Origin: Amycolatopsis mediterranei
Lineage (GTDB): Bacteria; Actinomycetota; Actinomycetes; Mycobacteriales; Pseudonocardiaceae
NCBI RefSeq assembly: GCF_026017845.1
Contig: NZ_CP100416.1
Location: 7,379,326 to 7,443,325 of the forward strand
Direction of reading: 5' to 3'
DNA length: 64,000 nt
Shown here piece by piece: positions 1-64,000 of the stretch. The number at the start of each line of letters is the position of its first letter. Position 1 is the stretch's first letter. Made by a program: the position numbers and the translations under genes. A model generated the notes under the pieces. It searched no databases, had not been told where the DNA came from, and was given only the letters and a program-made list of their open reading frames with translations.

Positions 1-133
<133 letters not shown>

Positions 134-183
134 ACTGCCGGCCGACCCCGATTTCGCTTCACCCGGAAAAGGCGGATGTCAAT

Positions 184-732
184 ATGTCGCGCATGGACAC
201 CGATTCCTGGCAAAAACCGCCCAGGGAAGTCCTGGGGCAGGTAGTGCCGATCCAGCAGTTCGTCGCCCGGACGGACGCCGTGGTCGCCGCGCTGCATTAC
301 GCGGTCGCCTTTCCCGAGGGCTGTGTGCTCGCGCTGCACCTGGCCGTCCGGCGAGGCCCGCTGGACGGCCCGGCGTGGAAACGTGTGACCGGAACCGACC
401 TCGACCTCGAGGCGCCCGAGGGCGGCTTGAAGTTCGGCGTCCGCCTCCCCGACGGCTCGAAGGTCACGACCGTCGAACACGCCATCCCCGGCTGGGCCCA
501 TCCCTCCGACACGCCGGAACGCCCCATGCTCGCCGAGGTCGGCGCCGGCTCCTCCAGCAACGACCGGTACTACGACCGTCATCAGCAGCTCTGGCTCCGG
601 CCGCTGCCGCCGCCAGGCCCCTTCGAATTCGTCTTCGCGTGGCCGAGCATGGGCCTCGATCCGACCGCCACCACACTCGACGGGAACGCCATCGTTCGCG
701 CGGCGGGCCACGCCGCACCCTTCTGGGCCTGA
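184..732 (+). CDS. hypothetical protein (182 aa)
   Basis: A soluble protein with no signal peptide or membrane segment. I start it at the ATG at 184; upstream in frame there is only the homopolymer tract. The first third (FVARTDAVVAALHYAVAFPEGC, shown here only as its pattern FVART...AVAFPEG) resembles the start of uncharacterised actinobacterial proteins in which an ART-D-x-V motif precedes a beta-rich body. The C-terminal half has an F-E-F-V-F-A-W-P strand that looks like the last strand of a sandwich. No catalytic motif is visible and function is unknown. It is followed by 53 bp and the convergent end of the sigma factor gene, so it stands alone. Confidence 0.6.
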   Translation: MSRMDTDSWQKPPREVLGQVVPIQQFVARTDAVVAALHYAVAFPEGCVLALHLAVRRGPLDGPAWKRVTGTDLDLEAPEGGLKFGVRLPDGSKVTTVEHAIPGWAHPSDTPERPMLAEVGAGSSSNDRYYDRHQQLWLRPLPPPGPFEFVFAWPSMGLDPTATTLDGNAIVRAAGHAAPFWA

Positions 733-785
733 CAAGCGACATCGAGCCGAGACGGCGCGCCCACGGACGCCGTCTGTCCAACAGG

Positions 786-2015
786 TCAGTCCAGCTCGGC
801 CGCCTTGCGCAGCAGCACCGAACGTTCCCGCTCGTTGGCGCACAGCCGGGCGGCCAGCTCCAGTTCGGCGCGCGCCTCCGGGCGGCGCCCCAGCCGCGTC
901 AGCAGCTCGCCGCGCACGGTCGGGACCAGGTGCGACCCGGCGAGCCGATCCGAGACGACCAGCTCGTCCACGATCGCCAGGGCCTCCTCCGGCCCCGAGG
1001 CCATGGCCACCGCCACCGCCCGGTTGAGCTCGACCACCGGCGAGGGCGCGACCCGGCCCAACGCCTCGTACAGCACCACGATCCGGTCCCAGCCGGTGGC
1101 TTCGACCGACGGCGCCGCGGCGTGCGTGGCCGCGATCGCGGCCTGAAGACCGTACGGGCCGAGGCCGCCGCCGGCCGAGGCCTTGGCCAGCGCGGCCAGC
1201 CCGCGGTGGATCGCCGAGACGTCCCACCGGCGCCGGTCCTGGTCCTCGAGCAGGACCGGCGAACCGTCCGGCGCGGTCCGGGCCGGGAAGCGCGCGGCCG
1301 TCAGCTCGCACAACGCGAGCAGGCCGTGCACCTCCGGTTCGTCCGGCAGCAGCGCGGCCAGCGTGCGGGCCAGCCGGATCGCCTCGTACGCCACCTCGGG
1401 GCGCACCAGCCGGTCCCCCGAAGTGGCCGTCGACCCCTCGGTGAAGATCACGTAGAGGACGCTGAGCACACCGCCCAGCCGCTCCCGGCGTTCGGCGGGC
1501 GGCGGCAGCTCGAACGGCACCCCGGCCGCCGCGATCGTCTTCTTGCCGCGGGTGATGCGGGCCTGCAGGGCCGGGACGGAAACCAGGAACGCCCGGGCGA
1601 TCTCCTGGCTCGACAGGCCGGCCACGACCCGCAGCGTCAGCGCCACCCGGGCCTCGGGCGAGAGCACCGGGTGGCAGCTGACGAACATCAGCGCGAGCAC
1701 GTCGTCGTCGATCCGGTCGGGATCGACTTCGTCGCCGGCCGCCGCGCCGAGCGCGGGATCGGTGGCCAGCACGGCATACCGGTCCCGGAGGGCGGCCCGG
1801 CGGCGGATCGCGTCGATCGCCCGCCGCCGGGCGGTGGCCATCAGCCAGCCGGCCGGATCGGCGGGCGGGGTGCGCGGCCACGACACCAGCGCCTCGGCCA
1901 CCGCCTCCTGGGCGGCGTCTTCGGCCAGCCCGAAATCCCCGGTGAACCGGGTCAGCGCGGCCACGATCCGCGCCGACTCGATCCGCCAGACGGCTTCCAC
2001 ATCGGGGGTGCTCAC
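786..2015 (-). CDS. ECF42-type RNA polymerase sigma factor with C-terminal TPR-like extension
   Basis: Sigma region 2 lies around residues 20-85 (FGLAEDAAQEAVAEAL, then a W-L-x-x-A-RR-AID segment) and sigma region 4 around residues 115-170 (LTLRVVAGLSSQEIARAFLVS helix-turn-helix). A long helical C-terminus of about 220 residues follows. The length of 409 aa and this extension are hallmarks of the ECF42 group, whose conserved neighbour is a DGPF/YCII protein, as found here. The GTG start at 2015 lies only 4 bp after the stop of the DGPF gene, so the two are probably translationally coupled. ECF42 factors lack a classical anti-sigma factor; the TPR-like tail is thought to control activity. A candidate autoregulatory promoter lies at 2430-2456. 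Confidence 0.92.
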   Translation of the reverse strand: MSTPDVEAVWRIESARIVAALTRFTGDFGLAEDAAQEAVAEALVSWPRTPPADPAGWLMATARRRAIDAIRRRAALRDRYAVLATDPALGAAAGDEVDPDRIDDDVLALMFVSCHPVLSPEARVALTLRVVAGLSSQEIARAFLVSVPALQARITRGKKTIAAAGVPFELPPPAERRERLGGVLSVLYVIFTEGSTATSGDRLVRPEVAYEAIRLARTLAALLPDEPEVHGLLALCELTAARFPARTAPDGSPVLLEDQDRRRWDVSAIHRGLAALAKASAGGGLGPYGLQAAIAATHAAAPSVEATGWDRIVVLYEALGRVAPSPVVELNRAVAVAMASGPEEALAIVDELVVSDRLAGSHLVPTVRGELLTRLGRRPEARAELELAARLCANERERSVLLRKAAELD

Positions 2016-2019
2016 CGGA

Positions 2020-2382
2020 TCAGTGCGGGGTCTCGTCGCCGCCGGGCACCCGCCGCACCTCGACCTTGGCCCCAGGAGCCGCGGGAACGCGCTTGGCCCA
2101 CTCGACCGCCTCTTCCTTCGAGGCGACGTCGATCAGGAAGAAGCCCCCGAAGAGTTCCTTGGTCTCCCCGTAGGGCCCATCGGTGACCACGGGCGTCTCT
2201 CCTCCGAAGTCGACGACAACGCCCTTGGCGGGGTCGTCCAGCCCTTCGGCGGCGACGTAGACACCGGCCTTGAACAGGTCGTCGATGAACTGGCGGCTGG
2301 TGGCGATCATCTCGTCGATGTTCGCCATCATGGCCGCGTTCGACTCGTCGGTGCCCCGCATGATCAGCAGGTACTTCGGCAT
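2020..2382 (-). CDS. DGPF-domain (YCII-related) protein, ECF42 partner
   Basis: A 120-residue protein starting MPKYLLIMRG and containing the signature DGPYGET (about residues 75-81) followed by KELFGGFFLIDV, typical of the DGPF/YCII fold, a small ferredoxin-like dimer. The ATG at 2382 was preferred over longer frames because GAGGAGA sits just upstream and homology begins at this methionine. Proteins of this family nearly always accompany ECF42 sigma factors and are their usual target genes; the biochemical role is not established. It is the first gene of the two-gene unit, 4 bp before the sigma factor start. Confidence 0.9.
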   Translation of the reverse strand: MPKYLLIMRGTDESNAAMMANIDEMIATSRQFIDDLFKAGVYVAAEGLDDPAKGVVVDFGGETPVVTDGPYGETKELFGGFFLIDVASKEEAVEWAKRVPAAPGAKVEVRRVPGGDETPH

Positions 2383-2429
2383 CTCGGTCTCCTCGTCCGG
2401 CGGGCCGCTCCGGGCCCGTGCGCCCTCTG

Positions 2430-2456
2430 GTCGAACGGGCGGCTCACGGATCGACA
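2430..2456 (-). promoter_or_regulatory. candidate ECF42-dependent promoter
   Basis: Read on the minus strand, TGTCGA (2456-2451) is followed after 17 bp by CGAC (2433-2430), about 48 bp before the DGPF start codon. From memory, the described ECF42 consensus is TGTCGA at -35 and CGA/TC at -10, so this fits autoregulation of the DGPF-sigma unit. It is a pattern match only. Confidence 0.55.
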
Positions 2457-2495
2457 CGGCACCGGAGATATTTTCCCGCACCCCGGCCGGGGGTG

Positions 2496-3350
2496 TTATC
2501 GCGCGAGGAACTCCAAGGCCTTGCCGACGAACTCGGCGTGGAACTGGAAGATGCCGCCGTGGCCGGCGTCGGGATAGATCACCAGTTCGCTGTCGGGTAG
2601 GCGGCTGGCCAGGTCGCGGGTGTTGCCGGTCGGCACCATCCGGTCGTGGTCGCCGTTGGCGACCAGCACGGGCTGGCGGATGCCGGAGAGGTCGGCCGGC
2701 TTTTCCAGGCCCCAGCGGTGGATGGCCTTGAGCTGGGCGACGTAGGCCCTCGGCGCGATCGGCTTGTCCCGGTTGTCCTTGCGTTCCTTCAACCGGGCCA
2801 GGAACTCCTGGCCCGCCCGCTTCCCGTTCGAGGTCCGGGTGAAGAAGAGGAACTGCTTCGGGTCCTGCAGCGTCAGCAACGCCCGGACGGTGTCGAGGTT
2901 CGAAATCCGGGTGACGTCCTTGATGCCCTCGCCCCCGGCGGGCCCGGTGCCGGCGACGATCAGCTTGCGGACCAGCTCCGGCTCGGTCTGGACGATCACC
3001 TGGGCGATCATGCCGCCCATCGAGAAGCCGAGGAGGTCGACCTTCGGCAGGCCGAGCGCGCGGATGAAGGTGACGGCGTCGGCCGCCATCGCCTGGATCG
3101 ACTTCGGGGTCGTGCCGGTGGACGCGCCCACGCCGCGGTTGTCGAAGGCGATGACCCGGTGACGCGCGGCGATCCCGTCGACGACGCGCGGGTCCCAGTT
3201 GTCGAGGACCGCGGCGAGGTGGGTCAGGAAGACCACCGGGACACCGGTCTTCGGGCCGAGCTCGCGGTAGGCGAAGTCGACGCCGCCGGCGGAGACCGTG
3301 CGGGTCGGCGCGTCCCGGTAGGACGTCACGACGTCTTGGCTGCTGTTCAT
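2496..3350 (-). CDS. alpha/beta-fold hydrolase
   Basis: A 284-residue single-domain alpha/beta hydrolase. The nucleophile elbow GFSMGG places the catalytic Ser at about residue 110. The acid is Asp234 or Asp236 in NGDHD and the base is His264 in DAGHGG. The oxyanion region F-L-T-H-L near residue 41 departs from the common HG motif. The sequence DNRGVGAST and the overall arrangement resemble non-haem haloperoxidase/esterase-like hydrolases, so the substrate cannot be assigned. It is separated from the TetR gene by 123 bp that contain a perfect 14-bp palindrome (3402-3415), suggesting repression by that TetR protein. Confidence 0.88.
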   Translation of the reverse strand: MNSSQDVVTSYRDAPTRTVSAGGVDFAYRELGPKTGVPVVFLTHLAAVLDNWDPRVVDGIAARHRVIAFDNRGVGASTGTTPKSIQAMAADAVTFIRALGLPKVDLLGFSMGGMIAQVIVQTEPELVRKLIVAGTGPAGGEGIKDVTRISNLDTVRALLTLQDPKQFLFFTRTSNGKRAGQEFLARLKERKDNRDKPIAPRAYVAQLKAIHRWGLEKPADLSGIRQPVLVANGDHDRMVPTGNTRDLASRLPDSELVIYPDAGHGGIFQFHAEFVGKALEFLAR

Positions 3351-3401
3351 GGTTCGTCCTGTTCGGTCGGTTGCCGGGGAAGAGCTGGGGTCACGCTTTA
3401 T

Positions 3402-3415
3402 ATTATGACCATAAT
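3402..3415. promoter_or_regulatory. operator-like palindrome upstream of the hydrolase gene
   Basis: ATTATG-AC-CATAAT is a perfect 6+2+6 inverted repeat, about 52 bp upstream of the hydrolase start and in AT-rich sequence that stands out from its surroundings. Its right half CATAAT also ends both repeats at 4087-4100 and 4150-4163, so all three are probably sites for the TetR protein encoded at 3474-4058. Confidence 0.6.
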
Positions 3416-3473
3416 TTCATGAGCGGTGCAAGCGGCACCCCGAGCGATCCCGAGATCCCGGCCCGGCGGCCGA

Positions 3474-4058
3474 TCAGCCTTCGGACGCGTCCAGCACCGT
3501 CAGCGCATTGCGGACCCCCTGCTCCAGGATGTCGTCGGAGAGCTGCCGGTCGGCCAAGGCGCGAGCGAGCTGCAGGGTCCCGGCCATCAGGGCGTAGATG
3601 CCGAGGGTCTTGGTGCGCACCGACGCCGGGTCGTGCGGCGCCAGGCGGGCGGCGATGTCGTCGATGACGGCCACCACGCTGGTGGTGTAGGTCTCCTTCG
3701 TCGGATCCGCGCACCGGGTGATCTCGTCCAGCAGCGCGGCGGACGGGCAGCCTTCCTCGGGAAGGTCACGGTGCTCGGGCGAGAGGTAAGTGCGCACCAT
3801 CTGCTCGACACCGTCGCGGCCGGGCGGGAACGAGGTGAGCCACTCGCGCTGGCCGCGCAGCTGCTCCGAGACGACGGTGGCGACCAGGTCTTCCTTGGAT
3901 TCGAAGTGGGCGTAGAAGGCGCCGTTGGTCAGGCCGGCGTCCTTCATGAGCGTGGCGACCCCGGAGCCGTCGATCCCATCGCGCTTGAGCCGGCGTCCGG
4001 CCGCCTCGATGATCCGCTGCCGCGTCACCTGCTTGTGCTCTTTCGCGTACCGCACCAC
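3474..4058 (-). CDS. TetR-family transcriptional regulator
   Basis: About 194 residues if started at the GTG at 4058 (the next GTG, 4055, is equally possible). The open frame extends to 4196, but that extension would cross both operator repeats and has no family homology. The N-terminal helix-turn-helix reads RQRIIEAAGRRL...GVATLMKDAGLTNGAFYAHF, the TetR recognition pattern. The C-terminal ligand domain, with EGCPSAALLDEI and a Y-T-T-S-V-V segment, resembles the group of regulators that control reductive or oxidative enzymes. It lies between an alpha/beta hydrolase transcribed in the same direction and a divergent oxidoreductase; both promoters carry related sites. Confidence 0.9.
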   Translation of the reverse strand: MVRYAKEHKQVTRQRIIEAAGRRLKRDGIDGSGVATLMKDAGLTNGAFYAHFESKEDLVATVVSEQLRGQREWLTSFPPGRDGVEQMVRTYLSPEHRDLPEEGCPSAALLDEITRCADPTKETYTTSVVAVIDDIAARLAPHDPASVRTKTLGIYALMAGTLQLARALADRQLSDDILEQGVRNALTVLDASEG

Positions 4059-4086
4059 GCGCGCCTCCACTCGATGCCCCGATGTT

Positions 4087-4100
4087 AGTACGATCATAAT
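4087..4100. promoter_or_regulatory. operator-like repeat, copy 1
   Basis: AGTACG-AT-CATAAT lies just upstream of the TetR start. It is part of a 17-bp sequence (4086-4102) repeated exactly at 4149-4165. The centre-to-centre distance is 63 bp, close to six helical turns, which would put two bound dimers on the same face of the DNA. It probably mediates autoregulation. Confidence 0.6.
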
Positions 4101-4149
4101 CTGAATCTGGCCAGACCCCTTGCACCCCCGCCCCGCCGAGTCATATTGT

Positions 4150-4163
4150 AGTACGATCATAAT
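4150..4163. promoter_or_regulatory. operator-like repeat, copy 2
   Basis: The second copy of the 17-bp repeat, 19 bp upstream of the oxidoreductase start codon, where a bound repressor would block transcription or initiation. Confidence 0.6.
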
Positions 4164-4182
4164 CTCAAGGCGGGTGGCTGAC

Positions 4183-5202
4183 ATGAGGGCGTTCATCGTC
4201 GATCGTTACGGGAAGAACGACAACGAACTCCGGGCCGGCGACGTACCGGAACCCACCGTCGGCGCCCACGACGTGCTGGTCCAGGTGCACGCCGCCGGCG
4301 TCAACGCCCTGGATTCGAAGATCAGGGACGGGGAGTTCAAGCTCTTCCTCCCCTACCGCCCCCCGTTCGTCCTGGGCAACGACGTCGCCGGGGTGGTGAC
4401 CCGTGTCGGGGCCCGCGTGCGCGAGTTCAAGCCCGGCGACGCGGTCTACGCGCGCCCGGGCAAGGACCGGATCGGCACCTTCGCCGAGTTCATCGCCGTC
4501 CACGAAGGCGACCTGGCCCGGAAGCCGAAGCGCCTCACGATGGAGGAAGCCGCATCGATCCCGCTCGTCGGCCTGACCGCGTGGCAGGCCCTGATCGAAC
4601 GCGCCCACCTGCGGAAGGGCCAGAAGGTCTTCATCCAGGCGGGTTCGGGTGGCGTGGGAACGTTCGCGATCCAGCTGGCGAAGCACCTCGGCGCGACCGT
4701 GGCCACGACCACGAGCACCGCGAACGCCGGCTTGGTCGAGCGCCTCGGCGCGGACATCGTGATCGACTACCGCAAGGACGACTTCGAAACCGTCCTGCAC
4801 GACTACGACGTGGTCCTGCACAGCCTCGACAACGAAACGCTCAAGAAGTCCCTCCGGGTCCTGAGACCCGGCGGCAAGCTCATCTCCCTCTCCGGCCCGC
4901 CCGACCCGGACTTCGCCAGGGAGATGGGAAAACCGTGGATCCTGCGCCCGGCAACACGGGTGCTCAGCCACGGAATCCGGACGGCGGCCAAGCGCCGCGA
5001 GGTGGACTATTCGTTCCTCTTCATGCGAGCGAGCGGCACCCGGCTCCGCGAGATCACCAGCCTCATCGACGACGGTGTCATCGAGCCGGTCGTGGACCGG
5101 GTCTTCCCCTTCGAGTCGACCAACGAGGCCATGACGTACGTCGAAGAAGGGCACGCCAGGGGGAAGGTCGTCGTCAAGGTTCGCCGGACGGAGGTTCCGT
5201 AA
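4183..5202 (+). CDS. zinc-free NADP-dependent oxidoreductase of the quinone reductase/zeta-crystallin type
   Basis: A 339-residue medium-chain dehydrogenase/reductase. The N-terminal GroES-like domain ends around residue 120. The nucleotide-binding site AGSGGVGTFAIQLAK lies at about residues 151-165, followed by a Rossmann fold with TTTSTAN as the likely phosphate-contacting loop. The cysteine ligands of zinc alcohol dehydrogenases are absent, and the motif GLTAWQAL and the pattern N-D-V-A-G-V-V fit quinone reductases. It probably reduces quinones or alpha,beta-unsaturated carbonyls with NADPH in the cytoplasm. The ATG at 4183 has AAGGCGG upstream; longer starts would cross the operator. It is divergent from the TetR gene. 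Confidence 0.9.
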   Translation: MRAFIVDRYGKNDNELRAGDVPEPTVGAHDVLVQVHAAGVNALDSKIRDGEFKLFLPYRPPFVLGNDVAGVVTRVGARVREFKPGDAVYARPGKDRIGTFAEFIAVHEGDLARKPKRLTMEEAASIPLVGLTAWQALIERAHLRKGQKVFIQAGSGGVGTFAIQLAKHLGATVATTTSTANAGLVERLGADIVIDYRKDDFETVLHDYDVVLHSLDNETLKKSLRVLRPGGKLISLSGPPDPDFAREMGKPWILRPATRVLSHGIRTAAKRREVDYSFLFMRASGTRLREITSLIDDGVIEPVVDRVFPFESTNEAMTYVEEGHARGKVVVKVRRTEVP

Positions 5203-5220
5203 TCGGGCGCGCCGCCTGGC

Positions 5221-6330
5221 TTATTTCAGCGCCACGACGAAGTCCGCGCCGATCTTCCCGTAAGCGGTCGCCGTCGCCGTGATCGTCCCCGCGCTGAGCA
5301 CGGTCGATCCGGCGGTCTCGATCAGGACGTACAGCAGGTTGACGTCGACGAGGGTGCTGAACCGGTCCTCGAACCACAGAGGCCGGTTTTCGGTGACCTG
5401 CTGGGCCTGGCCCGGTTCGGCCTTGACCAGCAGCACGTGACTCATCCCGTCGGTCGTGTGCAGGTCTTCGTGCAGCGCCGCCGCCGAAAGCAGCGAGCGC
5501 TTGGCGTTCGGCGGGACGACCCGAATGGCCGCGTTGAACGTGTCGATGGCCGCTACCACCGAGTCGATCTGCTCGACACGGCCACTCAGCTCCTGAGCTT
5601 CGGGGCTCCCCGCGGGAGGCCGCCGGTTGCCGAGGTCCGTCTTCCGCTCGACGAGCTGTTGCCGCATACCGCCCACCACCGCGACGGCGCCGTAGATCTC
5701 ACCCCGGGGCAGCAGCCGGAAGTCGTCGTGCACGACGGGCACTTGCAGTGCCGAGGCGAGGAGTGCACCGACCACCGCCGCTGCCGCCGCCAGATCGTTC
5801 ACGGTAACCGTGGCTGTGGCCACCGAACGCTGGGTCGTCAGCAAGGAAAGAGCGGAGGGAAGGGCACTGGCGACGACCGCCGCGACGTCGGCGGCCAGCG
5901 CCATCTCGTCTCCTTCCTCCGGCGGCAGGAGCGCTGCTGCGGCACGCTGGAGCTGCTCGAGACCGGACCTGACTTCGGCGTAAGCGGCGTCCGCCGTCGC
6001 CAGGTCCGCGTCGCTGGTGACGAGCAACCTGCGCCATCCGGTTCTGTCTTCAGGGAGCTTCGCGGGCACCGCGCCGGCAGCTTTCGCGAGCGCGCGGTAA
6101 GTCAGGGAGGTCCCCAGAATCGCCGGGCCGTCCTTGACTTCGAGAACGCTGTCCTTGACCTTGCCGAAGTCCGGTACCAGCTCGGCGAGCCGGCTGGTTC
6201 GCGCGTCCGTGGCGTCCTGCTCGGCTTTGGCCGCCGCACTACGCGCCTCGGCTTCGGCTTTGGCCACGTCGGCCTGGTCCATCCGCTGCTGGAGGTCGTC
6301 CGGCAAGCTGTGGTCTGCTGGAGGTGTCAT
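5221..6330 (-). CDS. last gene of the conflict island: uncharacterised protein with coiled coil and two hydrophobic helices
   Basis: 369 residues with no family I recognise. Residues 12-50 are a charged Ala/Glu-rich coiled coil. Two Ala/Leu/Val-rich stretches follow at about 143-165 and 179-200, hydrophobic enough to enter a membrane, separated by TTQRSVATATVTVND. The C-terminal part is mixed, with a beta-rich end (AGSTVLSAGTITATATAYG). There is no signal peptide. The ATG at 6330 overlaps the stop of the protease gene (ATGA), so synthesis is tied to it. Position and features would suit a membrane-directed effector or a partner of the upstream protease and NTPase, but that is inference from context. 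Confidence 0.75.
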   Translation of the reverse strand: MTPPADHSLPDDLQQRMDQADVAKAEAEARSAAAKAEQDATDARTSRLAELVPDFGKVKDSVLEVKDGPAILGTSLTYRALAKAAGAVPAKLPEDRTGWRRLLVTSDADLATADAAYAEVRSGLEQLQRAAAALLPPEEGDEMALAADVAAVVASALPSALSLLTTQRSVATATVTVNDLAAAAAVVGALLASALQVPVVHDDFRLLPRGEIYGAVAVVGGMRQQLVERKTDLGNRRPPAGSPEAQELSGRVEQIDSVVAAIDTFNAAIRVVPPNAKRSLLSAAALHEDLHTTDGMSHVLLVKAEPGQAQQVTENRPLWFEDRFSTLVDVNLLYVLIETAGSTVLSAGTITATATAYGKIGADFVVALK

Positions 6331-7514
6331 TTCGGTGCTCCTTGGCTGGACGCCACCTCTTCGAGCAGGTCGGGCCGGGTCCGGCCGAGGTGGTCGAGGA
6401 TCGCGGTGATGGGCGTGCCGTAGTTCTCCTGCCTGATGGTCTTGCCCCACACCGACATCGGCTGGCCCGGAATGGTCTGGAAACCACGGTGCAGCGCAGC
6501 GACGAACCAGGCGTCGTCACAGATCGGCGAGCCGGACGAACCGCCGGCGGTGTCGGTGAGGTAGCTCAGCCGGTCCCCGGTACCGGCCACCACGAAGTTG
6601 TTCCGGAAACCCAGCCTCATCGGGTCACCGGCCGGGTGCTGCAGGACGTTGACGCGCTCCCGCAGTGGATTGGCTCGCGGTTTGATGATCGGAGCGTCCC
6701 GCAGTCGCATCGGCTGCCGGGGAACGGATCCCGTGGGCAGCCGCAGGATCGCGTAGTCGAGTTCCCGATCGAAGGCGACGCACCCCTCCGACGGCACGCT
6801 GCACACCTCGGAGTCCGTCCGGTAGTAGTCGAAGACCACTTCGGTCACCTTGGCCTGGTGCTCGAAGTCCACGTCGGACGCCGCGGGCTCCCTGGCCAGC
6901 CGGGCGTTCATCACGTGGAAGTTGGTGATCAGCAAACCCGGCGCGAGCAGCCAGCCGGTGCCGAGGCCGACATCGGGCACGCCGCGTGGCAGCGTGGAGG
7001 GGACGCCGCCGAAATGGCGAGGAACCAGCAGCTTGGCCACGGAACGGGACACCCGGGCGCCGTCGTGCAGGAACCCGACATCGAGGGTGTCGTCTTCGAC
7101 GATCGTGATTTCCAGTTCCCCATCCGTGCGGGGGAGCTCGGCGGCGTCGGTGGGAGCGGCCGCCGGTGCGTCACTCGGTGACGTGGTCGGCGGCGCGATC
7201 CCGTCGACCGACACGATCTCCAAGGCGCGCCGGAACACCAGTTCTTCTTCAGTGCCGGCGGACAGCAGGATCGCGTTGTTCAACCAGGTCTGCAGGGGCA
7301 CCTCGCCGGACAGGAGCACACGTGTGCCGTTCATCCGGCTGGTCAGCGTGAGCAGCTTGGCCACCCCCGTACCACCGGTCGTGAAGGCATCGACGAAGGC
7401 CCGCGAGATGCCGGCGGCCAGGGCAAGCCGGTTCTGCTCATCGGCGAACCCCAGGTCGATCGCGGCCCGGCGCACCTCCTCCAGCGCTGCGTCGTTCAAG
7501 TAAGTGAACGTCAT
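6327..7514 (-). CDS. trypsin-like serine protease with N-terminal effector-associated-type helical domain
   Basis: A 395-residue protein. Residues 5-100 form a helical domain (ALEEVRRAAIDLGF... TWLNNAILL) resembling the effector-associated adaptor domains of NTP-dependent conflict systems. After a Pro/Ala-rich linker (about 106-130) comes a trypsin-fold domain: His200 in LLITNFHV, Asp253 in ELDYAIL and Ser327 in AGGSSGSP, so the triad is intact. There is no signal peptide, so it should act in the cytoplasm, unlike most secreted trypsins. It overlaps the upstream NTPase gene (7511-7514) and the downstream unknown gene by 4 nt each. The likely role is an effector or processing protease activated by the NTPase through domain pairing. 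Confidence 0.85.
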   Translation of the reverse strand: MTFTYLNDAALEEVRRAAIDLGFADEQNRLALAAGISRAFVDAFTTGGTGVAKLLTLTSRMNGTRVLLSGEVPLQTWLNNAILLSAGTEEELVFRRALEIVSVDGIAPPTTSPSDAPAAAPTDAAELPRTDGELEITIVEDDTLDVGFLHDGARVSRSVAKLLVPRHFGGVPSTLPRGVPDVGLGTGWLLAPGLLITNFHVMNARLAREPAASDVDFEHQAKVTEVVFDYYRTDSEVCSVPSEGCVAFDRELDYAILRLPTGSVPRQPMRLRDAPIIKPRANPLRERVNVLQHPAGDPMRLGFRNNFVVAGTGDRLSYLTDTAGGSSGSPICDDAWFVAALHRGFQTIPGQPMSVWGKTIRQENYGTPITAILDHLGRTRPDLLEEVASSQGAPK

Positions 7515-10500
7515 GGGCGATGCCCTTCCGGTGCCGTGCCCATCGGGCGGACCAGGTTGTCGACGACCAGGTCGCGAGCTTCCTGGGCGTCCGATGCGTA
7601 GTCCAGGCCGAGCGCTACCGCTTTGCCGGTGTAGCCCGAGGTGACCGCGGTGCTGGCCAGATCTGCGATTTCCCAGCCGGCACGGGGCAAGCCCACGTCA
7701 CGAGCCAGTTCGGCGAGGGCGGGGGCCGCGCTCGCCGTCGTCTGGGACAGCAACTGCTCGACCGCGAACGAGTCCGGCCTGAACACACCTCCGTCGGTCT
7801 TCTCGCCGACTTCCAGTGCGACGTGGCGAAGCACGTCGGTGTCGGTCGATCCGGCGGCGTGAAGGACCCGCAGCACGAGGTCGTGCCGGCTCAGCAGTTC
7901 GGCCTTGGACAGTCGGGTGAACCGGTCGGTGAGCAGGCCGCCGACCTCGAGCGCCTGCTCCGGCGAGCCGCCCCGCTGCAACGTTTCCAGTGCTGCCGCC
8001 AGCAGGTCGACGCCTCGTGCTTCGTCACCGAGGAGATCCGCGAGCGTCGCTCCCCATCGGGCGGCACGCACGACCCCGGCGTCGTCGTCCTGCACGCCGT
8101 GCACCGCGATCGCCTGCTCGGCCAGCTCGATCTGAACCCGCCGCCGGTCCTGCCCGGTCGCGCTCACGATGCCGGCCTCGAGCAGCCGAGCAGCACTGAT
8201 GATGTCGCCGACCGCCAACCGGGCGGCGACCTCGATCGGGTACAGCGGACTGCCGGGCAGCCGTTCGGTCCGCTCCCCGAGGACGGCGAGTGCTTGGTCC
8301 GGGCGTTCCGAGGCCAGCCACGACCGGGCCCGGTCGGCGGCTTCGGCCTCCCAGTCCTGCTGGCCCCACTCCGTGCGTTCACTGGGATCGGCGAGACCGA
8401 GCCGCCGGCCCAGCCAGGTCCGGGCCGAGGACGGCAGCGGCTCTCCCAAGGTGGACGCCAGCAACGGTTTCAGGTCGGCGTGCCACAGGTCGTCGAGCCG
8501 GCGTGGATCCTCGTCACTCATCAGGTGGTGGTAAAGCTCCTCGGCGCGTGCGTCGATCCCTCGCCGGCTCCCGTAGTACGCGATGGCCCGCCGATGGATC
8601 TGCGCGACCGCCGCAGCACGCGTCGGCTCGTCCAGCATCGTCCGCAGCATCAGCCGGCGTACGTCTTCCCGGTGACGCAGCGTGTCAGCGTCTTCCCGGT
8701 CGAACATGCCGACCTCGAACCGCAGCTTGTCGAAGATGATCTCGGCCCGATCCGGATCCAAACCGCACGGCTCGGCGAGAACCTCGCGCAGCACGCCGAC
8801 GGTGACCTTGCGAACGGCCAGCCCCGGGTGCGCGACCCGGACGACCTCCGGATCGCCGATGTGCCCGAGGATCCGGCCGTAGAGCATGCCCTGCACCTGT
8901 TCGAGCGCGATCTCGGTGAGGGCTTCCGCCCGGGTCGTCACCCCGTCGAACACCTCCTCGGACATCCCGATCCTGGCGATCGCCTCCGCAGCGAGGTGCA
9001 ACGTCAACGGATTCGCTCCGAACTTCGTCACGACCATCGAACGCACCTGCGGATCCGACACCCCGAGTTCGTCCAGGACGTCCTCGGCCGAAGCGGGCTC
9101 GAGGTCACCGAGCTCGATGACCTCGAGCCCGGCCCGATCCGGGAAGGCGGACTTCGCGCCCCGGCCGGACACGACGACCTTCATGCCGGGCAGGCGGTCG
9201 AAGAGCCGGTCCACGAGGTCGAGCAGGTCGTGAAGAGCGCCGGGTCCCCGTATCTGCACTTCTTCGAACGTGTCGAGCACCAGGACGAGCGGCGGTGTGC
9301 CGGGCTCGCCGTGGAGATCGTGCACTTCGGCAAGCCGCTGTGTCAGCATGCTCAGCATCCGGGCCAGGTCCGGCTCACGTGCCAAGTCGACGTCGAGGAT
9401 GGTGGACGCGGCCACCGCGTCCGTGCCGAAGGCGGCGCTCTCGTGGGCCGCGAAAGTACGGGCGTCCTCTTCGTAGGTGGCGTAGAGCAACCGGAGCTGC
9501 CGGGCAATCTGCCCGAGGAGGCCGACCGGGTCCCGAGGATCGTTCCTGCTGCGATCGAAGTCCAGGTAGGCGAACGAGATCGGCTCGAATTCGACGTGTT
9601 CCTCCAGCCGCAGCAGGACGCTGCCCAGCAGGCTCGACTTGCCGGCGCCGCCTGGGCCCTGCACGACCATGATCGACGCCGGTGACCGTCCGACCACGTG
9701 GTCTTCCAGCGCGATTTCTTCCGTGTCGCGGCCGCAGAAGTCAGCGCCGACCAGGGCGCGGAGCGGGTCGAGCAGCCGACGGCGATCGAGGGTCGCGAAG
9801 ACCGCGGTGCGGATCGTCCCCTGGGCGATGCCGAGTGGCTCAAGCCACTTGATCACGGCGCTGTAGCTGGTCAACGTGCCGGTGTCGAGGGCGGTCAACT
9901 GCTCGGGCGGGAGCTGGGTGAGGAGGCGGCGCAGCGTGTCCCGCTTCTCGTCCGGCAGTTCGTCGTTGGCCCTCAGTGCCCGGTCGAATAGCTGTTCCGC
10001 CGCCAGTCGCCTCAGGCAGGCGGTCCGCACCCCGTGTTTCAGCGTCCATGTTCCGTCTGGGTTCGTCTGGACGAGATCCGCGAGTGAGGTGAGTGCCGAC
10101 CCTGCCGCGTCGGTCGTGGGACGCAGCGTCGTCGGCCAGAAGCTACCCAGCACAGCCGCCGCCGAAGTCCACGGGAAGTGCGCCGCGTCCAACGCGCGGG
10201 TGTCCTCGTCCGGCGACACGACCGACTTGAGGGCTTGACGCAACTCGTCGGCGAATCCGACGAGGTCGTCAGGCACCTGGTCGGTCTCCCGCGGCCCTGG
10301 ACGCGCAGTGCGCGCGTCGGCGTAGAAACGCGCGACCCGGTTGATGTCGGCTGCCCGCATCGGCGTCCGCTGGATCAGCGAATCGAACAGCTCCGCGTCG
10401 ACGAGCTCCCGACGTAGCAGCTCGTTCGCGACCGCCCGCGCATACCCGGACATCGTCAGCGCAGAAGTCCTCACGTCGACCAAGTCGTGCAGCACCAGAA

Positions 10501-10570
10501 AGCGCTGCAGCTCAGCCGGATCGTCGAACAGCGCCATCAAGAGTTCGAAAAGCCGCCCGTTGTCGGTCAT
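7511..10570 (-). CDS. large STAND-type NTPase with N-terminal effector-associated-type domain
   Basis: 1019 residues from the ATG at 10570, which overlaps the previous stop. Residues 1-88 are a helical domain (RLFELLMALFDD...AVANELLRRELVDAELFDSL) of the effector-associated type. After a second helical region, the NTPase starts near 275 with a GADFCGRD segment like the FVGR lead-in of STAND proteins, then the P-loop GPGGAGKS (305-312) and Walker B LVLVLDTFEE (429-436). A winged-helix-like region follows at about 575-650 and an alpha-helical, repeat-like C-terminus to the end, probably the sensor. The protein is expected to oligomerise on sensing a trigger and to recruit the protease that carries a similar N-terminal domain. 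Confidence 0.85.
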   Translation of the reverse strand: MTDNGRLFELLMALFDDPAELQRFLVLHDLVDVRTSALTMSGYARAVANELLRRELVDAELFDSLIQRTPMRAADINRVARFYADARTARPGPRETDQVPDDLVGFADELRQALKSVVSPDEDTRALDAAHFPWTSAAAVLGSFWPTTLRPTTDAAGSALTSLADLVQTNPDGTWTLKHGVRTACLRRLAAEQLFDRALRANDELPDEKRDTLRRLLTQLPPEQLTALDTGTLTSYSAVIKWLEPLGIAQGTIRTAVFATLDRRRLLDPLRALVGADFCGRDTEEIALEDHVVGRSPASIMVVQGPGGAGKSSLLGSVLLRLEEHVEFEPISFAYLDFDRSRNDPRDPVGLLGQIARQLRLLYATYEEDARTFAAHESAAFGTDAVAASTILDVDLAREPDLARMLSMLTQRLAEVHDLHGEPGTPPLVLVLDTFEEVQIRGPGALHDLLDLVDRLFDRLPGMKVVVSGRGAKSAFPDRAGLEVIELGDLEPASAEDVLDELGVSDPQVRSMVVTKFGANPLTLHLAAEAIARIGMSEEVFDGVTTRAEALTEIALEQVQGMLYGRILGHIGDPEVVRVAHPGLAVRKVTVGVLREVLAEPCGLDPDRAEIIFDKLRFEVGMFDREDADTLRHREDVRRLMLRTMLDEPTRAAAVAQIHRRAIAYYGSRRGIDARAEELYHHLMSDEDPRRLDDLWHADLKPLLASTLGEPLPSSARTWLGRRLGLADPSERTEWGQQDWEAEAADRARSWLASERPDQALAVLGERTERLPGSPLYPIEVAARLAVGDIISAARLLEAGIVSATGQDRRRVQIELAEQAIAVHGVQDDDAGVVRAARWGATLADLLGDEARGVDLLAAALETLQRGGSPEQALEVGGLLTDRFTRLSKAELLSRHDLVLRVLHAAGSTDTDVLRHVALEVGEKTDGGVFRPDSFAVEQLLSQTTASAAPALAELARDVGLPRAGWEIADLASTAVTSGYTGKAVALGLDYASDAQEARDLVVDNLVRPMGTAPEGHRP

Positions 10571-11619
10571 TGCGGCGCCCCGGCGAGCTGACGGTGTGCG
10601 ATGACGCACTGCTGCGCGAGCAGACGCAAGCGCATCCGAGGCGTATGCGTGCGTGCGTCGACGTCCGTGAGGACCATCCTCGCCGCGAGGTCGTAAAGGC
10701 GTCGGTCCCGGCCGGGTGCCGCGTCCCGCAGCCAGGCCGCGATCTCCGGCTCGGTGATGTCGGGCAGGGTGTGCCGGTCATCCAGGCCGGGCAGGTTCGT
10801 CAGCCCGAGCGCGGCGATGTCGTCGGCCAGCACGGTGATTCGCAAACCCTTCGCCACGAGCGGGTCTGCCTGGACCTGACCGAGAAGCTCGTCGACGAAC
10901 CGCAGCACTCCGTCGTCGAGCTCGGCCTCGAGCACATTGGCGATGAACCAGACGGGCGTGCCGCCCAGCGCGGCGTCCCTGGCGAGGTCCCGCGCGAGTT
11001 CCGCGGCCCGGCGCTCCGGTTCGTGGTGGGTCGTGCCCCGGGCCCCCGGCCGAGCCGGAACCCACATCCGCAACTGCGTGACGACGGAGTCCAGCACGCC
11101 GGGGTCATCGAAACAGCTCAGGTGCTCGACCACCGTGACGAGCTTCCGATGCCGCTGGGCACAGAGCTCGATATAGCTGCACATCGTCCTCTTGCCGTGG
11201 CCGGCAGGCGCCTCGATGGTCATGGCCGCCGGTCCCGCGCCGAGCGCGATCTCGTACACGATCTGCCGCAGCGCCCGCCGGTCGGCGAACGGCCACGCGA
11301 CCGGTACCCACAGATCACCCGCGCCGACCGCGTTCCACTGAATCCGGCTTCGGCGAAGGGCCTCGACGAGGTGGTGAACCTCGACGAGGACGCCCGCACG
11401 GTCCACGGTCTCGACGACCCGGGCGAAAGCAACCCAGTCCACGGCGGCGAGCGTGTGGTCCAGCAACGCCGAAGCGCGGCGGTAGTCGTTCAACCCCGCC
11501 GGGACCAACCGGACCGCGTCGACACCGAACAGGTCGATGGCGGCGGAGCCCGACAGATTCACCCCAAGATGGTCGACGATCAGCGGGACGATCTGCCGCC
11601 GCTGCTCTTCTGTCAGCAC
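10567..11619 (-). CDS. small P-loop-like protein of the conflict island, degenerate NTPase
   Basis: 350 residues from a GTG at 11619, with GGGGG upstream. Residues 1-95 form a helical N-terminal domain (EEQRRQIVPLIVDHLG...). A P-loop-like motif APAGHGKRT lies at 137-145, with Arg where Ser or Thr normally follows the Lys. The strand that should carry Walker B reads PVWFIANVL without an acidic pair, so hydrolysis may be lost. The arrangement is reminiscent of AAA/STAND proteins without the C-terminal repeats. It is the first gene of the four-gene unit joined by ATGA overlaps, probably an adaptor or regulatory partner of the large NTPase. The family is not recognised with certainty. Confidence 0.7.
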   Translation of the reverse strand: MLTEEQRRQIVPLIVDHLGVNLSGSAAIDLFGVDAVRLVPAGLNDYRRASALLDHTLAAVDWVAFARVVETVDRAGVLVEVHHLVEALRRSRIQWNAVGAGDLWVPVAWPFADRRALRQIVYEIALGAGPAAMTIEAPAGHGKRTMCSYIELCAQRHRKLVTVVEHLSCFDDPGVLDSVVTQLRMWVPARPGARGTTHHEPERRAAELARDLARDAALGGTPVWFIANVLEAELDDGVLRFVDELLGQVQADPLVAKGLRITVLADDIAALGLTNLPGLDDRHTLPDITEPEIAAWLRDAAPGRDRRLYDLAARMVLTDVDARTHTPRMRLRLLAQQCVIAHRQLAGAPQ

Positions 11620-11721
11620 GACTGGCCCCCTTACTCCGCTCCGGCGCCGGGCAATTCACCCGTTGCTTGATGAGTCGGGCCACGGTCACGTCCTGTTACG
11701 AAGAACGGGCTCATACCGGCG

Positions 11722-11746
11722 TGCCGGCCGGTGATCCCGGCCGGCA
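11722..11746. terminator. hairpin between the two halves of the conflict island
   Basis: TGCCGGCCGG, loop TGATC, CCGGCCGGCA: a perfect 10-bp stem 13 bp beyond the stop of the caspase-Hsp70 gene. It has no T-run, as is usual in high-GC actinomycetes. It suggests that the Trypco1/caspase-Hsp70 pair and the four downstream genes are separate or attenuated transcription units. The remaining sequence between 11620 and 11720 holds no gene; the second promoter should be there. Confidence 0.5.
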
Positions 11747-11758
11747 GCCGGTGAAATG

Positions 11759-14068
11759 TCACGACCGCTGACGCAGCTCGTTCAGCTGATGCGAACCGAT
11801 CACCTCGTTCTTTTGATCGAGGAAAGTCAGCCGAACGATGCTGTTCGCGTCGACGTCCACCGTAATCGAGATGTCCCCTTTCGCCGCCACCAACGAGACG
11901 GACCCGAACACGAGACCCGACGAACGGGGAATCTCGATGATCGTGATCTCGTGGGCCACGCCACGCTTTCCGGTGAGGCGAAGGAACTCAGTGCGCTTGG
12001 TGGGAATTGTCCTCGATGGGTCGATCATGGTCAGGACTTCTTTGTTGTCCTCGGCATGGGGAGACAGCGAGCAAATACGTCCATCCGTGCCCGATACGAG
12101 AACTCCCACACCGAAGCTCAAGGCGTTCAACAGCAGGAAGGTCTTCTGAAAACCGGTCAACACACCGGCTTGTGTTCCGAGACCGTGCGCTACGGCGGTC
12201 TCCTGGAAGTTCGAGACGACCTCGGCCCCGGGGACGACCGCGGTGATCTGCTCCGAAACGGTGAAGATCTTGGTCCCTTGGCCGGCCAGCATGACCTTTC
12301 CGCCGCGCTCGACCCACGCGCTCACGCTCTCACCGAACGCGAGGCGGGTGAAGACGGTGTCCAGAGTCGCCCGGACCGACTTGTTGAGCTCGGCTGTCAG
12401 ACGCCGGAACTGCGTCCGGTCGATCTCGATGCTGATATCGACCAGGCCGCGCGAAACGTCGTCGAGGTCGGTCAGCAGCATGGTCGTGGCGTCCCGGTAG
12501 CCGAGGTCCCGTTTCGCGCGTTCTGCCTCCCGCCGCAGCTTGTCCCGGACGGTCGACGTCAGTTCCCCACCCCAGCCGTGCACGGTACGCAACTGTTCCT
12601 CGGCGTAGGCGACCATGACGTCGTCGAAGTCGAGTCCGCCGACCTCGTTGCTGCCGGCGACGGCCCGGACCTCCGCGACCCCCTCGCCGGCCTCGACCAG
12701 AGCGACGTCGAACGTGCCTCCGCCGAGGTCGACGACCAGGTAGTCCTGCTCCGCCTCCGGCGTCGCCATCAGCGTCAGCAGGGACGCGGCGTTCGGTTCT
12801 CCGATCATCCGGGTGACGGTCAGGCCGGCCAGTTCGAAGGCCTTTTCCAGAGTGTCGATCTGCCGCAACGTGAAGTTCGCCGGATGAGACGCGATACATC
12901 GCCGAACCGGGGAGCCGAGCGCCTCTTCGGCGTTGCGCCGCAACGACCGCAGAATCAGGCCGACGGCGAGCACCGGCTCGATGCTGCGCCCCTCGATGAG
13001 GTAATCGACGCTACGGCCCAGGTCGCGTTTCGCGTGCCGGATCGTCGAAGTCGGCCGGTACGGTGTCGCCTCCACCGCCGCGGTGCCGACCAGGTAGTCC
13101 ATGTCCGGCAGGAAGTGCAGCACGGACGGCACCAGCGGCCGTCCGTCCGGGCCGGGGATCAGCGCGACGTCGCCCTCGGGCCGGTACCAGGACACGACGG
13201 AGTAACTCGTCCCGAAGTCGATCGCCAGCAGCGGATCTTCCACGGTGCCGGCCGGAACCACGGGGGCGACGCGCCTGGTTCGCCGCTCCGCGCCGATGGG
13301 CGTCGTCGCGCGCCACTGGTTGAGCGTCTGCTCGGAGACGACCTCCAGGTGCTGCACACCGAGCGGCTCGACCCTGGAATGCGGTCGTTGCTCGGGCTTG
13401 CCGTGCGCCTTGGCCAAGGCCGGTACCTGCACCGAAAGGTAGGCGTCGAGCTCGTGAATCGTCCGACACCGGCCTACAGAGCCGAACGCCGAACACAACG
13501 CTTCGGTGAAAACGCCCGACCTGATGGCGTCGATCTCGTAGGAGACCCGCCCGGGGCGGCAGGAGCAAAAGGACACGACGCCCGGCGGGCACAGGGCATC
13601 CACGTCGATGCGGGGCAACGACGACGAGACGGACCTGCCGCCGTCCAGAACGTTCCGGCAGGCGTCGAGGAACAACACGACGTGCGGGGCCGCGGCCGCA
13701 CCCAAGTAGCGCACGACGGTGTCGAATCGCAGGGCCGTGTCCTCCACCGCCGCCCGGACGCAGTCGATCGGCAGCAGGTATTGCGAGTTGTCGCCGGCTT
13801 GGAACCCGTGTCCGGAGAAGAAGAAGTAGAGTATTCCGTCGTCTCTCGGGTCGGCCGCCATCCGCGTGAGGTGCCGCAGCACGTTGGTTCTCGTCGGTTG
13901 GTGCGTCCTCGGCATGTTGTCGTGCAGGACGACGAGTTCGGAATCTTCGACACCGCAAACCGTCCGCAACGTGTCGGCGACCCTTGCCGCGTCGGTCTGC
14001 GCGTGGCGCAGCGGAGCGATGTCGGGGTCCTCGTAACCCGCGCAGCCGACCACCAGCGCCCGGTTCAC
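11759..14068 (-). CDS. caspase-like peptidase fused to an Hsp70 (DnaK-like) chaperone
   Basis: 769 residues. Residues 1-220 are a caspase-fold (C14) domain: His87 in FFFSGHGF and Cys137 in LFLDACRN form an intact dyad. Residues 280-660 are an Hsp70 ATPase: phosphate loop IDFGTSYS (283-290), GEPNAAS (423-429), VVDLGGGTFDVAL (445-457) and VMLAGQGTKIF. The rest is a beta-type substrate domain (NALSFGVGV...) with no clear helical lid. The GTG start at 14068 overlaps the Trypco1-like stop (GTGA). Linking a suicide protease to an unfolded-protein sensor suggests activation by protein damage or by an invader's protein, probably feeding the downstream protease and NTPases. The fusion is clear in sequence; the trigger is inferred. 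Confidence 0.9.
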   Translation of the reverse strand: MNRALVVGCAGYEDPDIAPLRHAQTDAARVADTLRTVCGVEDSELVVLHDNMPRTHQPTRTNVLRHLTRMAADPRDDGILYFFFSGHGFQAGDNSQYLLPIDCVRAAVEDTALRFDTVVRYLGAAAAPHVVLFLDACRNVLDGGRSVSSSLPRIDVDALCPPGVVSFCSCRPGRVSYEIDAIRSGVFTEALCSAFGSVGRCRTIHELDAYLSVQVPALAKAHGKPEQRPHSRVEPLGVQHLEVVSEQTLNQWRATTPIGAERRTRRVAPVVPAGTVEDPLLAIDFGTSYSVVSWYRPEGDVALIPGPDGRPLVPSVLHFLPDMDYLVGTAAVEATPYRPTSTIRHAKRDLGRSVDYLIEGRSIEPVLAVGLILRSLRRNAEEALGSPVRRCIASHPANFTLRQIDTLEKAFELAGLTVTRMIGEPNAASLLTLMATPEAEQDYLVVDLGGGTFDVALVEAGEGVAEVRAVAGSNEVGGLDFDDVMVAYAEEQLRTVHGWGGELTSTVRDKLRREAERAKRDLGYRDATTMLLTDLDDVSRGLVDISIEIDRTQFRRLTAELNKSVRATLDTVFTRLAFGESVSAWVERGGKVMLAGQGTKIFTVSEQITAVVPGAEVVSNFQETAVAHGLGTQAGVLTGFQKTFLLLNALSFGVGVLVSGTDGRICSLSPHAEDNKEVLTMIDPSRTIPTKRTEFLRLTGKRGVAHEITIIEIPRSSGLVFGSVSLVAAKGDISITVDVDANSIVRLTFLDQKNEVIGSHQLNELRQRS

Positions 14069-14400
14069 GTCCGGGTGCCTTCGGTGCGGCGGAAGACCAG
14101 CTTCACCCCTCCCTTGATTTCACTGGAGAACGAACCGACCAGCCGGACCTCACCCTTCGCGGTGAGGTCCAGATTCACCTCGAAGGCATCCAGCTCGAAC
14201 ATTTCGGACGCCTCGGCGGCCCGGCGAAAGGCGCTCGCCAGGCGCGAGCAGACGGCCGACAGGTTCTGCGCCAGCTCCTCCGAGTCCAGTTCACCGATCC
14301 GGCCCGCGACCTGGCGCGCGGTTGAGAACAAGCCCTTTTCACCGTCAACGGCCGGCTCCGTCCACAGGATCGGAATGCCATCCCCGCTCGCCACCGTCAA
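14065..14400 (-). CDS. Trypco1-like (trypsin co-occurring domain) small protein
   Basis: About 111 residues if started at the TTG at 14400, preceded by GAGGGTG; a longer frame reaches 14508 but its extra residues look unlike the family. The pattern is a short beta region (GIPILWTEP), a helix pair (RIGELDSEELAQNLSAVCSRL) and a C-terminal beta end with ELDAFEVNLDLTAKG and GGVKLVFRR. This matches the Trypco1 domain, a small protein found beside trypsin-like effectors in actinobacterial conflict loci. Its stop overlaps the caspase-Hsp70 start by 4 nt. It probably binds or restrains an effector. Confidence 0.7.
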   Translation of the reverse strand: MTVASGDGIPILWTEPAVDGEKGLFSTARQVAGRIGELDSEELAQNLSAVCSRLASAFRRAAEASEMFELDAFEVNLDLTAKGEVRLVGSFSSEIKGGVKLVFRRTEGTRT

Positions 14401-14501
14401 TGCTTCACCCTCGCCCTCATCCGGCACACCACAGCGTGCAACCGTTAGATTCGGGGTGATCAAGCGTCGCGTTACGACCGGCCACCTCGAACTGACCGGC
14501 T

Positions 14502-14612
14502 GCCGCACTCCCGGTCATCGCCGCCAACGCGCTCGCCCTGCCCCACCTGGTCCACCACGGCGAAACCGGCTACCTGTTCGAACCAGGCGCGATCTCACGG
14601 TGGATCGCCAAC
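14502..14612 (+). pseudogene. remnant of a family 4 glycosyltransferase
   Basis: From about 14508 one frame reads LPVIAANALALPHLV followed by HHGETGYLFEPGAI, the diagnostic C-terminal motif of GT4 enzymes (nucleotide-sugar binding site, E of GETG-LF). Nothing before it looks like the rest of such a gene and no start is possible, and the frame then runs into unrelated sequence. Only about 35 codons survive. It fills most of the space between the Trypco1-like gene and 14646 and may mark the edge of an insertion. Confidence 0.7.
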
Positions 14613-14645
14613 GATCGGCGGGCCGGGATCGCGAACCTTCGGCCG

Positions 14646-15167
14646 TCAGCCGTGTTCGGTGAGCATGGCCACGTAGATGTCCTCGACCTCCGCGCTCTCC
14701 AGCCCGGCAGCTTCGGCGACCTGGTCGATCGGCTGCCCCTGTTCGAGCAGGGCGCGGGCGCGGGACCGGGCGCCGTCGAGCCAGCCGGCCGAGAGCAGCA
14801 TCGTGCGTGCGGCGTGGCGTACGGCCTCGCGCTGTGCGGGTGACCACGGTGCCGACGTCGTGGCGAGGACGTGGCCGAAACGTTCCTCCAGGAGCCGGCC
14901 GAGTTCCTCTCGCTGCCAGGCCACCGTCTGCCCGGCGAAGCGTTCCTGACTGACGGTGAGGTCGATGGTCAGCGTCCCGTCGGCCCGATCGAACCGGCTG
15001 AACGTGCGGCGGCCGAGCGCCTCCGGCAGGCACCGCAGCCCGACCAGCAACTCCCCGGGCACCGCCGCCGTCGTCGTGGCGAACTCGCTGCTCACGTCCC
15101 GGAGTTCGCCGGCGAGTTCACGAACCGCGTCCGCGCTGCCGGTGTCGGTGACGACCTCGAAGTTCAC
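14646..15167 (-). CDS. hypothetical protein (173 aa) downstream of the amidohydrolase
   Basis: Start placed at the GTG at 15167 because GGAGGG lies 7 nt upstream; a GTG at 15236 overlapping the amidohydrolase stop is an alternative. The N-terminal 90 residues are a predicted alpha/beta domain (NFEVVTDTGSADAVRELAGEL, then beta segments ending TLTIDLTVSQERF). The C-terminal 70 are helical and end in a helix-turn-helix-like segment (PIDQVAEAAGLESAEVEDIY). No family recognised. The same strand and close spacing to the amidohydrolase suggest co-transcription. Confidence 0.6.
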   Translation of the reverse strand: MNFEVVTDTGSADAVRELAGELRDVSSEFATTTAAVPGELLVGLRCLPEALGRRTFSRFDRADGTLTIDLTVSQERFAGQTVAWQREELGRLLEERFGHVLATTSAPWSPAQREAVRHAARTMLLSAGWLDGARSRARALLEQGQPIDQVAEAAGLESAEVEDIYVAMLTEHG

Positions 15168-15229
15168 CCGATCACCCTCCCACACGCGCTGCGCGAGGAA
15201 GCCGAAGGAGGACCAGGGGCCGGCGGCGA

Positions 15230-16270
15230 TCAGCACTCGACGCCGGCGCACCAGACGCGGCTGATCGCGCGGGTGGCGCGGATGTCGGCGACCGGGTCGC
15301 CGTCGACCAGGAGCAGGTCCGCGCGCAGCCCGGGCCGGATCGCGCCGCGGTCGGTGAGGCCGAAGTGCTTCGCGGGCAGCGCGGTCGCGGCGCGTAGTGC
15401 ATCCACAGTGGACAGTCCGGCGGCGACGAGCAGCTCGAGTTCGTCGTGGAGGCTCGCGCCGTGCTGGACGGGGGACGGAGAGCCGGGCGCGGCGTTCGCG
15501 TCGGTGCCGGCCAGGATGGGCACGCCCGCGCGGTGGAGCAGGGTGACCGACGTCTTCGCGCCTTCGTAGAGCCGCGGTTGCCCGATCCCCGACGAGATGC
15601 CCTTCATCATCGTCAGCGTCGGCACGACGACCTTCACGCGCGGGATGTCCTCCCCCGCGATCGGCGGCCCCAGCGGTGCGTGCGTGACGACGTCCACGCC
15701 CGCGTCCAAGGCCATCGTGTACGCCCCGGCGTTCGCGGCGTGCGCGATGACCAGCAGCCCGGCTTCGTGCGCGGCTCCGGTGAGGGCACGGGCCACGGGC
15801 AGTTCGGGGCCACCTCCGCCGGGCGCCTCCAAGACGATCTTGAGGTAGTCCGACCCCGCTGCCCTGCGTGCCGCGACGAAGTCCTTCGCCTGCGCGGGGT
15901 CGGTGACGATCGCTTCGGCCGGCATGCCGGGCATGCGGGCGTGGTGGCCGCCGGGGCCGATCGCGGGCACCCCGGCACTGCGGATGTCGGAAAGGCCGGG
16001 CTGGTCGCGCAGTGCGGTCAGCAGTTCGGCGGACGTCGTCGCCATGTCGAGCGCGGTGGTGACGCCGTGCCGGATGAGCTGCTCGAGGTTTTCCCGGCCG
16101 TGCAGGTGGACGTGGGCGTCGATGAGGCCGGGGAGCAGGACCTTCCCGGTTCCGTCGATCGTCCGGGCGCTGCTCGCCTCCGCGGCCAGCCTGTCGCCGT
16201 CGAGGAAGACGGTTCGCGGCTCGCTGAGCCCGGCGCCGTCGAAGATCCGGACGTTCGTGATGGCCGTCAT
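15230..16270 (-). CDS. metal-dependent amidohydrolase (imidazolonepropionase/prolidase-like)
   Basis: 346 residues. The metal-binding DAHVHLHG motif has its histidines at 53 and 55. Further ligands are K in DYLKIVLEAP (probable carboxylated Lys), H in LLVIAHAAN, H in VVTHAPL and D in ILAGTDANA. A small beta-sandwich is formed by the ends (MTAITNVRIFDG and RADLLLVDGDPV). Related enzymes hydrolyse cyclic amides or dipeptides; the substrate is unknown. The ATG at 16270 lies 60 bp from the start of the divergent TetR gene, with a palindrome at 16288-16301 between them, so local repression is likely. Confidence 0.88.
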   Translation of the reverse strand: MTAITNVRIFDGAGLSEPRTVFLDGDRLAAEASSARTIDGTGKVLLPGLIDAHVHLHGRENLEQLIRHGVTTALDMATTSAELLTALRDQPGLSDIRSAGVPAIGPGGHHARMPGMPAEAIVTDPAQAKDFVAARRAAGSDYLKIVLEAPGGGGPELPVARALTGAAHEAGLLVIAHAANAGAYTMALDAGVDVVTHAPLGPPIAGEDIPRVKVVVPTLTMMKGISSGIGQPRLYEGAKTSVTLLHRAGVPILAGTDANAAPGSPSPVQHGASLHDELELLVAAGLSTVDALRAATALPAKHFGLTDRGAIRPGLRADLLLVDGDPVADIRATRAISRVWCAGVEC

Positions 16271-16287
16271 GACGCACCCCCGATAAG

Positions 16288-16301
16288 GAACGGTATCGTT
16301 C
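16288..16301. promoter_or_regulatory. operator-like palindrome between amidohydrolase and TetR
   Basis: GAACG-GTAT-CGTTC is an inverted repeat of 5-bp arms around a 4-bp centre in the 60-bp divergent gap, followed by CACTAACGACCG. It is suited to binding a TetR dimer and to control of both genes. Confidence 0.5.
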
Positions 16302-16330
16302 ACTAACGACCGTACACGAGAGGGGCCACG

Positions 16331-16906
16331 ATGACGGGGACGCGGCGCCGGGGCGACGCACTGGTCCGGGCGATCCTCGAGTCGGCGCTGCACGAACTGG
16401 CCGAAACCTCCTTCGAAGAGCTGAGTTTCGAGAAGGTCGCGGTCCGGGCGCGAACCGGAAAGGCGGCGCTCTACCGGCGGTGGTCCACGCCCGAAGACCT
16501 GGTGCTGGCCGCGCTCACCGATCCGGTCGCGGGATTCGGGGCGACTCCGACGCCGGGCACCGGCAGCCTGCGTGGTGATTTGCTGGCCCTGCTCGGGGGG
16601 CTGGCTCGCGTGCTCGACGAGCCGCACGGCCGGGCCCTGCTCGCGCTGATCACACAGCGGGCAAAGCACCCGGAACTGTTCGCCCGGGTTCGTGCACTCG
16701 TGCTGCGCCCTCGTCAGGAGCTGATCCTCGACCTGCTGACCCGCGCCGCCGAACGCGGGGAGGCGCGGCCCGCCGCGGTCACCGCCCGCATCGCGGCGGT
16801 CGGGCCGCGCCTGGTTCTCGTCGAGCACTTGGAGGCCGGGGTGGTGACCGCGACCGAGGTGACCACGATCGTCGACGAAGTGTTGCTCCCGCTGATCAGA
16901 CGCTGA
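16331..16906 (+). CDS. TetR-family regulator of the amidohydrolase
   Basis: 191 residues. The N-terminal HTH spans residues 12-58 (ILESALHELAETSFEELSFEKVAVRA, then KAALYRRWSTPEDL). The ligand domain carries the PGTGSLRGDLLALL pattern common to the TetR_C_16-like group found next to small-molecule enzymes and transporters. It is transcribed divergently from the amidohydrolase across a palindrome and is the probable repressor of that gene and of itself. Confidence 0.9.
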   Translation: MTGTRRRGDALVRAILESALHELAETSFEELSFEKVAVRARTGKAALYRRWSTPEDLVLAALTDPVAGFGATPTPGTGSLRGDLLALLGGLARVLDEPHGRALLALITQRAKHPELFARVRALVLRPRQELILDLLTRAAERGEARPAAVTARIAAVGPRLVLVEHLEAGVVTATEVTTIVDEVLLPLIRR

Positions 16907-16923
16907 AGGACCGCAGCTCCGGG

Positions 16924-16957
16924 CCCGCCTCGGGGTGCCGGCTGAAGCCGAGGCGGG
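16924..16957. terminator. bidirectional terminator hairpin
   Basis: CCCGCCTCGG and CCGAGGCGGG form a perfect 10-bp stem around a 14-nt loop, between the convergent ends of the TetR gene and the GH59 gene. Confidence 0.65.
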
Positions 16958-16990
16958 ATGCCACGGCTTCACCCGGCACGGTCGACCGGA

Positions 16991-20874
<3,884 letters not shown>

Positions 20875-21125
20875 GCGACCTCCGATGACGTCGTTGACAT
20901 CTCTGCGGGCGGCGTAGTCCGAAGGGGGCGATGGGCAGACGTCGGCGGGTGAAGCGGCACGGCGGCCTGATGCCATCGCGACCGGTCCGGCACCGATTCC
21001 TGGCGTGACCTCGAAAACAGATAACTCCCCGGCGATGATCGGTGTCAAGTGACCGTGAAACGTACACGGGCGGGAACTCCGCCGGCCCGGCGACTGATGA
21101 AACTTACAGCGACAGGCGATCGAAG

Positions 21126-21154
21126 TTGACCGTTCCCGACTCACGACGTAACGT
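21126..21154 (+). promoter_or_regulatory. weak candidate promoter for the helicase-nuclease gene
   Basis: TTGACC, a 17-bp spacer and TAACGT lie about 128 bp upstream of the start, a possible housekeeping promoter. The 407-bp gap 20875-21281 between the divergent xylanase and helicase genes holds no other feature I can support. Confidence 0.3.
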
Positions 21155-21281
21155 CCGCCGAACGCACCATTCTTTCCGGTCGCACGCTCGCGCACCAGCC
21201 GTTCCCGGCGGGCTGCTGCGCGTCGGGCCCCGGGTTCGCGAAACCGGCAATTTCGTCGTCGGCCATTGGTAACGTGACGAC

Positions 21282-23495
21282 GTGACTACTGACAGCCGGA
21301 GGGACGGTGCCGGATCCGCACCGCGCCGCGCGGGTGCGGCCTGGTCGGCAAGCGATACCGCAATGCTGCTGGACGGGCTTCGGCGCGGCGCGCCATTGGA
21401 AACACTCGCGGGGGCGTTGCAGCGCACGACCGGCGCGCTGCAGGCACGGTGTCAGGTGCTGTTGCCGCCGGAACTGCGGCCGGAGTTGCGCGCTGATGCC
21501 GAGGCGATATTGCGGAGACAGCTGTCGGCCGACCCGAATTTTGCCGCGGCCACGACCCCGGCCCGGACTTCGGGCCGGCGCCGGAATCCTGGCCGTGACA
21601 CCGCGACATCACCTGTTACGTTGAGTGACGAACAGCGGCGGCTGCTCGACTCGGTGCGGGCGGGGCAGGATGTGATCGTCGATGCGACAGTGGGATCGGG
21701 TAAGACCACGGCGATCCAGGCGTTGTGCACCGAAGTGGGCCGGGACCGGCGGGTGCTGTATCTGACGTACAGCAAACTGTTGAAGGCCGATGCGCAACGC
21801 CGGGTGAAACACGCAAAAGTCCAGAACTACCACGGTATCGTGTACCCGTCGCTGGTCAGGGCGGGCATCAAGTGTGGCCTCGATGAATCCATCCGGCGGT
21901 TCAACGCGGCGTTCACCAGCCTCTCGGCATCGTTCCCGAGGTTCGACCTGCTCGTGGTCGACGAGTACCAGGACATCAACGAGGAATACGCACAACTGTT
22001 GCGCCACATCAAGTCGCTGAACCCGTCGATGCAGACGGTGCTGGTCGGCGACCTGGCTCAGAAAGTGCACTCGAACACGACGTTGGACGTCCAGCGGTTC
22101 GCCAGGGAGATCACCCGGCAAGCCGAGTTGATGCCGTTCACGCAGTCCTTCCGGGTCGGCCGGGAACTCGGCGCGCTGCTCGGCGAGGCGTGGAACAAGC
22201 CGGTGGTGGGCGTCAACCCCGCCCAGACGCTCCGATACGTATCCTACAGCGAGGCGCTCGAATTCATGAGCGCGAAGAAGCCGGGCGACCTGCTCTGCCT
22301 GGGCAGACGCAACGGCCAGATGGCCGAGGCACTGAATCACCTGGAACGCAAGCACGGTGAGGTCTTCAACAAGGAGACCGTCTACGCCTCCATCCGCGAT
22401 GGTGACACGTCGGTGACCTACGGCGACGACACCGCGGTGTTCACGACATTCGACTCCAGCAAGGGGCTGGAACGGCCGGCGAGCGTGGTGTTCGACTACG
22501 ACGAGGCCATGTGGGACATGCGCTGCGGGTTCCCGGGCGTGGACAAAACCGTCATGCGCAACGTCTTCCTGGTGGCAGCGTCCCGCGGAAAGCACGAAGT
22601 CGTCTTCGTGCGCTCGGAACAGGCGCACCGGCAACCCAAAAGCATCGGCTTCATCCCCGTGCAACGGTTCACCCAGCTGCCGGATGACGAACAACCCGAG
22701 TACGAGAAACCGTTTCTGGCGTCGGAATGCTTCGACTTCACCTACGCGGAGAATCTCCAGGCGTGCGTCGACCTGCTCGACCGGCGACGCCTCGACGACG
22801 GCGCGGGCCAGGAGATCAACATCGACCGCGTCGACGGGCTGATCGACCTCTCTCCCGTGGTGGGGCACTACCAGGAAGCGGTGTTCTTCGACAGGTACAA
22901 CCCCGCCCTCGAGGTCATGCTGAACCCCAAACCGATCGCGAAGCAGTTGCGCGTCAAGCTCAGTGAAGACCCCTGGCACAACTCGCTGCTGCTGACCGCC
23001 GTCGACACAGACCAGATGCGCTACGCAGAACAGGTCACCAGAAAGGTCAGCGTAGACGTTCGTGACGGGCTGACGAGGCGGCTGGCGACACAGCTGCCCC
23101 GTGATTGCGCGGCCCAGGTGCCGATGCAGCTGTCCGGTACGGCTGTCGCGTCACCGGCGGCGACGGCGATCTCGTTCGTGGGTGTTGCCGACGCCGTGCA
23201 CGATGGTCAGGTCTTCGAGCTCAAGTTCGTCTCCGAACTCGACAACGCCATGTTCCTCCAGCTGGCGCTCTACCTCGTGATGGGCGGCCACCGGACGGGC
23301 GTGCTGTGGAACACGCGCACCGACGAGCGCTGGGCGGTGCAGGTGCCCGACCGCGAGAGGTTCATGCACGCCGTCGTCTTGTGCGTGACCAAACAGCGCT
23401 ACCAGGCGTTCCGGACAGCACCGCACCAACCGGAGCCGGGCGGCAGGTCCGGCGCCGGCGCCATGTTCCCCATGCGACTGGGAGGGCCGAGATGA
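21282..23495 (+). CDS. SF1 helicase fused to a RecB/Cas4-type nuclease, with N-terminal DNA-binding-like module
   Basis: 737 residues. Residues 19-65 resemble a Myb/SANT-like three-helix module (AWSASDTAMLLDGLRRG, repeated helices with a Trp). The helicase begins near 112: Q-motif LSDEQRRLLDSV, Walker A VGSGKTT (137-143), Walker B VVDEYQD (225-231), GDLAQKVH, and FTTFDSSKGLE for motif V with VAASRGKHEVV as motif VI. The C-terminal 120 residues form a PD-(D/E)xK nuclease with Asp637, E646-L-K648, and Q660/Y664 of the Q-x-x-x-Y motif. It probably unwinds and cuts DNA in repair or defence. The gene stands alone, with a terminator overlapping its stop codon. Confidence 0.85.
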   Translation: MTTDSRRDGAGSAPRRAGAAWSASDTAMLLDGLRRGAPLETLAGALQRTTGALQARCQVLLPPELRPELRADAEAILRRQLSADPNFAAATTPARTSGRRRNPGRDTATSPVTLSDEQRRLLDSVRAGQDVIVDATVGSGKTTAIQALCTEVGRDRRVLYLTYSKLLKADAQRRVKHAKVQNYHGIVYPSLVRAGIKCGLDESIRRFNAAFTSLSASFPRFDLLVVDEYQDINEEYAQLLRHIKSLNPSMQTVLVGDLAQKVHSNTTLDVQRFAREITRQAELMPFTQSFRVGRELGALLGEAWNKPVVGVNPAQTLRYVSYSEALEFMSAKKPGDLLCLGRRNGQMAEALNHLERKHGEVFNKETVYASIRDGDTSVTYGDDTAVFTTFDSSKGLERPASVVFDYDEAMWDMRCGFPGVDKTVMRNVFLVAASRGKHEVVFVRSEQAHRQPKSIGFIPVQRFTQLPDDEQPEYEKPFLASECFDFTYAENLQACVDLLDRRRLDDGAGQEINIDRVDGLIDLSPVVGHYQEAVFFDRYNPALEVMLNPKPIAKQLRVKLSEDPWHNSLLLTAVDTDQMRYAEQVTRKVSVDVRDGLTRRLATQLPRDCAAQVPMQLSGTAVASPAATAISFVGVADAVHDGQVFELKFVSELDNAMFLQLALYLVMGGHRTGVLWNTRTDERWAVQVPDRERFMHAVVLCVTKQRYQAFRTAPHQPEPGGRSGAGAMFPMRLGGPR

Positions 23496-23510
23496 TCTCG
23501 GCCCTCCCAG
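23478..23510. terminator. bidirectional terminator hairpin
   Basis: A perfect 14-bp stem (arms 23478-23491 and 23497-23510, CTGGGAGGGCCGAG) with a 5-nt loop. It covers the helicase stop codon and lies between convergent genes. Confidence 0.7.
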
Positions 23511-23528
23511 GACAGTTCGGCACGAGGC

Positions 23529-24584
23529 TCAGATCTTGCCCGCGGCCACGTCGGCGATGGTCACGCGGGAGGACTTGTAGTTCACCACATAGTGCTTGGA
23601 CGTTTCCGCCGAGGTGATCTCCTCACGGATCGGCAGGCCGTTGCCGGCGTTGATGATGAGGACGTCCGTACTGCCGTCCAGGATGGCGGGGGGCGCGGTG
23701 AGGGACAGCGCGGCCTGGCCGTCGACGCTGGTCTTGCCGACGATCATGTCCGGGATGGTCGCGTACAGCTTCAGCACGCCCGCGCGGACCTCCGCGTCGG
23801 CGGCGTTGGCGAACAGCGCGTGTTTGATGTTGCTCAACAGGTGGTTGTTGATGAGGTTCTCCAGGTCCTTGCCCGTCGGACGCGGTTTGGGGCCGGGAAA
23901 CGGCTTGCCCATCTTGCGGAACAGCTCCGCGGTCTCCGCTTGGGCGGCCGCCCAGGCCTTGTCCGCCTCGGCGGGGCTCAGGCCGACTCCGAGGGGATTG
24001 CCGGACGCGGTGATCATCGCGATCCTGGCCTTGTCGACGTCGCCGTTCGCGGCGAGACGGGCCGCCGCCATCACGTTCCGGTCGTACGGCGTGGCAGGCT
24101 GGGCGTCGCCCTTGGCGACTGCGTCCACCAGGCTCTTCGCCGAGTCGCCCGTGAACTGGTCGCCCTTGTCGGTGTAGAGGGTGTAGTTGAGGTCCGGCTT
24201 GTTGTCCAGCCCGAACTTCTCGTTGACGATCAGCGACGCGTCTCCTGGCTGCGTGCCGGCCGCCTGGACCGCGGAGGCCAGCTTCACCAGCGGTACCTCG
24301 ACCGCCTGCGGAGCCGGGGCCGGGGCCGCGCCGGCCGGACCGGCCGGGACGCTGCCGCCTGACGTACCGATCACCACAGCCGCCGCGACGGCTGCCGCGC
24401 CCACGGCGGCGACGCTGACCTTGGGCCAGGAAAGCCGGCGCTTCGGTCGCACGACCGTGGCCGCGGGTTCCGCCATCGCCGTCTGCAGTGCCGTGCGGGC
24501 ACGGTCATAGGCCTCGGGACGGGGGGACGGCACGTCACGCAGATTCTTCATGAGATCCATTTCATCCATGGGTTTGTCTTTCAC
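23529..24584 (-). CDS. single-pass membrane protein of the CU044_5270 type, probable anti-sigma partner
   Basis: 351 residues. The N-terminal 50 are cytoplasmic (MKDKPMDEMDLMKNLRDVPSP, conserved in this family), followed by KRRLSW and one membrane helix (about 57-73, VAAVGAAAVAAAVVIG). A Pro/Ala-rich linker and a large extracytoplasmic domain follow. The pattern matches the CU044_5270 proteins that accompany ECF sigma factors in actinomycetes, where the cytoplasmic part is expected to bind the sigma factor. Its ATG overlaps the sigma stop (ATGA), supporting translational coupling. The signal is unknown. Confidence 0.85.
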   Translation of the reverse strand: MKDKPMDEMDLMKNLRDVPSPRPEAYDRARTALQTAMAEPAATVVRPKRRLSWPKVSVAAVGAAAVAAAVVIGTSGGSVPAGPAGAAPAPAPQAVEVPLVKLASAVQAAGTQPGDASLIVNEKFGLDNKPDLNYTLYTDKGDQFTGDSAKSLVDAVAKGDAQPATPYDRNVMAAARLAANGDVDKARIAMITASGNPLGVGLSPAEADKAWAAAQAETAELFRKMGKPFPGPKPRPTGKDLENLINNHLLSNIKHALFANAADAEVRAGVLKLYATIPDMIVGKTSVDGQAALSLTAPPAILDGSTDVLIINAGNGLPIREEITSAETSKHYVVNYKSSRVTIADVAAGKI

Positions 24585-25135
24585 GTTGTCGGGACTTGCA
24601 GCAGCGCGACCACTTCGGGGGCTTCACGCAATGCCTTGCGCGCCTGGTGCAACAGGCGGCGGGCCGTGCCGGCCGGGATGTCGAGCACCCGCCCGGCCTC
24701 GGCGACGGTCAGGTCCTCCCAGGCGACCAGGCCCAGCACTTCCCGCTCTTCCGGTTTGAGCCGGGCCAGTGCCCTGCCGAGCAGTGCCTGCGTGTCCACG
24801 CGGGCATCCACCGCCGGCCAGGGATCCCAGTCACTCGCCACGCCGCTCAGGTCCGGCGCCGGCTCCTCGGCCGGTGCGGACCGCCAGTGCCGGCGCAGCC
24901 TGTTCAGCGCGACGCCGTACAACCAAGGCCTGGCTTCGGGATACGAACGGTCGTACTTCGCACGGGACTCGTAAGCCGCCACCCACACATCGCCGAGCAC
25001 GTCCTCGGCGGCCTGCCGCCCCACTCTGCGCGCCAGGTAGTTCCCGAGCGCGGTCTCGTGCCGGCTGATCACTTCCACGAAGGCATCGGTGTCTCCGCGC
25101 AGCGACCTACCGATCAGTTCCGCGTCTGACGACAT
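24581..25135 (-). CDS. ECF RNA polymerase sigma factor
   Basis: 184 residues from the ATG at 25135, preceded by GAGGAGC; longer frames lack homology. Region 2 spans about 12-80 (FVEVISRHETALGNYLARRVGR, AEDVLGDVWVAAYESR, PWLYGVALNRLRRHWRS). Region 4 spans about 125-175 (LGRALARLKPEEREVLGLVAWEDLTVAEAGRVLDIPAGTARRLLHQARKAL, given here as its start and end LGRAL...ARKAL). It belongs to the sigma factors paired with CU044_5270 membrane proteins, which is the next gene. The 330 bp upstream (25136-25469) hold no gene I can support. Confidence 0.9.
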   Translation of the reverse strand: MSSDAELIGRSLRGDTDAFVEVISRHETALGNYLARRVGRQAAEDVLGDVWVAAYESRAKYDRSYPEARPWLYGVALNRLRRHWRSAPAEEPAPDLSGVASDWDPWPAVDARVDTQALLGRALARLKPEEREVLGLVAWEDLTVAEAGRVLDIPAGTARRLLHQARKALREAPEVVALLQVPTT

Positions 25136-25469
25136 GAAGCTCCTCGGGTTTCGCTTCGCCCTGACACCCCGTCTTTGCCAACGCGCGCCCAAAGCGTTCA
25201 GGTTACGTCAGCGCATGACGAACATCGCTGGTCAGACCGTGTGCGAGGGCGAAGTCCCGTGCCTTCGCCACCTCGCTGTTGCGCCTGGTCTGGGTGACAG
25301 CCTGACGGGCCGGCTCCGTCCTCAGGTCGTGCCGCAGGGCGTGTCGGGGAGGAACAGGACCGACGACGGCCGGGCGGCGCGGATCGTCCGTGACGACCGC
25401 ACCATGGCGGACGCCCGCCTGCATTCGCAGGCCCGGCAGCTGGGAACGTCGGCCGGGAGCGACCGGCGG

Positions 25470-26071
25470 CTATCCGCTGGCCCCCGGGCGTGTCCGTGGA
25501 GCGGATCGGTCCTTGCTCATGCGCAAGAGCAACGCGACCGCGTCCTTCGAGTGGGCTGTCGGCGTGAGAACCTCCGGCAACAGCAAGCCACGCATCGCGG
25601 CGATGGTGACGGTGGCCAAAGTCAGCGCTTCCTTCGCGTCGCGCCCTTCCCGTTCCGCGAGCGAGGCCAGCACCTTGGTCAGGTCGTCGAGCGAGTCGAT
25701 GAACTCGCGAAAGTCCTCAGGGCGATACGCAGCCAGTCCCACGACGTGGAAGAAGCCGCGTACTCGCGACAGCTGCTCCGGCCGCGTGTAGGCGCGCCAG
25801 ATCGCGACCACGAGGTCGTCGAAGTGCCCTGCCGAGCGGCCTCGACGAGGGTCGCGTTGTCCCGCGAGCGCTGCTCCTTCAGCATCGCCGCCAAGACGCC
25901 CGGGAGTGACCCGAAGTGGTATCTCAGGAGAGCGTGGCTCGTCTCGGCTCTGGCGGCGATCTCCCGCAGCGACACCTCCGGCGCGGGAAGGTCCTCGCCG
26001 AAGGCGTCGAGGAGCCGGGCGAGGAGACGCTCGCGCGCCAGTGGCGGGAACGATTCGTGGGACAGGCTCAA
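25470..26071 (-). pseudogene. TetR-family regulator broken by a frameshift
   Basis: The N-terminal half, from about 26071 (a TTG) downward, encodes a good TetR HTH: ERLLARLLDAFGED, EVSLREIAARAETSHALLRYHF. At about 25828, after VEAARQG, the frame is lost. The C-terminal half continues in another frame as HFDDLVVAIWRAY...VRGFFHVVGLAAYRPEDF and ends at 25470. One missing base explains it. It could be a real mutation or a sequencing error. The gene is divergent from the truncated amidohydrolase that begins at 26072, so both may have decayed together. Confidence 0.75.
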
Positions 26072-26452
26072 GTGGTCGGCGCGACGGTCGTCGACGGATC
26101 GGGTCGCGACCCGGTCGACGTCGACGTCAGCATCGAAGACGGGCACATCACCCAGGTCGGGGCCTCCGGCGCGCGCGGCGAGCGCCTCGATGCCGGAGGC
26201 CTGACGATGACGCCCGGCCTGATCGATGCCCACGTCCACTTGGGATTGTCGAGCCCGATCCAGCCGCAGTTCTCGTTCCGGCTCAGCGCCGCCGAGCTCG
26301 CGGCGGACATCTTCGCCACGGCCGACGCGACGCTCGACGCCGGTTTCACCACCGTCCGGGACACCGGCGGGGTCGACGGCGGCCTTGTCACCACGATCGC
26401 GAAAGGCAAGGTCCGGGGCCCGCGTGTCCTGTCGTGCGGGCCGGTTCAGTGA
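26072..26452 (+). pseudogene. amidohydrolase, truncated after about 125 residues
   Basis: From a GTG at 26072 the sequence reads VVGATVVDGSGRDPVDVDVSIEDG and then the metal site PGLIDAHVHLG, followed by TVRDTGG and GPRVLSCGPV. This is a normal N-terminal third of an imidazolonepropionase-like amidohydrolase. It stops at 26452, exactly where the opposite-strand P450 loses homology. All later ligands (Lys, two His, Asp) are gone, so it cannot be active. Confidence 0.8.
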
Positions 26453-27047
26453 TGAGGTCGGCCAGGTAGCCCTGGATGGCCCCCATGGCCGCTCCCCGCT
26501 CCTCGGGCGGCGTCGACTGCTTGAACATCTTCACCGTGTGCTCTTGGAAGAACTCATGGTCGGCGTAGGGCACACCCAGCATCTTGCAGATCACCAGGGA
26601 CGGGACCGGCAGCGACAGCGCCTCGACCAGGTCGCCCGGGTTCGGCCCGGCCAGCAGCGCGTCGATCTGCCCGTCGACGATCTCCTGGATCCGCGGCCGC
26701 AGCGCCTCCCTCCGGCGCACGGTGAACTCGCCGAGCACGGCCTTGCGCGCCGGCCCGTGCTCGGGCGCGTCCATCTCGATCAGGGTGCGCTCGTCGTCCG
26801 GCCGCCGGGACGCCGCCCCGCCCTTGACCAGCTGCGGGAAGTCCGGATGCTGCCGGTCGGCGCTGAACCGCCGGTCTTTCAACATGGTTCGCACGTCTTC
26901 GTGGCGGCTGACCACCCACGCCCACCGACGGTCGGGCAGACGAACCCGCGAGACCGGCTCTTCTTCGCGGATCTCCTCGTACGCCGGCGGGGGCGCGAAC
27001 GGGCACGTACGGGCCATGGGGAACTCGCGCTTCTCGGTGGTAGTCAT
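26388..27047 (-). pseudogene. cytochrome P450, truncated to the N-terminal ~200 residues
   Basis: The protein begins normally (CPFAPPPAYEEIREEEP, WAWVVSRHEDVRTML, then MDAPEHGPARKAV for the C-helix) and stays P450-like to about YLADLI near 26452. It then runs into antisense amidohydrolase sequence and stops at 26388. The I-helix, the ExxR motif and the haem-binding Cys loop are missing, so it cannot bind haem. Its ATG overlaps the stop of the ketopantoate-reductase-like gene (27044-27047), so it is still probably transcribed. The shared breakpoint with the amidohydrolase indicates one deletion that removed both 3' ends. Confidence 0.85.
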
Positions 27048-28006
27048 GACTTTTTCCCCTCCCGGGCGAAGTACGGTTCCGCCGCTTCCAGCCGCGGTAC
27101 CGAAATGCCCAATCGTCGTGCTTCGGCCAGGGTGTCCCGGCAGACCTCACGCGGCTCCTGAGCCTCGGGGTCGGAATGGGCCTGGAGAGTCATCCGCGCC
27201 AGCGCGACATGAGCAGTCAGCCACGCGAACACGGGCGCCGTCAGCCAGGCGGGCGCCCGGAACAGCAACACACCGCCCCGGTGCCGTCGCAGGTCAACGC
27301 CGCGCGCCTCGAGCAGCGGCAGCAACTCACGGCCGGCCAGCAACGCCTCACGCAAGTCACCCGTCGACCCGGCCAGCTCGGACAGGGAACCCCGCCGCAG
27401 GCCCTGCGAGTGCAGGCCGGCATCCGACACGAAGTGGACCCGCAGCCAGCCGCGGAAGTCAGGACGCTCCTTGAGCCGGAGACCGGCCTCGCGGAACACC
27501 CGGCGCACGGCTCGCTCCCGGTCGGTCGGGGGCCGGCCGAGGGTGCCGAAGACGACCGACGGCAGCAGTACCCCGCGGAGCACGCCGTCGGCGCCGAAAC
27601 CGCCACCGGCCTGCGGAAAGCCCCAGGCGATCCGGTCGAGCGGGAGTGCGCCGATCGCGGCCGTCGGCTCGGCCCAGATGTTGCCGAACACCAGCACCGT
27701 GGCCCCGCTGACCCGCGGGGCCAGGAAGGCCGCCGCCTCCGCGAGGCGGTGGTGCGACACGCTGAGCACGATCAGGTCGAAGTCGTGGTCCGGCTCCAGC
27801 GCCTCGCGGTAGCGCACCGGCCACTGCTCGACGACGCGCTCCCCCCGCATCCGGCGCCGCGTGTCGAGCAGGTCGAGGTCCACGGTGTCCCCGTAGGTCG
27901 CCGCGCGGCCCGGGCGGACGTAGAACTCGATCTCATGCCCGGCCCGTTCCAGGGCCCAGCCGTAGACGGTGCCGATCACGCCTCGGCCGAACATCAGGAT
28001 CTTCAC
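27044..28006 (-). CDS. ketopantoate reductase (ApbA/PanE)-like NADP-dependent dehydrogenase
   Basis: 320 residues with an N-terminal Rossmann motif (KILMFGRGVIGTVYGWAL, G-x-G-x-x-G at about 7-12) and the segment FDLIVLSVSHHR in place of the usual VKAxQ, so the key Lys of true ketopantoate reductases is not obvious. The C-terminal helical domain starts near residue 180. It may reduce a different 2-keto acid or be part of specialised metabolism together with the P450 that follows by a 4-nt overlap. Two TetR-type palindromes lie in the 89-bp gap to the divergent regulator. Confidence 0.8.
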   Translation of the reverse strand: MKILMFGRGVIGTVYGWALERAGHEIEFYVRPGRAATYGDTVDLDLLDTRRRMRGERVVEQWPVRYREALEPDHDFDLIVLSVSHHRLAEAAAFLAPRVSGATVLVFGNIWAEPTAAIGALPLDRIAWGFPQAGGGFGADGVLRGVLLPSVVFGTLGRPPTDRERAVRRVFREAGLRLKERPDFRGWLRVHFVSDAGLHSQGLRRGSLSELAGSTGDLREALLAGRELLPLLEARGVDLRRHRGGVLLFRAPAWLTAPVFAWLTAHVALARMTLQAHSDPEAQEPREVCRDTLAEARRLGISVPRLEAAEPYFAREGKKS

Positions 28007-28033
28007 GCTGCACCTCGCGGAGTACGATCGATC

Positions 28034-28075
28034 TGGAGGTCATCTCCACTTTCAAAATATGGAGATCATCTCCAT
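28034..28075. promoter_or_regulatory. tandem operator palindromes
   Basis: ATGGAGAT-C-ATCTCCAT (28059-28075) is a perfect 8+1+8 inverted repeat. A second copy, TGGAGGT-C-ATCTCCA (28034-28048), has one mismatch and its centre is 26 bp away. Both lie between the divergent ketopantoate-reductase-like and TetR genes, so they should be sites for that TetR protein. Confidence 0.75.
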
Positions 28076-28095
28076 TTGTCAACGCGAGGGAGCAC

Positions 28096-28674
28096 ATGAC
28101 CGTCGACAAGCCCCTGCGAGCCGACGCCCGGCGCAAGCGCGACGCCCTGCTCGCCACCGCCCGGGAAGTCGCTGCTGCCGGCGGCTTTTTCGACCTGCGC
28201 TTCGATGACTTCGCCCGCCTGGCCGGAGTGGGCACCGGCACGCTGTACCGCCACTTCCCCACCCGGGAGGCACTGGCCGAGGCGGTCTACCGCGGGGAAG
28301 TCGCGACGCTGTGCGACCGCGCCCGCCGGCTCCAGACCACGCTGCCCGCAGCGGAGGCGTTGGCGACCTTCCTCCGCGACATGGTCGACCACATCGCTGC
28401 CCACGAGGGCCTCGCCCGGACGCTGGCCACGCTCTGGGCCGATCGCTCGAGTGCCCTCGCCGAGGGCAGCCAGGAATTGGAGCAGGCGGTCACCGACCTG
28501 GTGGCCGCCGCCGTACAGGCGGGCGCCATTCGCGACGACGTGGACGCCGGCGCCGTGATGATGGCCCTGCACGGCATCGGCGCGGCCCACGACCGCCCGG
28601 ATTGGCGGGCCGAGGCCGACGGTGTCATCACCCTCGTGCTGGACGGGCTGACCAGGCGGGGCCAGGACGGATAG
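28096..28674 (+). CDS. TetR-family regulator
   Basis: 192 residues. HTH: RKRDALLATAREVAAAGGFF, FDDFARLAGVGTGTLYRHFPTREAL (given in two pieces, about 13-60). The C-terminal ligand domain fits regulators whose effector is a small organic molecule (SBP-like C-terminal TetR group, pattern LRDMVDHIAAHEGL). It is divergent from the reductase/P450 pair across two matching palindromes and is probably its repressor and its own. Confidence 0.9.
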   Translation: MTVDKPLRADARRKRDALLATAREVAAAGGFFDLRFDDFARLAGVGTGTLYRHFPTREALAEAVYRGEVATLCDRARRLQTTLPAAEALATFLRDMVDHIAAHEGLARTLATLWADRSSALAEGSQELEQAVTDLVAAAVQAGAIRDDVDAGAVMMALHGIGAAHDRPDWRAEADGVITLVLDGLTRRGQDG

Positions 28675-28706
28675 CTCGTACACTGGACCGAAGGGGGCGA
28701 AAGCAC

Positions 28707-29477
28707 ATGGACGAACTTCCGGAGACGACCGACGAGCCGCTCGGCTCAGGCCAGTACCGGTACATCGGCACCCACGCCTGGTGGACGGCGATGTTCGGCG
28801 GCCCCAAGAAGCGGTACGCCTACCTGGCCGAACACGTGCTCCAGCTCTGGGTCCCGGCCGACCCGGCACAGGACTGGCTGCTCGACCGGCGGACCACCGG
28901 CGCCAGGGTCTGGCTCTCCGGGACGGAAGAGCAGGCCGCCGCGGACGGATTCGGCACCGAAGCCCACTGGCCGACCGGGCGCTGGCAGGCGCCGTACGGG
29001 AACTTCTACGCCGGCGAAGGGCAGCCGCCGGGACCGGTGCCGGGCTCGTGGCAGACGCCGAACACCGAGTTCCTGGCCGGAGTCCCCCGCGACCCGCGGC
29101 TGCTCTACGACCGGCTGCGGCGGGACAGCCCGGAGCGAAGCGGCTACCACGGCCCGTTCACCTACGCAGCCGACCTGCTCCGCAGCGGACTGGTGCCCTC
29201 GGACCTGCGGGCCGCGCTGTACGGCGCCCTGCTGCTCGCCCCGGAGGTAACGTTCGTCCGGGAGAGCGCCGACGTCCGCGGCGAGCCTGCCGCCGCCTTC
29301 GTGGTGGAACCGGCCGGCCGGCGGGAGGAGCTGTTCGTCGACCCGCTGACCGGCCGGTTCCTCGGGGAGCGGAGCACGCTGACCGAACCCGCCGGGGGCA
29401 TCGCCGCCGGCACCGTCACCAGGTCGACCGCGGTGCGGTCGGCGGTGGCCGAAGCGCTCGGGGCCCCGCCGCGGTGA
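28707..29477 (+). CDS. CU044_5270-like domain protein without a membrane segment
   Basis: 256 residues from the ATG at 28707 (AAGGGGG upstream). The C-terminal half (PNTEFLAGVPRDPRLLYDRL, then LVPSDLRAALYGALLLAPEV) matches the ligand-like domain of CU044_5270 proteins such as that at 23529. Here there is no N-terminal cytoplasmic tail, no membrane helix and no sigma factor nearby. It starts 33 bp after the TetR gene and is probably co-transcribed with it. It could be a cytoplasmic relative or a remnant of a sigma-factor module; function is unknown. Confidence 0.7.
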   Translation: MDELPETTDEPLGSGQYRYIGTHAWWTAMFGGPKKRYAYLAEHVLQLWVPADPAQDWLLDRRTTGARVWLSGTEEQAAADGFGTEAHWPTGRWQAPYGNFYAGEGQPPGPVPGSWQTPNTEFLAGVPRDPRLLYDRLRRDSPERSGYHGPFTYAADLLRSGLVPSDLRAALYGALLLAPEVTFVRESADVRGEPAAAFVVEPAGRREELFVDPLTGRFLGERSTLTEPAGGIAAGTVTRSTAVRSAVAEALGAPPR

Positions 29478-29489
29478 GCCCGGCGGCGG

Positions 29490-30002
29490 TCAGTTGTGCC
29501 AGACCCGCATCGACCACACGTTGTCGTTGAAGGTGTCGCCGACGTAGAACCGGTCGCCGTACAGGGCGCCGCTCGCCGTGCCGCCGTAGTAGGTGTCGGT
29601 GTAGAGACGCTGCACGTTGCAGTTGTTGTAGTAGTAGTACGAGCTGATGCCGTTGACGCCCAGCTGGACGCCGGTCAGGTCCGAGAACCCGTATCCGGAC
29701 GAGTCGCAGGCGCCGTACTTTCCGTAGACGCTGTCGTAGTACCCGACGTAACCGGCGTCTTCGAAGAAGGTGATCAGGACCGTTTCCGCGGGCGCCGCCG
29801 CGAGCGCGGGCGCCCCCTTGTCCGCGGAGCAGGTCCGGGAAACCACTTTCGAGGCTTCCTTGGGACCGTCGACCACCGTCTTGCAGTACCGGATTTCCTT
29901 GCCGTGCGCCGCCGGCGTCGCGGCCTGCGCCGGGGCCCCCAGCAGACCGGCGGCCACGGCGGACAGCCCGGCCACGGCCAGGAACCTGTTCAGAATCCTC
30001 AC
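29490..30002 (-). CDS. small secreted protein, peptidase-inhibitor I36/beta-gamma-crystallin-like
   Basis: About 170 residues from the GTG at 30002 with GAGGGG upstream; a TTG at 30011 is an alternative. Signal peptide to about APAQAA. The mature part has TCSADKG, then Tyr/Gly-rich repeats (FFEDAGYVGYYDSVYGKYG, ...YYYNNCNVQRLYTDTYYGG) typical of the beta-gamma-crystallin-like fold seen in Streptomyces metalloprotease inhibitors and related small secreted proteins. Cysteines probably form disulfides. It is convergent with the gene at 28707 and 125 bp from the LuxR regulator. Confidence 0.75.
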   Translation of the reverse strand: MRILNRFLAVAGLSAVAAGLLGAPAQAATPAAHGKEIRYCKTVVDGPKEASKVVSRTCSADKGAPALAAAPAETVLITFFEDAGYVGYYDSVYGKYGACDSSGYGFSDLTGVQLGVNGISSYYYYNNCNVQRLYTDTYYGGTASGALYGDRFYVGDTFNDNVWSMRVWHN

Positions 30003-30068
30003 TTCGTCCAACCCCTCGGATTCGGTGCGTTTCTTGCTGACGAACCGACGCTAACGAGGAATAGGCGG

Positions 30069-30123
30069 CACTGTCCCCGTCCCCCGGGGCGGCCTTTCCC
30101 TGCCCCGGGGGACGGGGACAGTG
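30069..30123. terminator. 22-bp perfect hairpin
   Basis: The arms 30069-30090 and 30102-30123 are exactly complementary (22 bp, starting CACTGTCCCCGT) around an 11-nt loop. It sits between the LuxR stop (30127) and the upstream region of the secreted-protein gene, so it can terminate the regulator transcript, though its length is unusual. Confidence 0.6.
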
Positions 30124-30126
30124 TCC

Positions 30127-30780
30127 TCAGGGACGGGCTCCGGCACCGCTGCGAACGGCGCGGAAGCCGGAGCCGTAAGCCAGCGCGACGGCGTGTGCCC
30201 GGTCCCTCGCGCCGAGTTTCGCGAGCACGTGCGAAACGTGGTATTTGACGGTTCGTTGCGCCATGGACATCCGTGCGGCTATTTCGGTGTTCGACATCCC
30301 CTCGGCGAGGCATTCGACCACTTCGCGTTCGCGCGGGGTGAACGGATCATCCTTGAAGGCCGACCAGCCACCACCCTGCCGCCGGTCGGCGATCAGCCGG
30401 AGCAGCCGGTGGGCGACGGACGAGTCGAACCACGGCAGCCCGGCGTGCACCGCCCGGATGGCGCGGAGTGTTTCGTCGATCGGGCCGTCCCTGACCACAA
30501 ATCCGCGAACGCCCGCCTCCACCGCTTCCTGGAGCAGGGAGGAGGAGGGGCACTCGGGAACCAGCAGGACGACACGATCCACCGGCGGTGAATTCAACCC
30601 GGCCAGCAGGCTTTCGACGGTTTCCGCCAGCGCGGAATCGGCGACCACCACGTCCGGATTCACGGCGACGATTTCGACGTCACCGCCGAGAAGCGCGTCG
30701 AAACCGGCCGACAATGTCCGGCCGCGAATAGCCAGCAAAACCCGGACGGGTGCAACACAAGGTCTCTGCATGTCACTCAA
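30127..30780 (-). CDS. NarL/LuxR-type response regulator with an atypical receiver
   Basis: 217 residues from a TTG at 30780 (or ATG at 30771). The C-terminal LuxR HTH (about 146-205) is clear: [46 protein letters not shown] (two pieces). The N-terminal receiver keeps an Asp at about 48 (PDVVVADSA) but lacks the usual acidic pair after the first strand (LLAIRGRTL), which would bind the metal. It may therefore work without phosphorylation. There is no histidine kinase next to it. It is followed by the 22-bp hairpin. The target may be the secreted protein at 29490, but nothing in the sequence shows it. Confidence 0.85.
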
Positions 30781-30921
30781 GGCTCGTTCCCCCCACGGTC
30801 AGCCTCTGCCTGGACACCGGCATTGTCGAGTTATCCGACCGAGAACTCTACCGCCGCCGTTCGACCTCGGGCAACAAGCGAGGGGGTGCCGCGAAACCGC
30901 GGACACCCCCTCCGAAGCCGG

Positions 30922-31581
30922 TCAGCCGCTGGTGCCGGGTGGGCGGGCGCAGGCGGCCAGCACCGTCCCGCCCATCTTCATCCGGAGCTGGGTCGCCGTG
31001 GCCTCGCCGAACAGCTGGCCGGTCGGCGTCAGCGGTGGTGGCCCGGGACAGAGGATCGTGCCGTTGTCACTGCGGTAGATGCCGAGCCCGGCGACCGTGG
31101 TGCCGGTGGGAGCGAACACGAAGAACGCGTCGCCGGTCCCGACGCTGAACTGGACGCCCGGTGAGCTGACCGCCGCCGAGGAGGCCAGGACGGACAGGAT
31201 CGGCCGCTCGGCAGGCGGCGTCGTGGTGAAGTCGACCAGGGACACCGAGCGGGTACCGGGGCCGGCGCCGGTCGAGGATTCCAGGATCAGGACGTAGTTG
31301 TGGGTACCGATGAACATGTACCTCGACACGCCGAGGGTCTGGTGGAACACCGACCCGGTCGGGCCGCTGACGACGAGCCCCTGCACCCCGGTGGTCGTCC
31401 TGGTCACGGTCCGGTCGCCCATCGTGGTGGCCGGCGCCGACGACCACGCGAGTGCGGCGCTGTTGTTGAACAGCCCGTTGGAAATGGTGATCGGGTTCGC
31501 GGCCAGCGCCGGCGCCCCGGCCGTGACCAGAGCGGTCAGCACGGCGCACACCACCATCGCCGCGCGACGTGCCGGCCTCAT
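30922..31581 (-). CDS. secreted protein translationally coupled to a G1-type protease
   Basis: 219 residues with a clear signal peptide (RRAAMVVCAVLTALVTAGAPALA). The mature protein is beta-rich with GVSRYMFIGTHNYVLILESS and a C-terminal pair of Cys (ILCPGPP, LAACARPP). The family was not recognised. The ATG at 31581 overlaps the protease stop (31578-31580), so they are made together. It could be an accessory or inhibitory subunit of the protease. Confidence 0.65.
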   Translation of the reverse strand: MRPARRAAMVVCAVLTALVTAGAPALAANPITISNGLFNNSAALAWSSAPATTMGDRTVTRTTTGVQGLVVSGPTGSVFHQTLGVSRYMFIGTHNYVLILESSTGAGPGTRSVSLVDFTTTPPAERPILSVLASSAAVSSPGVQFSVGTGDAFFVFAPTGTTVAGLGIYRSDNGTILCPGPPPLTPTGQLFGEATATQLRMKMGGTVLAACARPPGTSG

Positions 31582-32420
31582 TGGTGCGCCCAGGTGACGG
31601 CGAAGTTCTGGCCGTTCGTGCTGGTGTCGCCGGTGGTGGCGTAGGTCGTGGTCGCGTCCTGCTCCTGGATCTTGGTCCGCTGCCAGGTCGAGTTCGCGGT
31701 CATCGACCCGCCGTGGCCCGCGTTGTCGGTGGCGACCGTGTTGCCCATCAGCGCCCGGCCGTAGTTCGCCAGGGGGAAGAAGTCGTTCGTCCCGAACCGG
31801 CCCACGGCCTCGACGATCCAATCGGCGCTGCTCCGCGAGCAGACGAGGTTAGCCGCGCACGTCTGGGTGGTGGAAAAGCTCGTGTGCTGGGTGGCGTCCG
31901 CGACGGTGATCGTGAACTGGGCGGTGGCCGCGTTGTAAGTGACGTCCGCGCTCACCGAGTCGCCGGCGTTGATGTTCAGGACCGGCTGGATCGCGTTGGT
32001 CGGGAACATCTCCCACCAGAGCTGGTAGACCGGGGTGCCGTTGACGCACCGGGCCGAGCTGCCGCCCTGCTCGACCGTGCCGTTGGTCCATCCGTCGAAA
32101 CCGGCCCAGAACACCGCCCACGCGTCCGACGTCGGGCAGGTGACCGGTCGCTGCGTCCACGAAGCGTGCACGTGGGTGAAGGTGGCGGCGGGTGTGGACA
32201 ACGAGGTGATGGCGTAGCCGGCCCAGTTCCGCGAGGTCGCGTTGACCAGCGGACCGGCCACCGCGGGCGAGCGGCCGGTGTGCTGGGCCGCACCGCCGAA
32301 CGGGCTGCCGGCGTACCCGGTGGGTGTGCTCGCGGCGCTCGCGGGCGCCGCGGCCCCGGCGCTGAACACGACCGCCGCCGCCGCGAGGGCGGTGAGCGGC
32401 AGGAGCCGTCGAAGTTTCAT
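31578..32420 (-). CDS. secreted G1 (eqolisin/A4)-family acid protease
   Basis: 280 residues from the ATG at 32420 (AGGACTC upstream). Signal peptide, cleavage near ASA-AS (about 29). The mature domain has the family's pattern SRNWAGYA, FWAGFDG, then the catalytic Gln118 in VEQGG and Glu204 in ADWIVEA, both present. Such glutamic peptidases cut proteins at acidic pH. Bacterial members are less studied than fungal ones. It is followed by a coupled secreted protein and lies in front of a SARP regulator gene on the same strand. Confidence 0.85.
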   Translation of the reverse strand: MKLRRLLPLTALAAAAVVFSAGAAAPASAASTPTGYAGSPFGGAAQHTGRSPAVAGPLVNATSRNWAGYAITSLSTPAATFTHVHASWTQRPVTCPTSDAWAVFWAGFDGWTNGTVEQGGSSARCVNGTPVYQLWWEMFPTNAIQPVLNINAGDSVSADVTYNAATAQFTITVADATQHTSFSTTQTCAANLVCSRSSADWIVEAVGRFGTNDFFPLANYGRALMGNTVATDNAGHGGSMTANSTWQRTKIQEQDATTTYATTGDTSTNGQNFAVTWAHQ

Positions 32421-32535
32421 GGGAGTCCTGTCTGCGAAGATCGGCACCGGCATCGGCATCCGGGTCCCCGCCGAATCTGGCAGGCAGCGCTGAAACGGCC
32501 CTGACGTGGCGCTGAAAAAGCGTGGTCAGCGGCGC

Positions 32536-33312
32536 TCACGAAGCACAGCCGGCCAGCAGCCGGACGGCGTGCGCGGACTGGTCGAGCGCCGGGTCCTGCC
32601 GCAGGATCGCGATCTCCAGGTCACGCAGCCGCTGGCTGGGGTCGATGCCCACGTTGTCGGCCAATGCCGCGCGCAGCCTCCGGTACACCGACAACGCATC
32701 GGCCTGCCTGCCGGTGCGGTACAGCGCGAACATCAGCTGCGCGTGCACCTGCTCGTCGAACGGGTGCGCGCGGGCCAGCCGCTCCAGGTCCGGTTCGAGC
32801 TGGGCGTGCTCGCCGAGGGCCAGCCTGGCCCGGATCAGCGCCAGCTGGGCCCGCGTGCGCAACCGCTCCAGTGCGGCGGCCTGCTCGTCCAGCCACGCCA
32901 TCCCGCCGACGTCGACCAGCGAACGGTCCCGCCACAAGGCCAGCGCGGCCCGCAGCGTCGTGGCGCTTTGCGCTGGGTCGTCATCGCACTCGCCCCGCGC
33001 GACCAAGCGCTGCGCCTCGGTCACGTCCGTCGTGCCGGGACCGAGGTCGAGCAGGTAGCCGGGTGGCCGGGCGACGATCGCGTTCCGGTTGCCGAGCACG
33101 CGCCGGAGGGCGGACACGTGGCTTTGCAGGGTGTTCAACGACGCTCGGCCCGCCTTGTCACCCCAAACCGCTTCGATGAGCCGGCCCGTGCCGGCTATTC
33201 CTTCGCCGTGCAGGGCGAGTACCGCGAGAACTGCTTTTCGCCGGAGTCCCGCTATCGGCACCGGCGTCCCGCCGACGACGGCGTCGACCGGGCCGAGCAA
33301 TCTGACACGCAC
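32536..33312 (-). CDS. SARP-family regulator (DNA-binding plus BTAD)
   Basis: 258 residues from the GTG at 33312, preceded by GGGAGG. The winged OmpR-like domain covers about 1-90 (VRVRLLGPVDAVVGGTPV, LRRKAVLAVLALHGEG, TLQSHVSALRRVLG) and the bacterial transcriptional activator domain 95-245 (ALWRDRSLVDVGG..., FDEQVHAQLMFALYRTGRQADALSVYRRLRAAL given here as FDEQ...YRRLR). It lacks NTPase or TPR extensions. It lies directly upstream of the protease pair on the same strand (115 bp), so it may control that pair. An 11-bp-spaced repeat at 33372-33389 is a candidate site for itself. Confidence 0.9.
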   Translation of the reverse strand: MRVRLLGPVDAVVGGTPVPIAGLRRKAVLAVLALHGEGIAGTGRLIEAVWGDKAGRASLNTLQSHVSALRRVLGNRNAIVARPPGYLLDLGPGTTDVTEAQRLVARGECDDDPAQSATTLRAALALWRDRSLVDVGGMAWLDEQAAALERLRTRAQLALIRARLALGEHAQLEPDLERLARAHPFDEQVHAQLMFALYRTGRQADALSVYRRLRAALADNVGIDPSQRLRDLEIAILRQDPALDQSAHAVRLLAGCAS

Positions 33313-33371
33313 ATGGCCTCCCGTCCATCGCGGGGACGAGCCGGTCCCCGACGTGAACGCTGCCATGATCC

Positions 33372-33389
33372 GTCGACAATCCGTCGACA
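33372..33389. promoter_or_regulatory. candidate SARP box (11-bp-spaced direct repeat)
   Basis: GTCGACA occurs at 33372-33378 and 33383-33389, with starts exactly 11 bp apart and 60-77 bp upstream of the SARP start codon. SARP proteins bind heptameric direct repeats with this spacing, so autoregulation is plausible. A third copy is not evident. Confidence 0.5.
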
Positions 33390-33512
33390 GTCCGGTTGCC
33401 GGGCAGGCAGACCGGGGATCTGTTACACGTCGCCGACCGCACGACTTCGACGTCCTGACGGAGCCAGTGGTAGAACACGATCAGCACCGAGGGAACGTCC
33501 GGGACCGGCCAC

Positions 33513-33713
33513 ATGGGCGCGGTCGAAGTCATCTGCATGTCCGTCGGTTCGCTGACCGGACTGGCCAACCTGGGAATCGCGTGGGCGAGCTTCCTGCGCT
33601 CGAAGAAGAACGCACCGCCGGTGACGTTCACTGTGGCCGGGCCGCTGTCAGACGAGGAGCTGGCCATGCTGAAGACCTTGCGGCTGCCGGTGGGACCACG
33701 CGACGATGAGTGA
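33513..33713 (+). CDS. small EACC1-like protein with one membrane-like segment
   Basis: 66 residues: a hydrophobic stretch SVGSLTGLANLGIAWASFL followed by RSKK, then a short strand VTFTVAGPLSDEEL. This resembles the conserved core of effector-associated constant component 1 (EACC1), a small protein encoded directly upstream of caspase or other effectors in actinomycetes. Its end overlaps the start of a truncated caspase gene by 8 nt, which supports the assignment. It may be a decayed or shortened version. Confidence 0.5.
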   Translation: MGAVEVICMSVGSLTGLANLGIAWASFLRSKKNAPPVTFTVAGPLSDEELAMLKTLRLPVGPRDDE

Positions 33714-33950
33714 CGCGGCCGGGCCGGGAGCAGGGCTGCCCGATCCTCGAGCTTCCCGGGCGGTGCTCGTCGGGGTATCGGACTACACCTCGCTCGAAGA
33801 GCTTCCCGCGGTCGGGAACAATATCGAGACACTTCGCGACGTGTTCACCGACAGCGATCTGTGGGGGCTGTCACCGGAGCATTGTGTCGGCCTGCTCAAC
33901 CCGACCTCCGTCGACGAGGTCCCGGACGCCGTGCACGCGGCCGCGGCACC
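33706..33950 (+). pseudogene. caspase-like peptidase, truncated after ~80 residues
   Basis: From the ATG at 33706 the protein reads ASRAVLVGVSDYTSLEELPAVGNNIETLRDVF, the start of a caspase fold (given here as VLVGVSDY...NIETLRDVF). At about 33945 the frame passes into unrelated sequence resembling an aminoglycoside-phosphotransferase end and continues to a stop at 34308. The segment carrying the catalytic His and Cys is missing. It is the scar of a second caspase module in this window. Confidence 0.75.
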
Positions 33951-34215
33951 ATCTACGCCCTGGACTGGGAATTCGCAGGACACTCCGACGCCGCTTACGA
34001 CCTGGCGGAACTCATCGAGCATCCCAGCACACGTGCGATCGACGACGACCCGTGGCTCGCGCTCCTTCCCGGGCTCGGGTCAACGACGGCCAGGCGCGCC
34101 GCCGATTCGTCGCCGCACGCCGCACCGCCGCCCTGCGCTGGTTTCCTGGTCACCTCGGCCAACCGCGCGCGCCGGCTGCCGCCGCCCGCGTTCGCGTACG
34201 TGTTCAGCGACTCGC
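33945..34215 (+). pseudogene. remnant of an APH/phosphotransferase-type kinase
   Basis: One frame reads IYALDWEFAGHSDAAYDLAELIEHP, the metal-binding D-x-(E/D)-x-A-x-x-G...DLA segment of aminoglycoside phosphotransferase-like kinases (shown as DWEFAG...DLAELIEH). At about 34075 the rest continues in another frame as ARRRFVAARRTAALRWF. The N-lobe is absent and a frameshift is present. It is joined directly to the truncated caspase, so a deletion or recombination fused the two. Confidence 0.7.
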
Positions 34216-34417
34216 TGGCCGCGATCGTCAGGTGGGTCGACCGATCGCGGCACTGGGCGGCCGGTCACCTGGTCAAGGCGGTCCGCGCGATCCCGGGCGT
34301 GGTCGTGACGATCCCGTCGCCGCTGATCACCTTGGTGTGGTCCGCGGGCTGTTGAGCTGAACCGTGCCAGGCGGATCGGCCCGCGATGGGGTGCTCGTGT
34401 CGGTCAGTGGGCGGGGG

Positions 34418-36535
34418 CTAGATTCCCAGGGCCTGGCGGAGGGGGGTCGCCAAGGTGCGGATGTAGGTGTCCGTGAGGTGGTTGTCGCGGTAGACGACCA
34501 CGTTGCCCACGACCGCCGGGCACAGGTCCGCCGTGCAGATCCAGTTCGTCAAGTCCACGACCCGCACGCCGGGGATGGTGGCCGCGGTGGTAGCCAAGGG
34601 GTCGGTGAAGGCGGCTACCGCCTTGGACCTCGGCTTGTCGCAGGAGTGGGGGGCTGGGTTGCGTTGCAGGCAGTCGAGGACGTTGTCGTCGGCGCGGGGG
34701 GTGTCCCTGATGACGGCGACGGGGATGCCCGCGGCGGTGATCTTTTCGAGGTACGAGCGGTAGCCCGCGGTGAGTGCCTCCGGGGACTTCCACGCCCACC
34801 TGAGGTCGTTGAGGTAGGACTCGGGGGACATGGCCGCGGTGACCAGGAGGTCGGGCTTGTCCGCCAGCATCGAGTCGATCTTCAGTTTGTCCTGGGCGGG
34901 GCACTCGGCGAACGGCTCGACTCGGCTCGGGTCGGCGTCTCGGGTCTTGGTCGGGGCCGCGGCGCTGAAGGGGCAGCCGTCGTGGAGCATGAACTTGACG
35001 CGCCAGCCAGCGCGGTTGGCGATGTCGATCAGGGCCGTGGCGAACTGGGTCATGTGCGAGTCGCCGATGACGACCATCGTCTTCGTCGCGCCGGCGCGGC
35101 CGTAGGCGCACTTGTCACTGGTCATCGGGAAGGCCGCCGGGTCGTACTGGCCGCAGCCGTCGTGCCACACCGAGGCGATGTCCTTGGCTGCCACCGACGG
35201 ATCGGGGACGACCGGCACGTCCTCGCGCACGGTGAGTGTGTGCGCCGGGTCCAGCGCGAGCGCGCCAGGGTGGTCGGCGTCCAACGCGATGTCGGCGCGC
35301 AGCGCGTCGAGGCGGTGCTGCGCGATCTGCCACGGCACCGTCGCGGCCACCGTGGTGACCACCACCATGCAGGCGCCGAGCGCGTAAGCGGCGCGGCGCC
35401 TCGGCCGCGCACCCCCGCGACGGGGCCGCGGTCGCCGCAGCGGGTCCTCGACCAGGTGCTTCGACAGCGCCGCGAGCACCAGGCTCGACACTGCGGCGAC
35501 CAGCACCTGACGCTTGCTGAGCTTGGCGGCACCCGCCTCCTCCAACAGGAAGACCACCACCGGCCAGTGCCACAGGTACAGACTGTAGGAGATGTCGCCC
35601 ACGTAGCGCAGCGGCGGCAGGCCCAGCAGCGGCGACAGTTCGCCGACCCGGGGACGCTCGGCGGTGCCCGCGACCAGCAGCGCGGCCGTGCCCAGCGTGG
35701 GCAGCAGGGCGATCCAGCCGGGGAACGCCATGTGCGTGCCGAAGGTGAAAGCGCTGACCAGTACCGCGCCCAGGCCCAGCCACCCCAGCGCCAGCCGCGC
35801 GGCGAAGCGCACGCGCACCTGGCGGATGACCATCGCGGTCAGGCCGCCGATGCCCAGCTCCCACATGCGGGTGGGGGTGATGAAGTACGCCTGACCGTGG
35901 TTGATCTGCGTATAGACCGCGGAGAACACCAGCGACGCCACCGTCAGCACCGTGATCGCGCCGAACGCCACCGCCACCGGACGTGAACCGGACCGCCGCG
36001 CGATCGCCGCGCTGAGCAGCAGCAACAGCGGGATGACCAGGTAGAACTGCTCTTCGACGCTCAACGACCAGAAGTGCTGCACGGGCGAGGCGGAGGCGGT
36101 GGCTGTCGCGTAGTCCGACGAGAACAGGGCGAGCACCCAGTTCTGCGCGTTCAGCGCGGACGCCACCACCTCGCGCAGGATCTCCGGCCAGCGCGACACC
36201 GGCACCAGCAGCACCGTCGCCGCGACCGTGGCCAGCAGCACGACGGTCGCCGCGGGCAGCAGCCGCCGGATGCGCCGGGCGTAGAAGGTGAGCAGCCCGA
36301 CCCGCCCGGTGCGGCGCAGCTCACCCGTGAGGGTGCCGATGATCAGGTAGCCGGAGATCACGAAGAAGACGTCGACGCCGACGAATCCGCCGGGCAGCCA
36401 CCCCGGCCTGAGGTGGTAGACGAGCACGAGGCCGACGGCGAGCGCGCGCAGACCCTGGATGTCGTCGCGCTGTTTGTGGCCGGTACTCGCGGGTGCGGTG
36501 CGTACGGACGCGCGGGCGGTGACCGTAGACGTCAT
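34418..36535 (-). CDS. OafA/YrhL-type membrane acyltransferase with C-terminal SGNH domain
   Basis: 705 residues from the ATG at 36535. The N-terminal acyltransferase-3 domain (about 22-400) has around ten membrane helices: RALAVGLVLVYH, FVGVDVFFVISGYL, ARRIRRLLPA, and SPVQHFWSLSVEEQFYLV, all conserved. After one more helix (about 415-435) comes an extracytoplasmic SGNH domain: VVIGDSHMTQF has the nucleophile Ser, and YRDNHLTD the Asp/His pair. It probably O-acetylates a cell-surface polysaccharide or a secreted glycoside. The sequence 36536-36957 upstream has no gene I can support. Confidence 0.92.
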   Translation of the reverse strand: MTSTVTARASVRTAPASTGHKQRDDIQGLRALAVGLVLVYHLRPGWLPGGFVGVDVFFVISGYLIIGTLTGELRRTGRVGLLTFYARRIRRLLPAATVVLLATVAATVLLVPVSRWPEILREVVASALNAQNWVLALFSSDYATATASASPVQHFWSLSVEEQFYLVIPLLLLLSAAIARRSGSRPVAVAFGAITVLTVASLVFSAVYTQINHGQAYFITPTRMWELGIGGLTAMVIRQVRVRFAARLALGWLGLGAVLVSAFTFGTHMAFPGWIALLPTLGTAALLVAGTAERPRVGELSPLLGLPPLRYVGDISYSLYLWHWPVVVFLLEEAGAAKLSKRQVLVAAVSSLVLAALSKHLVEDPLRRPRPRRGGARPRRRAAYALGACMVVVTTVAATVPWQIAQHRLDALRADIALDADHPGALALDPAHTLTVREDVPVVPDPSVAAKDIASVWHDGCGQYDPAAFPMTSDKCAYGRAGATKTMVVIGDSHMTQFATALIDIANRAGWRVKFMLHDGCPFSAAAPTKTRDADPSRVEPFAECPAQDKLKIDSMLADKPDLLVTAAMSPESYLNDLRWAWKSPEALTAGYRSYLEKITAAGIPVAVIRDTPRADDNVLDCLQRNPAPHSCDKPRSKAVAAFTDPLATTAATIPGVRVVDLTNWICTADLCPAVVGNVVVYRDNHLTDTYIRTLATPLRQALGI

Positions 36536-36957
36536 GATGCTCGAAGCCCCCTGGCTCTGTTTCCCCAGCACCCCCGGCGACTGCCGTCCGGTATGAGCGC
36601 CGCAAGACCTCCCCCGCGCGCGTCCCAACAGGGCCCACGCGAACCATCGGCCTGCGCCCGACGGGCGTTACAGGCGCCGTTGAGGCTTCCCACACCCTAG
36701 CCCGACGCCTGAACCTGCCGCCTGTCGGGAGGCACCGACGACGAGCCACCAGCCGAGACCAGTGACGCCGATTTCGCAAACGAGAGAGCCGCAGCGACGC
36801 GGGCGAGCACCGCGTCGAATCTCGGCTTCCTCCAGCGAGTCTTGGATGGTTTGCGATGGCTGTGAGTCCGCGGCCGGCCGTCCTCACCGGTTCGTTCAGC
36901 GATCTCAAGACAAGGTTATTCGCCAGAAGGCGTGCCGGACGGCGAACAGGGGGACAG

Positions 36958-37551
36958 CTATCGGCGGAAGCCACGATGACGGTCGCGCGGCGGAACATTG
37001 TCGAACTCCTCGAACGAACGCTCGGCCTCGTCCCGTTCGAGCGGGATGCGGTAGCTGAGCAGCCCTTCGTAGTCCTTGTCCTGGAACAGAACGCCCTGCA
37101 GGGTGTCCCAGTTCTCGTCAGATCGCGAGGCCGGTAGCTCGGTCTCCAAATCCGCGACGAGTTCGTCTTCGTCGTGGTGGAGCCGTTCGGCATCTTGGAT
37201 CGCCAGGTCGAGCGCGATCTCCTCGGCGGCGCAGGTCGGTGTGGGAAACCGGCCGATCCGGAGATCCGAGCTGAGGTCGTCGAAGGCACGGGCGTAGCGG
37301 CGAAGGAACCATTCGTCCTGGTCGGCAACGCAGGGGACCACCGCGCCCAGCGGGCCGGGCGTTCCGTCGCGGTACATTCCGGTCTGGTAGGTGTAGTCGT
37401 ACGCCTCGTCGGCGACCGGGACGGGAGCCGAGGCGGTGCCGGCCGGGACCGCGCTGGCCCCGCTGCTCGTAACCGGTCGGCCGCCGGTCGGCCTCGCGAT
37501 CGCAGTGCCTCGATGACGTCGTCGTCCCAGCGGTGCACCACGCTCGCGCAC
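36958..37551 (-). CDS. hypothetical acidic protein, start uncertain
   Basis: The confident part is the C-terminal 130 residues: YDYTYQTGMYRDGTPGP, DQDEWFLRRYARAFDDL, APEEIALDLAIQDAERLHHDEDELV (as EEIALDLAIQD...), then ENWDTLQGVLFQDKDYEGLL. It is acidic, helical and without a signal peptide. A GTG at 37551 is one possible start; the frame is open to 37611. The family is unknown. Its 5' end abuts the broken luciferase-like gene at 37626, so its beginning may have been affected by the same rearrangement. Confidence 0.5.
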   Translation of the reverse strand: MRERGAPLGRRRHRGTAIARPTGGRPVTSSGASAVPAGTASAPVPVADEAYDYTYQTGMYRDGTPGPLGAVVPCVADQDEWFLRRYARAFDDLSSDLRIGRFPTPTCAAEEIALDLAIQDAERLHHDEDELVADLETELPASRSDENWDTLQGVLFQDKDYEGLLSYRIPLERDEAERSFEEFDNVPPRDRHRGFRR

Positions 37552-37625
37552 GCGGGCCGCTGTCGGGCGGAAGCGGCGGTCGAAGCCGCGGCTGCAGTCA
37601 ACCGTGCCCACGATCGAGTTCAGCT

Positions 37626-38390
37626 GATCACCCGCAGGCCGATCCGGTGCTCGCCCTCAGCGTCTTCCCGGACGTGGCCAACCTGCCCCTGCGGCCGCCC
37701 GCGATGCCGGCGAAGGCCGCCGCCGCGCTCGACGTCGTGTCCGGCGGCCGGTTCGAGCTGGCGCTCGGTGCCGGCGGCTACTGGGACGCCATCACGCGGA
37801 TGGGCGTGCCCCGGCGCACGCCGCGCGAGGCGAACGCCGCCTTGCGGGAAGCGATCGCGGTGCTGCGCGCCCTGTGGGCGGACGGCCCGGCGCCGGTCGA
37901 GCTGGCGGGCGAGTTCTACTCGGTCGGCGGCGTGCCCCCGGGACCGGCACCCGCGCACCCGATCGAGATCTGGACCGGCGCCCAGGGACCGAATGCGCTG
38001 ACCCTCACCGGCGAGATCGCCGACGGGTGGGCCGCCCCGATCGCCCCCTACCTGCCGTACGAAAAGTGGCCGGCGCCCCACCGGTCGATCGACGAGGCGG
38101 CGGTCGCCGTGGGCCGGGACCCGGCGTCGGTCCGCCGGATCGCCCAAGTCGTCGGCACCATCACCGCGACGGAGGGCCGTCCGCGGATCGACCACGGCGC
38201 CGCACCCGTGCGGGGAACGGCCGGGCAGTGGGCGGAGGTGCTGGCGCGGCTGGGCACCGAGCAGCCGTTCACTTCGTTCGTGTTCTGGCCGGAACGGGAG
38301 ACGGCCGGCCAGATCGCCGCATTCGCCGCCGAGGTGGTCCCCGAGGTCCGCCGGCTCCTCGAACCGGCTCGGGGCCCATGGACAGCGTGA
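37626..38390 (+). pseudogene. luciferase-like (F420/FMN) oxidoreductase lacking its N-terminus
   Basis: About 255 residues resemble the C-terminal three quarters of a luciferase-like monooxygenase: FPDVANLPLRPP, then ALDVVSGGRFELALGAGGYW, EIWTGAQGPNALTLTGEIADGW. The usual first 60-80 residues (strand 1, cofactor site) are missing, and the spacing between the DHP motif (37626) and NLPLRPP is only about half the normal length. No start codon with a good ribosome site is near. I treat it as a 5'-truncated gene. Confidence 0.7.
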
Positions 38391-38490
38391 GCCGCCTCGT
38401 CCGGCTGGCGCGCCTCGACGGCGAGGTGGACGTCCGCTGCCTGCCGGCCGGCAGCGTCACCCTCGACAACCCGGCGGCCGGGCCGGGGAT
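38378..38490 (+). pseudogene. start of an AraC-family regulator (cupin_6 type), truncated
   Basis: From the ATG at 38378, overlapping the end of the luciferase-like gene by 13 nt, the sequence reads MDSVSRLVRLARLDG then EVDVRCLPAGSVTLDNPA, the start of the sensing domain of AraC regulators that pair with oxidoreductases. It then degenerates; no HTH is found. From 38491 to 38986 I see no gene. Confidence 0.6.
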
Positions 38491-38986
38491 AGACACTCGG
38501 CAATCTCACGCTGGTGACCGCCCGGCTCAACCCAGTCATATCAAACAGTCCGTGGTCGCCGATGCCGGCGCGCCCAATTGAAAGGGCAGCGCGAAACCGG
38601 ATCTCGCCGCACGCATCTGAGTCTCCTCGATCGACCGGCGCGAAGATTTCGCCTCGATGTAAGCCCTATAGCGGGCGTATCAAGACCCGTCAACCGCCAT
38701 TTGCACTATGGCCGATATCACAACACTGTTTCGCGGAGTGATGTTTTAGTCTGTCGGTGCCACGCAGGACTGGCCATGCATCCCGCCAGGGCCGGTCGTG
38801 GCAATTTGTCGCAATTGTGACGACGCTGGGGGAATCGAAGAGGGGCCATTCGTGGGATCCGATGTGCCCGATGCGGCGGTAAGCCCAGTATTGTCGATCA
38901 CGCCGCGCTTTCACTCACCGAAAGTGCTTGCGCACCACTGGTGAACCCGAACGAACCGCACCTATACCGTTACGAACTCGGAGCAG

Positions 38987-40216
38987 TTGGTGAACCCGTG
39001 GAGCAGACGTATCGGCGTCAGCCTGGCCGCGTTGACCGCCGTAGCGTGCACGGCCGGGTCGGCATCCTCGGGAACCACCGACACCCAGTGGATCGCGGCC
39101 TGGGGCACTGCTATGCACGAAGCGATGCCGCTGAACGCCTCGAACTTCAGTTGCCGCAACGCCGAACGCGTCAGCGCGGACGGCACACAGATCCGCATCC
39201 GGCTGACCAACCAGTTCGTCCGCACGCCCACCACGTTCAACCGGGTCACCGTCGCGCAACGCGACACCGACAGCACCATCGTCCCCGCCACCCTGCACGA
39301 GGTCACCTTCGGCGCCCAATCCGTGGTCACGATCCCGGCCGGCAGCGAGGTGTTCAGCGACCCGGTACCCATGCCGGTCACCGCGGGCGAGCAACTCGCG
39401 GTCAGCGTATACACCGCCGGATCCGTCACCGAGTACCCCAACCACGAACTCGGGCTGATCGGTGAGTACTGCACCGACTTCAGCGGCGAAGCCGGGGACC
39501 ACACAGGTGATCCCGGCCCGTATCCGGGCCGCGGGATCAACGTGGCCTGGGTGGCCGGCATCGAGGTGGCCGGTGGCCACACCACCGGCGCCGTAATCGT
39601 CCTCGGTGACTCGGTCACCGACGGAGCACACGCCACTGTCAACACCTTCAGCACTTGGCCGGACGTGCTATCACGCAGGTTGCAGGCCGCGGGCACGCCG
39701 CTGTCGGTCGTCAACGAAGGGGTCGCGGGAAACACCCTGATCACCCCCGGTGGAGTCGGCCCGACCGGGGCACAACGGTTCGACCGGGACGTACTCGGCC
39801 ACAACGGCGCCCGAACAGTGATCATCGCCGAAGGCTCCAACGACCTCTACCTGGGCACGGACGCCGCCACCCTGATCGACGGACTCAACCAGCTGGCCGA
39901 CCGGGCACACGCCGCCGGCCTCCGAGTCGTCGGTGCCACTGTGACCCCGCGTCGCGGTGGGTGGTTCGGCAACGACGACGCCAAGGACACCAACCGCGTC
40001 CAGGTCAACCAGTTCATCCGCACCGACAACCACTTCGACGCGATCATCGACTTCGACGCGATCATGCGCAACACCGACCCGAACTACCCCAACTCCGGCG
40101 CACCCGACCACCAGAACTGGCTCAACCCCGCGTGGGACAGCGGCGACCGCATCCACCCCGACAACAGCGGCTACGCCGTGATGGCCAACTCAATCAACCT
40201 GTCCACCTTGAACTGA
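38987..40216 (+). CDS. secreted GDSL/SGNH esterase
   Basis: About 409 residues from a TTG at 38987 (or the adjacent GTG at 38990). A signal peptide (VSLAALTAVACTAGS) has a Cys at about 21; without a canonical lipobox I do not call it a lipoprotein. An N-terminal beta domain (about 35-190, RIRLTNQFVRTP) precedes the SGNH domain: GDSVTDG with the nucleophile Ser at about 208, GVAGN, AEGSNDLY and the C-terminal DRIHPDNSGY Asp/His pair. It probably deacylates carbohydrates or lipids outside the cell. It is followed by a 454-bp gap (40217-40670) where I recognise nothing. Confidence 0.9.
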   Translation: MVNPWSRRIGVSLAALTAVACTAGSASSGTTDTQWIAAWGTAMHEAMPLNASNFSCRNAERVSADGTQIRIRLTNQFVRTPTTFNRVTVAQRDTDSTIVPATLHEVTFGAQSVVTIPAGSEVFSDPVPMPVTAGEQLAVSVYTAGSVTEYPNHELGLIGEYCTDFSGEAGDHTGDPGPYPGRGINVAWVAGIEVAGGHTTGAVIVLGDSVTDGAHATVNTFSTWPDVLSRRLQAAGTPLSVVNEGVAGNTLITPGGVGPTGAQRFDRDVLGHNGARTVIIAEGSNDLYLGTDAATLIDGLNQLADRAHAAGLRVVGATVTPRRGGWFGNDDAKDTNRVQVNQFIRTDNHFDAIIDFDAIMRNTDPNYPNSGAPDHQNWLNPAWDSGDRIHPDNSGYAVMANSINLSTLN

Positions 40217-40670
40217 ACGGATTGCCGTCGCAAGGCGGACTGCGTGCCTCTGTCGGCGCCGTGGGCCGGGTTCGTTGACGCTTCGCCGTTGCCGCCGTTG
40301 CCGCCGCGGCGTCGGGCGCAGTGGCGGTCGGGGCTGGTGCGCCGACGGCGGCGTCTTCGCGGGCGGTCAGGCCGACGAGGTCCACCTCGGGCGTGGCGGC
40401 GATGCCGATCGGGCCGTTCCGCTCCCGCGCCGCGACCGCCCGCACGGGCCTGTCCGCGTCAACAGCGGTCTCCGGCTGAGCCGATACACGCTGAGCCCGG
40501 CTCGGTGGGCGCTCCAACGGGTCCAGGTCGGGCGGGGGCTCTGCGTCGCGGTTTTGGCCCGCTGAACCTGCAGACCCGACCGCGCCGAGCTGGTTCCGGG
40601 GCCCGTGTCGAAAGTACGGCTGTCAAACGTCCGCTATTGCCGATGATGGAGCGGTCGCCCCGCTGGGCGC

Positions 40671-41648
40671 TCAGGTAAGCTGCGCCAGGGTCCGGTCGAT
40701 GTTTTGTTCCACGATCTCCAGCATCACCGGCCGATCCGGGAAATCACCGTCCAGGAGCCGCAACGGGCCCGCCACGAGCGACAGGTACATGGCGAGGCGA
40801 TAGAAGCGCATTCGGTCTCGGTCCAGGCCGGCACGGCGGAAAAAGGGGTAATCGCTTCCGAAGCGCAGCTCCAGGAACGCGTGCTCCCATTCGACGTCGA
40901 AGAACATGGCACCCTCGATGTCGATCAGCACCGGCTCGTCATGGTCGTCGACCAAGACGTGATCGGGACCCAGCTCGCCGTGGATGAACCCGTACTCGGT
41001 ACGGGGAGCCACAGCCGCGTGACGCTCGCACAAAAGATCCCGGAGGCGGTGTTCGACCGCCGCGAGCCGGTCGACGCGAGCCGCGGTCTCGGCGAGCTGG
41101 CCCAGCGCGCGGCGCAGCACGATCTGTTCCACCGGATCGGTGTCGCCGGCCCGGTCGACGCCCGGCCGGCCATATCGGTCGCGCCGGCTGTCCTGCATCG
41201 CCCGAACCACGTCACCGAGGCGGGCCAGCACACGCGATGCTCGCCGCGAGTCCCGTTCGCGCAAGGCTTCGAGCGTGCCGCCACGCACGTCTTCCAGTAC
41301 GGCAACCTCGCCCGCGAGCAGGCTCCTGGAGCGGTCCACCATCACCACGCGGGGCACCCGGACGGCGATCGAGGACAGTGCGGCATGAGCGGCTTCGAAC
41401 AGATCGAGCCCGTCGGCATGACCGAACGGATCGCTCTGATCCTGCGACGCCGCGTCCGGCCAGTAGTTCTCCTCGGCGTTCCACACGTAGGCGATGCTTG
41501 TCGTGCGGTCATCCAGCACGAGCCGGTAGACGCCCTTTTTGGAACCGCCACGCAGCCGTTCCACCGAGACCAGTTCGCGCTCCCCGAACGCCGCTCGCAC
41601 AACGCCGAGCAAGTCACCTTCGCCGAGCCGCCCCCGGATCTCGACCAT
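40671..41648 (-). CDS. APH-like phosphotransferase-family protein
   Basis: 325 residues with the aminoglycoside phosphotransferase/choline kinase fold: glycine-rich start RLRGGSKKGVYRLVL, catalytic loop FIHGELGPDHVLVDD, and metal loop LIDIEGAMF. The catalytic loop normally reads H-G-D-x-x-x-x-N; here Glu and His replace the Asp and Asn, so activity is uncertain. It may phosphorylate a small molecule or be a pseudokinase. It is not close to any resistance gene. Translation starts at the ATG at 41648. Confidence 0.8.
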   Translation of the reverse strand: MVEIRGRLGEGDLLGVVRAAFGERELVSVERLRGGSKKGVYRLVLDDRTTSIAYVWNAEENYWPDAASQDQSDPFGHADGLDLFEAAHAALSSIAVRVPRVVMVDRSRSLLAGEVAVLEDVRGGTLEALRERDSRRASRVLARLGDVVRAMQDSRRDRYGRPGVDRAGDTDPVEQIVLRRALGQLAETAARVDRLAAVEHRLRDLLCERHAAVAPRTEYGFIHGELGPDHVLVDDHDEPVLIDIEGAMFFDVEWEHAFLELRFGSDYPFFRRAGLDRDRMRFYRLAMYLSLVAGPLRLLDGDFPDRPVMLEIVEQNIDRTLAQLT

Positions 41649-41722
41649 TTTCGCAGCCTACAACCAACGCCCGCTCATGCCGAGGAACCGACCTCTGCGG
41701 TACTGGTACAGCTTGTCGAAGA

Positions 41723-41926
41723 TCAGTCGCCCAGCCAGGCCGCGATCGAGCTCAGCGCTGCGGTCTTCAGCTCGGCCGGCGCGGCCGAGCCGGAAGGCGT
41801 GTGCTGCCATGGCCCGAATGTGTCGCGATCCGTCGAAGGTCGCCAGGACGGCTTCTTGTCCGGCCAGACGCCACCCGCCGGTCGCGGCGGCCGAAACACC
41901 ACCACGCCCGTGCCGGCCACCGTCAT
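41723..41926 (-). CDS. small hypothetical protein coupled to the VOC gene
   Basis: 67 residues from the ATG at 41926, which overlaps the VOC stop (ATGA at 41923-41926). It is Pro/Trp-rich in the middle (FRPPRPAGGVWPDKKPSW, DTFGPWQHTP). No family recognised. Support comes only from the stop-start overlap and plausible composition. Confidence 0.4.
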   Translation of the reverse strand: MTVAGTGVVVFRPPRPAGGVWPDKKPSWRPSTDRDTFGPWQHTPSGSAAPAELKTAALSSIAAWLGD

Positions 41927-42303
41927 GGCCAGGTCCGAGCGAGCCGGTGAAACGTCTCCGGATCGCTGTGCACCGGCACCACGCAGAGCAGGTGGCCGCC
42001 GGGCGCGCGCAGTGTGTGACACTCCAGCCAACGCGAGACCGGCTTCGCGCCCAGAGCTGTCAGACGGGCTACTTCCGCCGACACGTCATCAGTCTCGATA
42101 TCGACGTGATAGCGGGGCTCGTCGTCGACCGCCTGGATGTCGACGATCAACCCGGGGATGGCACCGTCCAGCGCAGTGAACTGTTCCTCGCCCACCACGG
42201 ACCGTGCCGGAACCCCCAGTGCGGCAGACCAGAAACCCGCTGCCGAACCGGCTTCCGCGGCAGGCGTGTCAATGAAGATCCCGAACAGCCGACTGCGATG
42301 CAC
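41923..42303 (-). CDS. VOC/glyoxalase-like protein
   Basis: 126 residues with the beta-alpha-beta-beta-beta pattern of VOC proteins: start LFGIFIDTPAA, FWSAALGVPA, a middle YHVDIETDDV and an end RAPGGHLLCVVP. GTG start at 42303. Metal ligands are incomplete (a His in YHVDIE and a final acidic ligand are plausible). Members include glyoxalases, dioxygenases and binding proteins for drugs. The gap 42304-42706 upstream contains nothing I can support. Confidence 0.8.
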   Translation of the reverse strand: MHRSRLFGIFIDTPAAEAGSAAGFWSAALGVPARSVVGEEQFTALDGAIPGLIVDIQAVDDEPRYHVDIETDDVSAEVARLTALGAKPVSRWLECHTLRAPGGHLLCVVPVHSDPETFHRLARTWP

Positions 42304-42706
42304 GACACGAGGCTATCCGACACGTGAGGCAGCCCGGCCCAGGCCCGGTTGGTGGCGAGCCGGCCGGGGCTGTTCCAGCACGCAGACGTCCGCTCGTGCC
42401 GATGTGCGGACGTTCGACTTTGCCACTGGCTACCACAACCTCTACGAGCGAAACGTGCCTCAGCGCGACGATGCCCGCAAAGAGGGGGCCGCCACTTCGA
42501 ACAGAACAGACTTTTTCAGTCACCCCTCGTGCAGTGCTCGATGAGACCCATGCCATGAGAGAGCCACGCCAATGACACCCCCCAGGGGGGCAGCCGCTGT
42601 GAGCGAGCGGCTCACCGAGCACTTGGACCAGAGTCTGGCCGGACCCGATCCTGGGCCCAGTCTCGAGTAGCCGCCGACCGCAGCGCCGCGCGTACGCACG
42701 TGCCGA

Positions 42707-43378
42707 TCAGGAAAGCGGAGCCTCGCCGGAACTGCGCCGGAGGATGGTGTCGTTGACGGTACGTGCGACGAAGGCCTGGTACTCCTCGCGCGGTTTGCCG
42801 TCCATCCGCACATAACGCACGTAGGCCTCGACACTGGTGATGACGCAGAGCGCCTCGACGAGGTCGTCGAAGGGCACGTCGGTCCGCAGCCAGTCGCGTT
42901 CGCCGACCACCCGGAGAACCTTCTCGACCTGCCCTCGCATGGACACGAGCCGCTCGGCCAAGGTGTCCCGGACCTCGCAGTCGCCGTGGGCCGCGGCGGT
43001 CACCGCGGTCCAGACCCCGGCGACGGGCTCGTTGATCGCCAGCATCGTCTCTCCGAGGTAGGCGCCGAACGCGCCCGGCTCACGGAGTTCGAGCATGTTC
43101 TTGCCGCGCTCGGTGTCGAAGAACTCGATGTCCCCTTCGACCCCGAAGGAGGCCACCGCGACCGCGGCCCACAGCAGTGCCGTCTTCGGCCCGTTGGCAC
43201 GCACTGTCTCGACCGAGACCCCGGCCCGCTTCGCGATCCGCGCGAAGGTCGCCCCGTGGTACCCGCGCTCGCCGAACTCCTCGATGGCGGACTCGACCAC
43301 CCGGCGTCTGGTCTCCGCGGCCTGGCGCTGCCGAAGCTCCGACCGGTAAGTGCGGGCGCCGCGATCAGCGTCCGACAT
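42707..43378 (-). CDS. TetR-family regulator next to a glycosyltransferase
   Basis: 223 residues. HTH at about 20-65: TRRRVVESAIEEFGERGYHG, FARIAKRAGVSVETVRAN. The recognition helix reads ETVRANGPKTALLW rather than the usual Y-x-H/Y-F, a variant known in some TetR groups. It is divergent from the glycosyltransferase at 43457; the gap contains an inverted repeat at 43404-43420, so it probably represses that gene. Confidence 0.88.
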   Translation of the reverse strand: MSDADRGARTYRSELRQRQAAETRRRVVESAIEEFGERGYHGATFARIAKRAGVSVETVRANGPKTALLWAAVAVASFGVEGDIEFFDTERGKNMLELREPGAFGAYLGETMLAINEPVAGVWTAVTAAAHGDCEVRDTLAERLVSMRGQVEKVLRVVGERDWLRTDVPFDDLVEALCVITSVEAYVRYVRMDGKPREEYQAFVARTVNDTILRRSSGEAPLS

Positions 43379-43403
43379 ATTGACTACCGACCCATACAGA
43401 TGA

Positions 43404-43420
43404 ATACTGCTCCATAGTAT
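43404..43420. promoter_or_regulatory. operator-like inverted repeat
   Basis: ATACT-7 nt-AGTAT in the 78-bp gap between the divergent TetR and glycosyltransferase genes. Confidence 0.5.
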
Positions 43421-43456
43421 CCGACTCTATCTCCCCAGCGGCCGAGGGAGGGCGTC

Positions 43457-44755
43457 ATGCCCTCGATCATGATCGCGACCATGCCCGTCCACGGGCACGT
43501 CACCCCGCTGCTCGCCGTCGCGCGGCACTTCGCCGGGCGAGGAGACCGCGTGCGCTTCCTCACCGGTGCCCGCTTCGCCGAACTCGTCGCAGCGACCGGC
43601 GCCGAGCACCTGCCCTTGCCGGCCGAAGCCGACTTCGACGACCGGCAGGACTGGAACCGGACCTTCCCCGAGCGCGCCGCGCTCAGCGGCACCCGGGCGA
43701 TTGCCCACGACCTCGAGCACATCTTCGTCCGGCCCGGCCGCGCGCAACACGACGCCGTCATGGCCGCGCACGCCGCCGAACCGGCTGACGCACTCCTGGC
43801 CGACCCGGCCTTCATCGGCGGCGCGTTCCTCCTCGGCCACCCGCTCGGCGTCCGGCCACCGATCGTGATGTGCGGCATCTGCCCGCTGATGATCGCCAGC
43901 CGGGACACGGCCCCGTTCGGCACGGGGCTCATGCCGCTGCGCGGCCCGCTCGGCCGACTCCGCAACACCGCGCTCGCCTCACTCACCGCCAAGGTCCTCT
44001 TCCCGGCCATCGAGCAGATCGCCGACCGGACGTTCCACCGGGTGCACGGCCGCTCGATCCCGTTCGCAGTCCTCGACTGGCCCCGCCACGCCGACGCGAT
44101 CGTGCAGTTCACCGTGCCCGAGTTCGAGTACCCGCGCTCCGACGCGCCCGCCACCCTGCACTTCGCCGGACCGATCTCGGCATCCGGTTCGCGGGCCCCG
44201 CTTCCCCCGTGGTGGCCGGAACTCGACGGCTCCAGGCCCGTCGTCCACCTCACCCAGGGCACGATCGGCAACAGCGATTACGGTCAGCTCATCGCACCGG
44301 CCCTCGACGGCCTCGCTGACGAGGACGTGCTGATCGCCGTGGCCACCGGCGGGCGCCCCCTCGATTCCCTGCCGCCGCTGCCCGCGAACGCCAGGGCCGC
44401 CGAGTTCCTGCCGTACGACGAGCTGCTGCCGAAGACCGACGTCTACGTCACCAACGGCGGGTACGGCGGCGTGCAGTACGCGCTGCGCTACGGCGTGCCG
44501 ATCGTGGCCGCCGGCCGCCAGGAGGACAAGCCCGAAGTCATCGCCCGGGTCGCCTGGGCCGGTGTCGGACGCCGCATCAGAACCCGGATCCCCGCGCCGT
44601 CGACCATCCGTCGGGCTGTCCGCGCCGTCCTCGACGACCACCACTACCGCGACGCCGCGTGCCGCATCGCCGGACACATCGCCGGTACCCGCGGAGTCCA
44701 CGAGCTCGCCGAAATCGTCGACGCGCTGGTGGCTGAACGAACGGCGAGTGAATGA
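43457..44755 (+). CDS. GT1/MGT-family glycosyltransferase
   Basis: 432 residues with the GT-B fold. The N-terminal acceptor domain begins MIATMPVHGHVTPLLAVA, with the catalytic His in the GHV motif (about residue 13). The C-terminal donor domain has VHLTQGTIGN and NGGYGGVQYALRYGVPIVAAGRQEDKP, the UDP/TDP-sugar binding signature (as GGYGGVQ...VPIVAAG). It resembles macrolide glycosyltransferases, including those that inactivate antibiotics or modify natural products. No further biosynthetic genes are beside it, so detoxification is as likely as biosynthesis. Confidence 0.9.
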   Translation: MPSIMIATMPVHGHVTPLLAVARHFAGRGDRVRFLTGARFAELVAATGAEHLPLPAEADFDDRQDWNRTFPERAALSGTRAIAHDLEHIFVRPGRAQHDAVMAAHAAEPADALLADPAFIGGAFLLGHPLGVRPPIVMCGICPLMIASRDTAPFGTGLMPLRGPLGRLRNTALASLTAKVLFPAIEQIADRTFHRVHGRSIPFAVLDWPRHADAIVQFTVPEFEYPRSDAPATLHFAGPISASGSRAPLPPWWPELDGSRPVVHLTQGTIGNSDYGQLIAPALDGLADEDVLIAVATGGRPLDSLPPLPANARAAEFLPYDELLPKTDVYVTNGGYGGVQYALRYGVPIVAAGRQEDKPEVIARVAWAGVGRRIRTRIPAPSTIRRAVRAVLDDHHYRDAACRIAGHIAGTRGVHELAEIVDALVAERTASE

Positions 44756-44782
44756 CACGGCCGCATGGCCCGTCTGTCATTC
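44750..44782 (+). terminator. imperfect terminator hairpin after the glycosyltransferase
   Basis: GAATGACA at 44750 pairs with TGTCATTC ending at 44782, with GGCC/GGCC pairing inside. It overlaps the stop codon. The region 44783-45096 holds no gene I can support. Confidence 0.5.
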
Positions 44783-45096
44783 GCCTGACAACCGCACAAA
44801 CGTATTGCCGAACTCGCCTTCGCGAGCGAAACCTGTCACAGAACCTTTAGCCCAGGACCCGTGAAGGCGGCTCGGGCAGTGCCCCGCGCGGTGGACACCT
44901 TGCTGCGGCAGGTCCAGCGTGCTGTCGGGTGGGCCGGCCAAGGGGCCACTCCGGTCAGCGGCCGCAACGCCACGGAGACGGCCGAGTTCGCCATCCGGCG
45001 GCCGGCCGTCAGCGCGGCACTCATTGAACCGGCCGCGCGGCCTCGTCTGGCGAGTACCTCTGAGAGGGCAGACCACGGTGGCATGCTCGGGCTACC

Positions 45097-45440
45097 ATGA
45101 AATTCCGCAATACCTGGCGAAAAGTGACGGTTGTCGCCATAGCCGTTTCGGGGCTGATCACTGCGGCCGGCGTCAGCCGGCCGCGGCCGACACCCGCTGG
45201 GTAGGCGGCGAGGTCGGAATCTTCGGCAACGCGCCGACCTGCGTGAAGGTCTGGGTCAACGAGGAATCGTCACTCAGACCGGCCACGCGCTGAACCAGTG
45301 CGGGTACAGCCTCAACCTCAAGATCATCCGGGCATTCGGTGAGGACGGTCCGTGCGGGTCCGTGTCCGACGGCGTTGTCGGGGTGTTCGTCCGGCTTCCG
45401 CCCCGTCCTCCCCAGACGACAGGGTGGAAGGCGGGACGGG
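45097..45440 (+). pseudogene. small secreted protein broken by two frameshifts
   Basis: The ATG at 45097 starts a signal peptide (KFRNTWRKVTVVAIAV, GLITAAGVS). The mature sequence continues in a second frame as AAADTRWVGGEVGIFGNAPTCVKVWVN and in a third as GIVTQTGHALNQCGYSLNLKI followed by FGEDGPCGSVSDG. Together they make one plausible small protein with several Cys, but two single-base losses (near 45177 and 45262) break it. Confidence 0.65.
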
Positions 45441-45555
45441 CGCTCGGAGGATCCAGTGGCCGCGCGGGCTCCAGCGGCGCACCGGCGCGTCGTGGTGCAC
45501 ACGGGAACCCGGCGGGACCATCGCGCCGATGATCCCGGTGAGAAGACGACCCTCG

Positions 45556-48366
45556 TCACGTTGTCGTGGCGGGGTCACGCGCCGTGCGGGCCGTCGAATG
45601 GATCTTCTTGATGTGGTCGCGGAGATCGGCGGCGCCCCGGTGGCCGAGACGGTCGTAGGTGGCCAGTGCGGCGTAGAGGTGTTCGAGGGCCGGACCGGTC
45701 TCGGAGAGAGCGAGGCGGATGGAGCCCAACTGTTCCCGTGCCTCCGCGACCAATATCTCGTCACCGGTGGCGGTGGCGAGGTGCCTGCCGCGTTCGGCGA
45801 GGTCGAGCGCCGGTCTCAGGTCGTCGCACTCGGCGCTGAACGCGGCGAAGTCGATCAAGATCTGAGCCTGGTCACGAAGGTTGGTATCCCGGCCGGCGGC
45901 TTCGAGCGCGCGTTGGAAGTACTGTCGCGCCTCGCGGGGCCGGCCGGTGAGCTGGTAGGCCTCCGCCAGGTTGCTGTGGATCATCGTGGTGAAGTGCCCG
46001 TTGCCCGCGACTCCCCGCGCTTCCTCTGTCGCCTCGTGCAGGACCTGGATCGCTTCGTCGGGGCGCCGGTCGTTGAGGTGGACCGCCGCCAGGTTCAGCA
46101 GTGCGGTGGCGGTGCCCAGCCGGTCACCGAGGGATCGACGCAGTTCGTAGGCTCGCTTACACGCGGCCACGGCGTCGTTCACCTGCCGGAGCAGACCGTA
46201 CGCGATGGCCATCCGCCCGACGATGAGGGCCTCTCCCGCGACGTCGCCGGCGCGTACGGCGGCGTCGGCGGCGCGTCGGTAGATCTCGATCCACCCGGTG
46301 CGGGAGTAGCGGCGGTACAGCCACCCGTACATGGCCGCTGCGATCTGCCATGCGAATCCGGGGTGGTCCCGCTCGGCGAAGGTCACGGCGGCGATGAGGT
46401 TCTTTTCCTCGCGCCCGAGCCATTCCAGCGCGGCTGCCTCGTCGGTCGGTGTGATGGGGTGGGTGGTCGATTCGAAGTTGGGCCGCTCCCGGGGGCGGAG
46501 TACCCGGTCCGCCGCGTTCGCGGCGTCCCGGTACCAGGTCAGGACGCGGACGGCGGCGGCGTCCCGGTCGGCCCTGGTCGCGTCGGTGACGGCCCGATCG
46601 TGGGCGAAGAGCCGGACCAGGTCGTGCATCGCGAAGCGATCGGCGCCGGAGCTGACCACGAGGTGAGCGTCGGTGAGCTGAGCGAGCCGGTGCGCGGCGT
46701 GCGGCTGAGGCAGTCCGGCGAGGGCGGCGACGGCCGGCAGGGAGATGTCCGGCCCTGGCAGAAGACCCAGCAAAGCGTGTAGCCGGCGCGCCGGCGGACG
46801 CAGGTTGGCGTAGGACCGGTCCAGCGCCACCCGCACGGCCGCGTCCGGGTCGTCGGCCACCTGCAACGCGGCGAGCCTGCGGTCCGTAGCCAGTTCGGCG
46901 GCGTACCCGGTGACCGATAGGCTTCCGTTTTCGGCCAACGTGGCCCCGGCGATCCGCACGGCGAGGGGCAACCGGGCGCACAACCGAGTGATCTCGAGCG
47001 TTGCCGGGTGCTCGTTCGCGACCCGGTCGGCGCCGGCGATCTCACTCAGGAGCACACACGACTCGCGCGTGCTGAGCGAGCCGACCGTGATCCGCCGCGC
47101 GCCATCGAGGGCGACGAGTCCGTTCAGGCTGCCGCGGCTGGTCACCAGCGTGAAGCAAGCCCTGCCACCGGGAAGCAGCGAACGCACCTGGTCCGCGCTC
47201 GCGGCGTCGTCAAGGAGCACCAGCATGCGCCGGTCTGCCACCAGCGTGCGGAACAACGCCCCGGCCTCGTCCACCGACTTCGGCAAGTCCGCGACTGAAA
47301 CACCGAGAGCGCCGAGCAACTGCGTCAGCGCGTCGGCCGGTGAGGTCGCCGGCAGGCCGGCGAATCCGTTGAGGTTCAGGAAGAACTGGCCGTCCGGGAA
47401 GCTGTCCCTTCTGCGGTGGGCCCAGTTCAGGGCCAGGGCGGTCTTGCCGGCGCCGGCCATGCCGGCCAGCACGACGACCGACGCGCGTTGCCGACCCGCG
47501 ACCCCGAAAGCGTCGTCGAGCCTGGCGAATTCGTCGACGCGCCCGACGAACGGTCGCGTCGCCGCGGGCAGCTGGCGCGGCACCACCCGTTCCGCGGGCT
47601 TCGTGCGACCGGTCACGACCAGATCGGGGTCCGCCCGCAGGATGGCGTGATACAGCTGCTGCAGTGCGAAACCGGGGTCCGTCCCCAGCCTGTCGGCGAG
47701 CGCCGTGCGCGTGTCGTGGTAGACGGTGAGTGCTTCTGCGCCCCGGCCATCTCGATACAGGGCGAGCATGAGCGAGGAGACCAGTGACTCCCGGGTCGGG
47801 TGCTTGGCCACCAGGTCGGCCACCGTCGCCGTGGCCTGGCGATGCCGTCCGAGGGCCAGATCGGCCTCGGCCAGAGCCTCCCAGGCGGTCAGGCGCAGTT
47901 CGTCCAGCCCGGCGCCGAGCTGGTGCCTGAGATCCTCGTCGATCACGCCGGCGAGGAGCGGGCCGCGCCAGAGGTCGAGTGCGGCGCGGAGCAGGCACGC
48001 CTTCTCCTCGAGGTCGGTCGAGGCCAGCCCGCGAGTCACCGCCGTGCGGAACCGGTGGACGTCAATGGTTTCGGCGTCGGTTTCGATGAGGTAGGCCGGC
48101 CCCAGCGTCACGATCCGGCAGTCGCACCTGCCCTTCCGGCCGGGATCGAGCAGCCGGCGCAGGCGCGACACGTGTGTTTGCAACATCGCCCGGCCGTTCG
48201 GCGGCACGAATTCACCCCAGAGAACATCTTCCAGCCGGGCGAAGGACACCGGTTTGCCGGCTTCGAGCAGCAAAACGCCGAGCACCAGGCGTTGCGCGCG
48301 GCGCCCCAGCTCGAGGTCCTCGTTCCCCCTACTGACGCACATGGGGCCCAACAACCGGAATTCCAT
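45556..48366 (-). CDS. AfsR-like SARP regulator with NB-ARC ATPase and TPR domains
   Basis: 936 residues. The SARP DNA-binding and BTAD regions cover about 1-250 (MEFRLLGPMCVSRG, MLQTHVSRLRRLLDPG, ALYRDGRGAEALTVYHDTR). An NB-ARC/STAND ATPase follows at 270-560: PFVGRVDEF, P-loop LAGMAGAGKTALA (about 297-309), MLVLLDDAA as Walker B, LVTSRGSL, and LCARLPLAVRIAG. The C-terminus from about 700 is a TPR array (ATALLNLAAVHLNDRRPDEAIQVL as one unit). The length and order match AfsR-type global regulators. It is divergent from the three secreted-protein genes, with a matching direct repeat in the gap. Confidence 0.93.
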   Translation of the reverse strand: MEFRLLGPMCVSRGNEDLELGRRAQRLVLGVLLLEAGKPVSFARLEDVLWGEFVPPNGRAMLQTHVSRLRRLLDPGRKGRCDCRIVTLGPAYLIETDAETIDVHRFRTAVTRGLASTDLEEKACLLRAALDLWRGPLLAGVIDEDLRHQLGAGLDELRLTAWEALAEADLALGRHRQATATVADLVAKHPTRESLVSSLMLALYRDGRGAEALTVYHDTRTALADRLGTDPGFALQQLYHAILRADPDLVVTGRTKPAERVVPRQLPAATRPFVGRVDEFARLDDAFGVAGRQRASVVVLAGMAGAGKTALALNWAHRRRDSFPDGQFFLNLNGFAGLPATSPADALTQLLGALGVSVADLPKSVDEAGALFRTLVADRRMLVLLDDAASADQVRSLLPGGRACFTLVTSRGSLNGLVALDGARRITVGSLSTRESCVLLSEIAGADRVANEHPATLEITRLCARLPLAVRIAGATLAENGSLSVTGYAAELATDRRLAALQVADDPDAAVRVALDRSYANLRPPARRLHALLGLLPGPDISLPAVAALAGLPQPHAAHRLAQLTDAHLVVSSGADRFAMHDLVRLFAHDRAVTDATRADRDAAAVRVLTWYRDAANAADRVLRPRERPNFESTTHPITPTDEAAALEWLGREEKNLIAAVTFAERDHPGFAWQIAAAMYGWLYRRYSRTGWIEIYRRAADAAVRAGDVAGEALIVGRMAIAYGLLRQVNDAVAACKRAYELRRSLGDRLGTATALLNLAAVHLNDRRPDEAIQVLHEATEEARGVAGNGHFTTMIHSNLAEAYQLTGRPREARQYFQRALEAAGRDTNLRDQAQILIDFAAFSAECDDLRPALDLAERGRHLATATGDEILVAEAREQLGSIRLALSETGPALEHLYAALATYDRLGHRGAADLRDHIKKIHSTARTARDPATTT

Positions 48367-48406
48367 CTCTCCCCCCGCCGCATGATGCCCACTCGGGGGT
48401 CGCCCG

Positions 48407-48424
48407 TGTCAAGCCGCTGTCAAG
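48407..48424. promoter_or_regulatory. candidate SARP box upstream of the secreted-protein cluster
   Basis: TGTCAAG occurs at 48407-48413 and 48418-48424, with starts exactly 11 bp apart. A -10-like CAGACT follows at 48435-48440, giving the usual SARP geometry in which the last repeat overlaps the -35 position. It lies 52 bp before the first secreted-protein start and 41 bp from the AfsR-like start, so it could serve both. Confidence 0.6.
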
Positions 48425-48475
48425 GTGACCGGAGCAGACTCCGGGACACGGACAACAGAGCAGAGGAGTCAACGG

Positions 48476-48862
48476 ATGTCTCGCGGGATCAAGAAACCCC
48501 TGGCCGTCGTCACCAGTGGTGCGACCGTTCTGCTCGGGCTGGTGCTCGGCGCCGGAACAGCGGCGGCCGACACCACCAGCTGCACCATCCCGTCCTCCGG
48601 CATCGGCTGCTCGACCAGGGCGGTTTCGGCGAACAGCGCGGAACACGCCGTCAAGATGACGGTGTTCGCGCCGGACGGCGGAACGACCACTTGCCGGGTA
48701 CACGATGCCGTGAACGGGATTGAAGTGGGAATTCTCAGCAACAGCAGCCGTCTCGTCGCCAAGACCAAGAGGATCACCGGCCTCTACGCTTCCTACTTCC
48801 TGAGCTGCCTCAAAACGGGGAGCGGCGGTGGTGGCGGCGGCGCACTGACCAATGGATCGTGA
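48476..48862 (+). CDS. small secreted protein, first gene of the SARP-box cluster
   Basis: 128 residues from the ATG at 48476 with GAGGAG upstream. Signal peptide KKPLAVVTSGATVLLGLVLG, cleavage near AAA-DT. The mature part has Cys pairs (TSCTIPSSGIGC, TTTCRVHD, FLSCLKT), which probably form disulfides, and a Gly-rich tail. Family unknown. Its end overlaps a possible start for the next gene (GTGA at 48859), but the better start of that gene is at 48889. Confidence 0.75.
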   Translation: MSRGIKKPLAVVTSGATVLLGLVLGAGTAAADTTSCTIPSSGIGCSTRAVSANSAEHAVKMTVFAPDGGTTTCRVHDAVNGIEVGILSNSSRLVAKTKRITGLYASYFLSCLKTGSGGGGGGALTNGS

Positions 48863-48888
48863 CAAACGGAAACAGAGGGAGGAAGCAC

Positions 48889-49311
48889 GTGATTCGGAGA
48901 ACCATTGCGCGCGGCACCACGATCGTGACCGCGGTCGTCGCCTCGCTGGGGCTGGCGACCACGGTGGCGCTGGCGGGCGACAACAACCACAACGGCCAGG
49001 TGGACTACGGCGACACGGGCACCGCGGTCTGGTGCGCGCAGCACGTCGTGCACTCCTACGCCGGGATCAGCGTCGGCAGCAGCGGCGAGGACAGCGATTT
49101 CGGCTCAGCGACGAGGCAGGGCGTCAGGAACTACCAGTCCCGGAACAGCCTTGGCATCGACGGTCAGGTGGGCCCGCTCACCGGGCACAACATGCGCGAG
49201 TTCGTGAACCAGCTGCACCACCAAGCGATCCAGGACCACGACAACGCCCTCGTGCAGGACACCCTGCACTGGTTGAACATCTGCCCGAGCGCAGCGAGCG
49301 TGTTCAACTGA
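48889..49311 (+). CDS. secreted peptidoglycan-binding-domain-like protein
   Basis: 140 residues from the GTG at 48889, chosen because GGGAGGA lies 6 nt upstream; a GTG at 48859 would overlap the previous stop. Signal peptide ends near ALA-GD. The mature part contains a PG_binding_1-like repeat: CAQHVVHSYAG, DSDFGSATRQGVRNYQSRNSLGIDGQVGP (as FGSAT...GIDGQVGP). Such domains bind cell-wall or other polymers. It is the middle gene of three secreted proteins that probably form one operon under the AfsR-like regulator. Confidence 0.8.
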   Translation: MIRRTIARGTTIVTAVVASLGLATTVALAGDNNHNGQVDYGDTGTAVWCAQHVVHSYAGISVGSSGEDSDFGSATRQGVRNYQSRNSLGIDGQVGPLTGHNMREFVNQLHHQAIQDHDNALVQDTLHWLNICPSAASVFN

Positions 49312-49323
49312 GAGGAGACGCTC

Positions 49324-49794
49324 ATGAGCAACCGGCCCGGCATGCTCGGACACCTCGCCGCCGGTGTCACCACGGTTCTCGTCGCGACGGCGCTGACGCT
49401 GCTGCCGTCCGGCGTCGCGTCCGCGGCGACACCGCTGTGCACCACCATGGTCAACGTCAACCGGGGCGGCAACAACCTCTCCGTGCCCGCGACCGGCGGC
49501 GGGAACGTCACCTGCCTCATCAGCAGGACCCAAGCGGCCAACTCCGCCGTCGTGCAAGGCCTGCAGTACACGCTGAAGACATGCTATCCGACCGTTCGCC
49601 TGGCGAGCCCCTACTCTAGCGAGCTGGTGGGAAACCTCGCCGCCGACGGCAGTTTCGGGCCGAGGACGGAGGCTGCCGTCAAGGGCGTGCAATCGACCAT
49701 CGGCACCACTCCGGACGGCGGTTACGGCCCGAACACCCGAAACGCGATGCGATTCACGTCGAACGACGTGGCCGGCCGGTGCTACCACTACTAG
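49324..49794 (+). CDS. secreted peptidoglycan-binding-domain-like protein
   Basis: 156 residues, ATG at 49324 after GAGAGGAGACG. Signal peptide with the hydrophobic core VTTVLVATALTLLPSGV, cleavage near ASA-AT. The mature part has a Cys pair and a C-terminal repeat GSFGPRTEAAVKGVQSTIG with DGGYGPNTRNAM, again PG_binding_1-like. It follows the previous gene by 12 bp and is ended by a hairpin at 49810. A role in cell-wall interaction is likely. Confidence 0.8.
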   Translation: MSNRPGMLGHLAAGVTTVLVATALTLLPSGVASAATPLCTTMVNVNRGGNNLSVPATGGGNVTCLISRTQAANSAVVQGLQYTLKTCYPTVRLASPYSSELVGNLAADGSFGPRTEAAVKGVQSTIGTTPDGGYGPNTRNAMRFTSNDVAGRCYHY

Positions 49795-49809
49795 CGACTG
49801 ACCGGGGAC

Positions 49810-49840
49810 GGCGCCGGCGGAACTATGTTCTGCCGGCGCC
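49810..49840 (+). terminator. terminator of the secreted-protein cluster
   Basis: GGCGCCGGCGGAAC, loop TAT, GTTCTGCCGGCGCC: a 14-bp stem with one G-T pair, 15 bp after the stop. The sequence 49841-50006 holds no gene I recognise. Confidence 0.65.
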
Positions 49841-50006
49841 GCGCTTCGGGAGCCATCCGCCGGGCATCACGGTGGCTGCTGTCGTCGGACTTGCCGCCGG
49901 GCAGTGAGCTCGCCGATCATCCTCACCGGCTTCTCGACCTACTCGAGCCGAAGGCCGACACTTGTGGCAACTGACCGATCAGGGGTAGGTGGCCGACTGG
50001 TTCTGC

Positions 50007-50159
50007 CTACATCACCGGGGTGACGTACTCCCGTCCGCTCTTGCGGCCACGGTGGTGCACCAGGACCAGCGGAGCGCCCTCGAAGACCCCGCCGACCTGG
50101 CCCTCGTTCGCCCGGAACTCCGCGATGGTCTTCGCGTTCCGATCGAGCGGGTCGCTCAT
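50007..50159 (-). pseudogene. F420-dependent nitroreductase (DDN family), only N-terminal 50 residues
   Basis: From the ATG at 50159 (AGGAG upstream): MSDPLDRNAKTIAEFRAN, then GQVGGVFEGAPLVLVHHRGR and SGREYVTPVM, stop. This is the normal start of a deazaflavin-dependent nitroreductase, in which GxVGGxF and the GR-SG motif are conserved, but a TAG ends it after 50 residues. The following sequence does not continue the family. It may be a deletion or a stop mutation. Confidence 0.75.
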
Positions 50160-50261
50160 GTCGAACTCCTGTCTTCCGGGATGGGAGGAGAAAGCGAATC
50201 GTCTCCGTCGCGCAGGTGAGGCCGCTAGAGTGCTTCGGTGCCGGTTCTCACTGTCGTCCCC

Positions 50262-50708
50262 CTACGGCGTGGTCATCGCGCCGGCAATGTCGTCCAGGAT
50301 GCCGAGCTGGCCGAAGATGATCGTGCCTTCCGGGTAGCAGTCGAACCGCTTGATCTTGCCGTCCACGATTTCGAAGACGTCGCAGCACGGTGCGTCCATC
50401 TTGTTGCCGGTCGGCGGGAGCACGCCCATCGGCGTGGTGAGCGGGCCGGTCTGCGTGCCCTGCAAGGCAAGCTGGACCACGACGATGTTCCCGGCGACGT
50501 ACACCTGGTACAGCTCGCGGTGCATGTCGGGGAACGCTTTCGCGTAGACCACGACCGTGTCGCCCAGCTCCTGCCCGCGGTAGGTGACGCCGATGGAGTT
50601 GTCGGTGAAGGTGCCGTCTTCGGTGAAGAGGGCGACCCACCCGGGAACGTCCTGTTCCTCGGCGACACGGTAGGCGTTGCGGACGACCTGTTCGGAATCG
50701 AAACCCAT
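50262..50708 (-). CDS. SnoaL/NTF2-like protein
   Basis: 148 residues from the ATG at 50708 (AGGAGC upstream). The cone-shaped NTF2-like fold is suggested by VVRNAYRVAEEQDVPGWVALFTEDG, then YRGQEL, FPDMHRELYQVY and VFEIVDGKIKRFDCY (short pieces). Members are cyclases, isomerases or binding proteins; no substrate can be assigned. It is followed by no gene on this strand except the truncated nitroreductase; upstream lies the aldo/keto reductase (41 bp). Confidence 0.8.
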   Translation of the reverse strand: MGFDSEQVVRNAYRVAEEQDVPGWVALFTEDGTFTDNSIGVTYRGQELGDTVVVYAKAFPDMHRELYQVYVAGNIVVVQLALQGTQTGPLTTPMGVLPPTGNKMDAPCCDVFEIVDGKIKRFDCYPEGTIIFGQLGILDDIAGAMTTP

Positions 50709-50748
50709 GGAAGCTCCTGGATTCATGAGGGTGATGAACCCAGGCTGC

Positions 50749-51729
50749 TCATCGGCCCGGTGACCCGGCGTCGCCGGATCCTGGTGATTCCGGCGGGCCG
50801 AGCGACCGGGTCCGGCCGGTCGGCGGCCTCAGTGCGTGTGGATCAGGCGTGGGTCTCCGTTCGCCGGGCGGGAAACTCCGCTGCAGCGCGGCACGCGCGT
50901 CGTCGTCGAGGACGACGTCTCCGGCACGGAGGTTCTCGGCCAAGTGGGCGCGCGTGCGGGTACCCGGGATGAGCAGGACGTTCGGCGCGAGGTCGAGCAG
51001 CCATGCCAGCGCAACCTGCGTGGGCGTGGCCACCAGCCTCGTACCCAGCTCGGCGAGCACGGGACTGTCGAGGATCCGCTGCCGCGCGGCGAGCGGCCAC
51101 CCCAGCGGGCAGTACGGCACGAACGCGATGCCCCGCTGCGCGCATTCTTCGAGCACGTCGAGGGATCGCTGGTCCAGGAGGTGGAACAGGTTCTGCACGC
51201 AGACGACCTCGGTCTGCTCCAGCGCCCTGAGCAGGTGCTGCCGGGAGATGTTGCTGAGGCCGACGCCGTCGGCCAGTCCCTGTTCGCGCGCCTTCACGAG
51301 CGAGGCCAGCTGGGCGTCGAACCCCCGGTCCGGCACCGCGAGCGGGTCCGGCATGCGCAGGTTGACCGCGGCCAGCCGGTCCAGGCCGAGGGCCCTCAGG
51401 TTGTCTTCGATGCCCCGGTGCAGGTCGGCGGCGCGGGTGTCGTGGCCGACGGCCACCTTGCTGACGATCGCCAGGCCGGCCGGGTACGGGTGCAGCGCCT
51501 CGCGGATGAGGCCGTTCACCGTCCCCGACCCGTAGAACTGCGCCGTGTCGATGTGGTCGACCCGGCCGGCCACGGCGGCATGCAGCACGCGAAGGGCCTC
51601 GTCGTGATCTCGCGGTGGCCCGGAGAACCCGTCCCCCGCGAGTTGCATGGCGCCGTAACCGACCCGATGGACGCGCCGGGCACCCAGTGCGAAGGAGCCG
51701 CCCAGGTCAGGGGTGGATCTGCGAGCCAT
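50749..51729 (-). CDS. aldo/keto reductase
   Basis: 326 residues. The catalytic Asp and Tyr of the family lie in HIDTAQFYG (Asp61, Tyr66), the Lys is in AIVSKVAVG (about 90) and the position normally His is an Asn in AAVNLRMPD. Cofactor-binding end: LLIPGTRTRAHLAENLRA. It reduces carbonyls with NADPH. The last 35 residues (PTPDPHALRPPTGRTRSLG...) are Pro-rich and unusual. The ATG at 51729 lies 23 nt inside the metallo-beta-lactamase-fold gene, so the two are probably coupled; a later start is possible. Confidence 0.85.
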   Translation of the reverse strand: MARRSTPDLGGSFALGARRVHRVGYGAMQLAGDGFSGPPRDHDEALRVLHAAVAGRVDHIDTAQFYGSGTVNGLIREALHPYPAGLAIVSKVAVGHDTRAADLHRGIEDNLRALGLDRLAAVNLRMPDPLAVPDRGFDAQLASLVKAREQGLADGVGLSNISRQHLLRALEQTEVVCVQNLFHLLDQRSLDVLEECAQRGIAFVPYCPLGWPLAARQRILDSPVLAELGTRLVATPTQVALAWLLDLAPNVLLIPGTRTRAHLAENLRAGDVVLDDDARAALQRSFPPGERRPTPDPHALRPPTGRTRSLGPPESPGSGDAGSPGR

Positions 51730-52756
51730 AGCCGAGGTCCAGGCGGATCGATTCGAGGATGATGAACGCGTGGCTGGCGGTGAAGACGTCGGCCGCCGCG
51801 AGCACGCCGGTGTACTTCTTGACGACCGGTGCGGCCGCGTAGTCGGAGACCGCGTCGAGGTAGGTCTTCACGCCGGCCCAGGCGTTGTCGCCGTACTTCG
51901 TGAAGTACGGCGTCGGGTCCACAGTGGCCAGTGCGGTCTTCACGTTGTCGGTGAGGTCGGTGATGTACTGCTGGTACACGACGACGTCGTCCCGCGTGCC
52001 GAGGCGGCCCAGGTGCCCGCCGATGAAGTGCTTCCACGGGTAGGACAGCGCCTTGGCCGGCGCGGCGATGGAGGCGGGGACGTCCTCGTTGAGGTTGAAG
52101 TTGTAGAACGGCACCCACCCGGGCAGCACGACGTCGACGAGCATCAGGGTGCCGTGGTCGGGCAGGTGGATGTAGCTGTTGTCCGGGGTGTGGTTGGTGC
52201 CTTGCCAGGCCAGGTTGATGCGCTCGCCGCCGACGCGCAGCGTGCGCTGCTTCTCGAACGTGACGTCGGGGACCGGCCGCGCCGGGTCGTTGTCGCGGAC
52301 CAGGAGGCGTTTGGTCTCGGCGTGGCCGACCCGCACGACGTTCTTGCCGAACAGGGAGGACGCGCCGAGGTGGTCAGCGTGGTGGTGGGAGTAGACGATG
52401 TGGGTCACCTTGCGTGACACGCCGTTGGCGGCTGCGATCTGATCGATCGCGCGCTGCAGGTTGTGCCCGATGGTCGGGGGTGCGTCGAACAGGACGACGC
52501 CCTCGCGGGTGGTCAGGAACGCCGCCTGGTAGGTGCCGTCGGTGACCCAGTACAGGTTCTTCTCGACTCTCCCCACGTAGTAGCCCTGCTCGTTGAGGGC
52601 AGGGCCCAGCGCGGACGGCGGGACCGGCGCGTAGTCGGGCAGGGTCTCGGCCGACGCTGTGCCGGCGAAGGCGCCACCGGTCAGGCTCGCGGCCGCCGGA
52701 AGCGCCGCGAGCGCGACACCTCGGGCGAGGAACGATCGGCGGTTCGAGGGGGACAT
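51707..52756 (-). CDS. Tat-exported metallo-beta-lactamase-fold hydrolase
   Basis: 349 residues. Tat-like signal: NRRSFLARGVALAALPAAASL, cleavage near ASA-ET. The mature enzyme has the metal-binding SHHHADHLG motif (about 124-132), a following His in WQGTNHTPD and Asp in MLVDVVLP, and a His in FIGGHLG. It is a hydrolase of the lactamase superfamily (lactonase, sulfatase or similar); substrate unknown. It is followed by the aldo/keto reductase and SnoaL-like genes, probably one operon. The divergent LAL regulator at 52863 is a candidate controller. Confidence 0.85.
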   Translation of the reverse strand: MSPSNRRSFLARGVALAALPAAASLTGGAFAGTASAETLPDYAPVPPSALGPALNEQGYYVGRVEKNLYWVTDGTYQAAFLTTREGVVLFDAPPTIGHNLQRAIDQIAAANGVSRKVTHIVYSHHHADHLGASSLFGKNVVRVGHAETKRLLVRDNDPARPVPDVTFEKQRTLRVGGERINLAWQGTNHTPDNSYIHLPDHGTLMLVDVVLPGWVPFYNFNLNEDVPASIAAPAKALSYPWKHFIGGHLGRLGTRDDVVVYQQYITDLTDNVKTALATVDPTPYFTKYGDNAWAGVKTYLDAVSDYAAAPVVKKYTGVLAAADVFTASHAFIILESIRLDLGYGSQIHP

Positions 52757-52862
52757 GAGGATCCTTTCGAGTTACGCGCGGGTGCACGCCCCGACCAGCG
52801 TCGCGGCGCGGCAGGTGAGCGGTCGCCACCGGATTCCGGCGATCTGCGGTTAGGCTGGCCGC

Positions 52863-55412
52863 GTGCCCGACCTGATCGAGCGTCGTGACCTGGTCGCCGC
52901 GCTCGACCGCGCCGCCAGGAGCCGGGTCACGGTCGTTTCGGCGCCCGCCGGCAGCGGAAAGACGTCGCTGCTGTGCCTGTGGCGTGACCAGTACGGCCGG
53001 GGCCGGCGGATCGCCTTCATGTCGGTGCGGCCGGAGCAACTCGACGCGCAGCTGTTCTGGCACGCCTTGCTCGGCGCGGTGTACGACGCCACCGGCGCGG
53101 ACCGCGTGGAGCCGTCGACGACACCTGGCTTCGACGGGCAGGCGATGGTGGACCGGGTGCTTTCGGAGATCGGCTCAGCCGGGGAGCCGATCTACCTGGT
53201 CATCGACGACTTGCACGAGCTGGGCTCCGCCGAGGCCGCCGATCAGCTCACGGCGCTGCTGACGCGGCTTCCGCCGCGCGTGCACGCGATCGTCGCCACC
53301 CGCCGCCTCCCGCCGCTGCGCCTGCACCGGCTGCGGCTGGCCGGGGAACTGGCCGAGATCCGCGTCCCACAATTGCGCTTCACCGAAGCCGAAACCCGGG
53401 AACTCCTGGCCACCGCCCGGATCCCACTGCCCGACGACGCGGCAGCCACCCTCCACCAGCGGACCGAGGGCTGGGCGGCCGGGCTGGGACTCGCGGTGCT
53501 CTCGCTGGCCGGGCACCCGGACCCCGCACGATTCGTGGCCGAGTTCTCCGGCAGCGACCGGACCGTCGCCGAGTACCTGATGGCCGAGATACTGGACCGG
53601 CAGCCGGCCGACGTGCGACGCCTGCTGCTACGCACGTCACTGCTGGACCGGGTCGACGGCGAGCTGGCGGACCTGCTCACCGGCGCGGCCGGTTCGGACC
53701 GGATCCTGCTGGAGCTCGAGGACGCGAACGCCTTCGTCGTCTCAGTCGACGCCACTCGCACCTGGTTCCGCTACCACAACCTGTTCGCCGGGCTGCTGCG
53801 ACTGGAGCTGCGCCGGACCCAGAACGCCGACATTCCCGCCCTGCACCGGCTCGCCGCGCGCTGGTTCGCGGAGCACGCGCTGCCCGCCGACGCCGTCCGG
53901 CACCTCCAGGCCGCCGGTGACTGGCCCGCGGCGGCCCGGCTGCTCGCCGACCATTCGCTCAGCATGACCCTCGACGGCCAAGGGGGCAGCGTGGCGGCCC
54001 TGCTGCGTGCCTTCCCGGCCAGGGCCGGTGCGCGGTCCCCGGAGCTGGCTGTGGTGCACGCGATCGCCGACCTCGACCGGATGCACCTCGACGACGCGGT
54101 GGCCCACCTGGCGATCGCACGGTCCCACGCCGGCACGACCGCGTCGCGGATGGTGATCACCGCCCTGGAGCTGCTGCTGGCCCGGCTGCGCGGCCACTTC
54201 TCCGCGGTCGTCGAGCAGGCGGATGCGCTGCCGTCGCCGGTGACCGGCCGGTCGGACGCCGACATCGCGCTCGTGGGCGACCTGCAAGCCGTCGCCCTGC
54301 TGAACCTCGGCGTCACCGAGGCGTGGTCGATGCGGCTCCCCGCAGCCGAGCGGCACCTCCTGGACGGCGCCGCCCTCGCCCGGGACATCGGCAGGCCCTA
54401 CCTCGAAGTGGCGTGCCTGGCGCACCTCGGGTTCGCGTCCACGTTCCGGTCCTTCGCCCTGGCGCGGCAGCGCTGTGAAGAGGCGATCGCGCTGGCGGCC
54501 CACCACGGCTGGGAGGCCGAGCCCGTGATCGCGCCCGCGGCTGTGACGCTCGCCGGGATCTTCGCCGGGACGGGCGAGTTCGACCGGGGCGAGCAGTGGC
54601 TGGCGCGGGCCGAGCGCCTCACCCGGGCCGAAGGTGAACCCGGCACCCGGCTGCTGGTGCACCTGGTCGCCGGGCTCCTCGCGGCGGCCCGCGGCCACCA
54701 TCGCGAAGCGTTGCCCGAGTTCGCCGCCGCGCGCCGGGTCCAGGCCGGCATGGCGGGTGAGCACGCACTGAGCGCCCGGGTCACCGCGTGGATGATCGCC
54801 ACGCAGGCCCGTGGCGGGCTGCTCGAAGAGGCGAAGGCGACCCTCGAGCACGCCGCAGGCGACGAGTTCGGCACCGCGGCGGCGGTCGTCCGGCTCGCCG
54901 GGGGAGATCCGGCCGGCGCCCGCGAGGAGCTGCGCAAGGTTCCCGAGACCGCCTCCGTGCCGGCCCGGATCGAGGCCCGGCTCGTGGCGGCGCTCGCCGG
55001 CTGGGAGCTGGGCGACAAGGCAGCGGCCGGAACCCTGGTCGAGGACGCCTTGACCCTCGCGGAGCAGGACCGGCTGATCCTGCCGTTCGCGATGACCGGG
55101 GCAGGGGAACTGCTCGAGTCCCTGCGGGAGACGTCGCACGCCGCGCTCGTCGCCGACATCCTCGACGTCGTCCGCGGTGGCGCGCCCGCGAACCCGCTTC
55201 CCGCCGGAGAACTCAGTCCGAGCGAACTTCGCGTGCTGCGCTACCTGCCGACCAACCTCACCCGGCCCGAGATCGCCGGGCAGCTGTCGGTTTCGCTCAA
55301 CACCGTCAACACCCACATCCGCCACATCTACGCGAAACTCGGCGCCACCGACCGGACGGCCGCCGTCCGCCGCGGACGCGAGCTGCGGCTCTTGGCTTCC
55401 GGCCGCGCCTGA
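52863..55412 (+). CDS. LAL-type LuxR regulator (MalT-like)
   Basis: 849 residues from a GTG at 52863. N-terminal ATPase: P-loop APAGSGKTS (27-35), Walker B IYLVIDDLHELG (about 118-129), IVATRRLPPL, RTEGWAAGLGLAVL. The middle is a long helical repeat region (TPR-like). The C-terminal LuxR HTH lies at about 784-845: LSPSELRVLRYL, RPEIAGQLSVSLNTVNTHI, KLGATDR. It activates transcription when a ligand and ATP are bound. It is divergent from the metallo-beta-lactamase-fold gene (106 bp) and convergent with the molybdenum hydroxylase. Confidence 0.92.
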   Translation: MPDLIERRDLVAALDRAARSRVTVVSAPAGSGKTSLLCLWRDQYGRGRRIAFMSVRPEQLDAQLFWHALLGAVYDATGADRVEPSTTPGFDGQAMVDRVLSEIGSAGEPIYLVIDDLHELGSAEAADQLTALLTRLPPRVHAIVATRRLPPLRLHRLRLAGELAEIRVPQLRFTEAETRELLATARIPLPDDAAATLHQRTEGWAAGLGLAVLSLAGHPDPARFVAEFSGSDRTVAEYLMAEILDRQPADVRRLLLRTSLLDRVDGELADLLTGAAGSDRILLELEDANAFVVSVDATRTWFRYHNLFAGLLRLELRRTQNADIPALHRLAARWFAEHALPADAVRHLQAAGDWPAAARLLADHSLSMTLDGQGGSVAALLRAFPARAGARSPELAVVHAIADLDRMHLDDAVAHLAIARSHAGTTASRMVITALELLLARLRGHFSAVVEQADALPSPVTGRSDADIALVGDLQAVALLNLGVTEAWSMRLPAAERHLLDGAALARDIGRPYLEVACLAHLGFASTFRSFALARQRCEEAIALAAHHGWEAEPVIAPAAVTLAGIFAGTGEFDRGEQWLARAERLTRAEGEPGTRLLVHLVAGLLAAARGHHREALPEFAAARRVQAGMAGEHALSARVTAWMIATQARGGLLEEAKATLEHAAGDEFGTAAAVVRLAGGDPAGAREELRKVPETASVPARIEARLVAALAGWELGDKAAAGTLVEDALTLAEQDRLILPFAMTGAGELLESLRETSHAALVADILDVVRGGAPANPLPAGELSPSELRVLRYLPTNLTRPEIAGQLSVSLNTVNTHIRHIYAKLGATDRTAAVRRGRELRLLASGRA

Positions 55413-55433
55413 ACCACCGGGATCACCCGGGTC

Positions 55434-58031
55434 TCAGAGGACCCGCATGGTCCTGGCGACGGGCAGCCTGCGGATGCGGGTACCGGTGCCGGCCGCGATG
55501 GCGTTGGTCAGTGCGGGTGCGGCGGTGGGGACGCTGACCTCGCCGACGCCGGTCGGCGGCTCGCCCGACTCGATCAGGTGCACGTCGATCCGCGGTACCG
55601 ACTGCATCCGCATGATCGGGTAGCGGTCGAAGTTCCGGGTGACGATCTCGCCGCCGTCCTCGAGCACGACCTCACCCCACGCGGCGGCGCTCAGCGCGTA
55701 GATCAGGCCGCCTTCGACCTGCGCGCGGACCAGGTCCGGGTTGACGACGATGCCGCAGTCCACCACGAACGTGACGTGCTCGACGCGAACGCGGTTGCGC
55801 CGGTCCAGGGAGATCTCGGTGACCTGGGCGCTGTGGGACAGGAAGCTGCTGGCGGCGATGCCCCGGGCCCGGCCTTCGGGCAGCGGGGTGCCCCAGCCGC
55901 CCCGCTCGGCCGCCAGCTCCAGCGCCTTCAAGGTGCGCGGATTCTCCGCCAGCAGGTCGCGGCGCAGGTCGACCTGGTCGCACCCGGTGGCGATGGCGAG
56001 CTCGTCGAGCGCCGACTCGCGGGCGAACTCGGTGTGCGAGTTGCCGACCGACCGCCACACCATGATCGGCACGCCGGTCTCGACGACGCTGGTCTCCAGC
56101 TTGAAGTCCGGCACCGCGTACGGCGGGTTCACCGCGCCGCTGGTGGTCATGTAGTCGACGCCACCGGTGAACAGGAAGTCCGCCACCACCGGCAGGGTGA
56201 CCGAGGTCGGCTGGGCGGCGATCTGCTGGTGGAACGCCGTCACGCGACCCTCGGCGTCGGCTCCGGCGCGGACCCGGTGCACGGCCATCGCCCGGTACCG
56301 GCCGCTCTTGAGCTCCTCCTCGCGCAGCGACTGGAGCTTCACGGGGTACTTCCAGTCCAGCGCCTTCGCGACCTGCACGGCCTCGCTGACCGGGTCGCGG
56401 CCGGACGAGCTGTGCAGGCCGAACGAACCGCCCGCGTACGGCACGTGCACCCGGACCCGGTTCTTGTCGACGCCGGCCGCGGCGGACGCCGCCATGCGGA
56501 CGTATTCGGGTCCCTCGGTGCCCGCCCAGACCTCGAGCGTGCCGTCGTCGGCCATCCGGCACACGGCGTTGTTCGGTTCCATCGGGGCGTGCGCGAGGTA
56601 GGGCAGCTCGTAGCTCGCGTCGACGACGTGCACCGCCCGCGCGAGCGCGCCGTCGACATCGCCGTCTTCCTTGGCCACCACGGCTTTCTCGCCGGAGTCG
56701 AGCAGTCGGCGGTGCACGGCGAGGAGCTCCTCCGTACTGCGCCGCTCGGCGTTCCGGTCGTCCCAGTCCACCCGCAACGCACGGACGCCCCGCTGCGCGT
56801 CGTCGAACGTCTCGCCGACCACCGCGACGCCCTCCTCGATCGGGATCACGGCGCTCACGCCGGGCAGGACCAGCGCCGCGGTGTCGTCGACCGAGGCCAC
56901 GGTGGCGCCGAACTTCGGCGGGTGCAGCACCACCGCGGTCACCATGCCGGGATGCGTGACGTCGATGGTGAACCGGGTCGTCCCGAGGATCTTCCCCGGA
57001 GCGTCGACCCGAAGCCGGCCTTCGCCGCCGATCAGCTTGTAGCGGGCCGGATCCTTCGGGCTGACGTCGGCCGGGACCGGCACCTGCTCGGCACTGGCGG
57101 CCAGTTCGCCGATGCCGGCGCGTTTCCCGCTCGGGTGGGTCAGCACGCCCGAGTCGATCTCGACCTCGCCGGCCGGCACCCGCCACACCTCGGCCGCGGC
57201 CGCCACCAGCCGGGCCCGCGCCTGCGCGGCGGCCAAGCGGTACCGGGCCCAGTACCCCACGGTCGACGTGGACGCACCGGTGAGCTGGAGGAATCCGCCG
57301 CCGGCGGGAGTCGCGTACACGTCTCCCCCGGCGTTGCCGCCGTTCGCCGCGTTGACCACCCGGACCGACGCGAAGTCCGCGTCCAGTTCCTCGGCCACGA
57401 TCGTCGCCAGCCCGGTGTGGGCGCCCTGGCCCATCTCGATCTGGTTCGAGAAGGCGACCACGGTCCCGTCCTCGTGGACGCGGACGTACGGATGGACCGG
57501 ATCGGCCAGTTCCTCCGGCGTCAGCCGCCGCGCCTCCACCTCCCCCGCGGCGGTCACCGGCTCCGAAGCGCCGCCGGCGGCCAGCGCCTCGGACGCGGCG
57601 CCGATCGCCTTCCGGATCCGCGGATACGTGCCGCACCGGCACAGGTTCCCGTTCATCCAGCTGCCGACCGCCGCGTCGTCCGGCACCGGGTCGGCCGTCA
57701 GCAGGGCGGTGGCGGCCAGCGTCTGGCCGGGCTGGCAGTACCCGCATTGCACCACGTTGCCCCGGTGCCACGCGTCCCGGACGGCTTCGACGACCGGGCC
57801 CGAAGCGCCTTCGACCGTGGTGATCACCTTGCCGGCGGCGGTCCCGGCCGGTGTCTGGCACGCCTTCGTGTTGCGGCCGTCGACCAGCACCGTGCACGCG
57901 GCGCAGAACCCGATCCCGCAGCCGTACTTGGTGCCCGTCAACCCCAGCACGTCGCGCAGCACCCACAACAGCGGGCTGGTCGCGAACCGGTCGTCCACGT
58001 CGACATCGGCGCCGTTCACATTCAGCTTCAC
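55434..58031 (-). CDS. single-chain molybdenum hydroxylase (2Fe-2S plus Mo-cofactor subunits fused)
   Basis: 865 residues from the GTG at 58031 (AGGAG upstream). Residues 1-155 are a complete two-cluster ferredoxin subunit: plant-type cluster Cys38, Cys43, Cys46, Cys58 and second cluster Cys96, Cys99, Cys131, Cys133. After a linker, residues 185-865 form a molybdopterin-binding domain of the aldehyde oxidase/isoquinoline 1-oxidoreductase group: FSNQIEMGQGAHTGL, YAGGSFGLHS, VPIMVWRSVGNS, then EVSVPTAAPALTNAI. There is no Tat signal. In most bacteria these are two genes (IorA/IorB-like). It oxidises aldehydes or N-heterocycles. A small partner gene lies directly upstream. Confidence 0.9.
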   Translation of the reverse strand: MKLNVNGADVDVDDRFATSPLLWVLRDVLGLTGTKYGCGIGFCAACTVLVDGRNTKACQTPAGTAAGKVITTVEGASGPVVEAVRDAWHRGNVVQCGYCQPGQTLAATALLTADPVPDDAAVGSWMNGNLCRCGTYPRIRKAIGAASEALAAGGASEPVTAAGEVEARRLTPEELADPVHPYVRVHEDGTVVAFSNQIEMGQGAHTGLATIVAEELDADFASVRVVNAANGGNAGGDVYATPAGGGFLQLTGASTSTVGYWARYRLAAAQARARLVAAAAEVWRVPAGEVEIDSGVLTHPSGKRAGIGELAASAEQVPVPADVSPKDPARYKLIGGEGRLRVDAPGKILGTTRFTIDVTHPGMVTAVVLHPPKFGATVASVDDTAALVLPGVSAVIPIEEGVAVVGETFDDAQRGVRALRVDWDDRNAERRSTEELLAVHRRLLDSGEKAVVAKEDGDVDGALARAVHVVDASYELPYLAHAPMEPNNAVCRMADDGTLEVWAGTEGPEYVRMAASAAAGVDKNRVRVHVPYAGGSFGLHSSSGRDPVSEAVQVAKALDWKYPVKLQSLREEELKSGRYRAMAVHRVRAGADAEGRVTAFHQQIAAQPTSVTLPVVADFLFTGGVDYMTTSGAVNPPYAVPDFKLETSVVETGVPIMVWRSVGNSHTEFARESALDELAIATGCDQVDLRRDLLAENPRTLKALELAAERGGWGTPLPEGRARGIAASSFLSHSAQVTEISLDRRNRVRVEHVTFVVDCGIVVNPDLVRAQVEGGLIYALSAAAWGEVVLEDGGEIVTRNFDRYPIMRMQSVPRIDVHLIESGEPPTGVGEVSVPTAAPALTNAIAAGTGTRIRRLPVARTMRVL

Positions 58032-58086
58032 GAGAATCTCCTGGGCGGTACGTCCACATCGGACGGAAGTGGCGGCCGGTGCTCGG

Positions 58087-58323
58087 TCAGGCGGGCATGC
58101 CCGCGTCGATCCACCGCTGCAGCTTGTCCACCTGCTCGGCGGGCCACGCGCCGTCGCACGGCATCTGCCCGCTGCGCAGCGATCCCACAATGGCGTCGGC
58201 CTTCTCGACGACGTCGTCGTAGTCGAACAGGTCGAAGCCGGCCAGCATCGCGTCACGGTCCTTCTGCCGGAACAGCGGCTTGATGTCCTGCTCGAAGCCG
58301 AGCTTGTCGCCGGGTGCCGTCAT
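58087..58323 (-). CDS. small conserved partner of the molybdenum hydroxylase
   Basis: 78 residues, cytoplasmic: FEQDIKPLFRQKDRDAML, FDLFDYDDVVEKADAIVGSL, GQMPCDGAWPAEQVDKLQRWIDAGMPA (in pieces). The MPCDG...W-x-x-x-GMP pattern resembles the end of c-type cytochrome or haem-binding modules, but there is no CxxCH, so no haem is expected. It lies 55 bp before the hydroxylase start on the same strand and is probably co-transcribed. Role unknown. Confidence 0.7.
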   Translation of the reverse strand: MTAPGDKLGFEQDIKPLFRQKDRDAMLAGFDLFDYDDVVEKADAIVGSLRSGQMPCDGAWPAEQVDKLQRWIDAGMPA

Positions 58324-58419
58324 GTCACGTCCTCACCTCAGGTGTGCTGAACGGGCCGGCTGTCAGCCTCACGGTGAGGGAGGTGAGACGTCCTCACCGG
58401 AATCCGATGATTCGCCCGG

Positions 58420-60984
58420 CTACAGCAGGTTCAGCTCCCGGGCCCGCGCCACGGCCTCGGTGCGGTTGCGGGCCTGCAGGCGGCCGAAGATCTGGTTGAG
58501 GTGCCACTTCGTCGTGCCGACGGTGATGAACAGCTTGTCCGCCACCTGCCGGTTGGACATTCCGGTGGCGATCAGCCCGAGGATCCGCCGCTGGGTCTCC
58601 GTCAGCGTCTCCACCACCCCGACGCCTTCGACGGTGCGCAGCTCCGACCCGCGGGCAGGACCGGCCGGGGCGCCGCGGGAGCGGGAGAGCAGGTCGGTGA
58701 CGAACTCCGGCACCGTCGCGCGAACGTCCTTCACCAACGGCACCAGGGCCGGGCCCTCGTCGAGGAACGTCCGGCGGTAGCCGTCGGGCGCGGCGATCTC
58801 CACGGCCCTTGCGAGCAGCTCCCGCGCGGGCTCGCCGCGGCGCGCCAGCGCGCTCACCACCAGGATGGCCACGAGACTCCCGTCCCGGCCCTCCGCGCGG
58901 GCTCGGTCCTCGATCACGCCCAGCACATCCAGGGCGGCCGTCGGCGAGCCGCGCGCGATGAGCAGCCGGGCGCGGGTCAGCTGCTCGTAGTCCGAGGACG
59001 ACGGCTGGTCGCGGGTGATCTCGGCCAGTGCCTGCTCCGCCGCGGCGGAATTGCCGGACCGCAGGTGCAATTCCGCGATCGTCGCCACGACGAGCCGGGC
59101 GCGCCGGTAGTCCTCGGCGGCGTCCGCCTGCCGGCGCGCGGCCAGCAAGGCCTCGAAGCCCGCGTCCACCCGCCCGGACGCGTGGTGCAGCCGCGCCAGC
59201 GTCCGCAGCCCCAGCAAGGTGTAGGACGTCGTGCCGAGCTGCTCGCAGCGGGCGATCCCGTCCACGAGGTGCGTCCGGGCTTCCACGAGCTCGTCGCGTT
59301 CGTAGAGCAGCGTGCCCAGCGGCACCTCGGCCAGGCCGGCCATCGGGGCGCCGCCGTGGGCGCGCAGCGCGTCCCGGCACAACAGGATCGCCTCCCGCAG
59401 GCGCCCCTGGACGTACAGCAGCGGCGCGAGATAACCGGTGGCTTCCAACGCGCTCAGCGGGTTCCCGCTTCGCTCCCCCAGCCGGACCGCCTGGCGCAGC
59501 ACCTCGATCGCGCCGCGCCGGTCACCGGTGAGCCGCCGTGCCTGCCCCAGCACGCCCAGTGCGGCGGCGCGGAAGAACGACGTGCTGTCGCCGAGCAGGT
59601 CCAGGGCCGCGGTCGCGAGCCCGGCGGCGTCGGCGGGACGGCCGTGCGTCAGGGCGAGGTACGCCTGGAACGTCCGGAGCATCGCGCGGTCGAGCACGGG
59701 CGCGGCCGGCCCCATGCCCGCGTCGGCGATCGCCGCGTACGCCTCGGCCTCGTCGGCGCGCCCGGCGAGGTAGAGCAGCCAGCCCTTGAACCCGGCGAGG
59801 TCGGGGTGCGCCCGCACCTCGTCCTCGGGCAGCCGGTTCAGCCACGACAGCAGCGTCGCCAGCTCGCCGCGGCGCACCTGGTCCTCGGCCTGTTCACGCA
59901 CGGTCGCGACGGCCAGGCCCAGTTCGTGGCCGGGGACCGCGTGGCGGATCGTCTCGGCGGGCATCCCCTCCGCCGAGAACCACCGCGCCGCCCGCGCGTG
60001 ACACTCCACCGCGACGTCCGCGGCCAGCTCGCCGCGCAGGTAGTCGGCGAACAGACCGTGGTAGCGGTGCCACTCCCCCGCGTCGTCGACCGGGGTGAGG
60101 AACAGGTTGGCGCGTTCGAGGTCGCGGATCACCCGATCGCTGTCCGAACGCCCGGTGACGGCGTCGCACAACGACGGCGTCAGGGTCTCGAGCACGCTCG
60201 TGCGGAGCAGGAACTCGCGGACGTCGGCGGGCTGGCGGCCCACGACCTCCTCGGCGAGGTAGTCCAGCACGTACCGGTTGCCCGGCCGCAGCCGCACCGA
60301 CGGCGCGGCCGCCGTGCCGTCGCGCAGGCCGATGCCGAGCAGCTGCAGGGCCGCCGCCCAGCCCTCGGCCCGGCGGTTCAGCTCGCCGACGGTGTCCACG
60401 TCGACCTCCCGCCCGGCGACGGCGGTGAGCAGCCCGGCGGCCTCGTCCGGGGTGAACCGCAGCTGGGTGGCGCCGACCTCGGCCAGCAGTCCCCGCCCGC
60501 GCCAGCGCGCCAAGGGGAGGTCTGGTTCGGTGCGGCCGAGCAGCACCAGGTGCACCCCCGGCGGGCAGTGCTCGACGAGGAACGTCAGGGCGTCGAGGTT
60601 CTCCGGCTCGGCGAGCACGTCGACGTCGTCGAGCACCAGGACGCGTTCGGCGCCGACGAGTTCGTTGACCAGTTCGGTCATCACCGCCGGGGTCGAGGCG
60701 GTGCCGGAGTCCAGCAACGTCCGGCTCGCGGCGAGCGCGGTGGCGAGGTGCTCGAGGAAGCGGCCGGGGACGTCGTCGTCCTCGTCGAGGGTCAGCCAGG
60801 CGGCGCGCCCGGCGAAGTCCCGCAGCCAGGCGCTCACCAGGGTCGTCTTGCCGAACCCGGCGGGCGCGGTGACCAGGGTGACCGGGTGGGCGGGGACGAC
60901 GTCGAGCAGGCGCAGCAGCCGCGTCCGCGTGACCGTGCCCGGGCGGTCCGGCGGGATGAGCAGCTTCGTCGCCACCACCTGCAT
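58420..60984 (-). CDS. LAL-type LuxR regulator (MalT-like)
   Basis: 854 residues. N-terminal ATPase: TKLLIPPDRPGTVTRTRLL, P-loop APAGFGKTT (40-48), Walker B VLVLDDVDVL, LVLLGRTEPDL, RAEGWAAALQLLGI. The centre is TPR-like. The C-terminal LuxR HTH reads LTETQRRILGLIATGMSNRQVADKLFI, VGTTKWHLNQIFGRLQARNRTEAV (pieces). It is transcribed towards the molybdenum hydroxylase pair (96 bp upstream of it) and away from the acyl-CoA dehydrogenase operon, so either could be its target. Confidence 0.92.
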   Translation of the reverse strand: MQVVATKLLIPPDRPGTVTRTRLLRLLDVVPAHPVTLVTAPAGFGKTTLVSAWLRDFAGRAAWLTLDEDDDVPGRFLEHLATALAASRTLLDSGTASTPAVMTELVNELVGAERVLVLDDVDVLAEPENLDALTFLVEHCPPGVHLVLLGRTEPDLPLARWRGRGLLAEVGATQLRFTPDEAAGLLTAVAGREVDVDTVGELNRRAEGWAAALQLLGIGLRDGTAAAPSVRLRPGNRYVLDYLAEEVVGRQPADVREFLLRTSVLETLTPSLCDAVTGRSDSDRVIRDLERANLFLTPVDDAGEWHRYHGLFADYLRGELAADVAVECHARAARWFSAEGMPAETIRHAVPGHELGLAVATVREQAEDQVRRGELATLLSWLNRLPEDEVRAHPDLAGFKGWLLYLAGRADEAEAYAAIADAGMGPAAPVLDRAMLRTFQAYLALTHGRPADAAGLATAALDLLGDSTSFFRAAALGVLGQARRLTGDRRGAIEVLRQAVRLGERSGNPLSALEATGYLAPLLYVQGRLREAILLCRDALRAHGGAPMAGLAEVPLGTLLYERDELVEARTHLVDGIARCEQLGTTSYTLLGLRTLARLHHASGRVDAGFEALLAARRQADAAEDYRRARLVVATIAELHLRSGNSAAAEQALAEITRDQPSSSDYEQLTRARLLIARGSPTAALDVLGVIEDRARAEGRDGSLVAILVVSALARRGEPARELLARAVEIAAPDGYRRTFLDEGPALVPLVKDVRATVPEFVTDLLSRSRGAPAGPARGSELRTVEGVGVVETLTETQRRILGLIATGMSNRQVADKLFITVGTTKWHLNQIFGRLQARNRTEAVARARELNLL

Positions 60985-61043
60985 ACCCCGACCCTAACTT
61001 TGGACAGGGCCGCCGACCAGCGCGGACACCTAGCGTCAGCCAC

Positions 61044-62210
61044 ATGGACACCACGGACTTCTACGCACTGGCCGACGACCTCCCGGACGAGGACCGCGAC
61101 CTGCTGACCCGGTTGCGCGGGTTCCTCGACTCCGAACTCGCGCCCGTCGCGAACTGGCACTGGGCCCGCGAGCGCTTCCCCCACCACCTCGTCGAGCCGC
61201 TGGGCAAGCTCGACGTCGGCGGGTTGTCGTACACCGGTTACGGCCTGCCCGGCCGCACCAGCCTGCTGGACGGCTTCGTCACCCTCGACCTCGCCCGCAC
61301 CGACCCGTCGTTCGCCACGTTCTTCGGCGTGCACACCGGCCTCGCCATGGGGTCGATCTACCTGTGCGGCTCCGAGGAGCAGAAGGCGAAGTGGCTCCCG
61401 CCGATGCACCGCTTCGAGAAGATCGGCGCGTTCGGCCTGACCGAACCGGACGTCGGCTCGGCCGCCTCCCGCGGTCTCAAAACCACCGCGCGCCGCGAAG
61501 GCGACGAGTGGGTCCTGAACGGCGAGAAGAAGTGGATCGGCAACGCGACCTTCGCCGATGTGGTCGTCGTCTGGGCCAAGGACGTCGAAGACGGCCAGGT
61601 CAAGGGCTTCCTCCTGGAGCAGGGCACGCCGGGGTTCACCCCCACCAAGATCGAGGGCAAGATCGCGCTGCGGAGCGTGCAGAACGCGCACATCCTGCTC
61701 GAGGACTGCCGCGTGCCGGAGGCCAACCGGCTGCAGCACGCGAACACCTTCGCCGACACCGCCGCGGTGCTGCGGATGACGCGCACGTCCGTCGCCTGGC
61801 AGGCCGTCGGCTGCTCCATCGGCGCCTACCAGCGGGCTCTGGCCTACGCCAAGGAGCGTGAGCAGTTCGGCCGGCCGATCGGCGGGTTCCAGCTCGTGCA
61901 GGACCTGCTGGTGAAGATGCTCGGCAACATCACCGCGTCGCTCTGCCTGGTCGCGCAGCTGTCCCGGCTGCAGGACGCGCAGAAGATGACCGAGGAGCAG
62001 GCCTCGCTGGCGAAAGCCTTCTGCACCACCAAGATGCGCGAGACCGTCGGCATGGCCCGTGAGCTCATGGGCGGCAACGGAATCCTGCTCGAGTTCGACG
62101 TCGGCCGGTTCGTCGCCGACGCCGAAGCCATCCACTCCTACGAGGGCACGCGCGAAATGAACACCCTCATCGTCGGCCGGGCCCTCACCGGCCTGTCCGC
62201 CTTCGTCTGA
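61044..62210 (+). CDS. acyl-CoA dehydrogenase (glutaryl-CoA dehydrogenase-like)
   Basis: 388 residues. FAD-binding and substrate motifs: FGLTEPDVGSAASRGL, WVLNGEKKWIGNATFADV, and the C-terminal helical domain with catalytic Glu in SYEGTREMNTLI. The pattern of residues around E and the length resemble glutaryl-CoA dehydrogenase/related acyl-CoA dehydrogenases. It oxidises an acyl-CoA in beta-oxidation or amino-acid breakdown. It is the first gene of an operon with PHA synthase (15 bp apart), suggesting that it supplies hydroxyacyl-CoA precursors or recycles them. Confidence 0.9.
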   Translation: MDTTDFYALADDLPDEDRDLLTRLRGFLDSELAPVANWHWARERFPHHLVEPLGKLDVGGLSYTGYGLPGRTSLLDGFVTLDLARTDPSFATFFGVHTGLAMGSIYLCGSEEQKAKWLPPMHRFEKIGAFGLTEPDVGSAASRGLKTTARREGDEWVLNGEKKWIGNATFADVVVVWAKDVEDGQVKGFLLEQGTPGFTPTKIEGKIALRSVQNAHILLEDCRVPEANRLQHANTFADTAAVLRMTRTSVAWQAVGCSIGAYQRALAYAKEREQFGRPIGGFQLVQDLLVKMLGNITASLCLVAQLSRLQDAQKMTEEQASLAKAFCTTKMRETVGMARELMGGNGILLEFDVGRFVADAEAIHSYEGTREMNTLIVGRALTGLSAFV

Positions 62211-62225
62211 TCCGGAAGGAGAACC

Positions 62226-63884
62226 ATGTCCACCCCCGAGGTTGCCGCCGAAGCGATCGGCGGACCCAACCCGATCGTCGGCTTCCGCCGCAAGGACCTG
62301 CTCGACTCGCTGCGCACGGTCGCCGCCGAGGCCGTCAAGCACCCGAAGCACACCACGGCGAGCCTGCGCCACCTGGCCAGGACCGCGGTCGCCGCCGCCC
62401 GCGGTCGCGGCGAGCTGGTGCCCGCCGCCAAGGACCGCCGGTTCCGCGACTCCGCCTGGACGCAGAACTTCCTCTACCGCCGGCTGCTCGGTGTCTACCT
62501 CGCCGCCGACGCCGAGCTCGACACCTGGCTCGGCGGCACTGGACTGTCCGAAGTGGACCGTGAGCGGGCGCGGTTCGTGCTCTCGCTGGCCCTCGACGCG
62601 CTCGCGCCGAGCAACCTGCCGCTCAACCCCGCCGCGGTCAAGCAGTTCATCGACACCGGCGGCGAGAGCGCGGTCGAGGGCGCCCGCCACTTCGTCGGCG
62701 ACGTCCGCGACGGCACCTTCCCCCGCCAGGTCGACACGGAGAAATTCACCCTCGGCGAGAACCTCGCCACCACCGAGGGTGCCGTGGTGTTCCGCAACGA
62801 GGTCCTCGAACTGATCCAGTACACCCCGCGCACCGAGCAGGTGCACGCGCGGCCGCTCGTGATCGCCCCGCCGCAGATCAACAAGTTCTACGTCTTCGAC
62901 CTCTCGCCGGAGAAGAGCCTGGTCCGTTACGCGCTGGACCACGGCTTCCAGGTGTTCGTCGTCAGCTGGCGCAACCCGACCGCCGAGCAGCGCGACTGGG
63001 AGCTCGTCACCTACCTCACCGCGCTGGAGGAGGCGATCGACGCGGCGTGCGCGATCACCGGCAGCCCGGACGTCAACCTGGGTGGCGCGTGCTCCGGCGG
63101 CATCACGTCGGTGTCGCTGGCCGCGTACCTCGCCGCGCGCGGCAAGCCGGTGATTCACGCGCTGACGCTGTTCGTGAGCGTCTTCGACATGGCCGAGGAC
63201 AAGACGCTGCTCGGCGTGTTCGCCAGCGAGGAGACGCTGGCCGCCGCCAAGCGGAACTCGCACGTGCGCGGCGTGCTCGACGGCCGTGAGCTGGCGCGGG
63301 TGTTCAACCTGTTGCGCCCCAACGACCTCATCTGGTCGTACTGGGTGAACAACTACCTGCTCGGCAAGCGCCCGCCCGCGTTCGACGTCCTGTACTGGAA
63401 CAACGACACCACCCGGCTGCCCGCCGCCTTCCACGGCCAGCTGATCGACATCTACCGCGACAACTCCCTGGCCCACCCCGGCGAGGTCGTCGTCGACGGC
63501 ACTCCGCTGGACCTGGGCAAGATCACCGCTGACGCCTTCGTGATGGCCGGGACCACCGACCACATCACGCCGTGGGACGCCTGCTACCGCTCGGCCCGGC
63601 GGCTCGGCGGCGACGTCGAGTTCACCCTCAGCAGCTCCGGGCACATCCAGAGCATCCTGAACCCACCCGGCAACCCGAAGTCGAGCTACTACACGAACCC
63701 GGAACACCCGGAATCGGCGAAGGCGTGGAAAGACGGCGCGGCCAAGGTCGCCGGCAGCTGGTGGCCGCGGTGGGTCGAGTGGCTCGGCGAGCGCTCCGGC
63801 GAGCAGGTGGCGGCACCGTCCACTGTGGGCAGTGAACAGTACGTTCCGATCGAGGCTGCGCCCGGCAGCTACGTGCGCGCATGA
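62226..63884 (+). CDS. phaC: polyhydroxyalkanoate synthase
   Basis: 552 residues, ATG at 62226 after AAGGAG. The N-terminal 100 residues are a helical region, then NFLYRRLLGVYLAAD and RFVLSLALDALAPSNLPLNPAAVKQ. The alpha/beta-fold core has the lipase-like box GGACSGG with the catalytic Cys (about 286). The catalytic Asp is in GTTDHITPW (about 440) and the His in SSGHIQSILNPPGNP (about 478). It polymerises hydroxyacyl-CoA into PHA; the length and pattern fit class II-like synthases. It overlaps the next gene by 4 nt (ATGA). Confidence 0.92.
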   Translation: MSTPEVAAEAIGGPNPIVGFRRKDLLDSLRTVAAEAVKHPKHTTASLRHLARTAVAAARGRGELVPAAKDRRFRDSAWTQNFLYRRLLGVYLAADAELDTWLGGTGLSEVDRERARFVLSLALDALAPSNLPLNPAAVKQFIDTGGESAVEGARHFVGDVRDGTFPRQVDTEKFTLGENLATTEGAVVFRNEVLELIQYTPRTEQVHARPLVIAPPQINKFYVFDLSPEKSLVRYALDHGFQVFVVSWRNPTAEQRDWELVTYLTALEEAIDAACAITGSPDVNLGGACSGGITSVSLAAYLAARGKPVIHALTLFVSVFDMAEDKTLLGVFASEETLAAAKRNSHVRGVLDGRELARVFNLLRPNDLIWSYWVNNYLLGKRPPAFDVLYWNNDTTRLPAAFHGQLIDIYRDNSLAHPGEVVVDGTPLDLGKITADAFVMAGTTDHITPWDACYRSARRLGGDVEFTLSSSGHIQSILNPPGNPKSSYYTNPEHPESAKAWKDGAAKVAGSWWPRWVEWLGERSGEQVAAPSTVGSEQYVPIEAAPGSYVRA

Positions 63885-64000
63885 CCGGCACACGCCGGGT
63901 CGGCGGCGTCAGCCTTCGCGTCGACGTCAGCCCCGGTGAGGGCACGCCTCTGTTGTTGTGCAACGGGATCGGGGCGAACCTCGAACTGCTCCAGCCCCTC
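63881..64000 (+). CDS. alpha/beta hydrolase, PHA depolymerase-like, cut by the window edge
   Basis: Only the first 40 codons are visible: MTGTRRVGGVSLRVDVSPG, then PLLLCNGIGANLELLQPL. The NGIGAN segment is the oxyanion-hole pattern of intracellular PHA depolymerase (PhaZ)-like hydrolases. The ATG overlaps the PHA synthase stop, so the pair make and mobilise storage polymer. The gene continues to the right. Confidence 0.8.
   Translation, partial: MTGTRRVGGVSLRVDVSPGEGTPLLLCNGIGANLELLQPL

Follow-up and report, generated by a model that had tools for sequence, protein, structure and literature searches.

The window, by which we mean the whole 64,000-nucleotide stretch of DNA that was analyzed, carries an exact direct repeat, TGTCAAG-CCGC-TGTCAAG, inside the 109-bp gap between a large regulator gene (REG) and gene A, the first of three small genes (A, B and C) that diverge from REG. 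The locus is composed of the following features.

45556-48366, minus strand: REG, a 936-amino-acid AfsR-like regulator with winged helix, BTAD, NB-ARC and TPR domains (profile matches and AfsR alignment)
48407-48413, plus strand: first heptamer, TGTCAAG (sequence)
48418-48424, plus strand: second heptamer, TGTCAAG, forming with the first the proposed SARP operator (sequence and class evidence)
48435-48440, plus strand: candidate -10 element CAGACT, beginning 10 bp past the second heptamer (five of 21 box groups have YAnnnT at 8-10 bp)
48462-48468, plus strand: likely ribosome-binding site of gene A, AGAGGAG (sequence)
48476-48862, plus strand: gene A, ATG start, 128 amino acids, N terminus resembling a signal peptide, no family match better than chance
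48889-49311, plus strand: gene B, 140-amino-acid secreted-type protein, one PG_binding_1 match
49324-49794, plus strand: gene C, 156-amino-acid secreted-type protein, one PG_binding_1 match
49809-49841, plus strand: strong hairpin with a 15-bp stem right after gene C, without a T run (z -3.8)

The domain content of REG bears out the preliminary description, which had called this neighbor AfsR-like. Specifically, the BTAD domain scores 135.4 bits against PF03704 (cut-off 22.1), and matches to NB-ARC (35.8 bits) and TPR_12 (65.3 bits), the additional domains expected of a large SARP, also exceed their cut-offs. The Trans_reg_C match of 24.3 bits falls slightly below its cut-off of 26.2, and we judge the winged helix and BTAD combination to be present. 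The best solved relative is AfsR of Streptomyces coelicolor, which aligns with REG over residues 2-813. The score against the AfsR equivalog model NF053617 is 458.9 bits with a cut-off of 1430, and by its sequence REG is a relative of AfsR, not AfsR itself. Residues T64 and R68 of REG match T88 and R92 of AfsR, which contact bases in the AfsR structure (PMC10936776). The Walker motif is also kept, and the recognition helix reads LQTHVSRLR. Two more large ATPase regulators, of the LuxR/MalT type (52863-55412 and 58420-60984), lie at distances of up to 13 kb from REG.

Genes A, B and C are tightly packed, with gaps of 26 bp between A and B and 12 bp between B and C, and the N termini of all three products look signal-peptide-like when judged by eye, in agreement with the three small secreted proteins noted earlier. 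The accompanying claim that two of these proteins carry peptidoglycan-binding repeats stands in part: B and C do match PG_binding_1, but each with a single match above cut-off rather than with repeats. Protein A has no credible family match, and its predicted fold (mean pLDDT 46) is useless. The secreted products of A-B-C may act at the cell wall. The hairpin that follows gene C, which was not called by a terminator scan, possibly marks the end of the operon. As anticipated from the first inspection, no biosynthetic cluster was recognised among the scanned neighbors.

The pairing of REG with A-B-C is not conserved among the genomes searched (80 of the genus for A and REG, 150 of the family for C). 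Protein A has no relative in the 80 genus genomes, where the best other match has an E value of 0.002, and the best match to REG reaches 44%. Near relatives of REG (L097, L012-L014) have no matching box. Five genomes of other genera contain tandem pairs of C relatives, about 50% identical to C, with no REG relative nearby. These tandem pairs (L053-L057) encode small secreted-type proteins, and at two of the loci (L055 and L056) they lie behind what look like response-regulator genes, which suggests a swap of regulators.

The preliminary description had also pointed to TGTCAAG repeated at the SARP-type period of 11 bp. This is exactly what is present: the two heptamers are identical and spaced 11 bp start to start, as expected of a SARP operator, and neither the window nor the 10.6-Mb genome has another exact match. 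Shuffling the 109-bp gap yields an exact 7-mer pair at offset 11 in 0.57% of cases (n=20,000; p ~0.006), and a pair at any offset from 8 to 40 appears in 17% of 5,000 gap shuffles. Across the whole window there are eight exact 7-mer pairs at offset 11, compared to a mean of 4.8 for offsets that are not multiples of 3. Because this background amounts to about five pairs per offset, the repeat by itself is unremarkable; what is remarkable is its position upstream of a BTAD gene. Taken alone, the repeat is modest evidence, and for that reason we surveyed the BTAD gene class for such repeats; the comparative data carry the weight.

The survey comprises 168 BTAD regulators, nearly all from the genus of the window, with nine named genome_contigs loci among them; five of 173 loci had no usable regulator start (L257, L259 and L260 gave no match, and L244 and L255 were skipped). 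Grouping at 60% identity over the N-terminal 110 residues yields 89 groups, or 88 when the window's own is left out, and each group was weighted by the share of its members carrying the repeat. Within 150 bp upstream of the regulator, exact 7-mers recur at offset 11 in 16.06 of the 88 groups, whereas the 32 other offsets between 8 and 40 average 1.31 groups (sd 1.02, maximum 3.24). From this ratio, about 92% of such upstream repeats are not due to chance. Similarly, 8-mers at offset 11 in the same stretch are found in 8.59 groups versus 0.41. The signal declines to 4.09 versus 1.85 elsewhere at 150-300 bp upstream, and there is no peak at 450-1000 bp, where the offset-11 value is 0.5-1.1. The 11-bp repeat is present at nine of the 37 other BTAD genes tested in the same genome, at nine of 29 other loci at the level of the order, and at both BTAD genes of the window, and the heptamer words vary from group to group. 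For the regions upstream of BTAD regulators in this genus, an 11-bp period is thus a hallmark in the statistical sense.

These counts also bear on whether the TGTCAAG repeat is a product of chance with no function. Shuffled gaps that produce a 7-mer pair at some offset in 17% of cases, and a window in which some five pairs per offset are usual, leave room for such an origin. Given the p value at offset 11 in this gap and the excess of groups at the same place and offset, however, we regard chance as highly improbable.

The second BTAD gene of the window (258 amino acids, 32536-33312) adjoins a Peptidase_A4 gene and has a perfect 11-bp repeat at 33369-33389, which is of the TGTCGACGGAT type when read toward the gene and is followed 9 bp on by CAGCGT. 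The 21-bp word of this gene has eight genome matches with up to three mismatches (two pairs of them overlapping) versus none for the control, and therefore looks like a small regulon; its sites include positions upstream of three BTAD genes and one secreted-type protein gene. In one AfsR-like group (L098-L124, L163, L168, L172), 23 of 24 members across the genus have kept TGCAAGC-4-TGCAAGC at a distance of about 26-40 bp before the start of the regulator, and in most of them a third TGCA unit comes next, again at 11 bp. For the TGTCAAG pair, a wider regulon was considered and rejected, since the genome contains 11 pairs with up to two mismatches versus 16 for a reversed control. The pairs with one mismatch are two in number, one between the ends of two converging genes (L065) and the other at L003. 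Outside this genome, the exact pair occurs in G028 and in G107; in G107 it precedes a permease gene, and no BTAD-like start was called in its vicinity.

The hallmark period, the likeness of TGTCAAG to the words of PapR2 and PimR, and the retention of the base-contacting residues T64 and R68 together support the reading of the repeat as a SARP operator, which on this sequence evidence is likely. PapR2, which activates pristinamycin production, is a small SARP. Its consensus GTCAGSS (PMC7040171) has GTCA in common with TGTCAAG, although PapR2 differs in being the activator of an antibiotic cluster. The PimR heptamer CGGCAAG (PMC5930380) ends in CAAG like the window's word. PimR, like SanG and PolR a SARP-LAL regulator, has 4-bp spacers, and its operator lies between the regulator and its target gene pimM, as proposed for the window. 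Unlike the arrangement proposed here, the main PimR operator comprises three repeats and is clear of the -35 position; the C-terminal half of PimR is of the LAL type, and its target is a polyene cluster.

The closest parallel in domain architecture is AfsR at the afs box of the afsS promoter in S. coelicolor, which like REG combines SARP, NB-ARC and TPR domains. The AfsR structural report (PMC10936776) gives the geometry of the box, in which two 11-bp repeats precede a poor CAnnnT -10 element (CACTGT), comparable with the candidate CAGACT of the window, as well as the T88 and R92 contacts kept in REG. In contrast, the AfsR word, approximately CGTT(T/C)ATCG, is unlike TGTCAAG, the known AfsR target afsS is not an operon of secreted proteins, and REG scores far under the NCBIfam AfsR cut-off.

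A repeat of this kind might be read by some other protein, such as a PhoP- or GlnR-like response regulator that recognizes TCA-core repeats, another SARP from the same genome, or a sigma factor. The TCA triad is common to Pho boxes of the GTTCACC type, as noted in PMC7040171, and mycobacterial PhoP is described in PMC4832192 as binding 7-bp repeats with 4-bp spacers; yet both units in the window read TGTCAAG. Other SARPs are available, with 44 BTAD matches in the genome, most of them orphans. Furthermore, TGTCAAG on the other strand is CTTGACA, which gives two -35-like hexamers for the regulator gene, but the nearest YAnnnT on the minus strand (CATCAT) is 19 bp from TTGACA, and a sigma-70 consensus scan of 48300-49900 found no promoter on either strand. 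The restriction of the 11-bp peak to the stretch just upstream of BTAD genes, and the variation of words by regulator, likewise argue against a foreign reader, for which we see a slim chance.

SARP operators typically have their 3′ repeat about 8 bp from the -10 element and overlie the -35 position. As to the earlier claim that a -10-like element follows at the right distance, CAGACT is present and begins 10 bp after the second heptamer, but the element is weak: it retains only the A and the final T of TAnnnT, and the consensus scan called no sigma-70 promoter. Elements of the YAnnnT form starting 8-10 bp past the second heptamer are found in five of 21 box groups versus 0.76 in shuffled sequence (P 0.0004), or in four of 20 without the window. 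Examples are CAGACT in the window, CAGTCT (L153) and CAGAGT (L126), all at 10 bp, and CACGCT at 8 bp (L141, L148); none of the 21 groups has a full TAnnnT at this distance. Because a scan toward the regulator also finds YAnnnT, at 9 bp in three of the 21 groups, this statistic fails to fix the direction of transcription. Two things favor transcription away from the regulator, namely the short distance of 40 bp on the regulator side and the outward orientation of the CAAGGT pairs in this class, described below, and the start of the A-B-C transcript is predicted at about 48447.

The same evidence bears on the alternative that the box is a SARP operator serving REG itself, through autoactivation or autorepression, with A-B-C as bystanders. 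Many groups have boxes near the regulator start, and not all of these have a divergent gene close by; among 18 box groups, each taken by one representative, five have no called neighbor within 500 bp and two have a co-directional neighbor. The box of the window's second BTAD gene, with its CAGCGT, reads toward its own gene. At REG, however, a promoter pointing that way would have to fit into the 40 bp between the box and the regulator start, leaving only about 10-20 nt of leader for the GGGGGAGAG ribosome site, and CAAGGT pairs point away from the regulator in all five groups that carry them. We therefore consider exclusive self-regulation unlikely.

The reading that we prefer, and hold to be probable, is that REG, the SARP-type STAND regulator next door, has its cognate operator in this repeat and activates A-B-C through sigma docking. 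Two SARP domains would sit side by side at the -35 position, one on each 11-bp unit, and would dock region 4 of sigma as AfsR does at afsS. This docking would activate the weak promoter with its CAGACT element, such that A, B and C are transcribed in the direction leading away from REG. Its NB-ARC and TPR domains would restrain the SARP domain until a signal, together with ATP, releases it. As no second regulator with the same helix, no wider regulon and no conserved operon were found, the case for binding by REG, for activation and for A-B-C as the target draws on the gene layout and on how the class behaves; the direction, the -10 element and the signal are inferred as well. A-B-C as the target of the regulator is plausible on the arrangement of the genes. 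SARPs have mostly been studied as activators of antibiotic clusters (PMC10972967), whereas the operon opposite the SARP described here most likely encodes secreted proteins that have domains of the cell-wall-binding type.

If each regulator has its own operator word, then the word might be related to the recognition helix. The helix LYS[HY][LI][ST]R[IL]R is found in five groups of regulators, and each of these groups has at least one member with an outward pair of CAAGGT words, 11 bp apart and with no more than one mismatch. Five of the six such regulators carry the pair (L125, L162, L182, L228, L246) and one does not (L200). At an equal threshold, the pair is present in one of 84 other groups, at L252, whose helix LYAYVSRLR is similar. 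The LYS[HY]-CAAGGT pairing is possibly a SARP recognition code. Regulators with the helix VQKH[VI]AGLR have GGCAG repeats at eight of eight order-level loci, a count from which relatedness was not removed and in which most loci are from one genus. CAAG is placed outward in six of 21 boxes, the window's included.

Two observations count against a simple helix code. A Mantel test on 21 groups gives a weak result that fails to tell the helix from the rest of the domain, with which the box correlates (P 0.011) almost as well as with the helix (P 0.006), and L143 and L150 have one common box despite different helices. At the thresholds applied, neither the 80 genomes of the genus nor the 396 of the phylum yielded another regulator bearing the QTHVSR helix.

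We give about even odds to a broader proposal, in which the AfsR-like STAND regulators of this genus act for the most part as local switches: every regulator would have an operator of its own beside its gene, many would face a divergent gene that belongs to no antibiotic cluster, and the helix would reveal the operator word, YS(H/Y) with CAAGGT, QKH..G with GGCAG, and QTHVSR with TGTCAAG. If true, dozens of orphan SARPs become predicted sets of regulator, operator and target. The 11-bp signature upstream of a regulator gene would be a cheap route to predicting operators and targets, and the correspondence between helix and word may allow DNA words to be assigned to the proteins that read them. 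While the locus belongs to a known kind, we had not expected the self-adjacent 11-bp box to be so general and so regulator-specific in the genus. In a literature search covering titles and the beginnings of abstracts, we recognized nothing on secreted targets of SARPs, on their recognition specificity or on repeats at their own promoters, and a search for SARPs with TGTCAAG returned unrelated papers only.

Secreted divergent neighbors are not enriched among box groups by an automatic signal-peptide rule applied to one representative per group (one of 11 divergent neighbors of box groups versus six of 36 for groups without a box). Several more neighbors of boxes look secreted by eye, a reading that was not blind and from which we draw no claim. 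In one regulator group (L188, L210 and L304), the upstream regions contain runs of GTCCAGCC-like units at 10-11 bp, and at L210 and L188 these runs face a divergent secreted-type protein.
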